From positions 930,001-994,000 of the forward strand of contig JAPLFG010000003.1 of NCBI GenBank assembly GCA_026390795.1: a stretch of 64,000 nucleotides of DNA, given 5' to 3'. Below are positions 1 through 64,000 of the stretch, piece after piece (positions within the stretch are counted from its first letter, which is position 1; each line of letters begins with the position of its first letter). A model generated the notes under the pieces. The model saw only the letters and a program-made list of their open reading frames with translations. It was not told the origin of the DNA and searched no databases. A program made the position numbers and the translations under genes. Source of the stretch: Ignavibacteriales bacterium. Lineage in GTDB: Bacteria > Bacteroidota > Ignavibacteria > Ignavibacteriales > Melioribacteraceae.

Positions 1-2
1 AA

Positions 3-803
3 AGTGGGAGAATTCAGGAATCAAAGTTTTCGCTGATCGGAGTTACAATTGGAAGTCTTCTTGTGCTGGTTCAAATTTTCACTGTTGTTCCTGCTGGAAC
101 TGTTGGCGTTGTTGATTTCCTTGGAAGTGTTAGCAATACGACTCTAAAATCTGGTATTAACCTCGTTAATCCATTAGCTAACGTGATCAAGTTCAGTATT
201 AAAACTCAAGAATTAAAAGAGACTATGAATGTTCCGTCAAAAGAGGGACTAAGCGTTCAGCTTGAGATAAGTTTGCTCTACAGTCTTGATCCGGAAAATG
301 CATCAAAGATTTACAAAACTGTTGGAGAGAATTACGAGGAAATTATTATAGTTCCGCAATTCCGCTCGGTTGTCCGCGGCGTAACCTCCGAATACGAAGC
401 GAAAGCTCTTTACACAGAATCTCGTGAACAGTTATCAATGAAGATGAAAGATCAATTAGAAAAGTTAATTGGTCCAAGAGGAATAACCATAGAATCCGCT
501 CCTATGCGACAAATAATTTTACCAGCTGGGCTCACTGCATCTATCGAGCAAAAACTTCAAGCAGAACAAGCAAGTCAACAAATGCAATTTGTTTTGAAAA
601 AAGAAGAACAGGAGGCAGATCGTAAGCGAATCGAAGCTAAGGGTATTGCTGATTTTCAAGAAATTGTTGCAAGAGGTATCAGCCAAAATTATCTGCAGTG
701 GAAAGGTATTGAAGCAACCGAAAAGCTATCGAACTCTACTAACGCTAAAATTGTTATTATTGGAAGCGGGAAAAACGGGTTACCTATTATTTTAAATCAA
801 TAA
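3..803 (+). CDS. SPFH/prohibitin-family membrane protein, 5' end outside the window
   Basis: The frame is open right to the left edge with no ATG, so the true start lies upstream; the GTG at 63 falls inside the hydrophobic anchor and is not a convincing start. What is visible is a membrane segment (SLIGVTIGSLLVLVQIF, about nt 30-80), then a band-7/SPFH domain beginning PAGTVGVVDFLGSV, then a Glu/Lys/Gln-rich coiled coil (QKLQAEQASQQ, KKEEQEADRKRIEAKG) and a short tail ending in GLPIILNQ. Prohibitin-like SPFH proteins form large membrane-anchored rings or scaffolds and often modulate FtsH-type proteases; that role is family knowledge. At least 266 residues are present, close to the usual 270-300 for bacterial prohibitins, so little is missing. 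Confidence 0.88.
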   Translation, partial: SGRIQESKFSLIGVTIGSLLVLVQIFTVVPAGTVGVVDFLGSVSNTTLKSGINLVNPLANVIKFSIKTQELKETMNVPSKEGLSVQLEISLLYSLDPENASKIYKTVGENYEEIIIVPQFRSVVRGVTSEYEAKALYTESREQLSMKMKDQLEKLIGPRGITIESAPMRQIILPAGLTASIEQKLQAEQASQQMQFVLKKEEQEADRKRIEAKGIADFQEIVARGISQNYLQWKGIEATEKLSNSTNAKIVIIGSGKNGLPIILNQ

Positions 804-870
804 TATGAAAGGTAAGAAGTGATAAGTTAATTTTATATTTAATTTTTCATTCTTATAATCAAGAAAAAAT

Positions 871-1221
871 ATGAGCACACCGACAAAAATAAAATTATAC
901 AAGCAGGAATTCCTTGAGGTAACATGGGATAACGGCAAAGTAATAAAATACCCTTTAAAATTTTTACGGGATGAAACTCCCGATGCGGGCAATAAAGGAG
1001 AAACCATTTTATGGAAACATTATGCGCCGCAAAAACAAGAGCCGTTAAAACCGGATTCTTACGAAATAGAAAAGATTGAAACGGTTGGAAACTATGCGAT
1101 TCAAATCAAATGGAAAGATGGATACAATTTTGGAATTTATTCTTGGGAATTACTAAATCAGTTTGCCGATTATCTAGAAGTTAGAGAAAATCTTCATCAA
1201 GATTTCGATCATCATCACTAG
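871..1221 (+). CDS. DUF971 (GBBH-like N-terminal domain) protein
   Basis: A 116-aa single-domain protein. The pattern of a beta-rich core with KQEFLEVTWDNG, then YPLKFLRDETPDA, and later IETVGNYAIQIKWKDGYNFGIYSWELL matches the DUF971 family, related to the N-terminal domain of gamma-butyrobetaine hydroxylase. The usual Cys pair of this domain (LRxxCPCAxC) is replaced here by LRDETPDAGN, so a zinc site is unlikely. Members are often found fused to or beside Mrp/ApbC-type ATPases, but no such gene is nearby. The C-terminus ends in three His. It follows the SPFH gene by 67 nt and is closed by a hairpin terminator. Function unknown; family call is moderately firm. Confidence 0.75.
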   Translation: MSTPTKIKLYKQEFLEVTWDNGKVIKYPLKFLRDETPDAGNKGETILWKHYAPQKQEPLKPDSYEIEKIETVGNYAIQIKWKDGYNFGIYSWELLNQFADYLEVRENLHQDFDHHH

Positions 1222-1236
1222 AAATATAAAATGAAC

Positions 1237-1260
1237 AAGGGCAAGAATATTCTTGCCCTT
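1237..1260. terminator. Bidirectional hairpin terminator between DUF971 and tlpA-like genes
   Basis: A perfect 24-nt palindrome (AAGGGCAAGAAT and its complement) lies between two convergent genes. It is followed on the plus strand by gcccaatttttt, and on the minus strand by a T-rich run, so it can act for both genes. Confidence 0.85.
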
Positions 1261-1289
1261 GCCCAATTTTTTCAATTCAATTAATCGAT

Positions 1290-1895
1290 TTATAACAATT
1301 TTTTAATATGACCTTCATACGTTGATATTGGGATTAATCCTTCATAAGAAGCAACAATCTTTCCCTGCTTATCAATTACAAAAGAAGTTGGTATTGCGCG
1401 AATTCCTCCGTACTGCTGATAAACATTCATATTACCATAGACCACAGGATAATTCATTCCCTTTTCTTTTATGAATGGAACTACTTCGTCTTTGGTTTCA
1501 GTATCAACCGAAACCCCGATGATTTCAAATCCTTTTGTGCCGTATTTTTTCTTCAAAGAAATCAAATCGGGAATTCCTTTGCGGCACGGCGGACACCAAG
1601 TTGCCCAAAAATCTACAATTACTACCTTACCTTTTAGATCGGAAAGTTTAATTGATTTACCATCGGTTGTAGGAAGCGTAAAATCTGGTGCGAGTGCAGA
1701 TGATTTTTGCGCACTCGGAACATAATTAGGCGGATAGGGACCGTTTTCTTCACTTCTTCCAAATAAATAATCTGTGTTATTAAAGATGAACAATAAAATA
1801 ATTACGCCTATAAAAAAACCAGTGTAAATCCAGCTTCTATGTTTTTTGGTCAATCCGACAAATTTATTTTTCTCAGTGGATTCTTTTTGTGACAT
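1290..1895 (-). CDS. TlpA/ResA-like membrane-anchored thiol-disulfide oxidoreductase
   Basis: A 201-aa protein: one N-terminal membrane segment (about residues 24-40, TGFFIGVIILLFIF) and an exported thioredoxin-fold domain of the TlpA/ResA/AhpC-TSA type (APDFTLPTTDG, then WATWCPPC, then the cis-Pro loop GIRAIPTSFVID). The redox pair is C101 and C104. Such proteins reduce disulfides outside the cytoplasmic membrane, often apocytochrome c haem sites, which fits a genome rich in c-type cytochromes; that link is inference. Start choice: the ATG at 1895 has GAGGAAG just upstream. A longer frame from a TTG at 1922 would put that ribosome-binding site inside the gene and is disfavoured. Confidence 0.88.
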   Translation of the reverse strand: MSQKESTEKNKFVGLTKKHRSWIYTGFFIGVIILLFIFNNTDYLFGRSEENGPYPPNYVPSAQKSSALAPDFTLPTTDGKSIKLSDLKGKVVIVDFWATWCPPCRKGIPDLISLKKKYGTKGFEIIGVSVDTETKDEVVPFIKEKGMNYPVVYGNMNVYQQYGGIRAIPTSFVIDKQGKIVASYEGLIPISTYEGHIKKLL

Positions 1896-1950
1896 TTCTT
1901 CCTCGCGATTAATTTGATGCAAAAATAATAATTAATTAAAATTCTTGAAG

Positions 1951-2142
1951 CTATTTTTTTTCCTCTTCGACTTTCTTCTTGGATGGAATAAGCCAAATTG
2001 CCCCTACAAGAGCTCCATACAAGGTGGAAATATATGGATTACTTGAAATTGGACAAGTTCCAGTCCGGCATCCAATAAAATAATAATACAAAAACCCTAT
2101 TGCTGCCCCGCCAAAAACCGGTAAAACTTTTCTTATAATCAT
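1951..2142 (-). CDS. DUF6132-family small membrane protein
   Basis: A 63-aa protein with two hydrophobic segments (VFGGAAIGFLYYYFIG and STLYGALVGAIWLI) separated by the motif CRTGTCPISSNPY, which I recognise from the DUF6132 family of Bacteroidota. The Cys pair (CxxxxC) would face one side of the membrane. It lies 55 nt upstream of the TlpA-like gene in the same direction, so a thiol or sulfur-related role together with it is plausible but unproven. The ATG at 2142 has a weak AAAGAG upstream. Confidence 0.7.
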   Translation of the reverse strand: MIIRKVLPVFGGAAIGFLYYYFIGCRTGTCPISSNPYISTLYGALVGAIWLIPSKKKVEEEKK

Positions 2143-2205
2143 TTTTTATTACTCTTTATATTACCACTATATATGATGATAAAGCGTGAAGAAAGATGCA
2201 ATCTT

Positions 2206-2676
2206 TTATTTTTTTCCGGTTCCCCACTCAAGCACCTCAACTTTTACTTCCGTAATACCCACAATCAGCATATCGAGTTCCTTGGCAACTCCCAGGGATA
2301 GATCAATTATTCTGTCCGGGCGATATGGCATTCTATCGTTAATTTTAATGATAACATTCTTATCATTCGATAGGTTGGTAACTCTCACAACAGTTCCCAT
2401 TTGATATGTTGGATGTGCGGCGCTTAGACCGTACATATCATAAACTTCGCCGTTGTATGTAATTAGTCCGTTATATTTATCTGCATAATAGGAGGCCACC
2501 CCGATTACGGTTTCCAATACCTCTGCATCCTTGTACTGGTTAAGATTTTCAAATCGGGAAGGCGTTCTGTCATCGAAACGTGAACCGTTAGTTGTAAAAC
2601 GGGGAGCTGACGCACAAGCCGGAAGTATAATTAGTATGCTAAAAACTAAAATATAAAAAGTTAGCCTGAGCTTCAT
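2206..2676 (-). CDS. rlpA: RlpA-family double-psi beta-barrel lipoprotein
   Basis: A 156-aa lipoprotein: signal peptide with lipobox L-P-A-C (lipidated C21), then a double-psi beta-barrel with the RlpA signature GVASYYADKYNG, TYNGEVYDMYGLSAAHPTY, GTVVRVTNLSN and INDRMPY...RIIDLS. RlpA proteins bind or cleave denuded glycan strands at septal peptidoglycan. The His of AAH and the Asp of NDR, which carry activity in characterised RlpA enzymes, are kept. There is no C-terminal SPOR domain, so septal targeting by that route is absent. It is first in a leftward run with DUF6132 and the TlpA-like gene (63-nt gap). Confidence 0.85.
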   Translation of the reverse strand: MKLRLTFYILVFSILIILPACASAPRFTTNGSRFDDRTPSRFENLNQYKDAEVLETVIGVASYYADKYNGLITYNGEVYDMYGLSAAHPTYQMGTVVRVTNLSNDKNVIIKINDRMPYRPDRIIDLSLGVAKELDMLIVGITEVKVEVLEWGTGKK

Positions 2677-2708
2677 TTAATTCACGATAAGTTTCTTTTA
2701 AAATAATA

Positions 2709-2732
2709 AAGGGAGCGATCAAACGCTCCCTT
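2709..2732 (-). terminator. Hairpin terminator of the TonB receptor/lipoprotein operon
   Basis: Stem GGGAGCG / CGCTCCC with a 6-nt ATCAAA loop, extended by an AA/TT pair on each side; read leftward it is followed by tttattatttt. It lies 200 nt beyond the stop codon at 2932. The stretch 2733-2931 holds no ORF or structure I could recognise. Confidence 0.75.
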
Positions 2733-2931
2733 AGCTTCAAAGTGTACCAAGAAATTACCAGCCGGAAAACTTCTTAGTACCGAATCTTTGCAATTATAAC
2801 ATATTGATTTACGGAATAATTCAATTTGTTCTTTATCACACCACCAGAGATAAGAAAACGATCAAACGAAAAATAGATCAGTACAAAAAATATTTTAGAC
2901 AATGAATATCACTAAACTCATATTTGTAAAA

Positions 2932-3918
2932 TCAGAAAGATCTATAACCAAAAGTTTTGACGTAAGCTGGTCTTATCGGAACATCAATTTGTGTTGAATT
3001 TAGAGTTCCGAAAATTCCTAATCCTCCTTTAACATTGGTAAACTCGGGTTGAGTTACTCTAACTGAAAATTCATCTAGAAATGTTTTTTGCGCTGCATAA
3101 TAAAATGCTAGATTCTTATCAGCTATAAGTAAACGGAATATTGCTTTATGAATAATGTAATTTTGTTTATTAGGATCGCCGGTAGAAATTTCTTCTAAAG
3201 ATCTTCTAATAGTCAAAGTATCGAAAATGGCATTTGTAACATTACTTTGAATTGATGGATAAATAGGAATTTCCCCATTATCTCCCCAGATATATTTGAG
3301 TGGAACCTTTTTTTGAAGTTCGACTTGAACTCCATTTTCAATTTTAGCATATGCAATTACAAGTTCAGGCACATAATAAATTTGAGCATTTTTTGTAAAT
3401 TGAGTTACTGGGGTCCATGAGAAATTTATAAAATCTCCTAAAGTAGCAATGGGTATATTATAAAATTTATCCTCTATAACATAACGCGAGATAAAAAGAG
3501 TAGTTGATTTTGCGGTCAACACTTTTCCACTAGGCAAAACTGCTTCAATTGTTATGGGACTTTCAAAAGCTGGTTTAAAATTTTTGATGTAATAATAACT
3601 CATTGGCGTAGTATATCGGGATCCTGCCGGACGAACAAGAGTTGTATCCCGGAACAAAAATGTTTCTCCGGTACCTTCATATATTAATTTTATCTTTGCC
3701 CCTTTAATAAATGGATCATTTGAATTTGTTAATGGGTCGAAACCATTCACATTATAAGATTTTGTTATTGTCGCTACCTGAAATGATGTGTCTCCTCTTA
3801 TAACACAATTTAATGCATAAACCTCTCTGAAGTCAGTTTTGGGATTTACATTATCGTCACAAGAAATGATTACAATTATATTCAGCGCTATAAATAAAAA
3901 GAGAAATAATTTTCTCAT
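2932..3918 (-). CDS. DUF4249-like lipoprotein partner of a TonB receptor
   Basis: A 328-aa lipoprotein: signal peptide ending in I-I-S-C (lipidated C20), followed by a beta-sandwich-like region. The opening (VYALNCVIRGDTSFQVATITKSY, with an IKGAKIKLIYEGTGETFLF segment after it) resembles DUF4249 proteins, which Bacteroidota encode directly downstream of TonB-dependent receptors. Here its start overlaps the receptor stop by 4 nt, so the two are translationally coupled. Likely a surface or periplasmic partner of the receptor; the ligand is unknown. Family assignment rests on architecture and context more than on sharp motifs. Confidence 0.62.
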   Translation of the reverse strand: MRKLFLFLFIALNIIVIISCDDNVNPKTDFREVYALNCVIRGDTSFQVATITKSYNVNGFDPLTNSNDPFIKGAKIKLIYEGTGETFLFRDTTLVRPAGSRYTTPMSYYYIKNFKPAFESPITIEAVLPSGKVLTAKSTTLFISRYVIEDKFYNIPIATLGDFINFSWTPVTQFTKNAQIYYVPELVIAYAKIENGVQVELQKKVPLKYIWGDNGEIPIYPSIQSNVTNAIFDTLTIRRSLEEISTGDPNKQNYIIHKAIFRLLIADKNLAFYYAAQKTFLDEFSVRVTQPEFTNVKGGLGIFGTLNSTQIDVPIRPAYVKTFGYRSF

Positions 3919-6185
3919 AACTCCACCTTGAAATTAACTGACGGCAAAAATGGAAGCATGTTTACTCTTTCGCCGGTATCCCTTCGGAAATAAAACAGAT
4001 TATTCCTGTTATAAACATTTAACACACTAACATCAATATACATCTTCAAACGATTTATTTGAATCTTCTTTGACAAACTCAAATCTAAACGGTGATAATC
4101 CGGCAGCTGACCTGTATTCATATCGCCAAGTAATACGAACGGATTATAAGCATCAAGTAAAAATTTATTATCCGAGAGTTGATCTATTGTTAGACGGTCA
4201 TAATAACCAGCTATTTGAGTAAACGGAAGTCCGGAAGTGTAAGTCCACACGGCGCTGGCAGCCCAGCCATTGCCAAAATCAGCTTCCAAAGATAAATTTA
4301 CATTATTGCGGGAATCGTACCGCGGTGAATAAACAACTCCTCTAACATCCTTAAATGCGCGCATCCATGCATACGAGCCGGTAAACTTGAATGGATCAAA
4401 TTGGTATTTTGTTTCAAACTCTACTCCGTATGCTTTACCGGAACCGGCAATAAGATCGGGATCAGATTCAAAATATTTTTGATCGTTAACGATTGCCAAA
4501 TCGTGCATAATTTTATAATAACCTTCTAAATTAAAAGAAAGGTTGTATGACGGCGTAATTTCCAATCCGCCTATATAATGAATAGCACTTGATGGACTTA
4601 AGTACAGAGGTGTTATGACCCACGGATCGAAAATGGAGACTACTTCATTTTCGTCCGAGATAGTTACTAAATCTTGCATATAAATACCCCAGGAACCTTT
4701 AAGAGCTACTTCGGGAATGAATCTTAAAGTAAAGCTGGTTCTTGGTTCGAGAAAGACCGAGGAGCCGCCTCCGGCAAAACGCGTTGCATGTGCTCTTCCG
4801 CCAATATCAGCTCCGAACATTGAACTTCTCAAAATTTTATATTTGACATAAGCACTTACATTAACTCCATGTGTACTTGTATTTGTTGCTTGTCCTCTAA
4901 AATTTTCTAATGTTAAATCCGTATGGACTTCGGTTATCTTAAACCCGCCGGCTAATTCATCTTTGCTGTCATACACATAATTGAAATCAAGCCGCATTGT
5001 AAAATCGGTCAAGTTGTTTTTCAGCCCTTTGGCTCCGCTAAGATTAGGAATTTTTTCTCCGTCGAAAGAACTATAGGAAAGATCCAATTGATAAAAAAGG
5101 GGCGAATCCGAAACCTGAAAATAATTGAAATCGAGTGTTCTATTATTCCATTTGAAGTCCTCGCGAAGCGGGTTATTATTCATAATTTTATCACCGCTAT
5201 TGAACATGCTGATGGAAAATTTGGCATCTTGTAAAAATGAATTATCCGAATAAGTTGCTTTTGCAAAGAGATCATAAAAATCTGCCGGTATTGAATTGTT
5301 ATTTCTAAATTTCTTTAAAATAACATCAGAATAATTTTTTCTTACGCTAATAATAAATGAACCGGAAGGAATAGGTCCTTCCAAAAAAAGTTTTGCAGTT
5401 AGTAAACTGATGGAAGCTTTTCCCCCGAAGGAATTTTTATTGCCGTCTTTAGTATTCACTTTAAGAACTGATGACAAGCGGTGAGTAAATTCTGCCGGAA
5501 ATCCTCCCTTGTAAAATTCCATAGAACTGATCATATCCGGATCAATGGCACTGAAAATTCCTAATGCATGGTACGGATTATAAATAGTGGTGTTATCAAG
5601 TTGAACCAGGTTTTCATTACTCGGACTGCCGCGCACATAAAAGCGGGCTGAAACATCACCACCCGTTTGTACACCGGGCATAGTTTGTAATGATCTGAAA
5701 ATATCCAGTTCAACTCCCTTAGGTAAATTTTCAAGATCCCGGATTGCAATTCTTTGAAGACTTAAATCTGTCGCATTTTCTTTAGCAACTCTTTCACCTG
5801 TTGTTTCAACCGTCTTCATTTGAATGTTTGTTGATGGAAGAAGAGCCCGCAAATTAGTTACAACGTACGGTTCAATCTCAACAACAAATTGTCTTGCCTT
5901 ATAGCCGACATAAGAAATTAAAACAGTTAATCTCTTATTCGGGAGAGAAGCCATTACAAAGAAACCGCGGGAATCCGTTGTCGCGCCTCTATTTAATTCC
6001 TTAATTATAACATTTGCATATGGAAGAGCTTCGGCGGTCAAAGAATCGGCAACAAAACCGCGGAGAATTCCTCTCTCCTGCGCATCAACAATACTATAAG
6101 AAATAAAGAAAAGAAAAATTATGGTAATGAAATGCATTGGTATGAAATGGTCTAGTCGAGAATGAGTCGTAGTAGAATTATTCAA
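3915..6185 (-). CDS. TonB-dependent outer-membrane receptor with N-terminal carboxypeptidase-regulatory-like domain
   Basis: A 756-aa protein. After a signal peptide (FITIIFLFFISYSIVDAQ) comes a CarboxypepD_reg-like beta-sandwich (GFVADSLTAEALPYANVIIKE to about residue 120), then a plug domain (RIAIRDLENLPKG, DIFRSLQTMPGVQ, SARFYVRGSPSNENLVQLD) and a 22-strand-type barrel to the C-terminus (VNFKVEL). Receptors of this form import scarce ligands using TonB energy; the substrate cannot be read from sequence. Two starts are possible: a TTG at 6185 with GGAG 7 nt upstream, or an ATG at 6137 without a clear ribosome site; I keep the first. It is the first gene of a pair with the lipoprotein. Confidence 0.88.
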   Translation of the reverse strand: MNNSTTTHSRLDHFIPMHFITIIFLFFISYSIVDAQERGILRGFVADSLTAEALPYANVIIKELNRGATTDSRGFFVMASLPNKRLTVLISYVGYKARQFVVEIEPYVVTNLRALLPSTNIQMKTVETTGERVAKENATDLSLQRIAIRDLENLPKGVELDIFRSLQTMPGVQTGGDVSARFYVRGSPSNENLVQLDNTTIYNPYHALGIFSAIDPDMISSMEFYKGGFPAEFTHRLSSVLKVNTKDGNKNSFGGKASISLLTAKLFLEGPIPSGSFIISVRKNYSDVILKKFRNNNSIPADFYDLFAKATYSDNSFLQDAKFSISMFNSGDKIMNNNPLREDFKWNNRTLDFNYFQVSDSPLFYQLDLSYSSFDGEKIPNLSGAKGLKNNLTDFTMRLDFNYVYDSKDELAGGFKITEVHTDLTLENFRGQATNTSTHGVNVSAYVKYKILRSSMFGADIGGRAHATRFAGGGSSVFLEPRTSFTLRFIPEVALKGSWGIYMQDLVTISDENEVVSIFDPWVITPLYLSPSSAIHYIGGLEITPSYNLSFNLEGYYKIMHDLAIVNDQKYFESDPDLIAGSGKAYGVEFETKYQFDPFKFTGSYAWMRAFKDVRGVVYSPRYDSRNNVNLSLEADFGNGWAASAVWTYTSGLPFTQIAGYYDRLTIDQLSDNKFLLDAYNPFVLLGDMNTGQLPDYHRLDLSLSKKIQINRLKMYIDVSVLNVYNRNNLFYFRRDTGERVNMLPFLPSVNFKVEL

Positions 6186-6290
6186 TCAGCATCTCCAAAA
6201 TTTTGATTTCAACTTATGGTAACAACATTAAACATTCAATGGAATAATAGAGGACAAAAGTTAATTGAGTCCGTTGTTAAAAGAAATGGT

Positions 6291-6321
6291 TTTGTGTGTT
6301 CATAGAATTTTTATACTTTCG
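6291..6321 (+). promoter_or_regulatory. Candidate Bacteroidota-type promoter for carAB
   Basis: TTTG at 6291-6294, 19-bp spacer, then TACTTTCG at 6314-6321, one base off the TAnnTTTG -7 consensus used by the Bacteroidota primary sigma factor. It lies about 65 nt before the carA start in an otherwise empty 199-nt divergent region. Confidence 0.45.
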
Positions 6322-6384
6322 TGCATCATTTTTGAACCTCTTCCTTCCATTTATTCCAGAAAAGATTGATAGGAGCTTAAAAGA

Positions 6385-7536
6385 TTGATCAAAAAAACAC
6401 CGACCAAACAGACTGCAAGATTAATTTTAAAAGATGGAAATATTTTTGAAGGAAAACTTTTTGGCGCTTGTAAGTCAATTGCCGGTGAAGTAGTATTTAA
6501 CACAGGAATGGTAGGATACCCGGAAACATTAACCGATCCATCTTATAAAGGGCAAATACTTGTAATGACCTTTCCGCTTGTTGGTAATTACGGAATTCCG
6601 CCTACTAGCTTTGCCGATAATTTGTTAATCTCAAAAAAAACTCATTACCCAAAATCAGATTCAACTCGTTCTGCCTCATGGGAAAAAGATCTACCAAAAT
6701 ATTTTGAATCGGACCGAATTCAGGTACAGGCATTGGTCGTTTCAGAAGTATCCGAATCCTTCAGTCATTGGAATTCAATCGAAAGTCTTGATTCCTGGTT
6801 AAAACGTTTTGCCGTTCCGGGAATTTACGGAATTGATACCCGCCGGCTTACAAAAATTTTACGCGAGCACGGTACAATGTTAGGCAAAATTGTAATTGGA
6901 GAAGAAGAAGTTGATTATTACAATCCCGATGTTGAAAATCTTATTTCAAAGGTAACCATTGATAAAGTTGAAAGTTATGGTACCGGAAAAAAAAGAATAT
7001 TATTAATTGATTGCGGATGCAAGAAAAGTATTATTACAAATCTCCTGATGAAAAAAGTTTCTGTATTACGAGTTCCATATGACTATGATATTGATAAAGA
7101 AGATTATGATGGTGTTCTTATTTCAAATGGTCCGGGCAATCCCGTGGTTTACAAGCAGCTTGTTGCTTCCGCAAAAAAGCTAATACGGAAACAAGTTCCA
7201 ACATTAGGAATTTGTATGGGGCATCAAATACTTTCTCTAGCAGCAGGTGCAAAGACTTACAAATTAAAGTACGGTCACCGGAGTCAGAACCAGCCGGTAA
7301 ATCAAGTTGGTTCCAACAAATGTTACGTCACATCGCAAAATCATAGTTTTGCCGTGAACACAAAATCTTTACCCCGCGGCTGGCAGCCATGGTTTGAAAA
7401 TCTTAACGACTATTCAAATGAAGGTGTTATACATGAAAAACTTCCCTTCAGAAGTGTCCAGTTCCATCCGGAAGCAATGCCGGGTCCCGTTGATACAGGT
7501 TTTATATTTGATGAATTTTTGAAGGATGTGAAGTGA
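6385..7536 (+). CDS. carA: Carbamoyl-phosphate synthase small (glutaminase) subunit
   Basis: CarA hydrolyses glutamine and passes ammonia to CarB for carbamoyl phosphate, the precursor of pyrimidines and arginine. The 383-aa protein has the CarA N-terminal domain (LILKDGNIFEGKLFGA, GEVVFNTGMVGYPETLTDPSY) and a class I glutamine amidotransferase domain with nucleophile C277 (LGICMGHQ), H361 and E363 (VQFHPEAMPG). The TTG start at 6385 is supported by AGGAG nine bases upstream and by alignment to the family N-terminus. Its end overlaps carB by 4 nt (GTGA), so the two subunits are coupled. Confidence 0.97.
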   Translation: MIKKTPTKQTARLILKDGNIFEGKLFGACKSIAGEVVFNTGMVGYPETLTDPSYKGQILVMTFPLVGNYGIPPTSFADNLLISKKTHYPKSDSTRSASWEKDLPKYFESDRIQVQALVVSEVSESFSHWNSIESLDSWLKRFAVPGIYGIDTRRLTKILREHGTMLGKIVIGEEEVDYYNPDVENLISKVTIDKVESYGTGKKRILLIDCGCKKSIITNLLMKKVSVLRVPYDYDIDKEDYDGVLISNGPGNPVVYKQLVASAKKLIRKQVPTLGICMGHQILSLAAGAKTYKLKYGHRSQNQPVNQVGSNKCYVTSQNHSFAVNTKSLPRGWQPWFENLNDYSNEGVIHEKLPFRSVQFHPEAMPGPVDTGFIFDEFLKDVK

Positions 7537-10500
7537 AAAATAAAATCAAAAGAGTTTTAATTATCGGAAGTTCAGCACTTAAGATAGGCGAAGCAGGAGA
7601 ATTTGATTATTCCGGTTCACAAGCAATTAAAGCTTTGAAAGAAGAAGGCATCTATACTATTCTTATAAATCCGAATATTGCTACAATTCAAACTTCGGAT
7701 TACCTTGCTGATCAAGTGTACCTTCTTCCAATCAACACAAATTATGTTGAAAAAGTAATAGATAAAGAGAAACCAGATGGAATCATTTTGGGATTCGGCG
7801 GACAGACAGCGCTCAACTGCGGACTTGCGCTTCACCGTGAAGGCATATTAAAAAAATATAAAGTACAAGTTCTCGGTACACAAATCTCAGCCATCGAAAA
7901 TACTGAGGACCGACAATTATTTTGCAACAAACTTTCTGAGATTGATGTAAAATTTCCCCAAAGTAATGCAGTTAATTCGGTAGAAGATGCTGTTGAATTC
8001 GCGAAAAACATTGGATACCCTATTATTATTAGAATTGCATATGCGCTTGGCGGATTGGGATCGGGAGTATGCCGCAATAAAAATGAAGTGAGAAAACTTG
8101 CGACAAAAGCACTCTCCTACTCTTCACAAATTTTGGTTGAAGAATATCTTGAAGGATGGAAAGAAATTGAGTATGAAGTAGTACGCGACCGATTCGACAA
8201 TTGCATTACTGTCTGCAACATGGAAAATATTGATCCGATGGGAATTCACACCGGGGAAAGCATTGTTGTTGCACCAAGCCAGACATTAACAAATAATGAA
8301 TACCACATGCTGCGTGAAGTTGCAATAAGAACAATTCGTCACCTTGGAATTGTCGGCGAATGCAATATTCAATATGCATTAAATCCTAACTCTCAAGATT
8401 ACCGGGTTATAGAAGTGAATGCCCGTCTCTCCCGCAGTTCAGCTCTTGCATCGAAAGCAACCGGTTACCCATTAGCGTTCGTAGCAGCTAAACTTGCACT
8501 CGGTTATGGACTTCACGAATTACCTAACTCAATAACAAAAACAACAAAAGCATTTTTCGAACCGGCGCTTGATTATATTGTTATAAAAGTACCACGCTGG
8601 GATTTGAAAAAATTCCGCCTTGTTAAACGTCAGCTTGGTTCTTCGATGAAGTCAGTCGGCGAAGTGATGGCTATCGGAAGGAATTTTGAAGAAGTAATTC
8701 AAAAAGCAATGCGGATGCTCGATATTGGTGTTGAAGGATTAACCGCAAGCAGAATAAAAGTTGAGTTCGACGAACTTGAAGAAGCACTTCGCAATCCAAC
8801 AGAAGAAAGAATTTTTGCCGTAGTTCAAGCTTTGAAACAAGGCTACTCTGTTGATTGGGTTCATTCATTAACGCATATAAATAAATGGTTTCTCCATAAA
8901 ATTCAGAACATTGTTAATATTGAAAATCATTTGACTGTTTCAAAGAAAAAAATTTCCAAAGAATTATTACTTGAAGCAAAGCAGCATGGTTTTTCCGACC
9001 GCCAAATTGCAAACGTAATTGGAAAAGATGCTCATGATGTTTATCTGTTGAGAGAGAAATACAATATTCATCCGTTCATTCAGCATATAGATACTCTCGC
9101 TGCAGAATATCCTGCCAAGACGAATTATGTTTATCTTACTTACAATTGTTCTGCGCATGATTTCGAATTCAATCTGAAGAAAAGCATAATAATTCTCGGC
9201 TCCGGTCCTTATAGAATTGGAAGTTCGGTAGAATTTGATTGGTGTTGCGTAATTACTGGAAAAACTTTACGTGAGATGGGCTACAAAACAGTTATGATAA
9301 ATTGTAATCCCGAAACAGTCAGCACAGATTATGATCAGTTTGATACTTTATTTTTTGAAGAACTAACAACAGAAACAATTTGGGAAATTTACGATGCCCT
9401 TAATCCGCGCGGTGTTATTGTTTCAATGGGCGGACAAACCCCTAACAACCTTGCATTAAAACTTCATAACATCGGAATAAAAATTCTTGGAACTTCTCCG
9501 GATTCAATTGATAAAGCAGAGAACCGCAGTAAGTTTTCCGCAATGTTAGATGAACTCGGAATTGAACAACCGGAATGGAGTAAACTTAGCAAAATAGATG
9601 ATGCATTAAAGTTCGCAAATAAAGTTGGTTACCCGGTACTAGTTCGTCCGTCTTACGTGTTAAGCGGTGCGGCAATGGCAATTGCAACAGATGATATCGA
9701 ACTAACTCGTTTTCTGCAAAAAGCAGTTGATGTTTCTCCTGAACATCCGGTCGTAATTTCAAAATTTTTAGTTAATGCAAAAGAATTAGAATTTGATGCT
9801 GTCGCGCAAAACGGTGAGATTGTTTGTTCGGCAATTTCAGAACATGTTGAAAATGCCGGAGTGCATTCTGGTGACGCCACATTAGTCCTCCCTGCACAAC
9901 GAACTTATCTGGAAACAATGAGGCAGATAAAACAAATCTCCGCGGATATCGCAAGATCGCTTAAAATTAACGGACCATTCAATATTCAGTATATAGCAAA
10001 AGATAATCGTGTAAAAGTAATTGAATGTAATTTGCGTGCATCCCGAAGTTTTCCGTTTGTTTCAAAAACACTAAAGAAAAATTTTATCGAAATTGCTTCA
10101 AAAGTAATCATCGGGAAAAAAGTTGAGAAATGGGAATATTTTACATTTACCTACGATTACGTTGGAGTCAAAGCACCGGAGTTCTCCTTTACCCGTCTTG
10201 AAGGTGCCGATCCAACGACAGGCGTTGAAATGGCATCAACAGGCGAAGTTGCCTGTTTAGGTCGCGATTTTGATGAAGCATTCTTAAAAGCTCTTACTTC
10301 CGTAGGCTACCGCTTTCCAATCCGGGCTATTTTAGTCTCTTCGGGTACAATTGAATCTAAATCTGAATTACTAGAACCAACTCGTCAGCTTGTGAAACTA
10401 GGAATTAAATTTTATGCTACCCCTGGCACCGCGAAGTTTATGAAAACAAACAAAATTGAGGCTGAAGAAGTAGAATGGCCCTCCGGCGGGAAGAGTCCAA

Positions 10501-10721
10501 ATGCAGTTGATCTTATTAAATCCAATAAGATTGATCTTGTTATCAATATTCCCAAAAATTTTCAGCAGGATGAATTAACAAATGATTATTTGGTTAGGAG
10601 AACTGCCGTTGATTATAAGATTCCCCTTATTACGAACCGCCAACTGGCAATGAGACTTGCCGAAGCGATCATCAATAAGGATCCCCTTAACCTGGAAGTA
10701 AAGAGCTGGGGCGAGTATTGA
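7533..10721 (+). CDS. carB: Carbamoyl-phosphate synthase large subunit
   Basis: A full-length 1062-aa CarB. It carries two duplicated synthetase halves: the first opens with RVLIIGSSALKIGEAGEFDYSG and has its ATP-grasp near residues 130-330; the second opens with SIIILGSGPYRIGSSVEFDW near residue 552 with ATP-grasp near 675-870. The C-terminal methylglyoxal-synthase-like allosteric domain follows (FYATPGTAKFMKTNKIEAEEV to the end), which in relatives binds effectors such as UMP. GTG start, overlapping carA by 4 nt. Catalyses carbamoyl phosphate formation from bicarbonate, 2 ATP and ammonia tunnelled from CarA. No pyr or arg genes flank the pair. Confidence 0.97.
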   Translation: MKNKIKRVLIIGSSALKIGEAGEFDYSGSQAIKALKEEGIYTILINPNIATIQTSDYLADQVYLLPINTNYVEKVIDKEKPDGIILGFGGQTALNCGLALHREGILKKYKVQVLGTQISAIENTEDRQLFCNKLSEIDVKFPQSNAVNSVEDAVEFAKNIGYPIIIRIAYALGGLGSGVCRNKNEVRKLATKALSYSSQILVEEYLEGWKEIEYEVVRDRFDNCITVCNMENIDPMGIHTGESIVVAPSQTLTNNEYHMLREVAIRTIRHLGIVGECNIQYALNPNSQDYRVIEVNARLSRSSALASKATGYPLAFVAAKLALGYGLHELPNSITKTTKAFFEPALDYIVIKVPRWDLKKFRLVKRQLGSSMKSVGEVMAIGRNFEEVIQKAMRMLDIGVEGLTASRIKVEFDELEEALRNPTEERIFAVVQALKQGYSVDWVHSLTHINKWFLHKIQNIVNIENHLTVSKKKISKELLLEAKQHGFSDRQIANVIGKDAHDVYLLREKYNIHPFIQHIDTLAAEYPAKTNYVYLTYNCSAHDFEFNLKKSIIILGSGPYRIGSSVEFDWCCVITGKTLREMGYKTVMINCNPETVSTDYDQFDTLFFEELTTETIWEIYDALNPRGVIVSMGGQTPNNLALKLHNIGIKILGTSPDSIDKAENRSKFSAMLDELGIEQPEWSKLSKIDDALKFANKVGYPVLVRPSYVLSGAAMAIATDDIELTRFLQKAVDVSPEHPVVISKFLVNAKELEFDAVAQNGEIVCSAISEHVENAGVHSGDATLVLPAQRTYLETMRQIKQISADIARSLKINGPFNIQYIAKDNRVKVIECNLRASRSFPFVSKTLKKNFIEIASKVIIGKKVEKWEYFTFTYDYVGVKAPEFSFTRLEGADPTTGVEMASTGEVACLGRDFDEAFLKALTSVGYRFPIRAILVSSGTIESKSELLEPTRQLVKLGIKFYATPGTAKFMKTNKIEAEEVEWPSGGKSPNAVDLIKSNKIDLVINIPKNFQQDELTNDYLVRRTAVDYKIPLITNRQLAMRLAEAIINKDPLNLEVKSWGEY

Positions 10722-10799
10722 AAAGCTAATCTAACCGTTTCATCTGGACACAATTATTCTTATTTTATTGTAAGAATATAAACTTAAAGCAGGTTCATT

Positions 10800-11204
10800 T
10801 TGAAAGAAAGTAAATCGAAACCGGGACTGCTGATTGTTGAAGATGATATTGAGAATCAGAAATTTCTAAAAATTTTTTTAAGGAAATCATTTGAAATAGA
10901 TATTTGCGATTCCGCCGAATCTTTCTATGTAAAACTCAAAGAAAAAAAATTCGATGCTATTCTTATGGATATTTCTCTTAGGGGCACAAAAGACGGTCTC
11001 CAATTAACAAAAGAAATTCGCAACGATCCGAGACATTGCAACATACCAATCGTTATTCTTTCTGCTCATGCATACCAAAAAGATAAAGACAATGCCTATA
11101 ATGCTGGCGTTGATATATTTATTACCAAACCCGTCCAGGGGAATATTCTCATAGAGAGCCTTAGAAATGTTCTTGAGCAGAAATCTGGAATTATTCTGGA
11201 CTAA
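10800..11204 (+). CDS. Single-domain response regulator (CheY-like receiver)
   Basis: A 134-aa stand-alone receiver domain. All phosphorylation residues are present: acidic pair D15/D16 (VEDD), phosphoacceptor D57 (ILMDISL), S88 (VILSAHA) and K110 (ITKPV). No output domain, so it probably acts by protein-protein contact or as a phosphorelay intermediate. TTG start. No histidine kinase is adjacent; its partner must be elsewhere. It lies 78 nt after carB and 40 nt before a secreted-protein gene; no terminator separates it clearly from carB. Confidence 0.9.
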   Translation: MKESKSKPGLLIVEDDIENQKFLKIFLRKSFEIDICDSAESFYVKLKEKKFDAILMDISLRGTKDGLQLTKEIRNDPRHCNIPIVILSAHAYQKDKDNAYNAGVDIFITKPVQGNILIESLRNVLEQKSGIILD

Positions 11205-11244
11205 TCTTTTTAAATAAATTTCAAATAGAAAATGGGAGTTTGCA

Positions 11245-12180
11245 ATGTTCCGTAAAATATTTTTTATCGCATCTCTATTAACTCTTTTTTTAAGCATCAA
11301 CATCATCGCACAGGATGAACCGGACTCAACAGAAGGCAGATGGAGCCATGGCAAGTGGAGCGACTGGAAAAATTATGAATGGTTAAGCTGGGAATTTCAC
11401 GGCAAGCCCTTTATTGAAATTAATTACGGCATTGGAACACCGAAGCATGATAAGCTTGTAAGCAAATTTGCAGATGTGGGTTTGGCGGAAATCAAATTGG
11501 GTTATGCAACACAAGATTCTTACTATTCCGATGACATCATCGAATCTCACGATAAGTATTTTTTTATTTCAAAAATTTCTGCGGATCTGAAATCGTCTTC
11601 CTTAACTCGAGGCGACATGAAATCCAACTTGTGGAGATTTGGTTTTGCGGATCGGAGCGGATATGGGTATAAGGTAAAAAATGTTTCTATTCTACCATAT
11701 CATGGAGGCGGATTCATCTGGTCAAAACTTGATATGATCGATTATCCGGCAAACACTTACCTACTTACAATTCCTCCAATTAGTATTGATGACGCAAGAA
11801 ACGATACTGATATTCTAAACCGCTTTCATGATGCATTCAGATTTGGAACACTCTCTGAAGGAGGAGTGAGAATCGAAGTTGATTCGTTTGCTTCATTGGA
11901 TTTTGGTTACGAAGCCGTTGTAATTTTTCCTCGATATTTAGTGTGGAAGCATATTGGAAGTTTTATTATTGAGGAAAGTACAATGGGCGTATTAAATCAT
12001 TTCATTGACGAGGTTGGTGATTCATCTCCGGAAGCGGCACCTATTGTAAATTTTCTATTGAAGAATGGATTATCGTATGCTTTCTATTCTTTGAAAAAAG
12101 GAAATATGAATTGGCCTTTTGCTACTGAAGAACCGTTAACTTACGAGACTTTTAAGATCGGATTAACATTTACATTTTGA
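11245..12180 (+). CDS. Secreted, probable outer-membrane beta-barrel protein of unknown function
   Basis: I do not recognise a named family. The 311-aa protein has a clear signal peptide (IFFIASLLTLFLSINIIAQ), an aromatic-rich mature start (RWSHGKWSDWKNYEWLSWEFHGKP), and alternating-residue strands, ending in FKIGLTFTF with a terminal Phe, the pattern recognised by the BAM complex in outer-membrane barrels. That suggests an 8-12-stranded barrel; this is inference. GGGAG lies 8-12 nt upstream of the ATG. It follows the receiver gene by 40 nt and is closed by a strong hairpin. Confidence 0.7.
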   Translation: MFRKIFFIASLLTLFLSINIIAQDEPDSTEGRWSHGKWSDWKNYEWLSWEFHGKPFIEINYGIGTPKHDKLVSKFADVGLAEIKLGYATQDSYYSDDIIESHDKYFFISKISADLKSSSLTRGDMKSNLWRFGFADRSGYGYKVKNVSILPYHGGGFIWSKLDMIDYPANTYLLTIPPISIDDARNDTDILNRFHDAFRFGTLSEGGVRIEVDSFASLDFGYEAVVIFPRYLVWKHIGSFIIEESTMGVLNHFIDEVGDSSPEAAPIVNFLLKNGLSYAFYSLKKGNMNWPFATEEPLTYETFKIGLTFTF

Positions 12181-12190
12181 TTTGACTGCT

Positions 12191-12214
12191 ATGCCGTCTC
12201 AAGTGAGACGGCAT
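12191..12214. terminator. Bidirectional hairpin terminator between convergent genes
   Basis: Perfect 10-bp stem ATGCCGTCTC / GAGACGGCAT with an AAGT loop, in the 46-nt gap between the convergent secreted-protein gene and the GH13 gene; flanking T/A-rich sequence on both sides. Confidence 0.85.
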
Positions 12215-12226
12215 TATTTAAAATGC

Positions 12227-13711
12227 TTAGAAAGAAAAGATATGCGAATGATACGGTTTGAGTTCTATGTAAAGCCCGGCATGAAATACTTCCTCGGCTG
12301 ATCGCGTGTAAGTTTGATCGTTCAACAAATCTTTAATAATAAATTCTTCTTGAAACCCTCGCAAATCTAATTTCAATCTGCATGTTGAAACTTTATCGGA
12401 ATAATTCACAACCACAATTCTCTTTTCAGATTGCAAACTCCATTCCCACGCAAGAATATTTTTAAATGTTGAATTTGTTTCCCATGAGCAAACCGGTTCG
12501 AGTAATTTCCATTTCCCATTTTTAAATATTTCATTTGAAGTAATTGTAAGAAGTTTTGAATAAAATTCCGGCATGCCTTCAATTGTTGGTTCATTCGGTT
12601 CCCTTCCAAGTTGAACCGGGAGTTTTATTTTTTTCCCTTCAAATTGACCATCGTGATAAAAACGCATTCCCTCAATTGTACTTATTATGACTGCTGCAGC
12701 TTTTGATTTTTCTTTCCCAAAAGCCGATATGGCTCTTTCTTCATCGTGATTTTCTATGAACCGCAATGATTTTTTTTGATATTCATGTTCGGCAAGAAAG
12801 TGTTCTTTAATTTCTATAGGGCCGGCAGATTTTAAACGGTCGGTTAAATTTTTGTCATACGTGTAATCAAATCCCAGTTGCTGAAGGTCCCATTCTAGAT
12901 TCCAATAGGTTTCAGCTATAAATATAAAATCAGCCCGTATATTTTTCACTTTAGAAATAGCATCTGCCCAGAATTCGGTATCTGGTTTTTCAGAACCATT
13001 CCGTTCAAGCGTACCGCTCCATGTATTTTGAAAAACATTATTATAAACCAACATCGCCATATCGCAGCGTACACCATCACATACTTTTGTTAGTTCGAGC
13101 AATGTTTTAGCAAGAAAGTCTCTTGCGTGTTGATCAAAAATATTCACTTGAACAGTATCCTGCCAAGCGGGAAAAAATGGATCTCGTCCATGCGCAAAAA
13201 ATTTTTGTGTATTGGGAAATGGTTGATAAAATGTATATGGATCGTTTTCATACTGCTCTTGATCAACGGAGAGAAAGATTTCCGGTTGAGTTTTTATTAA
13301 AGGGCTTTCCGCGCTGAAATGATTTGGGACAAAATCTAAAATTAATTTCATACCTTTTTTATTAAGCTGGGATTTTAATTCAAGCAAGGACCGTTTGAGC
13401 CCAAGAGCCGGGTTAATCTTGTATTCGGCAACAGCAAAAGGAGAACCGATAACATCTTTTCTTTCCCAATCTTTGAGAGCGCGTTTATAACTTTTTACTA
13501 GGTAGTCTTCGAAACAATATTTCTCTATGATAGAATCACAAATTTTCCAGACTCCCATAAGCCAGATATAGTTAATTCCTTTTTTACTAAAATCATCCCA
13601 ATATGAGCTTGGAACATCTGCAAGAGTTAATTTTCCTTTTCCTTGATCGAACCTGTGCAACCAAACACGCGTATTAATTTCGTAAAGAGATGGGTTGTAA
13701 TTCATTATCAA
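12227..13711 (-). CDS. GH13 alpha-amylase-family glycosyl hydrolase, cytoplasmic
   Basis: A 494-aa (beta/alpha)8-barrel enzyme without signal peptide. GH13 conserved regions are visible: LILDFVPNH (region I), DGVRCDMAM with nucleophile D217 (region II), FIAETYW with acid/base E267 (region III) and IENHDEERA with D323 (region IV). A C-terminal beta domain follows (about 400-494). It therefore cleaves or transfers alpha-glucosidic bonds; the exact substrate is not readable. Its start overlaps the end of dnaG by 4 nt (ATGA-type), an unusual partner for a primase gene. A strong terminator follows. The MIMNYNPSLYEINTRVWL start fits the family. Confidence 0.88.
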   Translation of the reverse strand: MIMNYNPSLYEINTRVWLHRFDQGKGKLTLADVPSSYWDDFSKKGINYIWLMGVWKICDSIIEKYCFEDYLVKSYKRALKDWERKDVIGSPFAVAEYKINPALGLKRSLLELKSQLNKKGMKLILDFVPNHFSAESPLIKTQPEIFLSVDQEQYENDPYTFYQPFPNTQKFFAHGRDPFFPAWQDTVQVNIFDQHARDFLAKTLLELTKVCDGVRCDMAMLVYNNVFQNTWSGTLERNGSEKPDTEFWADAISKVKNIRADFIFIAETYWNLEWDLQQLGFDYTYDKNLTDRLKSAGPIEIKEHFLAEHEYQKKSLRFIENHDEERAISAFGKEKSKAAAVIISTIEGMRFYHDGQFEGKKIKLPVQLGREPNEPTIEGMPEFYSKLLTITSNEIFKNGKWKLLEPVCSWETNSTFKNILAWEWSLQSEKRIVVVNYSDKVSTCRLKLDLRGFQEEFIIKDLLNDQTYTRSAEEVFHAGLYIELKPYHSHIFSF

Positions 13712-15588
13712 TCAATATTGTTTTTAGGTTTTGATTCCAGCAAAGATTTTTTTTCTTCGTAAAGCTCTTTGTTTCGTTTCATCATTTCCAGATGAAGGCG
13801 CTCGTCTTTTGAATCGGTTATGAACTGATTATTTAACTTTACTTGAAGATCAATTTGATAAAGAAGAAAATTTCTGACTGTCTCTTGTGCATGTTCTAAG
13901 GTATCTTTTTCGATTTTACCGTTGAACGAAAATTCATCCCATTTTTTACTAATCGTTTCATCCGATAAGGTTAAATCGAAAATAAATTCACGTGAGTTTT
14001 CATCCGGAATTTTATCTATTAAGTAAGCCGGAGAAATTCTTTGTTCATCAAAACCGGCATGAACAATCTCGGCAAGTTTTCTTAGTTGATGACTGGAGAA
14101 ACTTTCCAATGATAAGTTGTCAAGAATATGCGCAATAACTTGCTCATCCCCGCTATAAAGTAAACGAACTAATTCTTTTTCATAAGGATTTTCGTTTTCA
14201 GTTTTTGTTGTCAACGCAAATTGTTCGGCTGACTGATGTGCGGCAATTCTTTGCTCAGGACGTACACCTATGGGATTAACTCTTTCTGTTTGCTGATCGA
14301 GAAATATATTCAGCTCAGTTTCTATTAACTTTTCGCGCAGATTAAATCTCTTGGCAATTGCTTTCATTAAAAGATTGCGTTTTAATTCATCGTTTACCAG
14401 TGCTAAAGTTTTAACTAGTTCGCGAATTGCTTTCGTCATATCCGCAGAGTCTTCAAACAATCCTTGTTCTTCAAATTGTGCGGTCTGATATTCCAAAAAG
14501 TTTTTTGCGCGGAATACTTCTTCATCAAACTTTTCTTTGCCGAATTTAATTATGAACGAATCCGGGTCTTCACCTGTGGGAAGAGCAATAACTTTAACTT
14601 CAAAATCCTGTTTGAGTAAAATCTCTATACTTCGGAGAGATGCTTTTTGTCCAGCCGGGTCGGCATCAAAAAGAATTATAATATTTTTTGTGAAGCGTGA
14701 AAGTAGTTGAACTTGTTCTTCTGTCAACGATGTTCCGGATGAAGCAACTACATTTTTCACCCCTGCTTGAAAAAGAGATACCAAATCCATGTAGCCTTCT
14801 ACAAGAATGGCTCTATCAAGCTTTCTGATATCATCTTTCGAGTGATACAATCCGTAAAGTGAACGCCGCTTTGAATAGACTTGCGATTCCGGTGAGTTAA
14901 GATACTTAGCTGCGTTTTCTTGATTTTCCAAGACCCTGCCGCCGAATGCAATAACTCTTCCGTTCGGAGAAAAGATAGGAAAGATTACTCTACCGCGGTA
15001 TTTATCATAATACTCGCCCTTATCATTGATATCAATGAGTCCAAGTGTTTTTGCTTTTATTAGATCAACTTTATTTTCTTTTGCATGCGATAGAAAATTA
15101 TCCCAGCCGTAAGGAGCGTAACCAATCCCAAAAATTTTTTGAGTTTGCAGTTTGATATTTCTTCGTTTTAAATATTCTCGGGCTTGTTCACCATCGTTGC
15201 TCTTCAGGAGATTGTCCGAAAAGAAACGGGCAGCAAGAACATTTAGTTCGTATAACTCTTCAAGTTCATTCTGCTGTGCGTCCGATTGGTTATTTTCTAT
15301 TTCAATTTTAATCCCAAGATGATCGGCAATCTCTTCTACTGCTTCGATAAATGAGATATTTTTGAATTCCATCAAGAATTTAAAAACATTTCCTCCTACC
15401 CCGCATCCAAAACAGTGATAGATCTGTTTATCATCACTAACTGTAAACGATGGAGTCTTTTCCTGATGGAATGGGCAGAGACCGATGAAATTTTTACCTC
15501 GTTTTTTCAGATGAACGTGTGCCGAAACTATATCAACTATATCGGCTGCGTTTCTAATCTCTTCAATTTTATTTTCGGGAATGCGCAT
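13708..15588 (-). CDS. dnaG: DNA primase
   Basis: DnaG synthesises RNA primers at the replication fork. The 626-aa protein has the N-terminal zinc-binding domain (C38, H41, C59, C62), the RNA polymerase catalytic core with TOPRIM acidic motifs (ILVEGYMDLVSL with E264, and IILFDADPAGQKA), and a helical C-terminal region (about 430-626) that would contact DnaB helicase. Length is usual. The start MRIPENKIEEIRNAADIV aligns with other DnaG proteins. No rpoD or rpsU lies beside it, unlike the classical macromolecular-synthesis operon; instead a GH13 gene overlaps its stop. Confidence 0.97.
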   Translation of the reverse strand: MRIPENKIEEIRNAADIVDIVSAHVHLKKRGKNFIGLCPFHQEKTPSFTVSDDKQIYHCFGCGVGGNVFKFLMEFKNISFIEAVEEIADHLGIKIEIENNQSDAQQNELEELYELNVLAARFFSDNLLKSNDGEQAREYLKRRNIKLQTQKIFGIGYAPYGWDNFLSHAKENKVDLIKAKTLGLIDINDKGEYYDKYRGRVIFPIFSPNGRVIAFGGRVLENQENAAKYLNSPESQVYSKRRSLYGLYHSKDDIRKLDRAILVEGYMDLVSLFQAGVKNVVASSGTSLTEEQVQLLSRFTKNIIILFDADPAGQKASLRSIEILLKQDFEVKVIALPTGEDPDSFIIKFGKEKFDEEVFRAKNFLEYQTAQFEEQGLFEDSADMTKAIRELVKTLALVNDELKRNLLMKAIAKRFNLREKLIETELNIFLDQQTERVNPIGVRPEQRIAAHQSAEQFALTTKTENENPYEKELVRLLYSGDEQVIAHILDNLSLESFSSHQLRKLAEIVHAGFDEQRISPAYLIDKIPDENSREFIFDLTLSDETISKKWDEFSFNGKIEKDTLEHAQETVRNFLLYQIDLQVKLNNQFITDSKDERLHLEMMKRNKELYEEKKSLLESKPKNNID

Positions 15589-15737
15589 AATTGTGAGTAT
15601 TTAAGCCTTCGTTTCTTCGTAGCGATCTTTACACAAACGAAATTAGAAATTTATTTCATTAAACCAAACATTCATCTAATTGCCCGTCTAACTTAATATT
15701 TGTATTTTGTTGATAGAATTGAAAAGAGAAAATATTT

Positions 15738-16253
15738 TTGATCAAGAAAAGCGTTCTGCTCATCATTCCCGCACAAAACTTCAATGAAGAGGAATATCTT
15801 ATCATCACAAATTCTCTCGAACTAGCCGATGTTAAAATATTCATTGCATCGGATTCGAATTTTCTTTGTCTCGGTTCAAACGGCTTGAAAGTTAAAAATG
15901 ACGTTCAGCTTTATAATATTCATGAAAGTAACTTCAGCGGAATGATACTAATCGGCGGAAGCGGCATGAGAAAGTACTGGGACAATAAAACAATTCAATC
16001 TATTTCTCAAAAATTTGCGAAGAGCAAAAAACCGCTTGGCGCAATCTGCAGCGCACCCGTTATATTGGCAAAAGCCGGAGTACTTAACGAAAGTGCGACG
16101 TGTCATTCCGATGACAGACGCGCACTCGAAAGTGAAGGCATTGTTTACCAAGATTTACAAGTTGTATCACAAAAAAATATTATTACTGCTCAAAACCCTT
16201 CTGCGGCACCTGAATTTGTGAAAGCATTTTTATATGAGCTTGCTAAAAGTTAA
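15738..16253 (+). CDS. DJ-1/PfpI-family protein
   Basis: A 171-aa single-domain protein of the DJ-1/ThiJ/PfpI superfamily: SVLLIIPAQNFNEEEY at the N-terminus, the GMILIGGSGMRKYW strand-turn, and the nucleophile elbow with C104 in GAICSAPVILAKAG. Members act as deglycase-like, chaperone or cysteine-hydrolase proteins; the precise activity cannot be told. TTG start. Divergent from dnaG across a 149-nt region, which would hold both promoters. It precedes ispG by 88 nt in the same direction. Confidence 0.87.
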   Translation: MIKKSVLLIIPAQNFNEEEYLIITNSLELADVKIFIASDSNFLCLGSNGLKVKNDVQLYNIHESNFSGMILIGGSGMRKYWDNKTIQSISQKFAKSKKPLGAICSAPVILAKAGVLNESATCHSDDRRALESEGIVYQDLQVVSQKNIITAQNPSAAPEFVKAFLYELAKS

Positions 16254-16341
16254 TTTTTCTTCAGAACCATTTTACCTTTCAAATTGTTTTATGAATGGCA
16301 CATTAATAATTAATAAATGACTGAGTTAGTGTAACGAAATA

Positions 16342-18300
16342 ATGATTGAGCAATTAAAGAAATACTGTAATAGTCTAACCGAGTATTCGAGATATAAAAC
16401 GCGTGAAGTTTTTATCGGTGATGTACCTCTAGGCGGCGATAATCCGATACGTATTCAATCCATGACTACCACAGACACTATGAACACAATTGCTACGGTT
16501 GAGCAATCAATAAGAATGATTGACGCAGGCTGCGAGTATGTACGCATTACAGCACCAAGTATAAATGAAGCCCAGAATCTTCAAAACATTAAAAATGAAT
16601 TGCGCAGGCGCGGTTATAAAACACCTCTGATTGCAGATATTCATTTTACACCAAATGCGGCGGAACTTGCTGCTAGAATTGTTGAAAAAGTTCGGGTTAA
16701 CCCTGGTAATTATGCCGATAAGAAAAAATTTCAAAAACTTGAATACACAGATACCGAATACAATGCAGAGATTGAACGAATTAGAGAGAAATTTTCTCCG
16801 CTAGTAAAAATCTGCAAAGAATACGGAACGGCAATGCGCATCGGAACAAACCATGGTTCTCTATCGGATCGAATTATGAGCCGTTACGGTGATACACCGC
16901 ATGGAATGGTCGAGTCTGCTTTAGAGTTTTTACGCATCTGTGAAGATCTGAATTATTACAATATCGTACTCTCCATGAAATCAAGTAATCCGCAAGTAAT
17001 GGTTCATGCATACCGTTTGCTAATTCAGCAGATGGAAGCCGAAAAAATGAATTATCCGCTCCATCTGGGAGTAACTGAAGCTGGTGACGGAGAAGATGGA
17101 AGAATTAAATCTGCAGTTGGAATTGGAACACTCCTTGAAGACGGAATCGGTGATACAATTCGTGTTTCATTAACTGAAGAACCCGAATATGAAATTCCGG
17201 TTGCAATCTCTCTTGTAAACAGATACAAAGAAAGAGAAAATCACATACCGATTATTCCAATTGATGATTTACCGAAAGATCCGTTCGTTTATTCACGAAG
17301 AGAATCATTTGAAACTGCCGGCATTGGCGGGAATACAGTTCCAAAAGTCTTCGCCGACTTCAGCAAAAAGGAAATTCTATCTGAAAAAGATTTAAAAAAT
17401 GTTGGATATAATTACGATCCACTAACAGATAAATGGAACATGAGCGATCAAGCTTGTGATTTAATTTATGTTGCCAAACATGATCTTACATTTGATGTAC
17501 CGACCGGATTAAAAGTAGTTTACGATTTTGAAAAATGGAGTTTGCTGGAAGATAAAACAAAAGGATTTCCATTTTTCCTATCATGCGATCAATTTAACGG
17601 CTCAAAAGACAAATCATTTATTCTAAATTTTGTAGAACTTGATGCAAAATCAATTTTCAATAAACGAATTTTATCAGCGGCAAATGATGAGACTGTGGTC
17701 TTAGTCATAACGACAAATAATCTTCACGGAATGGCAGAGCAGAGAAGAATATTTTTTGAACTGATTGCGAACGGAATTAATAATCCAGTAATCATAAAAC
17801 GATCATACGATAAAGTTGACGAAGACGAGTTCCGGCTCTATTCCTCAACAGATTTGGGTGCTTTGCTAATAGATGGCTTTGGAGATGGAATCTGGCTTAC
17901 CGGGAAAGACAAATCCTTGCAAAATTTTAATAACTCATTTATTAACAGAACTTCTTTCGGAATTCTGCAGGCAGCACGGACGCGGATTTCCAAAACCGAA
18001 TATATCGCTTGTCCATCTTGCGGAAGAACTTTATTTGATCTTGTTGAAGTCACAAATAAGATACGTAAACGAACCGAGCATTTGAAAGGTGTTAAAATTG
18101 CTATTATGGGCTGTATTGTAAATGGTCCCGGTGAAATGGCCGATGCCGATTTCGGTTATGTTGGCTCAGGACCAGGCAAAATTACACTTTACCGGGGTAA
18201 GGAGATTATCCGAAGGAATGTTAATTCCGACGACGCTGTAGAAGAGTTAATAGAGATTATACGTGAAAATGGTTCTTGGATTCAACCCGCAGAAATTTAA
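16342..18300 (+). CDS. ispG: 4-hydroxy-3-methylbut-2-enyl-diphosphate synthase, long (plant/Bacteroidota-type) form
   Basis: IspG (GcpE) converts methylerythritol cyclodiphosphate to HMBPP in the non-mevalonate isoprenoid pathway using a [4Fe-4S] cluster. The 652-aa protein has the N-terminal TIM barrel (EVFIGDVPLGGDNPIRIQSM, RVNPGNYADK), a middle insert of about 250 residues (roughly 300-545) typical of the three-domain IspG of plants, Chlorobi and Bacteroidota, and the C-terminal cluster domain with C557, C560 and C591, plus E598 in GCIVNGPGEM. The enteric form is only about 370 aa. No other mep-pathway gene is adjacent. Confidence 0.97.
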   Translation: MIEQLKKYCNSLTEYSRYKTREVFIGDVPLGGDNPIRIQSMTTTDTMNTIATVEQSIRMIDAGCEYVRITAPSINEAQNLQNIKNELRRRGYKTPLIADIHFTPNAAELAARIVEKVRVNPGNYADKKKFQKLEYTDTEYNAEIERIREKFSPLVKICKEYGTAMRIGTNHGSLSDRIMSRYGDTPHGMVESALEFLRICEDLNYYNIVLSMKSSNPQVMVHAYRLLIQQMEAEKMNYPLHLGVTEAGDGEDGRIKSAVGIGTLLEDGIGDTIRVSLTEEPEYEIPVAISLVNRYKERENHIPIIPIDDLPKDPFVYSRRESFETAGIGGNTVPKVFADFSKKEILSEKDLKNVGYNYDPLTDKWNMSDQACDLIYVAKHDLTFDVPTGLKVVYDFEKWSLLEDKTKGFPFFLSCDQFNGSKDKSFILNFVELDAKSIFNKRILSAANDETVVLVITTNNLHGMAEQRRIFFELIANGINNPVIIKRSYDKVDEDEFRLYSSTDLGALLIDGFGDGIWLTGKDKSLQNFNNSFINRTSFGILQAARTRISKTEYIACPSCGRTLFDLVEVTNKIRKRTEHLKGVKIAIMGCIVNGPGEMADADFGYVGSGPGKITLYRGKEIIRRNVNSDDAVEELIEIIRENGSWIQPAEI

Positions 18301-18311
18301 TTTTTGATGGA

Positions 18312-18343
18312 TTTGAATCTGAATAGTGATTATGGTATATTTT
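18312..18343 (+). promoter_or_regulatory. Candidate promoter upstream of the nif3 leader
   Basis: TTTG at 18312-18315, 20-bp spacer, then TATATTTT at 18336-18343 (consensus TAnnTTTG, one mismatch). It would start transcription near 18350, just ahead of a 21-codon ORF and a terminator hairpin that precede nif3. Confidence 0.4.
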
Positions 18344-18353
18344 GGCACGACAT

Positions 18354-18419
18354 ATGAGAAAATTTTTAATAACATTAGCTAGAAAAAAAACGACAGAACT
18401 TACAAATAGAAGTTTCTGA
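18354..18419 (+). CDS. Possible 21-aa leader peptide upstream of nif3
   Basis: ATG at 18354 to TGA at 18417-18419 reads MRKFLITLARKKTTELTNRSF. It begins only a few bases after the predicted transcription start, has no Shine-Dalgarno, and its stop codon is five nt before the terminator hairpin stem. The layout is that of a transcription attenuator leader, but there is no run of one amino acid, and I found no alternative antiterminator pairing. It may be chance. Confidence 0.3.
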   Translation: MRKFLITLARKKTTELTNRSF

Positions 18420-18424
18420 AGACC

Positions 18425-18459
18425 AAATGCACTCCCAATAACCGGAGTGCATTTTTTTT
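18425..18459 (+). terminator. Strong intrinsic terminator abutting the nif3 start codon
   Basis: Perfect 11-bp stem AAATGCACTCC / GGAGTGCATTT, 8-nt loop CAATAACC, and eight consecutive T. The T run ends only four nt before the nif3 ATG. It may simply end the ispG transcript, but any nif3 transcript from upstream must read through it, so it could serve as an attenuator. Confidence 0.88.
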
Positions 18460-18463
18460 ATAT

Positions 18464-19585
18464 ATGACTGTTGGAGAATTGACAAAATATCTGGAAGATT
18501 GGGCACCGCCCGGAGCTGCTTGGGAGAAGGACAATGTAGGACTTCAAGTCGGCTCACGAGGCGCAACAATCAAAAACATCATGCTCTGTCTAGAGCTAGA
18601 TGATAAAGTCCTAAAAGAAGCCCTTCAAAAAAAATGTAACTTTATTTTTACGCATCATCCTCTCATTTTTAATCCAATAAAAAAATTAGACCTCGAGAAA
18701 AATTTCACAGCAAAACTGATTGAAAAAATTGTAAAAAACAATATCACCGTTTACTCAGCCCATACAAATTTAGATTTTACAAAAGACGGTGTTTCGTTTG
18801 AACTAGCAAAGACATTGAAATTGAAAAACCCCCGCTTTCTGGAATTTGAAGAAAGTAATCAGTTAAAAATCGTCCTATTCGTACCACAATCAAGTTTGCA
18901 AAAAGTTTCCAGCGAGGTATTCCGCGCGGGCGGCGGCATAATTGGTGAATATGAGAATTGCAGTTTCAGAATAGATGGAGAGGGAACCTTTAAGGGATCG
19001 GAAAAGTCTAAGCCGAATATTGGTAAGAAAAATAAACTGGAACGAGTGAACGAAGTACGGATCGAATTCATAGTTGATTCATGGAACTTGAACAAAGTAA
19101 TTTCTGCGATACAAAAATCTCATCCTTACGAAGAGCCTGCATACGATATCTATCCTTTGAAAAATAAGAATGTAAATTATGGAGCGGGTGTTGTAGGTGA
19201 ACTTGATAAAATGATGACACAAAAAGAATTTCTGAAGTATGTTTGCAAATCATTAAGAACTAAAACCGTAAAATTTTGCGAGGGTAAGAATAATTCGATT
19301 TTTAAAGTTGCGGTTTGCGGAGGTTCCGGTTCCGAATTGCTTCCGGCTGCTATGTCAAGCGGCGCGGATGCATTTGTTACAGCAGATCTTAAATATCACG
19401 CATACCACACTGCACAGAAAAATATCTTGTTAATTGATGCCGGCCATTATGAAACTGAAATTGTTGTACTTAATTCGGTTCAGCAAAAAATGAAAAAGTT
19501 TATTTCGAGTGATAAGAAAATAAAAATTTTAAAATATTCGGGTATTACAAACCCCGTAAAGTTTTATAAACAAGAAGGAGTCTAA
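18464..19585 (+). CDS. Nif3-like dinuclear metal centre protein with YqfO/CutA-like insert
   Basis: A 373-aa Nif3/YbgI-family protein. Visible: WEKDNVGLQVG near the N-terminus, metal-binding FTHHPLIF (H64, H65), AHTNLDF (Asp), and the C-terminal DAGHYETE metal motif. The middle (about 125-230) is the CutA-like insert of the long form (VRIEFIVDSW, SHPYEEPAYDIYPL). Proposed roles of the family include GTP cyclohydrolase-like or metal-storage activity; none is certain. The ATG is fixed by family alignment. It directly precedes the zinc-ribbon gene (1 nt gap), the usual pairing in Bacteroidota. Its start codon sits immediately behind a terminator. Confidence 0.92.
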   Translation: MTVGELTKYLEDWAPPGAAWEKDNVGLQVGSRGATIKNIMLCLELDDKVLKEALQKKCNFIFTHHPLIFNPIKKLDLEKNFTAKLIEKIVKNNITVYSAHTNLDFTKDGVSFELAKTLKLKNPRFLEFEESNQLKIVLFVPQSSLQKVSSEVFRAGGGIIGEYENCSFRIDGEGTFKGSEKSKPNIGKKNKLERVNEVRIEFIVDSWNLNKVISAIQKSHPYEEPAYDIYPLKNKNVNYGAGVVGELDKMMTQKEFLKYVCKSLRTKTVKFCEGKNNSIFKVAVCGGSGSELLPAAMSSGADAFVTADLKYHAYHTAQKNILLIDAGHYETEIVVLNSVQQKMKKFISSDKKIKILKYSGITNPVKFYKQEGV

Positions 19586-19586
19586 A

Positions 19587-20324
19587 TTGATAGAAAAATT
19601 GGCAATACTTTACGAACTTCAGTTGATTGACAATCAGCTTGATGAATTGGAGGAATTGCGAGGGGATCTTCCGGCAGCTGTTAACGATTTGAAACAGCAG
19701 ATCGAGACTATCGAAAATCAAATCGAAACAAAAGAGAGCGAAAAGAAAAAATCACTCAGCACACGGAAACAAAATGATGATGATGTTGACCGATTGAAAA
19801 CCAATCTTAAAAAATTTAAGTCGCAGCTTTATCAAGTTCGCAACAACAAAGAATATGATGCCCTCACCAAAGAGATAGATCATTCGGAAGAACAGATAAC
19901 AAAGCTTGAAGCGGAAAGCACCGCTTTGGAAGACCTTATTCAAAAATTAAAAGGGGAAATTAAAGAAATTGAACCCCAGCTAGATATACTGTCAAAAGAC
20001 TTAAAAGAAAAGGAAACCGAGTTAAAGCAAATTATAAAAGCAAATGAACGTGAAGAAGCCAGATTAAAAGATAAAAGAGATAAGGTAGTTACCAAAGTTA
20101 AAAAACCAGATTATAACACCTACTCACGAATCCGTAAGGCTCTTGGCGGAAAAGCAGTTGTTACACTAATTCGCGCCGCATGTACCGGATGTTACAATGT
20201 TGTCCCTCCACAGAGACAATTGGAAATTAAATCCGGAAAGAGACTTTATTCATGTGAATCTTGCGGAAGAATTTTAGTTTCTCCGGAAGTTGCAGAAGAA
20301 GTTCAAAAGAAAATTCAGTTTTAA
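19587..20324 (+). CDS. Coiled-coil protein with C-terminal C4 zinc ribbon (COG1579 type)
   Basis: A 245-aa protein: residues 10-170 form long antiparallel coiled coils rich in Glu, Lys and Leu, and the end is a C4 zinc ribbon (CTGCYNVVPPQ, then YSCESCGRIL). This matches the COG1579/zf-RING_7 family, whose members may bind nucleic acid; function is not established. TTG start with AAGGAG 6 nt upstream, located inside the nif3 3' end; gap to nif3 is 1 nt, so the pair is one transcript. Closed by a strong hairpin. Confidence 0.9.
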   Translation: MIEKLAILYELQLIDNQLDELEELRGDLPAAVNDLKQQIETIENQIETKESEKKKSLSTRKQNDDDVDRLKTNLKKFKSQLYQVRNNKEYDALTKEIDHSEEQITKLEAESTALEDLIQKLKGEIKEIEPQLDILSKDLKEKETELKQIIKANEREEARLKDKRDKVVTKVKKPDYNTYSRIRKALGGKAVVTLIRAACTGCYNVVPPQRQLEIKSGKRLYSCESCGRILVSPEVAEEVQKKIQF

Positions 20325-20338
20325 ATTATTATAAATAA

Positions 20339-20375
20339 AGCTGTCAGAAAAGAGTAACTTTTTTGACGGCTTTTT
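20339..20375. terminator. Bidirectional terminator between the zinc-ribbon gene and pabC
   Basis: 14-position stem 20339-20352 / 20358-20371 with two G-T wobble pairs, 5-nt loop AGTAA, then TTTTT. The T run overlaps the pabC stop codon on the other strand, and the minus reading also gives a T-rich tail. Confidence 0.85.
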
Positions 20376-20970
20376 AATATAAAATCTTGTTGATTGGAAC
20401 GCGGACATTATCTTCCAAGTCAATCATTGCATTAATCAGATATGCATATTTGAATTTATGTAAATCGGTTAACCGAATCTCCCCTTCAATAATTTTCCCA
20501 ATATTTAATAATTTTTCTCTTTTTGTTCCTTTTAGAAGCGGGGTGGCTGGAGTTATAAATTTTTCATTATCACTAAAAACAATATTGGAATAACTCGTAT
20601 CGGTAATCAATCTATTTTTTACAATTAAGATTTCTCTTTCTTCAACATTATCTAAATGTTTCAGAAATTCTTCGCGGTCTTCAAACTTATATTTGTATAA
20701 GATAGAATCGTCATAAACCACTTTTAGGTCAGTAACCGGTTTCATTATGTACGGGTGGAATACAATATTGATAATTCCGTCAGTGTAAATTACTCTGCAT
20801 TTATAAAGGTTGTGTGATAGGTCTGCTGGTATTTTGATTACTTCGACTAAATCTATTTCATCATGAGAATTAAATAACTCATGCCGGGTTTTATTCATTC
20901 TGGCATTATGATATTCAATGTCATATAACTTTCTATCGAATACCTTTATGCTCTCAAATAATCGGGACAT
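20374..20970 (-). CDS. pabC: Aminodeoxychorismate lyase-like aminotransferase class IV
   Basis: A 198-aa class IV PLP enzyme, the short form found beside pabB in Bacteroidota. The N-terminus LFESIKVFDRKLYDIEYHNARMN is the family opening; YKYKFEDREEF holds the likely PLP lysine, and DTSYSNIVF, TPLLKGTKREKLL complete the fold. It would release pyruvate from 4-amino-4-deoxychorismate to give para-aminobenzoate for folate. Its 5' end overlaps pabB by 17 nt, giving strong coupling, and the pathway context supports the call. Confidence 0.87.
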   Translation of the reverse strand: MSRLFESIKVFDRKLYDIEYHNARMNKTRHELFNSHDEIDLVEVIKIPADLSHNLYKCRVIYTDGIINIVFHPYIMKPVTDLKVVYDDSILYKYKFEDREEFLKHLDNVEEREILIVKNRLITDTSYSNIVFSDNEKFITPATPLLKGTKREKLLNIGKIIEGEIRLTDLHKFKYAYLINAMIDLEDNVRVPINKILY

Positions 20971-21931
20971 AGACCTTATCTATCATTTCTTGAAATTCTG
21001 ATTCAGGTGTGCTCATAAATGTAATTCCGCCGCCGCTTTTAAATATTAATCCTTCACCTGTTTGTTCAATAAATCGAATCATAACTCCGCTGTCGAGTGT
21101 AGAACCGTCAAAGTATCCGAAGATTCCGGTATAAAAACCGCGTGAATATATTTCAGACGATTTGATGATATCAACTGTTTTCTTTTTCGGCGCGCCGCTT
21201 ATTGAACCTGCCGGAAGTAAATTAAAAATTATTTCTCCTATTCTACGGTTATAATCATTTCCCACTTCACCGCATATTTTTGAACTAACCTGCAAGAGGA
21301 TTTTACTATTGGTCTCGATTTTTTCCACATATCTAAATTTCTCAACACGAACATTTTTTGAAACCATACTCAAATCATTTCTGATCAAATCGACTATCGT
21401 GTTGTGTTCAGCAATCTCTTTGGGATCGTTCAGAATAACTTGTTCGGCATTCTCAATTGAAGCATCTATTGTACCCTTCATCGGGAAAGAAGAAATAATC
21501 CCATCAGAAATCTTTACAAAGGATTCCGGAGAAAAAACAACGAATTTATTTTTGTACAGGAGCTTATATTCGGCTCGGCTTAAAAGGAATATCTGTTCAA
21601 GTGTAAGATTAGTTGCAATTCTTGTTGGGAAAGTTAGATTAAGCAGATAAGTGTTTCCTGCATTTATCTCTTTTAAAATATTTTCATAAACTGAAATGTA
21701 TTTTTCATAGCTGATAGGATGTTTTTCGAATAGGATGGAACTGTTTAGTTTAGTTTTAATATTGTAATTTTTCTTACCATTTATGTTGAAGAGTATACTT
21801 GACGGAATTACCTCACTCAATTTTATTACAACCGGTTCTTTGATTTCGAAATCAACTATGAATAGAAATGGAATTTTATCATTTCCATATTCGTTCATTA
21901 ATTTAACTGCGGCTAATTCTTTATTACTCAT
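20954..21931 (-). CDS. pabB: Aminodeoxychorismate synthase component I
   Basis: A 325-aa chorismate-binding enzyme, shorter than enteric PabB because the N-terminal TrpE-like domain is reduced. Conserved catalytic-domain motifs are present: SFPMKGTID, AEHNTIVDLIRNDLSMV, LPAGSISGAPKKKTVDII and GFYTGIFGYFDG. It aminates chorismate with ammonia from PabA. The Lys in PMKGTI is the PabB-type residue that forms a covalent intermediate, which favours PabB over TrpE. It overlaps pabC by 17 nt downstream and is divergent from pabA with only 9 nt between start codons. Confidence 0.9.
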   Translation of the reverse strand: MSNKELAAVKLMNEYGNDKIPFLFIVDFEIKEPVVIKLSEVIPSSILFNINGKKNYNIKTKLNSSILFEKHPISYEKYISVYENILKEINAGNTYLLNLTFPTRIATNLTLEQIFLLSRAEYKLLYKNKFVVFSPESFVKISDGIISSFPMKGTIDASIENAEQVILNDPKEIAEHNTIVDLIRNDLSMVSKNVRVEKFRYVEKIETNSKILLQVSSKICGEVGNDYNRRIGEIIFNLLPAGSISGAPKKKTVDIIKSSEIYSRGFYTGIFGYFDGSTLDSGVMIRFIEQTGEGLIFKSGGGITFMSTPESEFQEMIDKVYVPII

Positions 21932-21940
21932 TGGAATGTT

Positions 21941-22513
21941 TTGAAAAATAAAATATTGATTATAGACAACTATGATTCTTTCACTTACAATTTACTGCAA
22001 ATTGTAGAAGAATTTCACTATGATTATTTATTGGTTAAGAATGACCAACTTAATTATGAGATAGCGGATCAATCTTCCAAAATCCTTATCTCTCCTGGAC
22101 CTGGACTTCCATCTGAATCGGGGATGATTACAAAAGTTATTTCCAAATACGCTTCATCAAAAAAAATACTTGGCGTATGCCTGGGACATCAAGCAATCGC
22201 AGAAGCATTCGGTGGAGAGCTTTATAATCTCCCCATCGTTCGTCATGGTATTAGATCTAAAATAAAAACTGTTTCTCCGGAAGATTATTTATTTGAAAAT
22301 ATTCCTTCGGAATTTGATGCCGGTTTATATCACTCTTGGGCAATTTCAAAAAATAAATTTCCGGATTGTCTTAAGATAACCTCCGTCGGTACTGACGATG
22401 TGATAATGTCTATTTCACACAAAGAATACGATGTAATTGGTGTTCAGTTTCATCCGGAATCTGTTATGACGGTTTATGGCAAACAGATAATTCAAAATTG
22501 GCTGAAACATTGA
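21941..22513 (+). CDS. pabA: Glutamine amidotransferase of aminodeoxychorismate (or anthranilate) synthase
   Basis: A 190-aa class I glutamine amidotransferase: IDNYDSFTYNLLQ opening, oxyanion-hole SPGPGLPSE, nucleophile Cys in LGVCLGHQAIAEA, and VQFHPESVMT with catalytic His and Glu. It supplies ammonia to PabB; it may also serve TrpE, as in some bacteria, and no trp operon is visible here to decide. TTG start at 21941. It is divergent from pabB with a 9-bp gap, so each gene's promoter or leader must lie inside the other gene. Confidence 0.9.
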   Translation: MKNKILIIDNYDSFTYNLLQIVEEFHYDYLLVKNDQLNYEIADQSSKILISPGPGLPSESGMITKVISKYASSKKILGVCLGHQAIAEAFGGELYNLPIVRHGIRSKIKTVSPEDYLFENIPSEFDAGLYHSWAISKNKFPDCLKITSVGTDDVIMSISHKEYDVIGVQFHPESVMTVYGKQIIQNWLKH

Positions 22514-22544
22514 ATTAAGAATTGCACGATTGGTTTATGAATTT

Positions 22545-23426
22545 CTATTTCTGATTAGCCATAAAATTATTTTTCAAATGATTCATAAAATCTTTATCCC
22601 AAAATTCTTTAACCGAACCGTTCTGCAGCCAATAGATTCTAGGCGGAGACTGCCCTATCAAATCCAAAAATTCATTCATGTTGATCATTCTGTATGGTAA
22701 ATCAAGTTTAGTAATAGCCTTGAACGAGTCGGCACTCACTGAGCCTTCGGTAAATAACAATGCGTACATTGCCGGAATTCTATTTACTTTCTTCCGGAGT
22801 CCGGATAATTCTTTAGCTAGATTTTGGCAGTGATCGCATTCGGTATTCAAGATTGCAATCAGTTTATCCCCGTTTGATAGATCCACTCTCCCTGCTTCTT
22901 CAAAATTTGTGTACTTGGCAAACTTGAAATCCTTATGTGATTTTACCGGTGATATTATAAAAACGATTATGATTGAAGCGATTGCAATTGATGGTACCAC
23001 AAAATAATTTTTTTTCTCTTCAGTATTTCTAAACAACAATACCAGTAATCCAATCAATACAACATTTTTAATTATCGATTCAAGCGGTGACATTTTAATC
23101 ATCTCACCGAAACATCCGCAATTCTGTGTATCATGTAAAATAAATCCGGTATAAACAAGATAGGAAGTAAAACCAAGAAGAAAGAGAAATGAAACTGGAA
23201 TTACTATTCTTTTCATTGAGAATGGTTGAAAGAATAATAAACCGAGCCCAAACTCAATGCCAATTAATACTCTTACAAGAATTGCAGCAGCTTCCCTTGT
23301 ACCGGCAATTCCATGATCAATTAAAATTATTTCAATAAGTCCCGGAGAAATTAATTTCGAGTAAGCCGAAATTATGAACACTAATCCGATAATTAATCGA
23401 AGCACGAACAGCAATTTTGATTTCAT
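22545..23426 (-). CDS. MauE/DoxX-like membrane protein fused to a thioredoxin-like domain
   Basis: A 293-aa protein. Residues 1-160 hold five or so membrane segments with a MauE/DoxX layout and the motif NCGCFGE (C103, C105) typical of MauE-like proteins. Residues 165-293 form a periplasmic thioredoxin-like domain with redox pair C197-x2-C200 (TECDHC). MauE-type proteins work in disulfide formation or electron transfer for exported proteins; a vitamin K epoxide reductase-like role is conceivable. It overlaps the downstream part of the GNAT gene by 4 nt, so they are cotranscribed. Specific partner unknown. Confidence 0.8.
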   Translation of the reverse strand: MKSKLLFVLRLIIGLVFIISAYSKLISPGLIEIILIDHGIAGTREAAAILVRVLIGIEFGLGLLFFQPFSMKRIVIPVSFLFLLGFTSYLVYTGFILHDTQNCGCFGEMIKMSPLESIIKNVVLIGLLVLLFRNTEEKKNYFVVPSIAIASIIIVFIISPVKSHKDFKFAKYTNFEEAGRVDLSNGDKLIAILNTECDHCQNLAKELSGLRKKVNRIPAMYALLFTEGSVSADSFKAITKLDLPYRMINMNEFLDLIGQSPPRIYWLQNGSVKEFWDKDFMNHLKNNFMANQK

Positions 23427-23839
23427 TTTAGCTCTTCAACATCCGTTAGTAAATAACAATAGTTGTGCTTTGTCATTCCGATCTTTGGATAATAATCAAT
23501 AGCGGCAGGAGCCGAAAGCAATATTAGCTTTGCCGGTTCACTAGCTAATTTTGTCCTTCTGATTAATTCTTTACCAATTCCCTTGTGTTGATAATTTTTT
23601 CTCACCGCGAGATCAGAAAGATATGTGCAGTAAGAAAAATCCGTTATTGAGCGCGATACACCAATAAGTAAATTGCTTGTACGCGCCGTTACAATCAAAT
23701 TTGCATTTGTAAGCATTTTAGCAATTCTATCTTTATCATTAACAGGGCGACGTTCGCCAAGCGTTGAATCAATTAGGCAATCAATGAATTCATCTACATT
23801 TAAATTTTCTTCTATTCTATATTCAATCTGCATATTCAT
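23423..23839 (-). CDS. GNAT-family N-acetyltransferase
   Basis: A 138-aa single GNAT domain: ANLIVTARTSNLLIGVSRSITDF (beta2-beta3), DLAVRKNYQHKGIGKELIRR (the acetyl-CoA pyrophosphate loop QxxGxG), and the C-terminal YYPKIGMTKHNYCYLL. Substrate cannot be predicted. Its stop overlaps the start of the MauE-thioredoxin gene by 4 nt. Confidence 0.88.
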   Translation of the reverse strand: MNMQIEYRIEENLNVDEFIDCLIDSTLGERRPVNDKDRIAKMLTNANLIVTARTSNLLIGVSRSITDFSYCTYLSDLAVRKNYQHKGIGKELIRRTKLASEPAKLILLSAPAAIDYYPKIGMTKHNYCYLLTDVEELK

Positions 23840-23956
23840 CCCGGATTTTTATGAAATAAATATAATGAATAATAGAATTGATTTATGGGGCGGGATAAGT
23901 TTCCGGAATTCTTTTGAAAAGCCGCAACAAATTACGGTCTAGTTTAAAAAATTATT

Positions 23957-24535
23957 TTAGAATGGAACACCTTGTGCTCGTGCTGACTTTAATGCGTTTG
24001 CATACCATTCTAGCTCATCGAGAAACCGTTTTACTTTTGCATGGAATGATTCATCAACAGGTTCCCCACTTTGATTAAAAGCCGATTGTATCTTGGGAAT
24101 TCCTAACATTGTTTTGGTAGTTACCATTCCGAGTTCACCCAAAAATATTTTTGCTTGAATAGCCGATCGCATTCCTGCAATCAGTCCGCCGCTATAACTC
24201 ACAATTGCGGCCGGCTTGAAAAAATACTCTTGACGGAAATAATCCATCAAGTTAGTGAGTGCCGGCGGTAATGAATGATTATATTCACCCGTAACAATTA
24301 TATATCCATCTGAAGCGGACAAAATATTATGAAGTTTTTCTAGTGATTCCGGAGCGGTACCTTTATGATATTCTATATACATCTTATCAAGAAGAGGCAG
24401 GTTATATTCCTTGGGATCAATTAACGTAACGTTATAACCGCGTTCAAGGCATTTGTTTAAAATGAATTTTGCCGCATTGATGCCTTGACTTTTCTCTCGA
24501 ACTGAACTTAGAATTATAGAATAATTGAGAGGCAT
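23957..24535 (-). CDS. NADPH-dependent FMN reductase-like flavoprotein
   Basis: A 192-aa flavodoxin-like protein of the NADPH-dependent FMN/azo/chromate reductase family: IILSSVREKSQG (phosphate-binding loop for FMN), LDKMYIEYHKGTAPESLE, and the signature VTGEYNHSLPPALTNLMDYF. Such enzymes reduce flavins, quinones or xenobiotics in the cytoplasm. AAAAGGAAAAC precedes the ATG. It stands apart from its neighbours by 117 and 153 nt, so it is probably a single-gene unit. Confidence 0.92.
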   Translation of the reverse strand: MPLNYSIILSSVREKSQGINAAKFILNKCLERGYNVTLIDPKEYNLPLLDKMYIEYHKGTAPESLEKLHNILSASDGYIIVTGEYNHSLPPALTNLMDYFRQEYFFKPAAIVSYSGGLIAGMRSAIQAKIFLGELGMVTTKTMLGIPKIQSAFNQSGEPVDESFHAKVKRFLDELEWYANALKSARAQGVPF

Positions 24536-24688
24536 GTTTTCCTTTTCTCTACTAAATGCTTTGAAGTATGGAAAAGTTCCACTAAACCCAATTCTATCGT
24601 GTCATAAATCATAAACTTGTGTTGGTTTATAATTTTGATTGTATTATCTGCAAACTATTTTTATTACTAATTCTATGAGAACAGTGAA

Positions 24689-25732
24689 TCACATTTTCGA
24701 ATCCTTGTCTACAGATAAAATAAAATTGATTAGCCCTTCCATATAAATTTTCTGGTCATCATACATGCACATATGACTGCCGTTAGGACAATATAGATAT
24801 TTTCCTTTCGGCAGCTGTGTAGAAATCCATTTCATATGTTCCGAATCCATCGTATCATTCTTTGCGCCGATAACTAATGTAGGAACTTTAATTTTAGGAA
24901 GTTCTTTCTTTATATCCCACTTTTCAAGTTTACCTGAAATTCCGAATTCGCTCGGACCCTGCATAGTCACGTACAGCGACTGATTCATTTTTGCGAACGA
25001 TCTGTTTACGGGTTCCGGCCATTGGTCGGCCGGCATTCTTAAAATGTGAAGTTGATAAAAATTCGGAATTAACAATTCCATGTATTTGGGATTTTCGAAA
25101 TCACCTTTTGATTCAATAGACTTAATCTCACCTAAAATTTTAGGATCCATCTGTTTAGCTAAAACGTCATCGGCATATTTTTTATAATCGGGGCAACTTG
25201 CCATCATATTGGAAATAATGAGTCCTTTCAAATTTTCTTGATACTTTAAAGCGTATTGCATTGCTAGAATACCGCCCCATGAATGACCAAGCAGATAAAA
25301 ATTATCTTTTGTGAGATTGAGTGCTTTACGAACCTGCTCAACTTCTTCCACATAACGAGGAAGATCCCATAAAGCTGTATCCTTTGGATTGTCGGAATTT
25401 CCACAGCCTAATTGATCATAGTAAATAAATTCTATTCCTTCTGCAGGTAAAAAACTTTCGAAGCATTCAAAGTATTCGTGGGTTGCGCCCGGTCCGCCAT
25501 TTAAAAGCAGCAATTTTATTTTCGGATTATTTCCGTAACTCTTGGTCCAGATATTAAATTTACCTTTAGAGGTTTCAATCGGAATGATTTTAATACCGCC
25601 GGTTTGTACTGCATCCGAATTCCTTGCGTAATAGTTGGAGTCTTGTAAAGAAGATTTTTTTTCTCCACCACACGAAGGCAATGATAATAATGACAATAGA
25701 ATGAGGGTTAACTGCTTATATATGTTTTTCAT
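24689..25732 (-). CDS. Proline iminopeptidase-family alpha/beta hydrolase, lipoprotein
   Basis: A 347-aa alpha/beta hydrolase behind a lipoprotein signal (LPSC, lipidated C21). The proline-iminopeptidase family motifs are clear: LLLNGGPGATHEY (oxyanion HGGPG-type), YYDQLGCGNSD, nucleophile S151 in LLGHSWGGILAMQYAL, Asp in VIGAKNDTMDSEH and His in PNGSHMCMYDD. It should cleave N-terminal proline or related peptides, here in the periplasm or at the outer membrane, unlike the usual cytoplasmic enzyme. Standalone leftward gene between radA and the flavin reductase. Confidence 0.88.
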   Translation of the reverse strand: MKNIYKQLTLILLSLLSLPSCGGEKKSSLQDSNYYARNSDAVQTGGIKIIPIETSKGKFNIWTKSYGNNPKIKLLLLNGGPGATHEYFECFESFLPAEGIEFIYYDQLGCGNSDNPKDTALWDLPRYVEEVEQVRKALNLTKDNFYLLGHSWGGILAMQYALKYQENLKGLIISNMMASCPDYKKYADDVLAKQMDPKILGEIKSIESKGDFENPKYMELLIPNFYQLHILRMPADQWPEPVNRSFAKMNQSLYVTMQGPSEFGISGKLEKWDIKKELPKIKVPTLVIGAKNDTMDSEHMKWISTQLPKGKYLYCPNGSHMCMYDDQKIYMEGLINFILSVDKDSKM

Positions 25733-25787
25733 TTCTATACTCCGATGTGATAATCGAAATATAAAAAATTTTAGAAAGGATTATTAC

Positions 25788-27137
25788 TTAAAAAAGAATT
25801 TGGTTTATTGCAGATGTAAGATTATCGATAGGAATAATTTCTATTGCCGATTTACTTTTAACCGATTTGAAATTATTTGAGGGGACAACAATTTTTTTAA
25901 ATCCGAGTTTTGCCGCTTCCTGAATTCGTTTGTCTATATTACTAACACTTCTAACTTCACCACCAAGACCAACTTCTCCAACTACAACCGTATCATTTCT
26001 GGCAAACTTATTAGAGAAGTTCGATGCTATCGCACAGCAGACAGCAAGATCAACTGCCGGTTCATCAATTCTAATTCCGCCTGCAATATTTAGAAATACA
26101 TTTTGAGCCGACAAACGAAGATTAGCTCTCTTTTCAAGAACAGCTAATAAAATTGAAAGACGGCGGTAATCAAATCCGGTTGCTACACGCTGTGGATTTC
26201 CATAAGAAGACGGTGTTACCAACGCCTGCACTTCCAGAAGAATCGGACGGGTGCCTTCCATGCTCGATGTTACTACTGAGCCGGTGATTTCTTTTTCCTG
26301 TTCACTCAGAAATATCTCGCTCGGATTTTTGACTTCCCGCAATCCGTCGTCATGCATTTCAAAAATACCGATCTCGTTTGTACTTCCGAACCGGTTTTTC
26401 TGAGCGCGTAATATTCTGTAAGAGTAACTTCGTTCACCTTCAAATTGCAGAACAGTATCAACAATATGCTCAAGAACTTTTGGTCCTGCTATGGCTCCTT
26501 CTTTTGTTACATGACCAACAATTATAATTGCGCAATGTTTCTTTTTTGCCAATTGCATAAGTTCAGCTGTACATTCGCGTATTTGTGTTATTGTGCCGGG
26601 CGCGTTATCAAAATCTGTCTTATATGTAGTTTGAATAGAGTCAATTATTACAACTTCGGGTGAATGTTTTCCGATTGCATTAAGAATAATATCAAGATCG
26701 GTTTCTGTCATTACGGAAATTTTTTCCGAATGAACTTTCAATCTTTTTGCGCGGAGATTTATTTGATTTGCCGACTCCTCTCCCGTTACATATAAAACTT
26801 CACTTTTAATTTTAGCAGCGGCTTGCATTACAAGCGTTGATTTACCAATCCCCGGATCTCCGCCAATTAAAACAACCGAACCAGGCATCAAACCGCCTCC
26901 AAGAACACGGTCGAATTCCTCAATATTTGTTTTTATTCTATCTTCACTTTGATGAGCAGCCGTATTCAATTTTGTAATTGATGATTCCCCGGTGAATTTT
27001 TTCTTTGAAGATTTTTTTTCTTCAATTAATTCTTCAGTAAAAGAATTCCAGCTTTCGCATGAAGGGCATTTACCAAGCCATCTTAATTCTTCGTGACCGC
27101 AATTCGAACAAATATATTTTATTCTATTCTTAGCCAT
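25788..27137 (-). CDS. radA: DNA repair protein RadA/Sms
   Basis: RadA is a RecA-like, DnaB-type hexameric ATPase that drives branch migration in recombination. The 449-aa protein has the C4 zinc finger (C10, C13, C24, C27), Walker A GGDPGIGKST near residue 91, the RadA-specific KNRFG motif (AQKNRFGSTNEIG), and the C-terminal Lon-protease-like domain (RVATGFDYRRLSILLAVLEKRAN to the end). Length is normal. Its start overlaps the stop of the upstream ABC ATPase gene by 1 nt. Confidence 0.96.
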   Translation of the reverse strand: MAKNRIKYICSNCGHEELRWLGKCPSCESWNSFTEELIEEKKSSKKKFTGESSITKLNTAAHQSEDRIKTNIEEFDRVLGGGLMPGSVVLIGGDPGIGKSTLVMQAAAKIKSEVLYVTGEESANQINLRAKRLKVHSEKISVMTETDLDIILNAIGKHSPEVVIIDSIQTTYKTDFDNAPGTITQIRECTAELMQLAKKKHCAIIIVGHVTKEGAIAGPKVLEHIVDTVLQFEGERSYSYRILRAQKNRFGSTNEIGIFEMHDDGLREVKNPSEIFLSEQEKEITGSVVTSSMEGTRPILLEVQALVTPSSYGNPQRVATGFDYRRLSILLAVLEKRANLRLSAQNVFLNIAGGIRIDEPAVDLAVCCAIASNFSNKFARNDTVVVGEVGLGGEVRSVSNIDKRIQEAAKLGFKKIVVPSNNFKSVKSKSAIEIIPIDNLTSAINQILF

Positions 27138-27868
27138 CAGAATCCGGTTCTCTGAATAAAATTTTTAACTACGGAATCAGTACTTTCAAGTACTTCTTTA
27201 GGTGTACCTTTAAAATATATTTTCCCCTCGTGCATCATCGCAATTTTATCAGCTGTATTTTTAACACTGAACATATCATGGGTGACAATAATCGAAGTTA
27301 CTTTCAATTTTTGATTTAGGTCTTTGATTAAATCATCTATCGAATCGGACATTATCGGGTCGAGACCGGTAGTCGGTTCGTCATACAAAATATATTCCGG
27401 GTTTGAAACTAAGGCGCGTGCAAGTCCCACACGTTTTTTCATTCCGCCTGAGAGTTCGGAAGGTTTTAAGTTTTGAGTGCCGGGTAAACCTACCAATTCA
27501 AGTTTTTCTGCAACTATTTTATTTATCATTTCTTTTGAATATCCGATATCATTTTCTACAAGAGCAATTCCAACATTTTCTTCTACGGTCATAGAATCAA
27601 ATAACGCTGCTCCTTGAAAAAGAAAACCGAACTTCCGCCTTATTTTATAAAGTTCCTTCTGCGCAAGCTCGCTTATAATTTTTCCATCGAATTTTATATA
27701 TCCTTCGTCGGGTTGAAGTAATCCTACTATATGCTTAAGAAGTACACTTTTCCCGCAGCCGCTTCTACCAATTATAGCAAGCGACTCTCCTTCTTTGATC
27801 TCGAGATTTACGCCGCGAAGAACATTATTGGCGCCAAAACTTTTGTGCAGATTTACTATTTCAATCAT
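27137..27868 (-). CDS. MlaF-type ABC transporter ATP-binding protein
   Basis: A 243-aa ABC ATPase closest in style to MlaF/Ttg2A of the phospholipid transport system: Walker A IIGRSGCGKSVLLKHI, signature LSGGMKKRVGLARAL, Walker B YILYDEPTTGLDPIMSD, and H-loop IIVTHDMFSV. The LSGGMKKR variant and KHIVGLL are typical of MlaF. It would energise lipid movement between the membranes. The MlaE permease and MlaD substrate-binding genes are not adjacent here. It is the first gene of a pair with radA (1-nt overlap). Confidence 0.85.
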   Translation of the reverse strand: MIEIVNLHKSFGANNVLRGVNLEIKEGESLAIIGRSGCGKSVLLKHIVGLLQPDEGYIKFDGKIISELAQKELYKIRRKFGFLFQGAALFDSMTVEENVGIALVENDIGYSKEMINKIVAEKLELVGLPGTQNLKPSELSGGMKKRVGLARALVSNPEYILYDEPTTGLDPIMSDSIDDLIKDLNQKLKVTSIIVTHDMFSVKNTADKIAMMHEGKIYFKGTPKEVLESTDSVVKNFIQRTGF

Positions 27869-27945
27869 GAAATACTGGTTTGAATTTTATTCCGGATTAA
27901 ATATATAAAAGAAAAGAATGTTATTCGATTTGAAATTTAACAAAA

Positions 27946-27991
27946 GAATAGAACGCAGAGTTTTACTATCATATTGTTCTGCGTTCTATTC
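27946..27991 (-). terminator. Strong terminator of the respiratory operon
   Basis: Perfect 14-bp stem GAATAGAACGCAGA / TCTGCGTTCTATTC with an 18-nt loop, directly downstream (leftward) of the 7-haem cytochrome gene; read leftward the stem is followed by ttttgttaaattt. Confidence 0.87.
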
Positions 27992-28000
27992 AAAATCTAT

Positions 28001-29509
28001 TTATGGGTTAACTCCGGTATGGCATTCAACACAAGCCATTTCTTTCCACGCATCGCCGCTCTCTTTATCGGGATGTTTGAATATTAGGAATGCATTTATC
28101 GGTGAAACTTCCAATTTATCCGGCGGTCCTTGTGCATTTATTAGATGACATTGATTACAATCCCTTTTTATTACTCTGCCTTGAGGGGTTGCGTGATTAT
28201 CATTATGGCAGCGGAAACACCCCATAAATTCCATATGTCCAATATTATTAGGATAGACATTCCACCGGACTTTCATTTCCGGGAAAATATTTTTCTTAAA
28301 TGCTTCCTGAATTCCTTGAACTGCCTTATCAACTAAATATTTTTTATTCGAATAAATATCGGGATACTTCTCTTTGTAATATTTGTTTATCTCATCTCTA
28401 ATAACAATCATTGCCGTATCGGTAGTAGAAAATTTCTTGTCCATAATTTCAAGCGCCTTGGATTTTATCCAAGGAAGTTCTTTTGGAATTGTGCCAGCCG
28501 CAAGTGCATTATTTAAGAAGAATGTTGGCGGCTGATAATTATGAGACGGTCTGTTGTGACAATCCATGCAGTCCATTGTGCGTGTCTGCATTGTATCCAA
28601 TGCACTTTTTGTAACACTTTCATTTTTGTCTTGATAAACAAACACTTCACCGGTTTTTAAGTTAGTATATCTAACCCAAGGAATTTTTTCACGTTTACTA
28701 TCGGCAGATTTGTATTCTATCTTAACATTTGGGTTAATGTGCCAATGAATTCCTTCTTGAGTTCCAAGTGCGCTTATTTGAGCACCAATTTTCATCGTCA
28801 AAGAAATATCCCACTCAGAATTATTTTCATCGGGCATATAATGTCTTTGAGTTACAAGTTTTCTAGAATAAAATTTTTGAGGCCAATGACATTGTTCGCA
28901 CGTCTCACGTGCCGGGCGTAAGTTTGAGATCGGCGTTTCAATTGGTCTTGGTACGGTACCCAGAGTAACAGCATAAACTTGGTACAAACCGGAAAGTTTA
29001 GATCTAACATACCAGCTTGCGCCTGTTCCAACATGGCAATCAACACAGGCTACTCTTGCATGAGGTGAATTTTGATATGCTGTGTATTCAGGTGCCATCA
29101 CATTGTGGCAGAGTTTACCACAAAACTCAACCGATTCCGTGTAATGAAATGCTTCGTAACTGCCGAACGCAGTTAGAAAAAGAAAAATTGTTGTTCCAGC
29201 AGCAAATATAAAGAAGGCATGTCTGTGGCGGATATTGTTTAGATTTACCTGTGGCCACTCTGTTGCAGGGAGAATATGTTTTTTCCGATCTCTTCTAACC
29301 TTTAGAAACATACCGACAGGAATTATTACCAAACCCATAAACAAAAATCCGGGGAGAATTATATATACAACTAGTCCTAAGTAAGTTCCTCCTCCGGAAG
29401 TGAAGGTGATAACAAATAAAAAGATTATCATGAAAAGACTGATCAATGCAATAGTAGCACCAACCAATGAAACCCAATTTTGAGATGAATGAGGTAATTT
29501 TAGTTTCAT
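28001..29509 (-). CDS. NapC/NirT-like membrane multihaem (7-haem) cytochrome c
   Basis: A 502-aa protein with three N-terminal membrane segments (about 14-38, 44-66, 97-118) and a periplasmic domain with seven haem sites: one unusual Cx3CH (FCGKLCHNV) and six CxxCH (CVDCH, CEQCH, CMDCH, CFRCH, CNQCH, CVECH). The stretch CGKLCH...YQNSPHARVACVDCH is typical of NapC/NirT/NrfH relatives that pass electrons from membrane quinol or a bc complex to periplasmic acceptors. It is the last gene of the Rieske-cytochrome b operon, 157 nt after the 9-haem gene, with a strong terminator right after it. Confidence 0.88.
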   Translation of the reverse strand: MKLKLPHSSQNWVSLVGATIALISLFMIIFLFVITFTSGGGTYLGLVVYIILPGFLFMGLVIIPVGMFLKVRRDRKKHILPATEWPQVNLNNIRHRHAFFIFAAGTTIFLFLTAFGSYEAFHYTESVEFCGKLCHNVMAPEYTAYQNSPHARVACVDCHVGTGASWYVRSKLSGLYQVYAVTLGTVPRPIETPISNLRPARETCEQCHWPQKFYSRKLVTQRHYMPDENNSEWDISLTMKIGAQISALGTQEGIHWHINPNVKIEYKSADSKREKIPWVRYTNLKTGEVFVYQDKNESVTKSALDTMQTRTMDCMDCHNRPSHNYQPPTFFLNNALAAGTIPKELPWIKSKALEIMDKKFSTTDTAMIVIRDEINKYYKEKYPDIYSNKKYLVDKAVQGIQEAFKKNIFPEMKVRWNVYPNNIGHMEFMGCFRCHNDNHATPQGRVIKRDCNQCHLINAQGPPDKLEVSPINAFLIFKHPDKESGDAWKEMACVECHTGVNP

Positions 29510-29666
29510 TTCATTCCTTGTTTATAAATTTAAATTTTATTTACCGGGATAAATCAAAAAGATTTTAACCTTCTGGGGCAAACTTAGTCAGCGCGGGCTA
29601 AAAATCCAAGACCTTATTCTCTGAATTAAGCCGTTTATGAAAGAAAATGATAGCTTATACAATATT

Positions 29667-30944
29667 TTATTTAGTGGTTTTTTTCTCTTTGTCTTTTATT
29701 TTTAAATATAGCGCTACAACAACTAGGAGAAATACTAATGTTGCTACCGCAAAACCATTTCTGCGTGTATAATATTCATCAATTTCTTTTTGTGCCATTA
29801 AAGAGGCTTTATTGGAAATTGCTATACCCTCATTTGTTCTTGCACTAACTTTAGTCGAATCGAATGTGTGAATCAATGTTCTCGATTGAATAAGTGCCTG
29901 TTTAGCATCCTGCAAGAGAAAGCCAATCTCAATATCATTCATCCCTTTCTTCTTAACTTCTAAATATTTTGCATCTGCCATCGCAAATTGATTCTTCAAA
30001 TTTGTCAGCGATGAATATATTTTTTTCGCAGCAGCGTAACCTTCATCTCCGGATGAATGACACTCAACACATTTCGAATCTTTTCCCACACCGATCATTT
30101 CATCCGTCGGTTTTAATACTGCATGATTGCCGTGGCATTGTTCGCATCCGTGAAAATCTTGTTCTTCAAAAGCTTTTGACATTTTTGTGGAGTTGAAGTA
30201 TTCCATGTTGCTCACATGACAGGTTCCGCATACATTAGAAATTGAGGTAACTCCGGGAGGAATTGCACCATGATTACCGTGGCAATCGTTACAAGCCGGA
30301 GCGCCAACATCTTTCATCTTAAGAAGCGCTACTCCGTGAACACTTTTCGAATATTCTTCCAGTTGATTGCTTGGAAGATTATATTTTTTCATCAACTCCG
30401 AATTACCATGGCATTTATTGCAAGTACCCGGAACATTCAAAGCATAAACAGTCGAACGCGGATCTTTAGCAGGAAGTATTGAATGTGCAGAATGGCAGCT
30501 GGCACACTCTGCTACATTTTCATCTCCCGTTAAAAGTTTTTTACCATGCACGCTGGTGTAATATTGCTCAACTTGATCTGTTTCTATTCTTGGTTGAAAA
30601 ACTCTCATGACATTTATATCTGAGTGGCATTTTCCGCAGAATTTAGGAATGTCCTTGTGTTTAGGTACACCAACAAATCCTTTTGAAGGACTCATAGCAA
30701 TTTCTTGATCATCGCTTGTCGGGTCTCCGCCATGGCAAGATGAACATGAAATGTTTGCATGACGGTGGATATCGTTTTCAGAAAAATCTTTTGGCAGATT
30801 ATCAATTTCTTTATGGCATGAATAACAATGATCTTCTTTTGAGCTCTGTATATTTTTATTTTCTTTCTGAGCGGAAATTACAACACCGAGTATAAACGAG
30901 ATTGTTATAAAATATATCGATAAGTTAAAAAATCTTTTTCTCAT
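29667..30944 (-). CDS. Nine-haem periplasmic cytochrome c with C-terminal membrane anchor
   Basis: A 425-aa protein with signal peptide (FFNLSIYFITISFILGVVISAQ) and nine CxxCH haem motifs in order: CYSCH, CSSCH, CGKCH, CASCH, CNKCH, CNDCH, CGTCH, CEQCH, CVECH. After the haem domain comes a helical stretch and one C-terminal membrane segment (VATLVFLLVVVALYL) with a Lys-rich cytoplasmic end. The ATG at 30944 has GGA seven nt upstream; a longer frame to 31040 would run through the cytochrome b gene end and lacks support. It sits between the cytochrome b and NapC-like genes, so it likely takes the place of cytochrome c1/f as electron acceptor of the complex. Confidence 0.9.
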   Translation of the reverse strand: MRKRFFNLSIYFITISFILGVVISAQKENKNIQSSKEDHCYSCHKEIDNLPKDFSENDIHRHANISCSSCHGGDPTSDDQEIAMSPSKGFVGVPKHKDIPKFCGKCHSDINVMRVFQPRIETDQVEQYYTSVHGKKLLTGDENVAECASCHSAHSILPAKDPRSTVYALNVPGTCNKCHGNSELMKKYNLPSNQLEEYSKSVHGVALLKMKDVGAPACNDCHGNHGAIPPGVTSISNVCGTCHVSNMEYFNSTKMSKAFEEQDFHGCEQCHGNHAVLKPTDEMIGVGKDSKCVECHSSGDEGYAAAKKIYSSLTNLKNQFAMADAKYLEVKKKGMNDIEIGFLLQDAKQALIQSRTLIHTFDSTKVSARTNEGIAISNKASLMAQKEIDEYYTRRNGFAVATLVFLLVVVALYLKIKDKEKKTTK

Positions 30945-30955
30945 GTTAGTATTCC

Positions 30956-32038
30956 CTATACTAAATAACCGATGACGGTCATTATCACAATGAACGCAAC
31001 AATAATAATTCCAATTAAGGTTAAAGGCTGAATTTTCCAATTGTGTTTATGCTTCACTTTAATGTATGGAACCAGCATCCAGACAATACCCGCAACGCCA
31101 AAAAACAATACTCCGAGCAACTCGCCTTCTAGAAATAAAATATGCGCTGGAAGAAGTTTCAGTGACTGGAACATGAACATAAAGTACCATTCAGGTTTTA
31201 TTCCGGCAGGAGCTGCCGCAAAAGCATCAGCCTTATTTCCTAATTCCCACGGGAAATAAAGTGCTAAAAAAATCAAAATATTAAAAACAATAACCCACAA
31301 AAGAAGATCTTTCAAAGCAAAATCCGGAAAAAAAGAAATATACTTTTTCTTTTCTTCCGGTAAATTTTTGAAATGTTCCGGCTCGTGCATTCCTTGACGC
31401 TGAATAAACAATAAATGAAATGTTAAAAAAACAGTAAATATGGCAGGAAGAATTGCAACGTGAATTCCAAAGAAACGTGATAGAGTGGCGCCAGTTACTT
31501 CTTCACCGCCTCGCAAAAATGTTTTTAACGGTTCTCCAATTACCGGAACAACTCCGACGATATCTGTTCCAACCTTTGTAGCAAAATATGCAAGTTCATT
31601 CCATGGCAAAAGATAACCACTGAATCCGAATGCAAGGGTAAGAACCAAAACAATAAAGCCGGTTATCCAAGTTAACTCGCGCGGTTTTTCATAAGCTTTG
31701 GAAAAGAAAACACTGAACATATGAATAAAAGCAAAGAACACTAATAAATTTGCCGACCAACTGTGCACATTTCTTATCAACCACCCGAATCTAACTTCGG
31801 TTACTATGAAGCGTACACTTTCGTAGGCACTGTCTTCGCCCGGTCTATAATAAAGAAGGAGAAGTATTCCTGTTAGTAACTGGACCAAAAACAAAAACAG
31901 AGTTACCCCGCCCATATAATACCACATTGAATGTTTATGGACAGGAACCTTTTTGTGCTTGAGCATATTATTTAACGGAGAGAGATCATACCGTTCATCA
32001 ATCCATGAAATAATTTTATTTCCAATATTCCCGATCAT
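30956..32038 (-). CDS. Cytochrome b6-type cytochrome b with fused subunit IV region
   Basis: A 360-aa quinol-oxidising cytochrome b. The N-terminal two thirds resembles cytochrome b6 closely ([59 protein letters not shown]). The two haem His pairs are spaced 13 and 14 residues apart, the b6-type spacing in the second pair. The remainder supplies a subunit IV-like part with the Qo motif PEWY. The Cys that binds haem c-prime in b6f complexes (FYC) is Tyr here (WYYMGG). It lies 3 nt after the Rieske gene and 11 nt before the 9-haem cytochrome. Confidence 0.94.
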
Positions 32039-32041
32039 TGC

Positions 32042-32473
32042 TTAACCCATTTTAGTAATAACAATCTCATCTTTAATTATTTTTACATCATATTCTTCCA
32101 GGGGTCTTGGCGGCGGTCCTGAAACATTACGCCCGTTAAGATCATAAACGCCGTTATGACATGCACACCAGATCTGCTTTGTATCATTTTTATACTGTAC
32201 AATGCAGTCCAAATGTGTGCAGCTGGCGGACAACGCTTTATATTGATTGTCCTCTGTTTTAATTAGAATGACCGGCTTTCTACCAAACTTGACTATCTTG
32301 TAACTGTTGGTTGGAAACTCGGAACTCATTCCAGCTTTAACAGAATTCACTTTTGGCTCAGCGCTTTTGGGAGGAATTAAAAATGAAAAGATCGGATAAA
32401 ACACCGCTAAGATGCCGCCGATTCCTCCAACACTTAAAAGTGTGTTCAGAAATTTTCGTCTATCTAATTTCAT
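32042..32473 (-). CDS. Rieske [2Fe-2S] iron-sulfur protein
   Basis: A 143-aa Rieske protein of a bc/b6f-type complex. A twin-arginine-like signal anchor opens it (DRRKFLNTLLSVGGIGGILAVF), and both cluster-binding boxes are present: CTHLDC and CACHNGVYD, followed by the GPPPRPLEEY loop. The ATG at 32473 is preferred to an in-frame TTG two codons upstream. It transfers one electron from quinol to the haem chain; here the next acceptors are presumably the multihaem cytochromes encoded downstream. The gene ends 3 nt before cytochrome b. Confidence 0.95.
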   Translation of the reverse strand: MKLDRRKFLNTLLSVGGIGGILAVFYPIFSFLIPPKSAEPKVNSVKAGMSSEFPTNSYKIVKFGRKPVILIKTEDNQYKALSASCTHLDCIVQYKNDTKQIWCACHNGVYDLNGRNVSGPPPRPLEEYDVKIIKDEIVITKMG

Positions 32474-32526
32474 AACCAATTTATTTTTGATGAGAAATTC
32501 AATTAATTATTACCAAAACTTTTCTA

Positions 32527-32631
32527 TTACTGATCGCTAAATTCTTCCAATGGAAGTAGAATCTTCGCAATAAGATACGGGATTATGAATGGAAGGCAAA
32601 ACATAATTATCTGTGCAAATATTCCTTCCAA
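32527..32631 (-). CDS. Possible 34-aa single-span membrane peptide at the head of the Rieske/cytochrome b operon
   Basis: In the 311-nt gap 32474-32784, the minus strand holds a short frame: TTG at 32631 to TAA at 32527-32529. It reads as one hydrophobic span (GIFAQIIMFCLPFIIPYLI, then AKILLP) with a charged tail LEEFSDQ. The frame is also open upstream to another TTG at about 32661. It ends 53 nt before the Rieske ATG. Size and shape recall the small single-span subunits (PetG/L/M/N type) of b6f complexes, but I see no sequence match to them. Nothing else is recognisable in the gap. No good ribosome site for the TTG, so this stays tentative. Confidence 0.42.
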   Translation of the reverse strand: MEGIFAQIIMFCLPFIIPYLIAKILLPLEEFSDQ

Positions 32632-32784
32632 TACAAAAAATTTTATTATGCAAAGTGTCAATCCTCAAAATTTTTCTGAAATTATTAGCTGCCAAATAAA
32701 AAATTTCAACTCTTGAAAAATATTCCGATTTGATGAACGATTACCGAACCGAAACATTCCATTTTCGTGAACCCGGTTATTATT

Positions 32785-34425
32785 TCAAGATTTTAACTCG
32801 CTTCCTTTCTTTCGTTTAGAATATAAAATTGAAATCACAAGTAGTACACTTCCCAAAAACATAAACGAAATAATCCTGTAGATCGGGTCTAGATTTGTTG
32901 TGCCGACAAAAAGAATATAGAGAACCGTTAACAAAAATGTTAAAAGCGCAAGCCACCGGTATTTTTTATTCTTTAATATTATGCTCATTACATAATAACC
33001 AATTGCAACTATAGTCCAGGAGAGAGCTACATAATCTTTTGGGACTATATGATATAGTGCATATGGGAAAATGAAAAATGATGAACCGAGGTAAAATAAT
33101 CTCATCGCGTCGGTTTTGAGATCGAGCCGATGCTTTTGCCAATTTAAAATTCTAGCGCTAACTAATGCTACAATTCCAAAACTCAATGCAATTGCGCCGA
33201 TTTTTTCTTCCAAAACTAAATAGGAAAAAAATATCAGCAGGTACATTAAGAAGTTTGCCACTATAATTATTTTAGAACGGAACCAAAGTGCCGTTGCAAC
33301 CACAATTATACTTTGCCAGCTCAACCATACAAAATAATCGGGCTTTGGAAAACTATTAAGAATCGCCACACTTAATGCTGTATAGCCAAGTATAGCATAG
33401 AAGAAAGTGGAGTATTTACTTTTACGCTTTTCATAGTAAATAGCAGACAGAAATAAAAAAACGACAGAGCTTACCAATCCGGATACAGTGAGTGTTTCGC
33501 TAAATTTTGTAAGTGAAATAATTAACACGAGAAGGAAACAAAGAATTGAATTAAACATTGTGTTTAATATTGTATTTAACGATTCCTTCTCGCCACGTTC
33601 TCCTAATATATTACCGTAGGCAAAAATTAACGCGTAAATAAGAAGAAAGTAAATATTAAATAATGGCGAACTTTGAAGAGAAATTTTATTACCCGCAACC
33701 GGATTGCCAATGAACCAAATAAGATGAGTAAAAAAGACTAACAGAATTGCAAACGTAAAGAACGAAGTCCAATTCAATTTTTGTTTTAGATAAACCGATA
33801 GTCCGCTAATCAAAATCAATACAAAAAAGATTAACCAGGAATTGTCCGCAATCAGCATTGACAAGGAGAGCAATGTAACACCAATAGCCATTAAATAAGT
33901 AGATCTTCTTTTATACGAAAGAGAAATATGAATAGAAGAGACTATCAACAATAGAATTACTTCAAGCGTACTAGATTCTATTGCCGGAGTAACCGAGAAG
34001 AAGTGTAAGCGTAAAGTTGAGAAGTAAAGAAGCAGTAAACCTTCACCAAAAGCGTATTGAGAAATAAACTGAAGCGATGTTTTCCAATAATTAGATAACA
34101 AAAAAAGTATTCCGGTAAGAATAATTCCTACAAGACTCGGAAAAAATGAGGGCAAATTTTGATAAGGAAACGTCATTAGAAATATTATTCCGATCGCAAG
34201 GATTACAATACCTACTTTTGCAAACCAGAATTGACCAATCTGTGTTTCTAAAGAATCTGCGCGTTCTGAAATATTCTGCGGTATAAAGGAAGGTAATTCG
34301 AAATTGTCTTCCGAAGAAAATTTCTCGAGATCGAGTTTTTCCTCAATGCGAGAAATTCTTTTTTCCAAATTAATTAAATATGTTTTTAACTGATTATTCA
34401 CTTCATGTTCGGAGGATGAATCCAT
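32785..34425 (-). CDS. Polytopic membrane protein, DUF2339-like
   Basis: A 546-aa protein. Residues 1-60 are soluble with a short coiled coil (LEKRISRIEEKLDLEKF), then about 15 hydrophobic segments fill the rest. The start of the membrane part (GQFWFAKVGIVILAIGIIFLMTFPYQ) has the shape of DUF2339 proteins, a family of large membrane proteins of unknown function. No transporter motif is visible. It ends 311 nt before the Rieske gene and may or may not share its transcript; no terminator hairpin is evident between them. Confidence 0.65.
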   Translation of the reverse strand: MDSSSEHEVNNQLKTYLINLEKRISRIEEKLDLEKFSSEDNFELPSFIPQNISERADSLETQIGQFWFAKVGIVILAIGIIFLMTFPYQNLPSFFPSLVGIILTGILFLLSNYWKTSLQFISQYAFGEGLLLLYFSTLRLHFFSVTPAIESSTLEVILLLIVSSIHISLSYKRRSTYLMAIGVTLLSLSMLIADNSWLIFFVLILISGLSVYLKQKLNWTSFFTFAILLVFFTHLIWFIGNPVAGNKISLQSSPLFNIYFLLIYALIFAYGNILGERGEKESLNTILNTMFNSILCFLLVLIISLTKFSETLTVSGLVSSVVFLFLSAIYYEKRKSKYSTFFYAILGYTALSVAILNSFPKPDYFVWLSWQSIIVVATALWFRSKIIIVANFLMYLLIFFSYLVLEEKIGAIALSFGIVALVSARILNWQKHRLDLKTDAMRLFYLGSSFFIFPYALYHIVPKDYVALSWTIVAIGYYVMSIILKNKKYRWLALLTFLLTVLYILFVGTTNLDPIYRIISFMFLGSVLLVISILYSKRKKGSELKS

Positions 34426-34522
34426 GAAGAAACCTCCAATAAAAATTTATTTTCTTTACTTATTCCTTTCTAAGAAATTACAAAATTGGGTTTGTACATA
34501 GAATCATAAAAAAATATTAGCT

Positions 34523-34553
34523 TAATCGGATATCGGCCCACTGAATCCGATTA
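34523..34553. repeat. Inverted repeat in the leader of the DUF2339-like gene
   Basis: 9-bp arms TAATCGGAT and ATCCGATTA separated by 13 nt, about 100 nt upstream of the DUF2339-like start. Could be an operator or an mRNA stem; no T run follows, so it is not an obvious terminator. Confidence 0.35.
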
Positions 34554-34639
34554 TAAAATACTTGTATTCTTTTCTGAAAGCAACAAAAATTTTTATTAGG
34601 GTTTGAAAAAATTTATAAAGAAGAGACGATGAGGAATAA

Positions 34640-34664
34640 GTGAGCCACCATTTGCGTGGCTCAC
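34640..34664 (-). terminator. Hairpin terminator after the Cys-cluster repeat protein gene
   Basis: Perfect 9-bp stem GTGAGCCAC / GTGGCTCAC with a 7-nt loop, 10 nt beyond the stop codon at 34675. The leftward T tract (ttattcc) is weak; an AAAAAATTTTTT run lies on the other side of the stem. Confidence 0.7.
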
Positions 34665-34674
34665 AAAAAATTTT

Positions 34675-35400
34675 TTACTTCTTCTCGGTTCTCTTTTCTA
34701 CTTCTTTTTTAACGGATTCTTTATCATTATCATCTTCTTTGATGATCATCCTCTTCATTCCTTTACCAGGCTTCTCCATCCATTTCATTTTTTCCATGCG
34801 ATTCCCTTCTTCGCAGCAACAGCATCCGCCACGCATTCTCATTCCGCGACCGATCTTTTTATCGAAGTAGATCATCTTATCATGTGGCATATTTCCATCA
34901 TCGTTAAAGGATACAGAGATATGTTTCATTCCTTTTTCATCTTTCAAAAACTTTTCCGCTTCTTCACCCTTGTAGGTTTTTGTTTCTTCTTTACCGTCTT
35001 TCGTTGTTGTAACCGTTACTGTTTTATTTCCATCCTCGCTTTCGATTTCAACTTTCTTTTTGACATCTTTATCATTTATTTCATCATTGTCATCACCCTT
35101 TTCTCGTGATCTAAAAAACACAACTTTACCTTCTCCGGGTTCGCTTTCGTTGTTAGTAACTATTTTAATTCTCTTCTGATCTCTCAATTGATCGGCAATC
35201 CTCTGAGCTTCTTTTCCTTCGAAAACCACATCTTTACCATCAACTTTTACAGTAATTTTTTCTACTTTCCCTTTAAGCTGATCCAGTTTTGATTTTGATT
35301 CTTCTTTCTCTTGTGCAAATAATGCAAGCGAAAAAAATCCCATTAAAACAAAAACCATCATTACAATAAATTTTGATTTGTTTGTTTGAAATATCCTCAT
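34675..35400 (-). CDS. Secreted two-repeat protein with CCCC motif, divergent from RprXY-like system
   Basis: No named family recognised. The 241-aa protein has a signal peptide (FIVMMVFVLMGFFSLALFAQ), then a highly charged body. I see an internal duplication: repeat 1 (about 48-99) and repeat 2 (about 128-181) share DGK, a Y/F-x-G-x-E-A core, a Leu four to eight residues on, an Ile-x-Val strand, Asn/Asp turn and Lys-x-x-x-F. After repeat 2 comes RMRGG followed by four successive Cys (193-196) and a Met/Lys-rich tail (KMKWMEKPGKGMKRM). The Cys cluster suggests metal or redox chemistry; that is inference. ATG at 35400 with AAGGAG 8 nt upstream; the longer frame to 35454 is disfavoured. Confidence 0.8.
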   Translation of the reverse strand: MRIFQTNKSKFIVMMVFVLMGFFSLALFAQEKEESKSKLDQLKGKVEKITVKVDGKDVVFEGKEAQRIADQLRDQKRIKIVTNNESEPGEGKVVFFRSREKGDDNDEINDKDVKKKVEIESEDGNKTVTVTTTKDGKEETKTYKGEEAEKFLKDEKGMKHISVSFNDDGNMPHDKMIYFDKKIGRGMRMRGGCCCCEEGNRMEKMKWMEKPGKGMKRMIIKEDDNDKESVKKEVEKRTEKK

Positions 35401-35424
35401 AAAGTTTCTCCTTTTTCTTGGTTT

Positions 35425-35455
35425 GAAGTATACGTTAATACAATCGAAAAACAAA
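35425..35455 (-). promoter_or_regulatory. Candidate promoter of the Cys-cluster repeat protein gene
   Basis: On the minus strand TTTG (35452-35455), 19-bp spacer, then TATACTTC (35425-35432), a partial match to TAnnTTTG. The gene starts at 35400. Confidence 0.33.
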
Positions 35456-35471
35456 AAAGAGCCGGACGGTT

Positions 35472-35489
35472 TTGTTAAAAATTGTTAAA
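35472..35489. promoter_or_regulatory. Direct repeats TTGTTAAA in the divergent regulatory region
   Basis: Two exact TTGTTAAA copies at 35472-35479 and 35482-35489, one helical turn apart (10 bp). OmpR-family regulators such as the RprY-like protein encoded here bind tandem half-sites with 10-11 bp spacing, so this is a candidate operator between the repeat-protein gene and the kinase gene. Confidence 0.42.
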
Positions 35490-35528
35490 GGTATGAATAA
35501 AGAGAAAGATTAAGCTAAATTTACCACC

Positions 35529-37103
35529 ATGAAAGAACGAAAAATAAAAATTATTGTAACATTGATGAGCCTGGCGGTTATCGGCTTAATTGCAGTTCAG
35601 ATGTATTGGATTTCAAATTTGATCCAAGTTGAAAGGGAACGATTTCATAGAAATGCTTTTCGTTCTCTTATAAGAGTAGTGGATCAAATTGACAAGGAAG
35701 AAGCTGCAAAAACAGTTCTTGCAAATATTTTGCATAAATCCGAAACTACTGTTTCCGTTAAAAGTAAAAATAATGCCAAGCAAAAGGAAATCGGAATTTT
35801 TGTTGGCGATAGCTCTTCAAAATCTAAGATGGTAAAAATATTCAGCGACGAAGCGCCTTACAAAGTTAATCCTAAGAATGATTTTGATTCAACCATGAAA
35901 GGTGTACAGTTAAGAGTATTTGCATACTCTCCAAATAGCAGAGCAAACATGCAGCGATACGTCTGGCGGTCGGATTTTGATACGATTGTTAGAAATCGGC
36001 AATCGCTTATTCAAAGAGTTATTACGGAAATGGTAGAGGTTAATTCTCAAAAGAAAATTGAAGACCGTATCTCTACAGAACAATTGGATAAACTTCTTAC
36101 GCAAGAATTTAAGAGCCGTCTCTTGAATACTGATTTTTATTTTGGTGTCTATAAGACAAAAAATAACAGTTTTACATTAGTTAAAAAAGGTACAGATACT
36201 ACGGAAATCAGAAAATCGAGATTAAGGACACTTCTCTTTCCGGCAGAAATGTTTCTCGATAGAAATGAATTGGTTGTTTATTTTCCGGATGAACAGACTC
36301 AAATTTTAAGTTCAATCGTCGGTATGATGAGTCTTTCTGTTGGATTAATCTTGGTCATAGTTGCAGTCTTTTTCAAAACAGTTCAAATGTTTGTGCGCCA
36401 GAAGAAAATTACTCAAGTAAAAAATGATTTGATAAACAACATCACGCACGAATTTAAAACACCAATTTCAACTATCTCAATTGCGTGTGAAGCATTAAAC
36501 GAACCGACGCTTATAAGCGAAAAAGATTCTGTGATGCGTTATTCAAAAATCATCAAAGAAGAAAACGACCGGTTGAAAATAATGGTTGAGACTCTTCTGA
36601 ATACAGCCGCTATGGAAAAAAGCGAGTTCAACTTATCTAGAGAAGAAGTTGATCTGCACGAATTAATCCGCTCGGCTGTATTGATGTACGATGAAGCGAT
36701 AAAACTTAAAGAAGGAAAAATAAATTTCGAATTGAACGCCAATCCATCAACTATTATGTGTGATGACTTTCATGTAACAAATATTATTGCGAACCTTATG
36801 GATAATGCTATTAAGTATAATGAACGCACGCCCGAAATAACCATTACTACAAAAAACATAAATAAATCAATTGTTGTAACAGTAAAAGATAACGGAATTG
36901 GAATTCCTAAAGAATTTCAAGGGAAAATTTTTGAAACATTTTACCGTGTAGCAAGCGGCAACGTACAAAACGTACGCGGTTTTGGAATTGGCTTGAGTTA
37001 TGCAAAAAAAATCATCGAAGCACATAACGGTAAAATTTCTGTTTCGAGCGATGACGGAAAAGGAAGCCAATTTGAATTAATACTTCCGATAGATGGCAAA
37101 TAG
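35529..37103 (+). CDS. RprX-like sensor histidine kinase
   Basis: A 524-aa membrane kinase. First membrane segment at 10-29 (LMSLAVIGLIAVQMYWISNL), periplasmic sensor region to about 255, second membrane segment (IVGMMSLSVGLILVIVAVFF), then HisKA with phosphorylatable H307 (NNITHEFKTPIS) and HATPase with N box (NLMDNAIKYNE), G1 (DNGIGIP) and G2 (GFGIGLSYAKK). The short-spacer layout without PAS or HAMP and the VQMYWISNLI opening resemble RprX of Bacteroides. It overlaps the regulator gene by 1 nt. The signal is unknown; the divergent secreted repeat protein may feed into it. Confidence 0.92.
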   Translation: MKERKIKIIVTLMSLAVIGLIAVQMYWISNLIQVERERFHRNAFRSLIRVVDQIDKEEAAKTVLANILHKSETTVSVKSKNNAKQKEIGIFVGDSSSKSKMVKIFSDEAPYKVNPKNDFDSTMKGVQLRVFAYSPNSRANMQRYVWRSDFDTIVRNRQSLIQRVITEMVEVNSQKKIEDRISTEQLDKLLTQEFKSRLLNTDFYFGVYKTKNNSFTLVKKGTDTTEIRKSRLRTLLFPAEMFLDRNELVVYFPDEQTQILSSIVGMMSLSVGLILVIVAVFFKTVQMFVRQKKITQVKNDLINNITHEFKTPISTISIACEALNEPTLISEKDSVMRYSKIIKEENDRLKIMVETLLNTAAMEKSEFNLSREEVDLHELIRSAVLMYDEAIKLKEGKINFELNANPSTIMCDDFHVTNIIANLMDNAIKYNERTPEITITTKNINKSIVVTVKDNGIGIPKEFQGKIFETFYRVASGNVQNVRGFGIGLSYAKKIIEAHNGKISVSSDDGKGSQFELILPIDGK

Positions 37104-37795
37104 TGAAAAATAAAATTAAAATACTTTTAGTAGAGGATGACGCAAATCTTGGAACTCTGCTGCGTGAATTTCTTTCTGTTAAAGGATTTGATGTTACTCA
37201 TGCTCTAAACGGTGAAGATGGATTCAATCATTTTAAAGCGAATAAGTTCGATCTGTGTTTGATTGATATTATGATGCCTAAGATGGACGGTTTCTCACTT
37301 GCGAAAAAAATCCGTATGATTGATAAACAAACACCATTTCTTTTTGTAACCGCAAAATCTATGCTAGATGATAAATTGGAGGGTTTTAAAATAGGCGCGG
37401 ACGATTATGTGACAAAGCCTTTTAGTATGGAAGAGCTTATTATGCGGATGAATGCAATTATGAAGCGGACTAAAAATGTTCAGATGGAAGATGACAGAAA
37501 TGAATTTAATATCGGCGAGTATAGTTTTGATTACAATAAAAGAATTTTATACCACGGCGGCAATGAACAAAGGCTTACACAAAAAGAATGCGACTTGTTT
37601 AGACTGCTTTGCATTAACAAAAATAAAATTTTGGAACGATCTGAAGCCCTGACTAGAATTTGGAAAGACGAGAGTTACTTTACGGGTCGAAGTATGGATG
37701 TATACATAACAAAACTCCGGAATTATCTAAAGCAGGATAAATCAATTGAAATTATAAATGTACACGGAACCGGCTTCAAACTTATCTCCAAATAA
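37103..37795 (+). CDS. RprY-like OmpR-family response regulator
   Basis: A 230-aa regulator: receiver domain with phosphoacceptor D55 (CLIDIMMPKMDGF), acidic residues in VEDDAN, and K in YVTKPFSMEEL, then an OmpR/PhoB winged helix (LTQKECDLFRLLCIN, RSMDVYITKLRNYLKQD, IINVHGTGFKL). The phrases DANLGTLLREFL and GFKIGADDYVTKPFSMEEL are strikingly like RprY. GTG start overlapping the kinase stop by 1 nt. Its stop directly abuts the stop of the convergent MATE-like gene with no hairpin between them. Confidence 0.94.
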   Translation: MKNKIKILLVEDDANLGTLLREFLSVKGFDVTHALNGEDGFNHFKANKFDLCLIDIMMPKMDGFSLAKKIRMIDKQTPFLFVTAKSMLDDKLEGFKIGADDYVTKPFSMEELIMRMNAIMKRTKNVQMEDDRNEFNIGEYSFDYNKRILYHGGNEQRLTQKECDLFRLLCINKNKILERSEALTRIWKDESYFTGRSMDVYITKLRNYLKQDKSIEIINVHGTGFKLISK

Positions 37796-39103
37796 CTATT
37801 CTTTATTTTTATTAAGTGCCAGATTAGTCGGCCGAATCAAATAAATAATTGCCGCAATTCTTCCTAATGTATAAGCAATAACCGCCGCAATAACCCCGAT
37901 CAAAGAGAAAAATTTAATAGTGATTATAAGTGTAATTATTATTCCCACTACTTCAATTATAGTTGCGTATGTAATCGGTTTCGTTTTTCTTGAATAAACC
38001 AGAATTGCTCTTTGAAAATTAATCCAAGCAGTCGTTGCCGGAAAGATTGTGTAGAGCATCAAAGGTAATTTTGAGAATTCCGATAACTGAATGGATAGCC
38101 CGGCTACTTTTCGAAACCAAAGATCTGAAAGAGGTGTAAATGAAATTAAACTTAAACCTCCCACTACAACAATCCCAAGAATAAATGCAAAGGTTCTAAG
38201 TTTATAATAACTTTTGTATTCGTCCATAAGAGCAATGCCGACTTCTTGAAAAGATAAACCGAAACTTCTAAAGAAAAAAACTAGCGAATTTAATACCGGC
38301 AAAACCGCTAATGATTCTAATGCACTATTACTCTGCCCCATGAAAAATGTTACAACTGGATGAATACCGAGAGATATGAATGAAGTAAGAGCCAGCGGAT
38401 AATAAAATTTTGCTATTTCTTTATAAGAAAGAATGGCAGATAAATCACTAACAAGATTTTGCTTTACGTTATTAACAAATTTGTTTGCCATTAATCTGCT
38501 CGCGAGAGCTTCCATTATCACTCCGGAAGAAAGAGCAGATGCACCTATTACAACTCCTTCGAATTTAGAAAAAGTAATTAATATTACTGCTACAATAAAC
38601 ATCGAGGACATTCGGATTATAGTTCCGTAAGCAACTCGTCGAGTCGCATTGCTGCTAATCATTATACCTTGATAAAACCGTCTATACCCGATCGCAGCCG
38701 GCCAGGGAATTAATAAAATGACAGCTTTATGCGTCAGTATAGCAACTTCCATCGGCAGGTTTATTAATTTAATTGTAAGAAAATAAAAAATCGGGGGAAT
38801 TATTAGAATTATTATGCAAAGTGTAGCTAATAAATTTACGGAATAGACAAAATTTCTAAGTTTATAAAAAGAATATTTATTGCGAACCAGAGACACCGAG
38901 GCACTCATCATCATAATGACAGGCGACTCCATGATTAATGCCAACGCAAATGCAACTCCGTACGCAGCGAGATTAAACTCCTGGTTTGGCATTCGGGCGA
39001 TCAACGCTGTTAAAAACGGACCTTCCACAGACATCATCAACCAGGTTGCAGAAAGCGGCATCCAAAATTTTAGAATTTTTTTGTATGAAAGTGGTTCCTT
39101 CAT
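37796..39103 (-). CDS. MATE/MOP-superfamily membrane transporter (probable)
   Basis: A 435-aa protein with about 12 membrane segments. The two-halves layout and motifs such as YGVAFALALIMESPVIMMMSAS in the first half and the matched ALTSFISLGIHPVVTFFMG in the second suit the MOP flippase superfamily, closest to MATE efflux proteins; some resemblance to ANKH-type transporters is also possible. Substrate unknown. Its start overlaps the TrpF-like gene stop by 4 nt, and that gene overlaps a GNAT gene the same way, forming a three-gene leftward operon. Confidence 0.7.
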   Translation of the reverse strand: MKEPLSYKKILKFWMPLSATWLMMSVEGPFLTALIARMPNQEFNLAAYGVAFALALIMESPVIMMMSASVSLVRNKYSFYKLRNFVYSVNLLATLCIIILIIPPIFYFLTIKLINLPMEVAILTHKAVILLIPWPAAIGYRRFYQGIMISSNATRRVAYGTIIRMSSMFIVAVILITFSKFEGVVIGASALSSGVIMEALASRLMANKFVNNVKQNLVSDLSAILSYKEIAKFYYPLALTSFISLGIHPVVTFFMGQSNSALESLAVLPVLNSLVFFFRSFGLSFQEVGIALMDEYKSYYKLRTFAFILGIVVVGGLSLISFTPLSDLWFRKVAGLSIQLSEFSKLPLMLYTIFPATTAWINFQRAILVYSRKTKPITYATIIEVVGIIITLIITIKFFSLIGVIAAVIAYTLGRIAAIIYLIRPTNLALNKNKE

Positions 39104-39756
39104 TTTACCATATCATTTAGATTTGTAAAAAATGATTTCACTTTTTGCTCATCTAATTTTCCGTTAGTCCTTACACCCGAACAAAGATCCACTCCGAAGG
39201 GCTTTACTTGATGAACGGCATCGGCAACATTTTGCGCATTAAGACCGCCCGCCAGAAATACAGGAATTTTAACCGACTCAACTATTTTTGCGCTTATGCT
39301 CCAATTGTGAGTTCTTCCTGTACCACCTAATTCCTTTATCTCAAGTTTTTGATTTCCAGAATCAAGAAGCAGCGCATCAATATCTTTTGAGACTTCGACA
39401 GCTTCATTAATTGAATCTTCTCCCGAAACATGAATTACTTGAACAATTTTTATCCCAGGCAAAGAATTCTTTAATTCTGCATAAGTTCCTTTCACAATTT
39501 TATCGCAAATTTGAATTGTGTTTGTTTTACATCTTTGCTGTTGTCCTATGATTTCTTCTACAGATTGTTTACTTGTGAGAAGAAAAGTCGAGATGCCCGG
39601 AGGTATTTGCCCGGCAATTTCTGTAATCAATTCTTCTGAAATTACGCCCGGCCCGCTCGGCATTTCTGAAACCAACCCTATTGCAGATGCACCAAATTTT
39701 ATTGCAAGTCGTGCTTCTTCAATTGATGAGATACAACAAATCTTCACGCGTGTCAT
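39100..39756 (-). CDS. TrpF-like (phosphoribosylanthranilate isomerase family) protein
   Basis: A 218-aa (beta/alpha)8 protein of the TrpF family. It keeps the general base Cys (C7 in VKICCIS) and an acid Asp (ALLLDSG, near residue 132), and the phosphate-binding ends FLAGGLNAQNV and GVDLCSGVRT. Departures: KICG is KICC, and the substrate loop GGTGxxFDW reads GGTGRTHNW. It is not in a trp operon but sits between GNAT and transporter genes with 4-nt overlaps on both sides. True TrpF activity is likely but a diverged paralogue is possible. Confidence 0.78.
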   Translation of the reverse strand: MTRVKICCISSIEEARLAIKFGASAIGLVSEMPSGPGVISEELITEIAGQIPPGISTFLLTSKQSVEEIIGQQQRCKTNTIQICDKIVKGTYAELKNSLPGIKIVQVIHVSGEDSINEAVEVSKDIDALLLDSGNQKLEIKELGGTGRTHNWSISAKIVESVKIPVFLAGGLNAQNVADAVHQVKPFGVDLCSGVRTNGKLDEQKVKSFFTNLNDMVK

Positions 39757-40316
39757 TTATTATATTCCTCTTTTAATACGGAATAGAATCTCATATTTAC
39801 AAATTTATTTTTCATTAAAACTTTTTGACGCAACGTACCTTCATACTTCATTCCTGCTTTTTCCATGACCCGGTAGGATGCGATATTATTTTCATCACAA
39901 TGAGCTTCAACACGATTAGCGTTTAATTCTTCGAACCCATATTTGATTACAACTTTAACAGCCTCTGTTGTAAATCCTTTATTCCAATAATTATTTGATA
40001 TAACATAGCCAAGATCTATACAACGGTCTGCTTTATCCCAATTACGTAAGGCAATTGTACCAATCAATTTTTTTTCTGCTTTTAATTCAATTCCCAAAAC
40101 GATGATATTTGATTCATTAAATTGAGCTTCAACTAGCTCTAGAAAAAAATGAGTGTCTTCGATCGTCTTGTGAGTTTCCCATGGTAAGAATTCCGAGACT
40201 TCCGGATTTGAAGCGTATTCGAAAATATCATTTACATCAGCCAAGCTTAGTTTACGCAGAATCAATCGTTCGGTTTCAATTTGCGGAAATTCCGCGAGTT
40301 GTTTGGAATCGCTCAT
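39753..40316 (-). CDS. RimJ/RimL-type GNAT acetyltransferase
   Basis: A 187-aa protein of the Acetyltransf_3 (RimJ/RimL) type: TERLILRKLSLADVNDIFEYASNPEVSEFLPW opening, YVISNNYWNKGFTTEAVKVVIKYGFEELNANRVEAHCDENN core, and YRVMEKAGMKYEGTLRQ ending. These acetylate N-termini of ribosomal proteins or small molecules. First gene of the three-gene operon with the TrpF-like gene (4-nt overlap) and the transporter. Confidence 0.9.
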   Translation of the reverse strand: MSDSKQLAEFPQIETERLILRKLSLADVNDIFEYASNPEVSEFLPWETHKTIEDTHFFLELVEAQFNESNIIVLGIELKAEKKLIGTIALRNWDKADRCIDLGYVISNNYWNKGFTTEAVKVVIKYGFEELNANRVEAHCDENNIASYRVMEKAGMKYEGTLRQKVLMKNKFVNMRFYSVLKEEYNK

Positions 40317-40415
40317 AATTTGGGTCGAATATTTATGAAAAAATTAGTTAGATTTATTCCGAAAGAATTTAAATGCAATTTACCAATAATGAGTTAAATA
40401 TTTCAGAGGATGAAA

Positions 40416-40631
40416 ATGATTTCAAAAGAGCTTTTAGAAATTCTTTGCTGCCCCGAAACAAAGGCGGATCTAGTATTAGACGGCAACTTTTTAGTATCAA
40501 CGGATAAAGCAACACGGAGACGCTATCGCATCGAGGATGATATTCCAATAATGCTGATTGATGAATCCGAACAACTTGACGTTGCAACTTGGAAGGCTAT
40601 TATGTCCAAATATGGCAAATTAACAGAATGA
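40416..40631 (+). CDS. Trm112/YcaR-family small protein
   Basis: A 71-aa protein of the Trm112p-like family: KELLEILCCPETKADLVLDG, then RRRYRIEDDIPIMLIDES. Trm112 proteins are short zinc-ribbon partners or activators of methyltransferases; only the first Cys pair is visible here, so a full zinc site is doubtful. The ATG at 40416 has AGAGGA ending five nt upstream; the ATG at 40410 overlaps that ribosome site and is rejected. First gene of a tight rightward operon with the FAD oxidase, TPR and clpX genes. Confidence 0.82.
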   Translation: MISKELLEILCCPETKADLVLDGNFLVSTDKATRRRYRIEDDIPIMLIDESEQLDVATWKAIMSKYGKLTE

Positions 40632-40637
40632 TTTTAG

Positions 40638-42125
40638 ATGATAATTAAGAACGATCCAGATCAAATTCAAAACTATCTTTCAGATGCATCCAATTATAAA
40701 GGATTTGCCGATTCGGTTTACATTCCGGAATCCGAAGAAGAGATTGTCCAGCTCCTAAAAAAATTCAATAAGAATAAAACAAAAGTAACCGTTACCGGTA
40801 ATGGTACCGGATTGACTGGAGCGCGTGTTCCTGAAGGCGGAGTGGTTATCTCACTTGAAAAGATGAATCAAGTTCTCAAATTGAACACGAAAGAAAAATA
40901 TATTCTGGTTCAACCGGCTGTTATATTAAATGATCTGCAGAATTTTGTTGAATCAAAAAATCTATTTTACCCTCCCGATCCAACTGAGAGAAACTGTTTT
41001 ATCGGTGCAACACTTGCGACAAATGCTTCCGGAGCCCGGACTTTTAAATATGGTCCAACACGGGATTTCGTTCTCGGCATAAGAATAATTTTACCCGACG
41101 GAGAAATAATTTCAATTGAACGGGGTAAACATTTTGCATCACAGCTAAATGCACTCTTAATAACCGAAAGCGGTAAGGAAATTTCTTTTACTTTGGCAGG
41201 CTACAAAATGCCAAAGACCAAGAATGTTGCTGGATATTTTTGCAAAGAAAATATGGACCTGATTGATTTATTTATAGGTTCGGAAGGGACTTTAGGAATC
41301 ATCACCGAATTAAAATTGAAATTGATTGAAATTCCCAAAAATGTATTATCATGTATTGCTTTCTTTTCAGACGAATTAGACGCACTTAAATTTATTGATG
41401 AAGCACGATCATTATCACTCGAAAAATTTAAGCAGCCGGTTTTTGTAAAAAATCCTTTATGCGCCCGCGCACTTGAATTCTTTGATATAAACGCTCTTAA
41501 TGTCTTACGCCCTGATTATCCCAACATACCCGATAATATACAAGCTGCTGTGTGGTTTGAACAAGATTTTGATCGGGATGAAGATACTATATTGAATAAT
41601 TGGATTGAACTCCTCAAAGAGCATAATTGTGATGAAGAATTAGTCTGGCTCGCTTTAGATAAATATGAGCAGGAAAAATTTCATGAGTTCCGGCACGCGA
41701 TTTCGTGGAAAGTAAATGAAATAATTACATTCCGAAATTTGAAAAAAGTTGGAACCGATACAGCTGTTCCGGTAAATCAGTTCAATCTATTCTTCCATTG
41801 GATTAAAAAAAAGGTAGTTGAAGCAAATCTCGATTATATAATTTACGGTCACTTCGGTAATTGTCATCCTCACCTTAACATGTTGCCTAAGGATGAAGAG
41901 GAATATCAAAAGGCAAAAGAAATTTATTCAAAAATTTGCGCCGAAGCAGTAAGACTCGGGGGAACAATTTCTGCCGAACATGGTATAGGCAAATTGAAAC
42001 GGGAATATTTATATAAAATGTACGGTGAAAGTGTTATAAAAGAGATGGCACAATTGAAACTCATTTTTGATCCTCATAAAATATTGAACATAGGAAATAT
42101 TTTTGACGAGAAATTTTTAGGTTAG
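40638..42125 (+). CDS. FAD-linked oxidase (GlcD/D-lactate dehydrogenase family)
   Basis: A 495-aa flavoenzyme with an FAD_binding_4 domain (VTGNGTGLTGARVPEGG, the FAD pyrophosphate loop; PPDPTERNCFIGATLATNASGARTFKYG split motif; VAGYFCKEN, GSEGTLGIITELKL) and a C-terminal FAD-oxidase_C domain with YGHFGNCHPHLNM and the SAEHGIGKLKREY signature. Members oxidise 2-hydroxy acids such as D-lactate or glycolate and pass electrons to quinone. Substrate not decided. It begins 6 nt after the Trm112-like stop and ends 7 nt before the TPR gene. Confidence 0.92.
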   Translation: MIIKNDPDQIQNYLSDASNYKGFADSVYIPESEEEIVQLLKKFNKNKTKVTVTGNGTGLTGARVPEGGVVISLEKMNQVLKLNTKEKYILVQPAVILNDLQNFVESKNLFYPPDPTERNCFIGATLATNASGARTFKYGPTRDFVLGIRIILPDGEIISIERGKHFASQLNALLITESGKEISFTLAGYKMPKTKNVAGYFCKENMDLIDLFIGSEGTLGIITELKLKLIEIPKNVLSCIAFFSDELDALKFIDEARSLSLEKFKQPVFVKNPLCARALEFFDINALNVLRPDYPNIPDNIQAAVWFEQDFDRDEDTILNNWIELLKEHNCDEELVWLALDKYEQEKFHEFRHAISWKVNEIITFRNLKKVGTDTAVPVNQFNLFFHWIKKKVVEANLDYIIYGHFGNCHPHLNMLPKDEEEYQKAKEIYSKICAEAVRLGGTISAEHGIGKLKREYLYKMYGESVIKEMAQLKLIFDPHKILNIGNIFDEKFLG

Positions 42126-42132
42126 ACTTATC

Positions 42133-43983
42133 ATGCGCTCTAAAATTATTCTGATTATTGTTCTATCGCTATTTACCGGGTTGAATGCTCAAGTCAATCA
42201 GAATCTGGATAATCGTTTTAATCTTGCCCAGAGTTTCGAGCAAACTGGGCAGTTGGAAAAAGCTGAAGCAATCTATAAAGAGCTTTCAGATGCTCAACCA
42301 TGGAATAATATTTTTTTCGAAGCATTAAATAAAATTCTTATCTCACAAAAAAAATATCAACAATCGGTCGACCTACTAAATAATAAGATTAAACAGAATC
42401 CAGCGGATATTAATCTTTACGGTTTGCTTGGAACCACTTACTTTATTATGGGGCAATCGGACAGCGCATTTGAAATCTGGGAAAAAGGATTAGCTCTTAA
42501 TCCTTCAACGTTTATCGGCTACAGGATAATTGCAAATTATGCAATCGAAAACCGTGCGTACGAAAAAGCTATTGATATATTAAAAAGGGGAAATAAAATC
42601 TCTACCGATCCGACAATTTTCTCTATGGATATGGCTAACATTTATGCTGCTAATATGAAATATAAAGACGCTGCTATTGAGTTTTGCAATTTGATTAATC
42701 ATCATCCAGATCAAATACAAGTTGTAAAAATCCGTATGAACAGTTATCTGAATGGGCCAGACGCTGCAGAACAAACAATCGAAGCAGTGAACGATTTTAC
42801 AGATTCTAAACCACAATTAGAAATTTTTGATCTGCTCACATTTGTTTATCAAACTACCGGTAATTATAAAAACGCATTCGAGAATGTTATTAAAACAGAA
42901 AAAGAATTCAGCGGCAACGGCACATCCATTTTTAATTTTGCACAAAGTGCGTACAGAAGCCAGCAGTACGAGTGGGCTTCCAAAAGTTACAATTATATTG
43001 TTCAGAACTACACAAACTCTCCATACCTTCCAACCGCAAAAATTGGTTATGCGCGCACTTTAGAAGCATCTCTTGATGAGAAGTATAATCAACAAAATGA
43101 ATCGTGGAAGCCTTATTCCAAACAAGTACCGTATTTTGTTGATGATTACAAAAAAATTATTAGTTCATATTACGAATTTGTGAAAACATACCTCGACAAT
43201 ACAATTAATGTCGAAGCATTTTTCAGAGTTGCGGAAATTTATAGAAACAGAATTTTTGATTTACAAGAAGCCGATACTATTTACAGCAAAGTAGCTCTTC
43301 TTTCACCAACAACTAATTTTTACGTTGAATCAAATCTTGCACGCGGTAAAATTGCTATTGAAAGGAATGATTTGAAACGTGCTCAAGAATATCTCGAAAA
43401 TGCGGCGAGATTTCCTCGCATCGAACCGAACAATTTTGCTGAGGCAAATTTTTATTTAGCTCGAATTGAATTTTGGAAAGGAGATTTTTCTAAGTCGGTT
43501 ATTTTATTCAATAATGCTTCAAAAAATCTCTCTACAGATTTTGCAAATGACGCTCTTGAGTTTTCTTCACTTATCAACACAACAAAAAAAGATTCTTTAA
43601 ATCTTCTTCTCTACGCTAAGGCAGATCTCTTGGCAATACAAAATAAGTACAAAGAAGCCGGCATTGAATTTAAAACTCTAAGTGATCAGCCCAACCTATT
43701 TATTCTTAATGACTTCGCAAAAATTTATTTTGTAGAGATGTTGATTGCACAAAATGATCTATTAAATGCCATAAAAGTTTTGGAGGAGGCTTCTGAAAAT
43801 CAGAAAAGTGCGATTTTCGTTGATAAATCAACTTTTTTACTCGCACAATGCTATCAATACGGGACCAAAGATCTTCTAAAAGCAGCACAAGTATATCAGA
43901 AATTACTTGAAACTTTCCCAAACTCACTTTATTTTGACCGTGCGCGTGAAGCGTTAAAAGGTCTTTCAAATAAAAACGGTTAA
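42133..43983 (+). CDS. Secreted TPR-repeat protein
   Basis: A 616-aa protein with signal peptide ([18 protein letters not shown]) and repeated TPR-like helical hairpins from about 30 to 600 (for example [72 protein letters not shown]). TPR scaffolds mediate protein contacts; here it would be periplasmic or at the envelope. Such proteins precede clpX in other Ignavibacteria-like genomes to my impression only. Ends 2 nt before clpX, so it is cotranscribed and probably coupled. Confidence 0.85.
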
Positions 43984-43985
43984 AA

Positions 43986-45239
43986 ATGAGCGATCCAAAA
44001 GAACCACGTACAGTTAAATGTTCCTTCTGCGGAAGGGACGGCAGCGAAGTTACATCTATGGTGGCTGGTCCGGATGTATATATTTGCGATATATGTATAA
44101 AAACTAGTGTTGATATTTTAAAGAATAACATCACATCATTTCCCAAAAAGGAAACTTATCATTCGTCACTCACTCCGGATTTATTAAAGAAAAGTTTGGA
44201 TGAATATGTAATAGATCAAGATTTGGCAAAAAAGATTTTAGCCGTCGCAGTTTATAATCATTACAAAAGAGTTAACGCTTCAAGCTCTCTTTTTGATATG
44301 GATGATATTGAAATTGAAAAAAGCAACATTCTTCTAATTGGACAAACCGGCGTTGGAAAAACTTTACTTGCTCAAACATTAGCAAGAATTCTTGATGTTC
44401 CTTTCGCGATTGCTGATGCAACAACATTAACTGAAGCCGGATATGTTGGCGATGACGTTGAAACTGTTTTAGTACGTTTACTTCAAGCAGCAGATTATAA
44501 TTTGGAGAAAGCGCAAAAAGGAATTGTTTACATAGATGAGATTGATAAGATTGCGCGTAAAAGCGAGAGCACTTCAATTACACGCGATGTTTCCGGTGAA
44601 GGAGTTCAGCAGGCACTCTTAAAAATTTTAGAAGGAACAATTGCTGGAGTTCCCCCTCGCGGCGGAAGAAAACATCCCGAGCAGAGTCTAATTAACATTA
44701 ACACAAAAAACATTTTATTTATCTGCGGCGGCGCATTCGACGGTGTTGAATCCGTAATAGCGTCCCGTATAAACAAAAACACAATCGGTTTTGATACGAA
44801 TATTTCGAATCCATTCGAAACCGAAAGAGATAATCTTATTCAAAAAGTTCAGCCGGAAGATTTAGTAAAGTACGGTTTGATTCCGGAATTAGTGGGAAGA
44901 CTTCCAATCATCGCCCCTCTTGCTTCGCTTAATTCTAAAGCAATGAAAAACATTTTAACAGAACCGAAAAATGCGATCATTAAACAGTATCAGAAATTAT
45001 TTATGATGGAAGGCGTTGAACTTAATTTTGATCAGCAGGCTTTAGAAGAAATTGTTAAGAAGGCAATTGAAAGAAAAACCGGCGCACGCGCTCTCCGCTC
45101 AATTGTTGAAGGAATACTGCTTGATATTATGTATGAGCTGCCGACGAAAGAAAATATTGACAAATGTTTAGTTACAAAAGACACTGTACTTAAAGGTGAA
45201 AAACCGGTTTACATAGAGAGTGATAGAAAAACGGCATAA
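43986..45239 (+). CDS. clpX: ATP-dependent Clp protease ATP-binding subunit ClpX
   Basis: ClpX unfolds tagged proteins and feeds them to ClpP. The 417-aa protein has the N-terminal zinc domain (C12, C15, C34, C37), Walker A GQTGVGKT near 118, the pore loop [13 protein letters not shown], Walker [14 protein letters not shown], the [14 protein letters not shown] sensor region, the IGF loop (NTIGFDTN) that docks ClpP, and the C-terminal small domain ([14 protein letters not shown]). All signatures are intact, so a ClpP partner is expected elsewhere; none is adjacent. Last gene of the Trm112-FAD oxidase-TPR-clpX operon. Confidence 0.97.
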
Positions 45240-45243
45240 ATAG

Positions 45244-45268
45244 TTGCTGCTGTTTATAACAGCAGCAA
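45244..45268. terminator. Hairpin terminator overlapping the end of the DUF3667 gene
   Basis: Perfect 11-bp stem TTGCTGCTGTT / AACAGCAGCAA with a TAT loop. It serves clpX from the right and covers the last codons and stop of the convergent DUF3667 gene, whose stop is at 45254-45256. Confidence 0.72.
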
Positions 45269-46198
45269 TGTTACTAAAACTGAACCGAAAAAGAATAATC
45301 CCAGCAAAATTAGATGTAGCAAACCTAAAACGAATGCCTTTCCCGCAGTTTTCCAAAAACTTTGTCTGTAATATTCTTTGAGAATTAAAAACAAATATAC
45401 CGGGATTAATACTAGTCCTAATAATTTCCCCCATTCAAACGGAAAAAATTTATCCGTCAAAAATATTAACGTATAAAAGAGAAATATAAAACTTTGGTAA
45501 TGAATCGAAATTACAAGGCTCTCCACATAAAATTTTGTTTGAGATCTGTAAAAAAGAAATATCAACGCAGCAAATAATGGCATTAGAATAAACATACCGT
45601 AAGAGAGATTTTTCCAAATTATATGAATAAAATCTTCGTTTCTATCAGAAACTTTCACGAGTATCTTCTTGAATAATCTACGTGCTTGAGATTCGTGCAT
45701 TCCTTTCTCATTTAACAATGAATCAATTTGAAAAGCAGATAGCCCTTTCAATTCCTTAGCAGAGACAGTACTTCTATATCTTGTCAAGGAATCGATTTTT
45801 ACTTTACTTAAGGAAGCTTTTTCTTTCTCGGAAACAATGTTTTTTTCGTGTGGAAGTGGAAAAATTATTACTTTTTCATAGAATGGTTTCAAAGAAATCA
45901 TCACAAAAAAGACAAAACTTATAAAAATGTATAGTCTTATTGGCGCTACTAAACTTGCTCGTTTGCCGGAATTGAACTCTTTACTAACTAATCCCGGTTT
46001 AAAAATTAATTTTTTAATCGTTTGAAATGATTTTGAATCTAAATGAAGTAGTTCTTCGAACATTTCGTGGATATGATGTTTAATTGGAACTAATAAATCA
46101 TTATTCTCTTGTCCGCAGTTTGGACAAAAATTATCTGCTCCAACAAATTTGAACCCGCAGTTTGCGCATTCTGGTAATTTATTTTTATGATGTGCCAT
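45254..46198 (-). CDS. DUF3667-family membrane protein with N-terminal zinc ribbon
   Basis: A 314-aa protein. The N-terminus has a zinc ribbon (CANCGFKFVGADNFCPNCGQEN), then the DUF3667 signature (LVPIKHHIHEMFEELLHLDSKSFQTIKKLIFKPG, SGKRASLVAPIRLYIFISFVFF), and five or so membrane segments towards the C-terminus. Family function unknown. The ATG at 46198 (MAHHK) is preferred; an upstream in-frame TTG at 46225 lies in what looks like leader DNA. Convergent with clpX with only 14 nt between the stops, sharing a hairpin. Confidence 0.85.
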   Translation of the reverse strand: MAHHKNKLPECANCGFKFVGADNFCPNCGQENNDLLVPIKHHIHEMFEELLHLDSKSFQTIKKLIFKPGLVSKEFNSGKRASLVAPIRLYIFISFVFFVMISLKPFYEKVIIFPLPHEKNIVSEKEKASLSKVKIDSLTRYRSTVSAKELKGLSAFQIDSLLNEKGMHESQARRLFKKILVKVSDRNEDFIHIIWKNLSYGMFILMPLFAALIFLFYRSQTKFYVESLVISIHYQSFIFLFYTLIFLTDKFFPFEWGKLLGLVLIPVYLFLILKEYYRQSFWKTAGKAFVLGLLHLILLGLFFFGSVLVTLLLL

Positions 46199-46284
46199 AG
46201 TTAATCTAGTTTTGTTGCGGAACAAAATATAATATTGTATTTATAATAAACCAATAAATCTATCCAGTTCTAATAAAAAGAAAA

Positions 46285-47538
46285 ATGAAAATTTTTTTAA
46301 TAATATTTTTGACCATCTGCTCATTGAGCTTGGCTCAATCCAAATTGCTTATCTATATGGATCTGCATCAGACAGATCATCTCAAAGCTTACGGTATTAC
46401 TTTTAATGCGTTGAAAGATGGTACCACTGCCGATTGGCTGCTAAACTACCGCGGCGGTTCTTTTATGTTTGATTATTCCGATCAGCTTGCAATGAAATGC
46501 AGGATAAAAGGTGTCGCGTTTCAACCATTATCAAATGAAGAGGCGGTACAGATATATTCATTGGTTCAGGGTGAAGACCAAAACATGGAAGTTGTAAGAT
46601 TAGAAAAAGCTCCAAAGATTGCCGTCTATATTCCTCCTGGCTTTCAGCCGTGGGATGATGCTGTAACTCTTGCGCTGAATTATGCGGAAGTACCTTATGA
46701 TAAAATCTGGGTTGAAGAAATATTGAGAGGCGATTTAAAGAATTATGATTGGCTTCATACCCATCACGAGGATTTTACGGGACAATATGGAAAATTCTAT
46801 GCGTCATTCAGCGGCGCGCAGTGGTATATTGAACAGCAGATGCTCTATGAAAATGAAGCCAAAAAACTTGGCTTCAAAAAAGTATCTGATATGGAAAAAT
46901 CCATTGTTCAAACAATAAAAAACTTTGTCGGCAATGGCGGATTTATGTTCGCAATGTGTTCGGCAACAGATTCTTTTGATATAGCATTAGCCGCAATGAA
47001 TGTTGACATCGTTGATAGAATTTATGACGGTGACCCGCCGGATCCAAACGCGCAGGAAAAATTGGATTTTAACAATACATTCGCTTTCCAGAATTTTAAG
47101 CTAGAGATGAATCCATTGATTTATGAATACAGTAACATTGATATTCAACCATTAGAAATTGGCGATCAGAGAAATGATTATTTCACACTTTTTGACTTCT
47201 CCGCCAAATACGACCCCGTTCCAACAATGCTTACGCAAGATCATGTTAACGTAATTCATGGTTTCATGGGACAGACAACAATGTTCAACAAGAAATTTAT
47301 TAAGAACTCGGTTTACATTTTGGGACAGCGCGCGGGAACCGACCAGGTAAAATATATTCATGGAAATTACGGACGAGGAACATTTACATTTTATGGGGGA
47401 CATGATCCGGAAGATTACCAGCATGCAGTTGGCGATCCGCCAACAGATCTAAGTTTATATAAGAATTCACCGGGATATAGGCTAATTCTGAACAACATAC
47501 TTTTCCCGGCAGCAAAGAAAAAAGAACAAAAAACATAA
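46285..47538 (+). CDS. Secreted conserved protein of the Bacteroidota family often labelled asparagine synthetase B
   Basis: A 417-aa exported protein (signal IFLIIFLTICSLSLAQ). The start of the mature part, LLIYMDLHQTDHLKAYGITFNAL followed by WLLNYRGGSFMF, matches a family I have seen annotated as asparagine synthetase B in Bacteroidota. It has neither an N-terminal Cys glutaminase nor an ATP-pyrophosphatase motif, so that label is not supported. The part IAVYIPPGFQPWDDAVTLALNY, YDWLHTHHEDFTG, and FVGNGGFMFAMCSATDSFD suggests a flavodoxin-like or glutamine-amidotransferase-like fold with a Cys. Function unknown. Monocistronic by position. Confidence 0.7.
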   Translation: MKIFLIIFLTICSLSLAQSKLLIYMDLHQTDHLKAYGITFNALKDGTTADWLLNYRGGSFMFDYSDQLAMKCRIKGVAFQPLSNEEAVQIYSLVQGEDQNMEVVRLEKAPKIAVYIPPGFQPWDDAVTLALNYAEVPYDKIWVEEILRGDLKNYDWLHTHHEDFTGQYGKFYASFSGAQWYIEQQMLYENEAKKLGFKKVSDMEKSIVQTIKNFVGNGGFMFAMCSATDSFDIALAAMNVDIVDRIYDGDPPDPNAQEKLDFNNTFAFQNFKLEMNPLIYEYSNIDIQPLEIGDQRNDYFTLFDFSAKYDPVPTMLTQDHVNVIHGFMGQTTMFNKKFIKNSVYILGQRAGTDQVKYIHGNYGRGTFTFYGGHDPEDYQHAVGDPPTDLSLYKNSPGYRLILNNILFPAAKKKEQKT

Positions 47539-47580
47539 TCTAGATACTAGATTTTGGATGCTCGATTCTAGACGTTAGAA
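47539..47580. repeat. Degenerate 7-bp tandem repeat array
   Basis: Six contiguous heptamers in exact register: TCTAGAT, ACTAGAT, TTTGGAT, GCTCGAT, TCTAGAC, GTTAGAA, starting just after the stop codon at 47538. Fifteen nt on, two exact AATCAAG heptamers follow (47596-47609). The remaining intergenic bases to 47657 show nothing else. Confidence 0.7.
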
Positions 47581-47657
47581 TTATTAATTAGCAGAAATCA
47601 AGAATCAAGTATCTGTTAATGAATCCATTTAATAAGATTTTCATCTAATGAGGAGTT

Positions 47658-48314
47658 ATGAAATATCTAAAAATCAAAAATAGCAGTGAGCAGATTCCAA
47701 TAGGAAAAATAGTTTGCGTCGGGCGGAACTACGCGGCTCATGCAAAAGAATTAGGCGGTGAGGTCCCGGAGTTTCCAATAATATTTTTAAAACCGGCGTC
47801 AAACGTTATATATTCTGGAGAATCAGTTGTGCATCCTACTCACTCGAAAAATTTGCAGCATGAAGTTGAGCTGGTTCTTTATATAGGCGAGGATATTAAA
47901 AACGGTAATGATGAAACAGCATCAAGAGCAATTCAAGGATATACAATTGGTCTGGATATGACTTTGCGTGATCTTCAATTTGAATTCAAGGCAAAGGGAG
48001 ACCCTTGGACACTTGCAAAATGTTTTGACACTGCCGCGGTCCTTACAGACATTGTGATGAAAAAGGAATATCAACTTAAAGGTGATGAAAATATTTCTCT
48101 TTCAGTAAATGGAACAGTGAGACAAAATTCATCAATTAAAAACATGATATTTTCACCGGTCGAGATTGTGAAATTTATTTCTGCTCGAATGACACTTGAA
48201 AAAGGCGACCTGATTTACACCGGTACTCCGGAAGGAGTTGGAAAAGTAGTTCCAGGCGATAAAATTATTGCGGAACTAGAAAATGTAGGAAAGATCTCAA
48301 CTCACGTAATTTAA
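47658..48314 (+). CDS. Fumarylacetoacetate hydrolase (FAH)-family enzyme
   Basis: A 218-aa FAH-domain protein of the short YcgM/FAHD1 type: KIVCVGRNYAAHAKELG opening, metal ligands in HEVELVLYIGEDI (ExE) and the Asp/Lys of GYTIGLDMTLRDLQ, and the end LIYTGTPEGVGKVVPGD. Members hydrolyse acylpyruvates or decarboxylate oxaloacetate, or act in aromatic degradation; no degradation cluster is nearby, so an acylpyruvase or oxaloacetate role is the more likely. It is followed by a REP-like repeat before the next gene. Confidence 0.93.
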   Translation: MKYLKIKNSSEQIPIGKIVCVGRNYAAHAKELGGEVPEFPIIFLKPASNVIYSGESVVHPTHSKNLQHEVELVLYIGEDIKNGNDETASRAIQGYTIGLDMTLRDLQFEFKAKGDPWTLAKCFDTAAVLTDIVMKKEYQLKGDENISLSVNGTVRQNSSIKNMIFSPVEIVKFISARMTLEKGDLIYTGTPEGVGKVVPGDKIIAELENVGKISTHVI

Positions 48315-48318
48315 AAAC

Positions 48319-48382
48319 GGCCATTCCGGCGTAAGTTGGAATTTATCGATTACGTGTCGCGCTTCGCTTGCACGGAATGACA
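48319..48382. repeat. REP-like interspersed palindromic element
   Basis: About 64 nt bounded by inverted ends (GGCCATTCCGGCG at left, CACGGAATGACA at right; core CATTCCG / CGGAATG) with small internal inverted parts (ATTCC...GGAAT; GCGCTTCGC). GC content is much higher than the surroundings. This layout, GTCATTCC...GGAATGAC, is typical of mobile intergenic palindromes. Confidence 0.62.
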
Positions 48383-48408
48383 ATAATAATGAACAAATAG
48401 AGGAAACA

Positions 48409-48654
48409 ATGCCAATCTTTGAATACAAATGTAACGACTGCAATAAAAAATTTGAAGTGCTGCACAAATCATCATCTAATCTTGAAGAAGTGATCTGTCC
48501 GTCATGTCAATCTAAGAATCACAAAAAACTTCTTTCGTCGTTCAGCGCGTCAACTGGATCATCTAGTTTTGATAGCGGTTCATCATGTTCTGATGGAAGT
48601 TGCGGTGTTCCTTCATACGGCGGCTGTGCAAACGGAATGTGCGGTTTGAATTAA
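48409..48654 (+). CDS. FmdB-family zinc-ribbon protein with Cys/Gly/Ser tail
   Basis: An 81-aa protein: FmdB-type zinc ribbon (MPIFEYKCNDCNKKFEVLHK, then VICPSCQSKNHKKLLSSF) followed by a Ser/Gly-rich tail containing four further Cys (SSCSDGSCGVPSYGGCANGMCG). FmdB-type ribbons are proposed regulators or RNA/DNA-binding proteins; function unproven. AGAGGA lies 5 nt upstream of the ATG. Its stop is 3 nt from the stop of the convergent response regulator, with no hairpin between. Confidence 0.88.
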   Translation: MPIFEYKCNDCNKKFEVLHKSSSNLEEVICPSCQSKNHKKLLSSFSASTGSSSFDSGSSCSDGSCGVPSYGGCANGMCGLN

Positions 48655-48657
48655 TTA

Positions 48658-49398
48658 TTATAGAGAGGGCGGAATACTATTCTTTATTTCATCATTGAAT
48701 GTGTATCCCGCGCTTCTAATACTTTTAATATAGATTGGGTGTTCCGGATCAGGTTCAAAATATTTTCTTAAGCGTGAAATAAAATTATCTATTGTTCTTG
48801 TTTCGACCTCCGAACTTAGATGCCAGACATTTTCTAGCAATTCTTTACGGGAAACTATTTTCCCCTTCCTCTCAATTAAGTATTTTAAAACCATTGCTTC
48901 TCGTTGTGTTAGTACAAAGTTTTTTGAACCGCTGATACAACTTAGATTTTCAAAATTCACTATGTTGTTCCCAAAGCGGTAAGAAGGCTCAATCTCTGCT
49001 GACGACTGGTACCACATCTTACGCTTCAGCATCCCTTTTACACGCAGCAGTAATTCATTCAAATTAAACGGCTTGGTTAAATAATCATCCGCTCCAATTT
49101 CAAGCCCTCTAACTTTGTCTTCGGCATTGGTCCTTGCTGTTAACATCAGCAATGGCATCTGCGGCGATTTTGCACGCACTCTTTCGGCAATTTCAAAGCC
49201 ATTGTAATATGGAAGCATGATATCAAGAATAATCAAATCATATTCGTTTGATCCGAAGTATTCCAATGCTTGTCTGCCGTCCTTAGCCCAATCAACAATG
49301 TATCCTTCGTCTGTAAGATTATATTCTAGCCCAACAGCAAGAGTTTCTTCATCTTCAACAAGCAAAATTCTCTTCCCTTTAAAAAGATTATTCTCCAT
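48658..49398 (-). CDS. OmpR/PhoB-family response regulator
   Basis: A 246-aa regulator: receiver with VEDEET acidic pair, phosphoacceptor D59 (LIILDIMLPYYNG), and K in DYLTKPFNLNEL; DNA-binding winged helix with FVLTQREAMVLKYLIERKG, ETRTIDNFISRLRKYFEPD and YIKSIRSAGYTF. Overlaps the end of its kinase gene by 11 nt. Target genes not evident; neighbours are an FmdB-type protein and an M49 peptidase. Confidence 0.94.
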   Translation of the reverse strand: MENNLFKGKRILLVEDEETLAVGLEYNLTDEGYIVDWAKDGRQALEYFGSNEYDLIILDIMLPYYNGFEIAERVRAKSPQMPLLMLTARTNAEDKVRGLEIGADDYLTKPFNLNELLLRVKGMLKRKMWYQSSAEIEPSYRFGNNIVNFENLSCISGSKNFVLTQREAMVLKYLIERKGKIVSRKELLENVWHLSSEVETRTIDNFISRLRKYFEPDPEHPIYIKSIRSAGYTFNDEIKNSIPPSL

Positions 49399-50413
49399 CT
49401 TCTTTACCCAGCATTTTTTGTTTCCGAGCGGTTTCCCTAAGTAATTTTTTCACATAGAACCTTTTTGATGACTGATAGATCGGCATTTCTATTTTGAAAG
49501 TAGTTCCTTTATTAATACCCTCGCTGTAAGCGGAAATTCTGCCCCCATGAAATTTAACTATCCCCTTCACCCAGTATAATCCTAGTCCCGTTCCTTTTAC
49601 ATTTGGAATATTTTTATTATCAATCCGTTGAAACTTATTGAAAATATTTTTTAGATTTTTTTGTCTCAGGCCGATGCCCTTATCAGCAAATTCAATCATC
49701 AGATATTTTTTTGCACACGATAATTTTACCGTGATCTTGGGTGCATCTACAGAATATTTCATTGCATTATCTGTCAGGTTATCAAATACAATCTGCATTG
49801 CGTCTTTATCAATCACGCATTTACATGGCGCTTCACCTAGGATTTCAACTGCCGAATCGGATAAACGAAATTGCTCTATCGATTCCTTAATTAACTGACG
49901 AATAACCTCATCTGCATTATAAATATGATAATTATGCGCAATCCGTTTTTTCTCCAGCCGCGATATTTCTAATATTGAATCAATCAATTTTTTCAAACGC
50001 TTTGAATCTCTCATCATCAATCCGTAAAACTCTTTCTGCTTTTCTGCGGGGACTTCTTTAGAGTGCAAGGTTTCCAGATAAAGCTGAATTGATGCGAGCG
50101 GAGATTTTAATTCGTGAGTAACGTTTGCAATAAAATTATCGTATAACTTTGTAAGTTTTACCTGAACAGTTAGGTTTCGGAAGATAAGGAACATTGCGGT
50201 TGCAATTAAAACTATCAGCACAATTCCGCCTACGAAAATCAGTACGTTCGGACTATCTAATACTATTTGCGGAGAAAGTTTATCGCCAACTTGTTTGATG
50301 ATTAGATAATTAGCAACGTACCAGTAGATCCACAAACCGAGCAAACCTAACCAGGCAAACTGTGCAAAGATAAAAGCAAATATTAAAAAAAGAAGAGACC
50401 GGTTTTTTTTCAT
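49388..50413 (-). CDS. Sensor histidine kinase
   Basis: A 341-aa kinase with two membrane segments (about 7-33, FLIFAFIFAQFAWLGLLGLWIYW, and 57-78) enclosing only some 20 periplasmic residues, so the sensor is probably intramembrane or relies on a partner. No HAMP or PAS recognised. HisKA has H100 (IANVTHELKSPLAS); HATPase has NLTDNAMKYSV, DKGIGLRQK and GTGLGLYWVKGI. Overlaps its regulator by 11 nt, so the two are translated together. Confidence 0.93.
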   Translation of the reverse strand: MKKNRSLLFLIFAFIFAQFAWLGLLGLWIYWYVANYLIIKQVGDKLSPQIVLDSPNVLIFVGGIVLIVLIATAMFLIFRNLTVQVKLTKLYDNFIANVTHELKSPLASIQLYLETLHSKEVPAEKQKEFYGLMMRDSKRLKKLIDSILEISRLEKKRIAHNYHIYNADEVIRQLIKESIEQFRLSDSAVEILGEAPCKCVIDKDAMQIVFDNLTDNAMKYSVDAPKITVKLSCAKKYLMIEFADKGIGLRQKNLKNIFNKFQRIDNKNIPNVKGTGLGLYWVKGIVKFHGGRISAYSEGINKGTTFKIEMPIYQSSKRFYVKKLLRETARKQKMLGKEDGE

Positions 50414-50484
50414 TTATGAATGCTAATAGTTATTTAATATACAGCTATTATTTCCGTACATACCAATTTTAACAATAAAAATTC

Positions 50485-50508
50485 GGGGAACGCAAGTATG
50501 CGTTCCCC
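50485..50508 (-). terminator. Hairpin terminator of the M49 peptidase gene
   Basis: Perfect 10-bp stem GGGGAACGCA / TGCGTTCCCC with an AGTA loop; read leftward it is followed by gaatttttattg. It is 6 nt from the stop at 50515 and separates this gene from the two-component pair. Confidence 0.87.
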
Positions 50509-50514
50509 ATTAAA

Positions 50515-52560
50515 CTAATTATACGTTGGTAAGAAGGAATACTCTTTAGCATAAAACAACATTTGTTTAGTAAAGTCATCCGGGTATTCAATCTTCACGT
50601 CAATTATTTCGTTTCCTTTCATAACCGGAACCAACATTGGATTTATAAATCCGGCGTAAGGTGCAATATTTAATTTATTATAGCGCTCTAATATCTCCTT
50701 ATGAAGAACCGGATCAACTTTTACTCCGTAGTTTTCAACTAGATTTTTACCGGCGTTATAATCACCTTCCGATTTTATTTTTTGAATCTCGCGCAGCAGC
50801 TGACCGAATAGATCCCGGAGTTTGTTATAATCATTAATCACAAAATACGTTTTGCCTTCTCTTACTTTCTTTTCAATTACATTTTCGGATTTACCTTTTT
50901 CATATACCCACATTGCTATTAGCTGGCGGTTTCTCATGTGTGCCTCTTCAATATTTTCTCCGGGTTGAACACGCGCAAGTTGTATCATTAATCCGTTTTT
51001 GATGTATTGATCATAAGCGGTTTTGCCGGCATCAATCGAAGGCATTACACCGATATCAACTAGTTTTTGATCCATTAGAAAATAGAGAGCAACAAGATCT
51101 GCCCGCGCTTCTTCAAGAGTTGAATAATAGTTTTTCAATGTAGTATGCGGTTCTGCAACACCGGGGTTAAGCTGCCCGGATGCATGTCCAATCACTTCAT
51201 GCATATCTGTGTGCAAATCGTCTGTAAGAGAGCCATATTTTTTTGCGCGTTCAATCTCTTCTTTTGAATATGCAAATTCTTCCAAGACTCCGCTTGTCTT
51301 TGAAAACATATTATAAGAATGAACAATGTTTCCCATATTTACGGATTTAGAACCATACTCTTTTCTAATCCAGTTTGAATTGGGAAGATTCACTCCGATT
51401 GGTGTAGAAGGCGAAGCATCGCCGGACTCAACAACAACTGTAATAACTTTTGCGCTGATCCCTTTTACATTTTTCTTTTTATGTTCGGGCAATATCGGCG
51501 AATTATCTTCGAACCATTGCGCGTTGTCGCTTATTGCTTTAATCCGTTTTGTCGCTTCCTGATCCTTTATGGAAACGTAAGATTCATAATTACCTCGATA
51601 ACCGAGAGGATCGTTATACGTTTCTATAAAACCGTTTACCACATCAATTACGGAAGATGTGTCTTTAACCCAGGCAATGTTGTATTCATCCCAGACCTTT
51701 AGATCTCCGGTTTCATAATATTGAATAAGAAGCTCTAAAGCTTTTTTCTGTTGATCGTTTTCCGCAACTGTAACTGCTTTTTTCAGCCATTCTACGATCT
51801 TAACAATTGCCCCAGCATAGATACTGTTCGCTTTATAATGACGTTCTAAAATTTCCCCTTTTAGTCTAACTAATTTGGAATTTAGTCCGTAAGAAATCGG
51901 TTCCGGGTCATTTGGATTTACAATTTTCTTATAAAATGCCTCAACTTCTTTTTGATTTACATCATCGTAAAAATTTACTGCAGATGATTTCACAAGATCA
52001 AATTTCGGGTTTTGATTGACTTTCATATCATCAATTTTGGGATCGAACATAATCGGTATAAGTTTTTTAACAAGATCATCAGGGCGTTCGTTGTTTTGAA
52101 GAGGAAATTCGTATTCATCTGAACCGTTAATTAATTCTTTAAAATATTCTTTCGAAAATTCCGGAAGAAATTTTTTGTTTGCATAGTGATGATGAATACC
52201 GTTTGAAAACCAAACACGCTTCGTGTAAGTCATAAATTTTCCAAAATCGGGTGTTGTTCGGTCGCCGGAATAAGTTTTAATTATTGCTTCAAGCGTTCGC
52301 CGGATGTATAAATTGTGTTTATAATTTTGATCATAAATCATATCACGTCCCGAAAGTGCCGCTTGATAGAGATAGTAAGCAAGCTGCTTCTGTTTGAGTG
52401 TGAGTTCATCAAACCCCGGAACCTGATACCGCTGAATACGCAAGTCGGCAAATTGTTCTGTCGAATACTTAAAATTGTCCGGCACTTGTTTCTTTTCTGA
52501 ACTGCAGCTCATAGTGATAATTCCTAAAATGATGTATAAAATATTCCTGATATGTCGCAT
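50515..52560 (-). CDS. Dipeptidyl-peptidase III-like M49 metallopeptidase, lipoprotein
   Basis: A 681-aa zinc peptidase. The M49 motif HExxGH is present (MHEVIGHASGQL, about residues 453-458) with the third ligand in the STLEEARADLVALYF segment. These enzymes release dipeptides from N-termini of oligopeptides. A lipoprotein signal (LGIITMSCSSEK, lipobox TMSC) places it in the envelope, unlike the cytoplasmic eukaryotic DPP III; Bacteroidota M49 proteins often share this. GGAAG precedes the ATG. Single-gene unit with its own terminator. Confidence 0.9.
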   Translation of the reverse strand: MRHIRNILYIILGIITMSCSSEKKQVPDNFKYSTEQFADLRIQRYQVPGFDELTLKQKQLAYYLYQAALSGRDMIYDQNYKHNLYIRRTLEAIIKTYSGDRTTPDFGKFMTYTKRVWFSNGIHHHYANKKFLPEFSKEYFKELINGSDEYEFPLQNNERPDDLVKKLIPIMFDPKIDDMKVNQNPKFDLVKSSAVNFYDDVNQKEVEAFYKKIVNPNDPEPISYGLNSKLVRLKGEILERHYKANSIYAGAIVKIVEWLKKAVTVAENDQQKKALELLIQYYETGDLKVWDEYNIAWVKDTSSVIDVVNGFIETYNDPLGYRGNYESYVSIKDQEATKRIKAISDNAQWFEDNSPILPEHKKKNVKGISAKVITVVVESGDASPSTPIGVNLPNSNWIRKEYGSKSVNMGNIVHSYNMFSKTSGVLEEFAYSKEEIERAKKYGSLTDDLHTDMHEVIGHASGQLNPGVAEPHTTLKNYYSTLEEARADLVALYFLMDQKLVDIGVMPSIDAGKTAYDQYIKNGLMIQLARVQPGENIEEAHMRNRQLIAMWVYEKGKSENVIEKKVREGKTYFVINDYNKLRDLFGQLLREIQKIKSEGDYNAGKNLVENYGVKVDPVLHKEILERYNKLNIAPYAGFINPMLVPVMKGNEIIDVKIEYPDDFTKQMLFYAKEYSFLPTYN

Positions 52561-52656
52561 AAGTCTTCCATAGTTTATTTATTATTGTTCGAAAGAAAAA
52601 TAAAACTTTTGTACACACTAAACAATGCGGCTCGGATACACTTTTAGGAAATTATT

Positions 52657-52989
52657 ATGAATGTTCAGATATTCGGCACTAAAGGATGCAGTGAAACCCG
52701 CAAAGCCGAACGGTATTTCAAAGAACGGAGAATTACGTTCCATTTTAGAGATTTAAACGAAAAAGGGATTGCAAAAGGTGAGCTAGAAAATATTACACGC
52801 GTTATTCCGCTTGATGATTTGATTGACCGTGATGGGAAACAATTCAAGAAGAGAAATCTTCAATTTATGGTTTTCGATTTGGAGGAAGAATTGTTAAACG
52901 ATTCTTTATTATTTAAAACTCCTATTGTAAGAAACGGAAAAGAAGTTACGGTTGGTTATAGACCGGAAGTATGGAAAGGATGGTCATAA
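52657..52989 (+). CDS. ArsC/Spx-family thioredoxin-fold protein
   Basis: A 110-aa ArsC-family protein: MNVQIFGTKGCSETRKAERYF with Cys in position for the ArsC nucleophile, HFRDLNEKG, and FKTPIVRNGKEVTVGYRPEVW with the conserved TPIVR. In ArsC enzymes this fold reduces arsenate with glutaredoxin; in Spx/YffB relatives it does not. No arsenic resistance genes are nearby, so arsenate reduction is uncertain. Its last 6 nt overlap the end of the convergent HAD gene. Confidence 0.85.
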   Translation: MNVQIFGTKGCSETRKAERYFKERRITFHFRDLNEKGIAKGELENITRVIPLDDLIDRDGKQFKKRNLQFMVFDLEEELLNDSLLFKTPIVRNGKEVTVGYRPEVWKGWS

Positions 52990-53595
52990 AATTTTTTTCC
53001 TTTTCAACTCATCTAAAAGATTTTCGTAAGTGGTAAACTGAATTGCGTCCCAGCCAATTTTTCTTGCTCCTTCTACATATTCTTTAATATCATCAATAAA
53101 GAAATGCTCTTTAGACGGCTTTCCGGTAAAAGATTCAACCGTTTTATAAATTTCTTTTTCCGGTTTTAGAGATTTCACTTCATGCGACAGAATGAGTTTA
53201 TCAAAGTATTTCAAAAAATCGAAATGCTGATAACCGTACTTTTTATGTATCGGATTTGTATTCGAAAGAAGAACAAGTTTGTATTTCTTTTTTTTCAATA
53301 TCGGAAGAAGATCCGCTACCTCCCGGTTAATTGAAAACAAACTTGAATAAATCTTGCAAAATTGTTTTCCAAATACTTTTCCTTCCAGCCATTCCAGCAT
53401 AATTGTTAAAAATTCTTCTGTATTAATTTTTCCCTTTTCAAATTCGCGGTGGATGTTATAGTTCTCTTCGTAAAGTTTGTAAAATTTAGTGCCAAGTCCG
53501 GGCTTAATTCTATTAAATTTGTTAACGATGATTTGATAATCGAAAGGAATGAGAACATTCCCCAGGTCAAAAACAATTACAGAATATTTTTTCAT
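52984..53595 (-). CDS. HAD-superfamily hydrolase (YihX-like phosphatase)
   Basis: A 203-aa HAD protein: motif I DLGNVLIPFD (the nucleophile DxxxV/D pattern), motif II LLSNTNPIH, motif III Lys in EVKSLKPEKEIY, and motif IV FIDDIKEYVEGARKIGWD. The helical cap between 15 and 80 is of the C1 type, like YihX/FMN-phosphatase relatives. It removes phosphate from a small molecule, unidentified. Convergent with the ArsC-like gene, overlapping by 6 nt. Confidence 0.9.
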   Translation of the reverse strand: MKKYSVIVFDLGNVLIPFDYQIIVNKFNRIKPGLGTKFYKLYEENYNIHREFEKGKINTEEFLTIMLEWLEGKVFGKQFCKIYSSLFSINREVADLLPILKKKKYKLVLLSNTNPIHKKYGYQHFDFLKYFDKLILSHEVKSLKPEKEIYKTVESFTGKPSKEHFFIDDIKEYVEGARKIGWDAIQFTTYENLLDELKRKKIL

Positions 53596-53663
53596 TGAAT
53601 GATTCTACTTTTATGAAATTTTAGTGTTAAAAATATAAAAGAAGCTTTTATAGAGAAAGAAAA

Positions 53664-53697
53664 TAAAAGCCGCGCTCAATTATGAATGCGGCTTTTA
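53664..53697 (-). terminator. Hairpin terminator of the RND efflux operon
   Basis: Perfect 10-bp stem TAAAAGCCGC / GCGGCTTTTA with a 14-nt loop, 31 nt beyond the RND stop; read leftward it runs into ttttctttctc. Confidence 0.82.
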
Positions 53698-53727
53698 AAT
53701 CAATCATTATCAGATTCAAATTTAGAA

Positions 53728-56700
53728 CTATTTACTCAATCCCAGATCTTCAGAAACTGAATCTGGGACAATTGCTTTCTTCTTAAATCTCAAAAGTTCG
53801 CTTACTTTCTTAAACAATACAGGAATTCTCAAGCGGTATTCTTCAACTTTAGTATAAACTAACGGAACGATTAACAATGTTAATAGTAGCGAGCTAGTTA
53901 AACCTCCTATTAGTGCCCATGCTAAACCGGATTTCCACTCGGCACCTGAACTTGTTGAAAGAGCAATAGGAGTCATTGCAAAAATCATGGTTAACGTAGT
54001 CATAAATATCGGACGAATCCTCATCTTAACCGCATCAATCAATGCGTCATAAACGCTTTCCCCTTGTGCTCGCATAAAGTTTGTTCTGTCAACCAATAGA
54101 ATCGCATTTTTTGCAACCAATCCGGTTAACATAATTATTCCAAGAATTGTAAAAATGTTGAGAGCTTTTAAACTCAGTGCCAATGCAAGCAGTGCGCCAA
54201 TCATTGCAAGCGGTATCGAAAATAATATTACAAACGGATAAACGAATGAATCGTATAACGCAACCATTACCATGTAAGTGAACATTATTGCAGCGAGCAT
54301 TGCAAGACCTAAATCTCCAAATGAATCGCGCTGACTTTTGATATCTCCCTGCCAAGAATATGTAACACCGGGCGGGAATTTATATTTCGCAAAAGCTTTT
54401 TCCATATCTTGAGATATAGTACCGGTAGTTCTTCCTCCCTGAACTTGAGAGTAAACCGTTACTGCAGCGCTTCTAGCTTCACGAGATAATTTTGTAGGTC
54501 CGGTTGACTGATAGATATTAGCAAATTGCTTAAGATATATTTGCTGTCCCTTTCTATTTGTAAAACTGATATTACCAAGATTAGCGGTTTTGGAACGATC
54601 AAATTGATCAAGAACGATTCTAATATCATATTCAGTATCGCCTTCGCGAAGAGTGGAATTATCATCACCGGTTAATGCAACTTGTAAAGTTTGACCGATA
54701 TCCGCGACAGATAATCCGAATGAATTTAATTTTCTTCTGTCAATTTCAATTCTGGTTTCCGGATTTCCATCTTCCGCAGAAAGACGAACATCTGCAGTTC
54801 CCGGAATTTTTTTAACAATATTCTGAATGTCATGGGCTGTTTTCAAAACCTCTTCATAAGCCGGACCATTAATTATTAATTGGATTGGTGTCTGGTTTGC
54901 TGTACCAAAAATTCCAATCGGATTAATACGAACTTTAACTCCTGGAATTCTTTGAACCATCTGTTTAATCTCGTTTCCTACTTGATCGGTAGATTTAATT
55001 CTGTTTTCTTTAGGAATAAGTGTAACGGTTATTTCAGTTGAATTGCTGGAAGCAAAACCGACCAGCCCTTCAGTAGAAGAACCCACGTTAGCATACATCC
55101 TATCAACTTCCGGCATTTTACCAATCATTTTTTCAACTTGCTGCGAAACTATGTTCGTCTGCTCAATTGTTGTTCCAGGAGCCAACTCAAGACTTACAGC
55201 GAATTCTCCTCGGTCTGTCTGAGTCATAAATTCAGCACCTATAAACCCAAGCGGAATTAATGCGAAGGCAGCTACGAAAGCAGCAACAGTTAAAAGTGCG
55301 ACTTTAATTCTATTTTTTAGTGCCCATTTAAGAACAGTGACATAATTTTCTGTAAGTTCTTTAAATTTCTTTTCGAACCAAAGTGCGAATTTACCAAGTA
55401 ATGTTCTTGACGTCAGTCTTTCTAACTTGGCAAATCTTGATGCAAGCATTGGAGTTACTGTAAATGAAACGAATAAACTCATCAAGGTTGAAACGACAAT
55501 AACGGCAGAGAACTCACGCAAAATATTTCCAACAATTCCACCAACCAGAGTTAGCGGTAAAAAAACCGCAACATCAACAAATGTTATTGCAAGAGCAGCA
55601 AAACCGATTTCATTTCGTCCGCGTAAAGCTGCAACTCGACTCTCCTCCCCTTTCTCCAGATGATGATAAATATTTTCCAGAACCACAATTGAATCGTCTA
55701 CAAGAATTCCTACTACGAGCGAGAGTCCAAGGAGCGTCATTAAATTCAAAGTGAAGCCCAATGCCCATATTGCTATAAATGTTGATATCAGAGAACATGG
55801 AATGGCAATCAAAACGATTACTGAGTTTCTGACACTATGCAGAAACATTAACATAACAATCGAAACGAGCACTACTGCAAGCGCTAGATCGCTTTTAACA
55901 GCGTTAGCGGCATCAATAGTAAATAGAGAAGCATCCTGAGCGATTTCAAATTTCAAATTATTCGCTTTATAAACACTTTCAATTCTCTGGATCTCTTTTC
56001 TTACAAGTTTTGCAACTTCAACCGCATTCGCATCTGTTTGTTTCTGAAGAATCAATCCGACAGTACTTCGGAAATTAATACGAACAATATTTGTGTATTC
56101 CTTAATTCCATCTTGAACTTCCGCAATGTCTGAAAGCTTTATCTCACCACCCATTCTGGATTCGCCGATAGTAAGATTTTTCAAATCATCTACCGAAGTA
56201 AGTTTTCCCGCAACACGTACAATGAATTGGCCGTCTTTATCTTTTACTTTACCGGTAGGAAAATCAAGATTAGCGGCTCTTATCACTTGAGTAACTTGCG
56301 GAATTGAAAAACCGTAAGCACGTAATTTCTGCAGATCAAGATTCACTTTGATCTCCCGTTCTTCTCCGCCAACAAGTACTATCTGACCAACTCCGGGCAC
56401 ACGTGAAAGGAGCGGCTGAAGTTTATCTTTTGTGAATTGAAAAAATGTTTTTGAATCCATATCCGCAGAAACACCCATTCTCAAAATCGGAAGTTCATCA
56501 AGCGCAAATTTTGAAATCGTTGGTGTTTTTGCAGCGGTTGGAAGCTGGGTTGTAATTTGCCCCACTTTTCTCTGAGCATCTTGAAGTGAAAGATCTGTAT
56601 TGGCAGATTGCAATAATTCTATAATAACAAACGAAACACCTTCCGAAGAAGTTGAACGTACATCGGAAACTTTATCCATTCCGGAAACCGCGTCTTCAAT

Positions 56701-56898
56701 TACTTTAGTTACACCGGTTTCAACTTCATTTGGCGATGCACCCGGATATATCGTCGTAATCGTTATAATTGGCGGAGAAATTTTAGGCAGCAATTCGTAC
56801 TGAAGCTGACGCAAAGCAAAGAGACCTAAAACAATGAGCGCTGAAAATATAATTATTATAAGCGACGGTCTTTTTATTGATAATTCTGTAATTGTCAT
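53728..56898 (-). CDS. RND-family efflux pump inner-membrane subunit (HAE type)
   Basis: A 1056-aa AcrB-like proton antiporter with 12 membrane segments and two large periplasmic loops. Seen: ITELSIKRPSLIIIIFSALIVLG (first helix), IYPGASPNEVETGVTKVIED, the proton-relay Asp pair in TM4 (GILVDDSIVVLENIYHHLE) and the TM10 Lys (LTGLVAKNAILLVDRT). The pattern is of the hydrophobe/amphiphile efflux class rather than heavy-metal CzcA. It pumps drugs or lipophilic compounds with the adaptor and TolC-like genes upstream. AAGGA lies about 8 nt before the ATG. Last gene of the operon. Confidence 0.95.
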   Translation of the reverse strand: MTITELSIKRPSLIIIIFSALIVLGLFALRQLQYELLPKISPPIITITTIYPGASPNEVETGVTKVIEDAVSGMDKVSDVRSTSSEGVSFVIIELLQSANTDLSLQDAQRKVGQITTQLPTAAKTPTISKFALDELPILRMGVSADMDSKTFFQFTKDKLQPLLSRVPGVGQIVLVGGEEREIKVNLDLQKLRAYGFSIPQVTQVIRAANLDFPTGKVKDKDGQFIVRVAGKLTSVDDLKNLTIGESRMGGEIKLSDIAEVQDGIKEYTNIVRINFRSTVGLILQKQTDANAVEVAKLVRKEIQRIESVYKANNLKFEIAQDASLFTIDAANAVKSDLALAVVLVSIVMLMFLHSVRNSVIVLIAIPCSLISTFIAIWALGFTLNLMTLLGLSLVVGILVDDSIVVLENIYHHLEKGEESRVAALRGRNEIGFAALAITFVDVAVFLPLTLVGGIVGNILREFSAVIVVSTLMSLFVSFTVTPMLASRFAKLERLTSRTLLGKFALWFEKKFKELTENYVTVLKWALKNRIKVALLTVAAFVAAFALIPLGFIGAEFMTQTDRGEFAVSLELAPGTTIEQTNIVSQQVEKMIGKMPEVDRMYANVGSSTEGLVGFASSNSTEITVTLIPKENRIKSTDQVGNEIKQMVQRIPGVKVRINPIGIFGTANQTPIQLIINGPAYEEVLKTAHDIQNIVKKIPGTADVRLSAEDGNPETRIEIDRRKLNSFGLSVADIGQTLQVALTGDDNSTLREGDTEYDIRIVLDQFDRSKTANLGNISFTNRKGQQIYLKQFANIYQSTGPTKLSREARSAAVTVYSQVQGGRTTGTISQDMEKAFAKYKFPPGVTYSWQGDIKSQRDSFGDLGLAMLAAIMFTYMVMVALYDSFVYPFVILFSIPLAMIGALLALALSLKALNIFTILGIIMLTGLVAKNAILLVDRTNFMRAQGESVYDALIDAVKMRIRPIFMTTLTMIFAMTPIALSTSSGAEWKSGLAWALIGGLTSSLLLTLLIVPLVYTKVEEYRLRIPVLFKKVSELLRFKKKAIVPDSVSEDLGLSK

Positions 56899-56912
56899 TT
56901 TTAAAATCCTTT

Positions 56913-57974
56913 TTACTTATTGAGAATCTCAACTTTTAAGTTATCTACCAAATTATTTTGTCCGTTCACAACAATCGTTTCGCCTTCCATTAATCCTTGA
57001 AGCACTTGGACAAAAATACCGGATTCATTTCCCACTGTTAAGTTGCGAAGTTTTACAATACCGTTTTCTACTACAAACACTTGGGGCACTTTAACGCTCC
57101 CTACCAATGCATCTCTCGGAATAACAATTGTTTCTCTGTTTTTCAAAGAAGTGAACTCAACTCGCGCAAACATTCCAGCTTTAAGAGGATGAGCACTTTC
57201 ATTGTTAATTGTAATTTCAACCGGATAAGTATGTGCCTCATCTCCTTTAGAACTAATCGATTCTACTCTTCCTTTGAATGTGACACCGGGGTAAACATCA
57301 ACAGTAACCGTAACTGCATCTCCGGCTTTTGTAAGAAAGGCATCACTTTCCGCAAGATTTAATTTTACTTTTAATTTACTTATATCAACAACATTTGCAA
57401 CCATTGTTGCCTGCGGCGCACCTTGAACCATTGAACCCAAATCAACATAGCGGCTAGTAACGTAACCGGAAATTGGAGTTTTAATTTGGGTGTCATTGAG
57501 CTGTCTTTTTGCAACAATGTATTGTGCTTCTGCCATTGCGGCTCCCAGTTTTGCCTGATCGAGCTGAGAATCGGTAACAGATTTCTGCTGATAAAGTGTT
57601 TGAAATCTTTCATAATCTTTTTTAGCTTTTTCATAGTTCGCTTCCGCACTCATTAATGCAGCTTTCTTTAACTCGTCATCAACTTGAAAAAGAACTGATC
57701 CGGCCGGTTTATAATCGCCAACTTTGGTAAATACACCGGTAATTTTTCCAGCAGCTTCAGAAATAATATTTACATCACCATTTGCAATTATGTTACCAAC
57801 CATACTTAATGATTCCGATAAATTTTTCTTCTCGGCTTTTTCAACTGAAACATAATAAACGTCTTTAATGCCGCCAGCTGTGGTTTCCGCCATTTTTTTC
57901 TTGTTCATAAACAGTATTGTAATAATGACTGCAAAGATCACTATTACTGCAACTATCGATTTCCATCTCTTCAT
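56913..57974 (-). CDS. RND periplasmic adaptor (membrane fusion protein)
   Basis: A 353-aa adaptor: N-terminal membrane anchor (IVAVIVIFAVIITILFM), barrel-sandwich lipoyl halves (ISEAAGKITGVFTKVGDYKPAGSVLFQVDD and TQIKTPISGYVTSRYVDLGSMV), an alpha-hairpin between them (about 95-155), a beta-barrel and membrane-proximal domain. It joins the RND pump to the outer-membrane channel. GGAG lies 9 nt before the ATG. It is 30 nt after the TolC-like gene and 14 nt before the RND gene. Confidence 0.94.
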   Translation of the reverse strand: MKRWKSIVAVIVIFAVIITILFMNKKKMAETTAGGIKDVYYVSVEKAEKKNLSESLSMVGNIIANGDVNIISEAAGKITGVFTKVGDYKPAGSVLFQVDDELKKAALMSAEANYEKAKKDYERFQTLYQQKSVTDSQLDQAKLGAAMAEAQYIVAKRQLNDTQIKTPISGYVTSRYVDLGSMVQGAPQATMVANVVDISKLKVKLNLAESDAFLTKAGDAVTVTVDVYPGVTFKGRVESISSKGDEAHTYPVEITINNESAHPLKAGMFARVEFTSLKNRETIVIPRDALVGSVKVPQVFVVENGIVKLRNLTVGNESGIFVQVLQGLMEGETIVVNGQNNLVDNLKVEILNK

Positions 57975-58004
57975 GATTTACTTCTCCAAATGATTTTAAA
58001 TTTT

Positions 58005-59330
58005 TTATTTACCTATTGACTTGTCTAATCTTGCTTTCGCAAGTTCAAAATCAACAATAGAATTTGTATAATTTATTTTAGCCGTTGATTGAGCGGTTTC
58101 GGCGTCAACAACTTCCGAACTGAGAGCCAGACCGTTCTTAAATTTATCCGCAGTCATTCTCATATTTTCGTCTGCTTGTTTAACTGATAACTGCGAGATT
58201 TCTATTTTTCTTTTAGATTGATTCACATTCAAATAATTCTGAGTTACTTCCAACGTAATGTTGTCTTTAATAATTCCCAATCCGTCTTGAGCTTGAGAAA
58301 GTGTTGCTTCTGCCTGTTCAGTCTGATGTGCAGTTGTAAGCCAATCCCAAATATTTAGACTTAAATTCACACCTGCATCCCATGTATCTTTAAATTCATC
58401 TTTCGAGGGAAATATTCTCTGATTCGGTCTGCTTGAATAATAATTACCGAACAAACTAATTTGCGGGTACCAAGAAGATCTAGCCATAGTAACACCTGCC
58501 TCGCTTGCTTTGATTCTATAATCTGCGGATTTTATTTCCGGACGTTTTTCCACGGCATCGCTAATGAGGTTATTAAGTTCGTCATAATTAAATTGTGTCA
58601 AGTTAACAGAAGAATTTATTTCAATACTTGTTGTTAGTGCAATACCGAGCACACTGTTCAAACTAACTGTGGCAAGTTTTACAGCATTTTCCGCATCAAT
58701 TTGATTGAACATCATATTAGAGAGCTGCACCTCAAGTTTGAGCACATCGTTCTTGGTTAACATTCCGACTGTCAATAAATTTTTAGCATCTTCGAGATGT
58801 GCTTTTATCATCTGCACATTATCATCCATAACATTCTTCAACTGAGTTGCTTTGAACAAAGACCAGTAAGCGTTTTTGATATTGAATACCAATTCGTTTT
58901 TGTCCTTATTATAATCTTCGTTAGTTGCACTCGAAGTGTATTCGGCAATATTCGTACTGCTTAGTAATCTAAAGCCGGTAAATAACGGCTGGAATACAGA
59001 AAGCTGAGCCGAATAGTTGTCAAATATTGAGGGCGCTATTTCAAAAGTATTTCCCAATACCGAGATGACAGCTGGATCAATCTTACTCAGTCTTCTGTAA
59101 GATGCCGCAAGTTTAAGAGACGGTAATCGACCTGCATTCACTTCGCTTAATCTTGCATCGGCAGATTTCACTTTCATAAGTGATGAATGAAGTGTTTTGC
59201 TGTTCTTCAATCCTATCTGAATAGCCTGATCAATCGTGATTGAAAGTTTTTCCTGTGCTCGAACAGCAGAATTGAATAGCATCAATCCGAATATTAACAG
59301 AATAAGTTTGAGATTTGATCTAATCATCAT
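58005..59330 (-). CDS. TolC-family outer-membrane efflux protein
   Basis: A 441-aa protein with signal peptide (LILLIFGLMLFNSAVRAQ) and two outer_membrane_efflux repeats of long helices (SITIDQAIQIGLKNSKTLHSSLMKVKSADARLSEVNAGRLPSLKL, and later SADYRIKASEAGVTMARSSWYPQISLFGNYYSS). It forms the outer-membrane tunnel of the pump. The ATG overlaps the TetR stop by 4 nt (ATGA), with GGAG 7 nt upstream, so the regulator and pump are one transcript. Confidence 0.94.
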   Translation of the reverse strand: MMIRSNLKLILLIFGLMLFNSAVRAQEKLSITIDQAIQIGLKNSKTLHSSLMKVKSADARLSEVNAGRLPSLKLAASYRRLSKIDPAVISVLGNTFEIAPSIFDNYSAQLSVFQPLFTGFRLLSSTNIAEYTSSATNEDYNKDKNELVFNIKNAYWSLFKATQLKNVMDDNVQMIKAHLEDAKNLLTVGMLTKNDVLKLEVQLSNMMFNQIDAENAVKLATVSLNSVLGIALTTSIEINSSVNLTQFNYDELNNLISDAVEKRPEIKSADYRIKASEAGVTMARSSWYPQISLFGNYYSSRPNQRIFPSKDEFKDTWDAGVNLSLNIWDWLTTAHQTEQAEATLSQAQDGLGIIKDNITLEVTQNYLNVNQSKRKIEISQLSVKQADENMRMTADKFKNGLALSSEVVDAETAQSTAKINYTNSIVDFELAKARLDKSIGK

Positions 59331-59977
59331 ATTGTTTCTCCGTAATTTTCTTTTATAAGTGTTGATGTGTTGTATTTCTTCCTTCCTTCAACTGTAAAAA
59401 TTCCTTCAAATAAAATTTTTATTATTTCTTTGAAGACTTGATCGGCTGAGATCGGCAATTGTGAAAGCACATCCGGATTTATTAAACTATGAATTGCCGC
59501 AACATAAGAGAGTACGATTACTTCAGTGTGAACATCTTTTCTAAAAATCCCGCTCTTAATTCCTTGCTCCATCAATCGCGATAAATTAGAATGCGCTTTT
59601 TTCTTTCGGAACTCCTGAATATCACGCCACAGTTCTGGGTGGTTTTTTATCATGTCGCGAACCATTGGGCCCTCCAACTTAGCACCTGTTTTGGCAATAA
59701 AATTCATAAACCGTTTCAACTTCTCGATAAATTCCATTTTCTTATCGGCAACCAATGGTTCAATAAATGCGTCGACTTCACACTTTATCGATATTATAAG
59801 TTCTTTAATAAGGTGTTCTTTGTTGGAGAAATGTTTATAAAGAGTTTTTTTGCTAATCCCTAACTCAGCAGCTATCTCTTCCATAGTAATTTTAGCATAG
59901 CCATACCGGTAAAACATCTCTTCGGTTTTAGAAAGTATTCTTTGCTTTGTTTCAATATCGTGTTTCATTTTTTCCAT
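59327..59977 (-). CDS. TetR/AcrR-family repressor of the efflux operon
   Basis: A TetR-type regulator with the helix-turn-helix at its N-terminus (TKQRILSKTEEMFYRYGYAKITMEEIAAELGISKKTLYKHFSNKEHLIKEL, read in parts) and a ligand-binding C-terminal domain. First gene of the tetR-tolC-mfp-RND operon, so it likely represses itself and the pump and is released by pump substrates. Start: ATG at 59977 (or 59968, preceded by GGA). The longer frame from a TTG at 60052 is rejected because that TTG lies within the -7 promoter box. Length from 59977 is 216 aa, normal for the family. Confidence 0.93.
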   Translation of the reverse strand: MEKMKHDIETKQRILSKTEEMFYRYGYAKITMEEIAAELGISKKTLYKHFSNKEHLIKELIISIKCEVDAFIEPLVADKKMEFIEKLKRFMNFIAKTGAKLEGPMVRDMIKNHPELWRDIQEFRKKKAHSNLSRLMEQGIKSGIFRKDVHTEVIVLSYVAAIHSLINPDVLSQLPISADQVFKEIIKILFEGIFTVEGRKKYNTSTLIKENYGETI

Positions 59978-60013
59978 TTTTTTCTTTAGGATAAGACGTT
60001 TGGCAAAAACGAT

Positions 60014-60028
60014 GGTTCCATAGGAAAC
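60014..60028. promoter_or_regulatory. Possible TetR operator in the leader of the efflux operon
   Basis: Near-palindrome GGTTCC-ATA-GGAAAC (one mismatch), about 22-36 nt downstream of the promoter -7 box and 37 nt before the tetR start. TetR-type repressors bind such short inverted repeats near their own promoter. Confidence 0.25.
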
Positions 60029-60049
60029 ATTATTTGTATTTTTCGTTTC

Positions 60050-60081
60050 CAAACTTATAAAAGCGTCTTGATTAATCCAAA
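60050..60081 (-). promoter_or_regulatory. Bacteroidota-consensus promoter of the efflux operon
   Basis: On the minus strand TTTG (60078-60081), exactly 20 bp, then TAAGTTTG (60050-60057), a full match to TTTG-N19..21-TAnnTTTG. It sits upstream of tetR and fixes the transcription start near 60043, which rules out translation from the TTG at 60052. Confidence 0.75.
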
Positions 60082-60179
60082 ATAATTTTTGAGAAAGACG
60101 GAGGTAAAAATAGATGAGCTTGTCTAAGAAGTTAAGAATAAATCGGTGAATGATAGAAAAAAACCGGTAAATGAAAAAT

Positions 60180-60210
60180 GGCAGGGGATCAAAGAATTAA
60201 ATCCCCTGCC
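60180..60210 (-). terminator. Hairpin terminator of the M16 protease operon
   Basis: Perfect 10-bp stem GGCAGGGGAT / ATCCCCTGCC with an 11-nt loop, 7 nt beyond the stop at 60218; read leftward it is followed by catttttcattt. Confidence 0.86.
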
Positions 60211-60217
60211 TAATAAA

Positions 60218-62278
60218 TTATTTTATCTCAAAAAGAGAGTCGGCTAAATTTGTATTTACTTCAATTGAAGAAGTAATTAAATCTATGGCGCCTTGAGCTG
60301 TAACCAAACTCATCTTAAAAGCGTATTTCACTCCCTGAACATCACGGTAATCATCAAAATCAATAGTCTGTGTTGCCCCGGCTCCTTCGGCTATTGTTCG
60401 AACAATAAGTCCGGAATTCACATCGTAATAATTTGTAGCTTTTTTACCGGATGGGTATGTAAATGTAACAACGTACGCCTCTTTATTATTAATCGTTTCC
60501 ATTCCCGTTAATTCGGTTTTAACATTATTCTTTCCGTATTCGAGCATTGAGTAGAGAGAACCAAGTTTCATTTGTTCAACTTGTTCCGGTGTCATATTCT
60601 GCTCTTGTCCCATTGAACTTGACTTCCCTTTTTCTCCATCAAAAACAGTAGTCTGCTGTCCAACTCCAAAATCAACCAGCTGATAAAATTTGTTAGGAGC
60701 TTTTTGAGATTGCGTCATAGTAATATTCATTCCCTGCATAGCACCGGACATCTTTGTTGTTTTGTCTTTGACCTTAAGGATATTTTCTTTGCCGCCGATC
60801 GCTTCGATGTATTTATTAAGAACTTGATCAACATTAACTCCTTCCGGAACTTTCTTCACGTTAGGATCGTATTTCTCTCCGTAGGTATCAAGATAATCAA
60901 TTTTACCGCTAACGCTGAATTTGGAAATATTTTTTGCAATCTCCTGAGCATTGCCAACGATTACGATATTTGCGTTATTCGGTTTAATATATTTTTTAGC
61001 GACGGCTTGAACATCATCAACAGAAACGGCACTCAAGTTCTTGAGATAATTTTTATAGTAATCCTTTGGAAGATTGTAACGAGCAATATTAATTGCGAAA
61101 TTGGCTATAGTTGCCGGTTGTTCGAGAGTGCGTATAAAAGTTCCGGATAATAAATTTTTGGCATTCTGTAATTCTGTTTCACTAACTTTTTCATTTCTAA
61201 TTTTCTTCATTTCGTTCATAATTTCTGTAATGGCGCTATCCGTAACCGCGTTTCTAACTTTTGTTGAAGCGGAGAAACTTCCAATTAGTTTATCCGGGCT
61301 CAAACTTGAGTATGCACCGTAAGTATACGCTTTAGCTTCTCTTAAGTTCATAAATAATCTTCCGGTTGCGCTGCCACCTAATATTAAATTGGCAACCCTA
61401 GCTTTCATTGCATCTTCGCTACCGATTGGTAATTCAACAGGATAGCAAACAGAAATAACAGATTGAACTGAACTTGCACGGTCAACGAGTTCAACTTTAG
61501 TTACAATCGGTGCCTTAGGTGTTTGATAAGTATTCTTTGGAACATCTTTTTTCTCCCATTTGCCGAGATATTTTTCAACTAAAGATTTTGCTTTTGCTTT
61601 GCTTATATCGCCAACAATAGCGAGATATGAAATGTTTGGTCTGAAGTATGTGTCAACGTATTTTGAACACATATCAAGAGTAATTGATTTCACACTTTCT
61701 TCCGTCTGAGATTCTCCGTACGGATGTTCTTTGCCGTACATTACCGCATCAGAAACCCTCTGGGAAATCTGATCCGGATCATCTTTTTGATAAGCTAATC
61801 CTGATAATGTTTGTTTTCTGATCTTTTCAAGTTCTTCCTGCTTGAATTCGTGATTCAATATGATATCGGAAACAATTTCCATAATTTTTTCTGCGTATTT
61901 AGAAAGACCGGATGCACCGATGCCCGATGAGGAAGTTGACAGCGATGCGCCGAGAAAATCAATTTCCTCGTCGAGTTTATCCTTTGTTCTGCTTTTAGTT
62001 CCAGTACGTAAAAGTTCTCCCGCGGCAGAAACATAGCCAGCATTTTTCCCTTCAATAACCGGGTCTGAATCAACGACTAAACTAAATGTTACTTCCGGCA
62101 ATTTGTGGTTTTCTACAACGAATACTTTAAGACCGTTTGCAAGTACGAACGACTCGGCATTGCCGATTTTCACTTCAGGTGCAGGACCGGGCTGAGGACG
62201 TTTACTTCTATCCAGCTGCGCGTTAGAAATTGCCGCAGTGAATAAAATCAACATTAATACTAAAATTTTGTTTTTCAT
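60218..62278 (-). CDS. M16-family protease-like protein without zinc motif, with C-terminal LolA-like domain
   Basis: A 686-aa exported protein (signal VLMLILFTAAISNAQ). Residues 30-470 are two M16 (insulinase/processing-peptidase) domains, but the HxxEH zinc motif is missing where expected (AGYVSAAGELLRTG), so this is the non-catalytic partner of the heterodimer with the downstream-oriented M16 gene beside it. Residues about 478-686 form an extra domain: NKYIEAIGGKENILKVKDKT, GMNITMTQSQKAPNKFYQ, then antiparallel strands to the end, like LolA/LppX-type lipid-binding folds. GGAG lies 8 nt before the ATG. Cotranscribed with the active M16 gene. Confidence 0.85.
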   Translation of the reverse strand: MKNKILVLMLILFTAAISNAQLDRSKRPQPGPAPEVKIGNAESFVLANGLKVFVVENHKLPEVTFSLVVDSDPVIEGKNAGYVSAAGELLRTGTKSRTKDKLDEEIDFLGASLSTSSSGIGASGLSKYAEKIMEIVSDIILNHEFKQEELEKIRKQTLSGLAYQKDDPDQISQRVSDAVMYGKEHPYGESQTEESVKSITLDMCSKYVDTYFRPNISYLAIVGDISKAKAKSLVEKYLGKWEKKDVPKNTYQTPKAPIVTKVELVDRASSVQSVISVCYPVELPIGSEDAMKARVANLILGGSATGRLFMNLREAKAYTYGAYSSLSPDKLIGSFSASTKVRNAVTDSAITEIMNEMKKIRNEKVSETELQNAKNLLSGTFIRTLEQPATIANFAINIARYNLPKDYYKNYLKNLSAVSVDDVQAVAKKYIKPNNANIVIVGNAQEIAKNISKFSVSGKIDYLDTYGEKYDPNVKKVPEGVNVDQVLNKYIEAIGGKENILKVKDKTTKMSGAMQGMNITMTQSQKAPNKFYQLVDFGVGQQTTVFDGEKGKSSSMGQEQNMTPEQVEQMKLGSLYSMLEYGKNNVKTELTGMETINNKEAYVVTFTYPSGKKATNYYDVNSGLIVRTIAEGAGATQTIDFDDYRDVQGVKYAFKMSLVTAQGAIDLITSSIEVNTNLADSLFEIK

Positions 62279-62311
62279 TTTTATTACTCCGTTATGTTTT
62301 CAATTCTTAAT

Positions 62312-62369
62312 TGTCATTACACGCAATGCATCTCTAACCGGTTAGTAAAAGAGATACTACACAATGACA
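62312..62369. repeat. Nested inverted-repeat element between the M16 genes
   Basis: Outer arms TGTCATT / AATGACA (62312-62318, 62363-62369), inner arms ATCTCT / AGAGAT (62330-62335, 62350-62355), and a central 10-bp palindrome TAACCGGTTA (62335-62344). The outer ends resemble the GTCATTCC-type ends of the element at 48319. Could be a decayed REP copy or an mRNA stem between two cotranscribed genes. Confidence 0.5.
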
Positions 62370-62372
62370 TTG

Positions 62373-63698
62373 TTATTTCTTCTCCATTGATTTCGGTAAG
62401 TAATAGAGAGTAACTCTATTTTCTTTTGTCAAATATTTATTTGCAACTTGTTTGATGTCTTCACGTGTAACTTTCATATAACGCTGGAGTTCTGTATTGA
62501 TCAAATTTGCATCTCCGAAATAAACAAAGTAGTTGGCAAGACTTTGGCCAATTCCCTGTACAGTCGAATTTCTTGTAACAAAATCCGTTTCAACTTGATT
62601 TTTAATCTTTTGAAATTCTGTTTCGGTAATTAAATCTTTTTTTACTTTTTCAATTTCGGCATCAATTGACGATTCTAAATCTTCCGCTTTAATACCTTTG
62701 TTAGCAATAGCGAGAGCAATAAATAATCCGGGATCTTCCAATGGGAAAGGAATTGATTGAACCTGAACAGCTTTCTGTTCTTTGTCTTTAATTTCTTTTG
62801 TCATTCTCGAACTTTCACCGCCTGTAAGTAATGTACCCAACATACTCAGAGCATAGTAATCCGCTGTCCCTTGCGCAGGCATATGATATGCTTGAAGAAC
62901 AAGCGGAAGCGAAACATTATCATATACAATATCTCTAACTTCGGCAGTTTTAACCGGCTCCACTTCCTTAGGGCGAACAATAGTTTCTTTTCCTTTTGAA
63001 ATTTCACTAAAATATTTTTTTATGAGTTCTTTGGTTTTTGCGACGTCAATATCTCCGGCGATAGTTAAAGTTGCATTTTGCGGAACATAGTACATCTTAT
63101 AAAATGCAATAAACTCATCCAGCTTTGCCTGATCTATGTATTGAGCCGAACCGATAGGAGTCCATCTGTAAGGATGAACCTTGTAGGCATTACCAAATAA
63201 TTTTTCAATAAGTGTTCCATACGGACGATTATCAAGGCTTTGTTTGCGTTCTTCTTTTACAACCTTACGTTGGGTTTCGACGCCAATGCTATCGATCTTT
63301 AAGTGCATCATTCTTTCGGATTCCATGTACAATCCAAGCTCAAGCTGGTTTGAAGGGAGATTCTCGTAGTAGTAAGTTCTATCGAAAGAAGTGTTTGCAT
63401 TAAGCGAGCCGCCTGCTGCTTCAATAATTTTAAAATATTCACCTCGTTTAATATTAGGAGAACCCTCAAACATTAGATGTTCAAAGAAATGCGCGAAACC
63501 TGTTCTTTGAGGATCTTCGTTCTTACTTCCAACATGATAAAGTACCGACACCGCTACTATTGGAGTAGTATTATCTTGATGCAGGATTACGTTCAATCCA
63601 TTATCTAACTTGTACTGAACGAAATTAATTTTCTTCGATTGTGCATTGACAAGCACAAATCCTGCTAATAGAAAAAGCAAAATGAGTTTGCGTTTCAT
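62373..63698 (-). CDS. M16-family zinc metalloprotease (active subunit)
   Basis: A 441-aa exported protease: signal peptide (LILLFLLAGFVLVNAQ), then two M16 halves with the inverted zinc motif HFFEH (H70, E73, H74 in TGFAHFFEHLMFEG) and the distal Glu in KEERKQSLDNRPYG. M16 enzymes degrade small peptides inside a closed chamber; here the chamber is likely completed by the inactive partner encoded next. ATG at 63698 has AAGGAG 8 nt upstream; an in-frame extension to 63842 contains a hydrophobic false N-terminus and is rejected. Confidence 0.93.
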   Translation of the reverse strand: MKRKLILLFLLAGFVLVNAQSKKINFVQYKLDNGLNVILHQDNTTPIVAVSVLYHVGSKNEDPQRTGFAHFFEHLMFEGSPNIKRGEYFKIIEAAGGSLNANTSFDRTYYYENLPSNQLELGLYMESERMMHLKIDSIGVETQRKVVKEERKQSLDNRPYGTLIEKLFGNAYKVHPYRWTPIGSAQYIDQAKLDEFIAFYKMYYVPQNATLTIAGDIDVAKTKELIKKYFSEISKGKETIVRPKEVEPVKTAEVRDIVYDNVSLPLVLQAYHMPAQGTADYYALSMLGTLLTGGESSRMTKEIKDKEQKAVQVQSIPFPLEDPGLFIALAIANKGIKAEDLESSIDAEIEKVKKDLITETEFQKIKNQVETDFVTRNSTVQGIGQSLANYFVYFGDANLINTELQRYMKVTREDIKQVANKYLTKENRVTLYYLPKSMEKK

Positions 63699-63751
63699 TA
63701 AGACAGCTCCTTTTGATATTATTTGATTAGATCTTCTCGTGGTTTTCACTT

Positions 63752-63783
63752 TAAACTTAGCAAATTCTTTAAAAGATTGCGAA
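63752..63783 (-). promoter_or_regulatory. Candidate promoter of the M16 operon
   Basis: Minus strand TTCG (63780-63783), 20 bp, TAAGTTTA (63752-63759): one mismatch in each box to TTTG / TAnnTTTG, and very like the efflux-operon promoter. It lies 54 nt before the M16 ATG. Confidence 0.37.
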
Positions 63784-63936
63784 TAAATAAACATTCTCAG
63801 AACCATTAGGTTTACCATAAATATTGAAAATTTTACTTTCAAAATCCCATCAATCCTCAGTATAAAAAATAGTATTTCAAATCACTCTCTCTTTTTGTTA
63901 TTATGCAACTGTTTTTGAAGGGTAACCGGCGGATTG

Positions 63937-64000
63937 ATGAAAAAAATTTTACTAAGACTTTTCACAACAGTTTTATTTCTGTCATTTATTGAAATTCCCG
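63937..64000 (+). CDS. Start of an exported or membrane protein, cut by the right edge
   Basis: ATG at 63937 opens a frame that runs off the window: MKKILLRLFTTVLFLSFIEIP, a signal-peptide or first-membrane-segment-like start (two Lys, then hydrophobic). GGCGGAT lies a few nt upstream. Divergent from the M16 operon across 238 nt. Nothing can be said about its function. Confidence 0.6.
   Translation, partial: MKKILLRLFTTVLFLSFIEIP

Follow-up and report, generated by a model that had tools for sequence, protein, structure and literature searches.

A predicted exported repeat protein encoded divergently from an RprX/RprY-like two-component system in Ignavibacteriales

INTRODUCTION

To our knowledge, most two-component systems known to have a periplasmic accessory protein are from Proteobacteria. 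CpxP, Spy and ZraP have a predominantly helical, hooked fold, and we take LTXXQ to be their Pfam family; zraP has a divergent layout and its product binds zinc. In Gammaproteobacteria, CpxP is an exported protein encoded divergently from the cpxRA operon and belonging to its regulon, and excerpts of PMC6737893 describe it as strongly induced, inhibitory to CpxA on overexpression and dispensable for most cues. In Enterobacteria, ZraP is a periplasmic accessory protein under its own two-component system, zraP and zraSR both being direct targets of the sigma54-dependent regulator ZraR (PMC7657598, in excerpt). For the RprX/RprY system of Bacteroides and Porphyromonas, the excerpted text of PMC3646045 describes RprY of P. 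gingivalis as a repressor whose binding sites include its own promoter and those of chaperone genes; the words 'motif' and 'consensus' are absent from that text, and excerpts of the RprXY literature, PMC3646045 included, mention no exported repeat partner.

Here we describe a repeat gene in a 64,000-nucleotide stretch of an Ignavibacteriales genome (the window, meaning the whole stretch analysed) that is divergent from genes for an RprX-like kinase and an RprY-like regulator. The layout is of the CpxP type, with divergence in 36/58 gene-positive genomes and a shared GTTAA array in 36/36 of these, while export of the repeat protein and its control by the operon are predicted. As for RprX/RprY, the best NCBIfam model of the regulator is RprY, but its score is below the cut-off and the host belongs to a different order from Bacteroides and Porphyromonas. 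The arrangement proposed below would also resemble ZraP/ZraSR, although the regulator here is of the OmpR family. Unlike CpxP, the repeat protein has no LTXXQ match in Pfam, carries beta-beta-helix repeats (predicted with low confidence) and a Cys/Met tail, and no sequence relation to ZraP or CpxP was detected. Among the matches listed by literature searches on RprX/RprY, envelope-stress two-component systems of Ignavibacteria and Melioribacter histidine kinases, none dealt with the repeat protein, as judged by title and start of abstract.

RESULTS

Two repeat units follow an export-like N-terminus

The repeat gene occupies positions 34675–35400 on the minus strand, with the ATG at 35400 as start of the open reading frame (ORF), and its translation is an exported-looking protein of 241 residues, hereafter P0001. 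In alignment A1, Q30 is invariant in 23/23 rows and the hydrophobic N-terminus of P0001 stops before it, so residues 1–29 (35314–35400, minus strand) resemble a signal peptide. Export is therefore likely as judged by eye, and the protein, called secreted in an earlier sequence-only reading of this DNA, keeps that label at this strength. An N-terminal Gln of mature P0001 would resemble the Bacteroidetes Q-rule, which the excerpt of PMC5837995 restricts to Bacteroidetes.

The same reading had proposed a duplicated domain, and this was borne out. The translation contains DGKDVVFEGKEA...IKIV...GKVVFF and DGKEETKTYKGEEA...HISV...DKMIYF, which is the repeat pattern it had quoted, and a profile of unit 1 (residues 43–78 from the rows of A1; 35167–35274, minus strand) matched that of unit 2 (residues 113–158; 34927–35064, minus strand) in hhalign with a probability of 85% (E 6e-6, 26 columns). 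The tail matched neither unit (probability <1%), and these two results together indicate that the repeats exceed chance. However, the core common to both units is about 26–30 residues and the remainder is weaker, short of the roughly 50 residues first ascribed to each repeat. An AlphaFold2 model of P0001 from 14 sequences was poor (mean pLDDT 42); it placed beta-beta-helix elements near residues 48–74 and 113–154 with low confidence and left residues 156–241 disordered at pLDDT <50. With a repeat hidden Markov model (HMM) built from A1, 40 of the 58 family ORFs showed two units, 11 three, one four and six a single unit, in a count that takes in fragments and whose 58 ORFs differ from the 58 gene-positive genomes.

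Right after the stop of the repeat gene lies a hairpin, GTGAGCCAC...GTGGCTCAC (window 34640–34664), a possible terminator. The same hairpin, with an altered loop, is present in genome G010.

The family matches no known model and looks confined to one order

No Pfam or NCBIfam model reached its cut-off with P0001. The best Pfam match, cobW (E 0.0011, below cut-off), was found in 1/23 relatives. No Pfam family was common to the A1 set, where the match of widest spread covered three of 23 members; NCBIfam gave two weak matches for P0001 at E ≤0.1 and, for the A1 relatives at E ≤0.01, two families that each matched a single relative. LTXXQ was neither among the three Pfam families matched by P0001 at E ≤1 nor among the best 25 of the 28 matched by the 23 A1 members at E ≤0.1, and no match of P0001 to the T9SS sorting domain Por_Secre_tail was seen in Pfam. 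P0001 alone had no match in PHROGs, and a profile search of PDB sequences with the repeat protein returned one chance-level match (E 0.2). The statement that no known family has this architecture thus stands for Pfam, NCBIfam, PHROGs (P0001 only) and PDB sequences.

Searched as a single sequence, P0001 had relatives in 23 of the 57 genomes nearby, and its own genome gave one match; profile A1 matched 58 of the 164 genomes of the order. In a sample of 395 genomes of the phylum 26 matched A1, 23 inside the order and three outside (G205, G210 and G483), the latter all marginal (E 9.5e-6 to 3.4e-4) and covering the N-terminal part. The 13 named family loci are MAGs under the names Melioribacter, Melioribacteraceae, Stygiobacter, Ignavibacteriales, Ignavibacteria and, twice, Bacteroidetes bacterium. 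With a search that outside the phylum addressed close relatives only, the repeat protein family looks confined to one order of environmental bacteria.

The Cys cluster of the tail follows descent

RGGCCCCEEG corresponds to residues 190–199 of P0001, and its four consecutive Cys (residues 193–196; 34813–34824, minus strand), the sole Cys of the protein, lie in a Met/Lys-rich tail. This much had been read correctly from the sequence, but CCCC proved to be one spelling of a variable cluster: relatives have CGCSCC, CSCC, CCCNCC or CECCCC, over a range from CCC to CQCCCCC. In the 14 rows aligned here C196 is invariant and C193 and C195 are nearly so. Within A1, all 18 nearer rows carry the cluster and the five distant ones lack it; a few of the distant family members have their own Cys pairs (L060, L064, L115, L126 and L130). 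Met/His-rich stretches such as MMMRKPMPGKMKH come after the cluster.

Metallothioneins have a high Cys content distributed over a short protein. P0001 shares a short run of adjacent Cys with metallothionein-like Cys-cluster proteins, but its four Cys in 241 residues form one run and no metallothionein was among the Pfam matches. The tail could nevertheless act as a metal or thiol buffer that binds copper, zinc or oxidants, with the two-component system as a metal or redox sensor inducing it and the repeats as a mere scaffold; the cluster in all 18 nearer relatives, the invariant C196 and the Met/His-rich stretches would fit such a role. However, many kinase-linked relatives (e.g. L058, L062, L063, L113 and L125) keep the repeats and the array without the cluster, L102 and L103 have the cluster in genomes that gave no kinase match, and no metal transporter recurred among the neighbours that could be labelled by their resemblance to genes of the window. 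The cluster tracks descent, not kinase presence, and on this distribution is not the general basis of signalling. We consider a buffering role unlikely, and the earlier suggestion of a metal-sensing partner remains speculative.

An RprX-like kinase is the recurrent divergent neighbour

Opposite the repeat gene, on the plus strand, adjoining genes encode an RprX-like sensor histidine kinase (35529–37103; HisKA and HATPase_c Pfam matches, sensor profile A3) and an RprY-like response regulator of the OmpR family (37103–37795; Response_reg and Trans_reg_C). RprY (NF051850) was the best NCBIfam model listed for the regulator (E 3.4e-92), at 308 bits against a cut-off of 370; the divergent pair at 35529–37795 is real, but the name RprXY given to it earlier is approximate. 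The kinase sensor had no match among PDB sequences, and a PDB fold search with its model (mean pLDDT 63.5) yielded nothing at E ≤0.001 (best E 1.1; WalK and CzcS sensor domains, E 1.4 and 2.0).

Divergence from and adjacency to an RprX-like kinase extend over 20 genera in the 36 genomes concerned, and the adjacency persists while other flanking genes change. The remaining gene-positive genomes have one gene in between (G128), a kinase elsewhere (G033 and G085) or no detected kinase (19/58). The regulator gene stands behind the kinase in 32/36 adjacent loci, the other four being three contig ends (G029, G120 and G155) and one kinase fragment (G025). Over the 164 genomes, 39 have both gene and kinase sensor, 19 the gene only, seven the kinase only and 99 neither (Fisher p 2e-16, in a test that ignores relatedness). 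The seven comprise kinase fragments at contig ends (G022, G127 and G150), distant kinases (G037, G041 and G098) and G010. Absence of the kinase neighbour in relatives had been named as evidence against a link; adjacency and co-occurrence mostly favour it.

Several rearranged loci were seen. At L097 853–3979 (G129; same region in L036) the divergent block is partly duplicated in tandem, in the order full repeat gene, N-terminal kinase fragment (133 aa), N-terminal repeat-gene fragment (94 aa) and full kinase, and in G129 the intact kinase is opposite the repeat-gene fragment and the intact repeat gene opposite the kinase fragment. At L061 8662–10200 (G025) a 111-aa ORF is what is left of the kinase, the repeat gene falls into two ORFs, and the array is retained. 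Near the locus, window 28001–32479 holds cytochrome b-like, Rieske-like and multihaem cytochrome-like genes (named by eye) that are conserved in genus-mates.

A GTTAA array lies between the divergent genes

The intergenic region of the window contains TGTTAAAAATTGTTAA (35473–35488, plus strand), two direct repeats 10 bp apart, which arrays in related intergenic regions mark as a candidate response-regulator box. With both strands scanned, GTTAA-N5/6-GTTAA occurred once in the 64-kb window. All 36 intergenic regions of adjacent loci have two to four GTTAA direct repeats at 10–11 bp spacing. In the 33 that were extracted, read on the kinase strand, there are two units in 17, three in one and four in 15, and arrays of at least two units occur in 33/33 compared with 0.29% of dinucleotide shuffles; the three other loci, checked separately, have the array too.

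The last repeat ends 40–42 nt before the kinase start in 28/33 loci, and the distance to the repeat gene is looser (58–80 nt in 28/33), which is what autoregulation of the kinase alone would give. A GTTAA pair starting 55–58 nt before the kinase (55 nt in the window) was also found at 10 of 15 chosen loci with other families or with the repeat gene not adjacent. The box therefore goes with this kinase type, and the operator probably predates the association of the repeat gene with the kinase.

TAnnTTTR is likened to the Bacteroidota -7 box. This element, chosen after looking at the sequences, precedes the kinase start in 25/33 regions (3.7 expected) and is on the repeat-gene side in 17/33 (4.5 expected); the window has it on the kinase side only. 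The stricter TAnnTTTG, absent from the window, gave 17/33 and 9/33 (1.4 and 1.1 expected).

Copies away from the kinase

Among the 20 copies not adjacent to the kinase, one has an array and nine have a sigma-E-like promoter (GGAAC-N18/19-TCTAA-like; shuffle mean 0.017), compared with 0/33 adjacent copies; the motif was spotted by eye and the pattern set afterwards, with simple letter shuffles as controls. Likeness was judged against the E. coli sigma-E consensus. The set derives from 22 genes after L121 (cut) and L127 (start unclear) were dropped and some starts corrected; L105, with one gene between it and the kinase, was counted as not adjacent. The nine strict matches fall in 5/12 genera, and a looser second pattern also gave nine, seven of them identical. 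The sequence-only reading had suggested an envelope-stress partner from position; the array shared by 36/36 loci and the sigma-E-like promoters on 9/20 unlinked copies support extracytoplasmic stress control.

Two genomes separate the gene from the kinase. In G033 they are on different contigs, with an array at both and the orientation at the gene as in linked loci; in G085 the kinase has an array, while the gene, elsewhere, has a sigma-E-like promoter and no array, a pattern that counts against a simple rule. The array might serve only the autoregulation of kinase and regulator, with the repeat gene adjacent by common descent, as its tight spacing to the kinase start, its presence at kinase genes without an adjacent repeat gene and the pattern in G085 would allow. 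However, the unlinked gene of G033 retains an upstream array, gene and kinase co-occur over 164 genomes, and their adjacency is kept in 20 genera despite changing flanking genes, so we regard this explanation as very improbable. In G010 (L165 about 4100–4530) the repeat gene is reduced to its 3' end by deletion or assembly error and kinase, regulator and array are still there; the system may thus do without the protein.

Other array sites and related kinases in the phylum

An exact-pattern regulon scan of 13 chosen genomes gave 57 matches versus 41 control matches, so a single match means little and recurrent places alone were kept. Upstream of moxR, an array at a nearly fixed place was found in 13/25 kinase-positive versus 3/25 kinase-negative genomes (p 0.005, Fisher, relatedness ignored), or 10/25 versus 1/25 with the strict pattern. 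For this count a search of 30 genomes per side gave 28 and 27 scored loci, of which 3 and 2 were too short or unreadable, with paralogue or partial loci (L200, L201 and L229–L231) excluded; G032, scored as kinase-negative with a moxR array, has its repeat gene at a contig start, so that a kinase may have been missed there. The evidence for moxR as a further array target is suggestive. In L145, L149, L150, L140 and L157 the array lies just 5' of a GAAAC-N16-TAGAAA-like element before moxR, whose start is seemingly TTG. A gene for a secreted-looking M16 peptidase is preceded by an array in three of the four genus-g1 genomes scanned, which are close relatives (L169 4960–5112, L170 near 4574 and L171 near 4606), and is noted as a lead.

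The kinase sensor profile matched 115 of the 395 phylum genomes at E ≤1e-8, some of them partially. Five of 15 fetched related-kinase loci have divergent exported-looking proteins of other families: T9SS-tailed proteins with a Por_Secre_tail match (L252 4251–5120 and L257 1257–2180), PDZ proteins (L255 3967–4698 and L256 2499–3212) and an outer-membrane barrel (L254 1429–3828). An exported protein beside this kinase type may be a recurring theme, with different families filling the role. These proteins, the varying repeat number and the copies for which no kinase was detected, many of them behind sigma-E-like promoters, would also suit a plain effector of a stress regulon, that is, a secreted repeat protein of coating, chaperone-like or adhesive type that shields the envelope and does not act on the kinase. 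The persistent divergent adjacency to the kinase, which is CpxP-like, suggests feedback instead without proving it, and we hold an effector of this kind to be possible but somewhat unlikely.

DISCUSSION

The repeat family, its repeats, the divergent linkage, the co-occurrence and the conserved array are established by computation. Co-regulation of the repeat gene is supported by the divergent adjacency in 36/58 genomes, the co-occurrence, the array in 36/36 loci and the arrays at both places in G033, and we find it quite probable that this two-component system has the protein as a co-regulated output in the context of envelope stress. In the explanation that we favour, at a probability of roughly 0.6 as a whole and with feedback not required, the product would be Sec-exported and probably periplasmic, with small beta-beta-helix repeats and, in nearer relatives, a flexible Cys/Met-rich tail. 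As the output of the adjacent RprXY-like system, it would act in the envelope-stress response under its control. The phosphorylated regulator would bind the GTTAA direct repeats between the divergent promoters and thereby control the repeat gene jointly with its own operon; because RprY is a repressor in P. gingivalis, the sign of control here could go either way.

In addition, the protein might exert feedback on the kinase in the manner of the enteric proteins CpxP and ZraP, dissociating from the kinase sensor once it has bound stressed envelope material or, via the tail, metal or oxidants. We hold this step to be doubtful. Bolder still, and rather unlikely in our judgement, the protein could be an independently evolved Bacteroidota counterpart of CpxP, in which the tail reports thiol or metal state, the repeats inhibit the RprX-like kinase and the gene is under two-component or sigma-E-type control according to lineage, so that nature would have rewired a single envelope-stress effector from one to the other of the two main kinds of envelope-stress switch.

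The repeat protein is best filed as a new accessory or output protein of an RprXY-type envelope-stress system, from an uncharacterised family, and possibly it would work like CpxP or ZraP without sequence relation to either. If this is true, RprXY-type systems would acquire a specific exported partner together with a defined operator sequence, which would open signal, operator and feedback to experiment. The change between regulator box and sigma-E-like promoter would then clearly illustrate how the control of a single envelope protein can be rewired.
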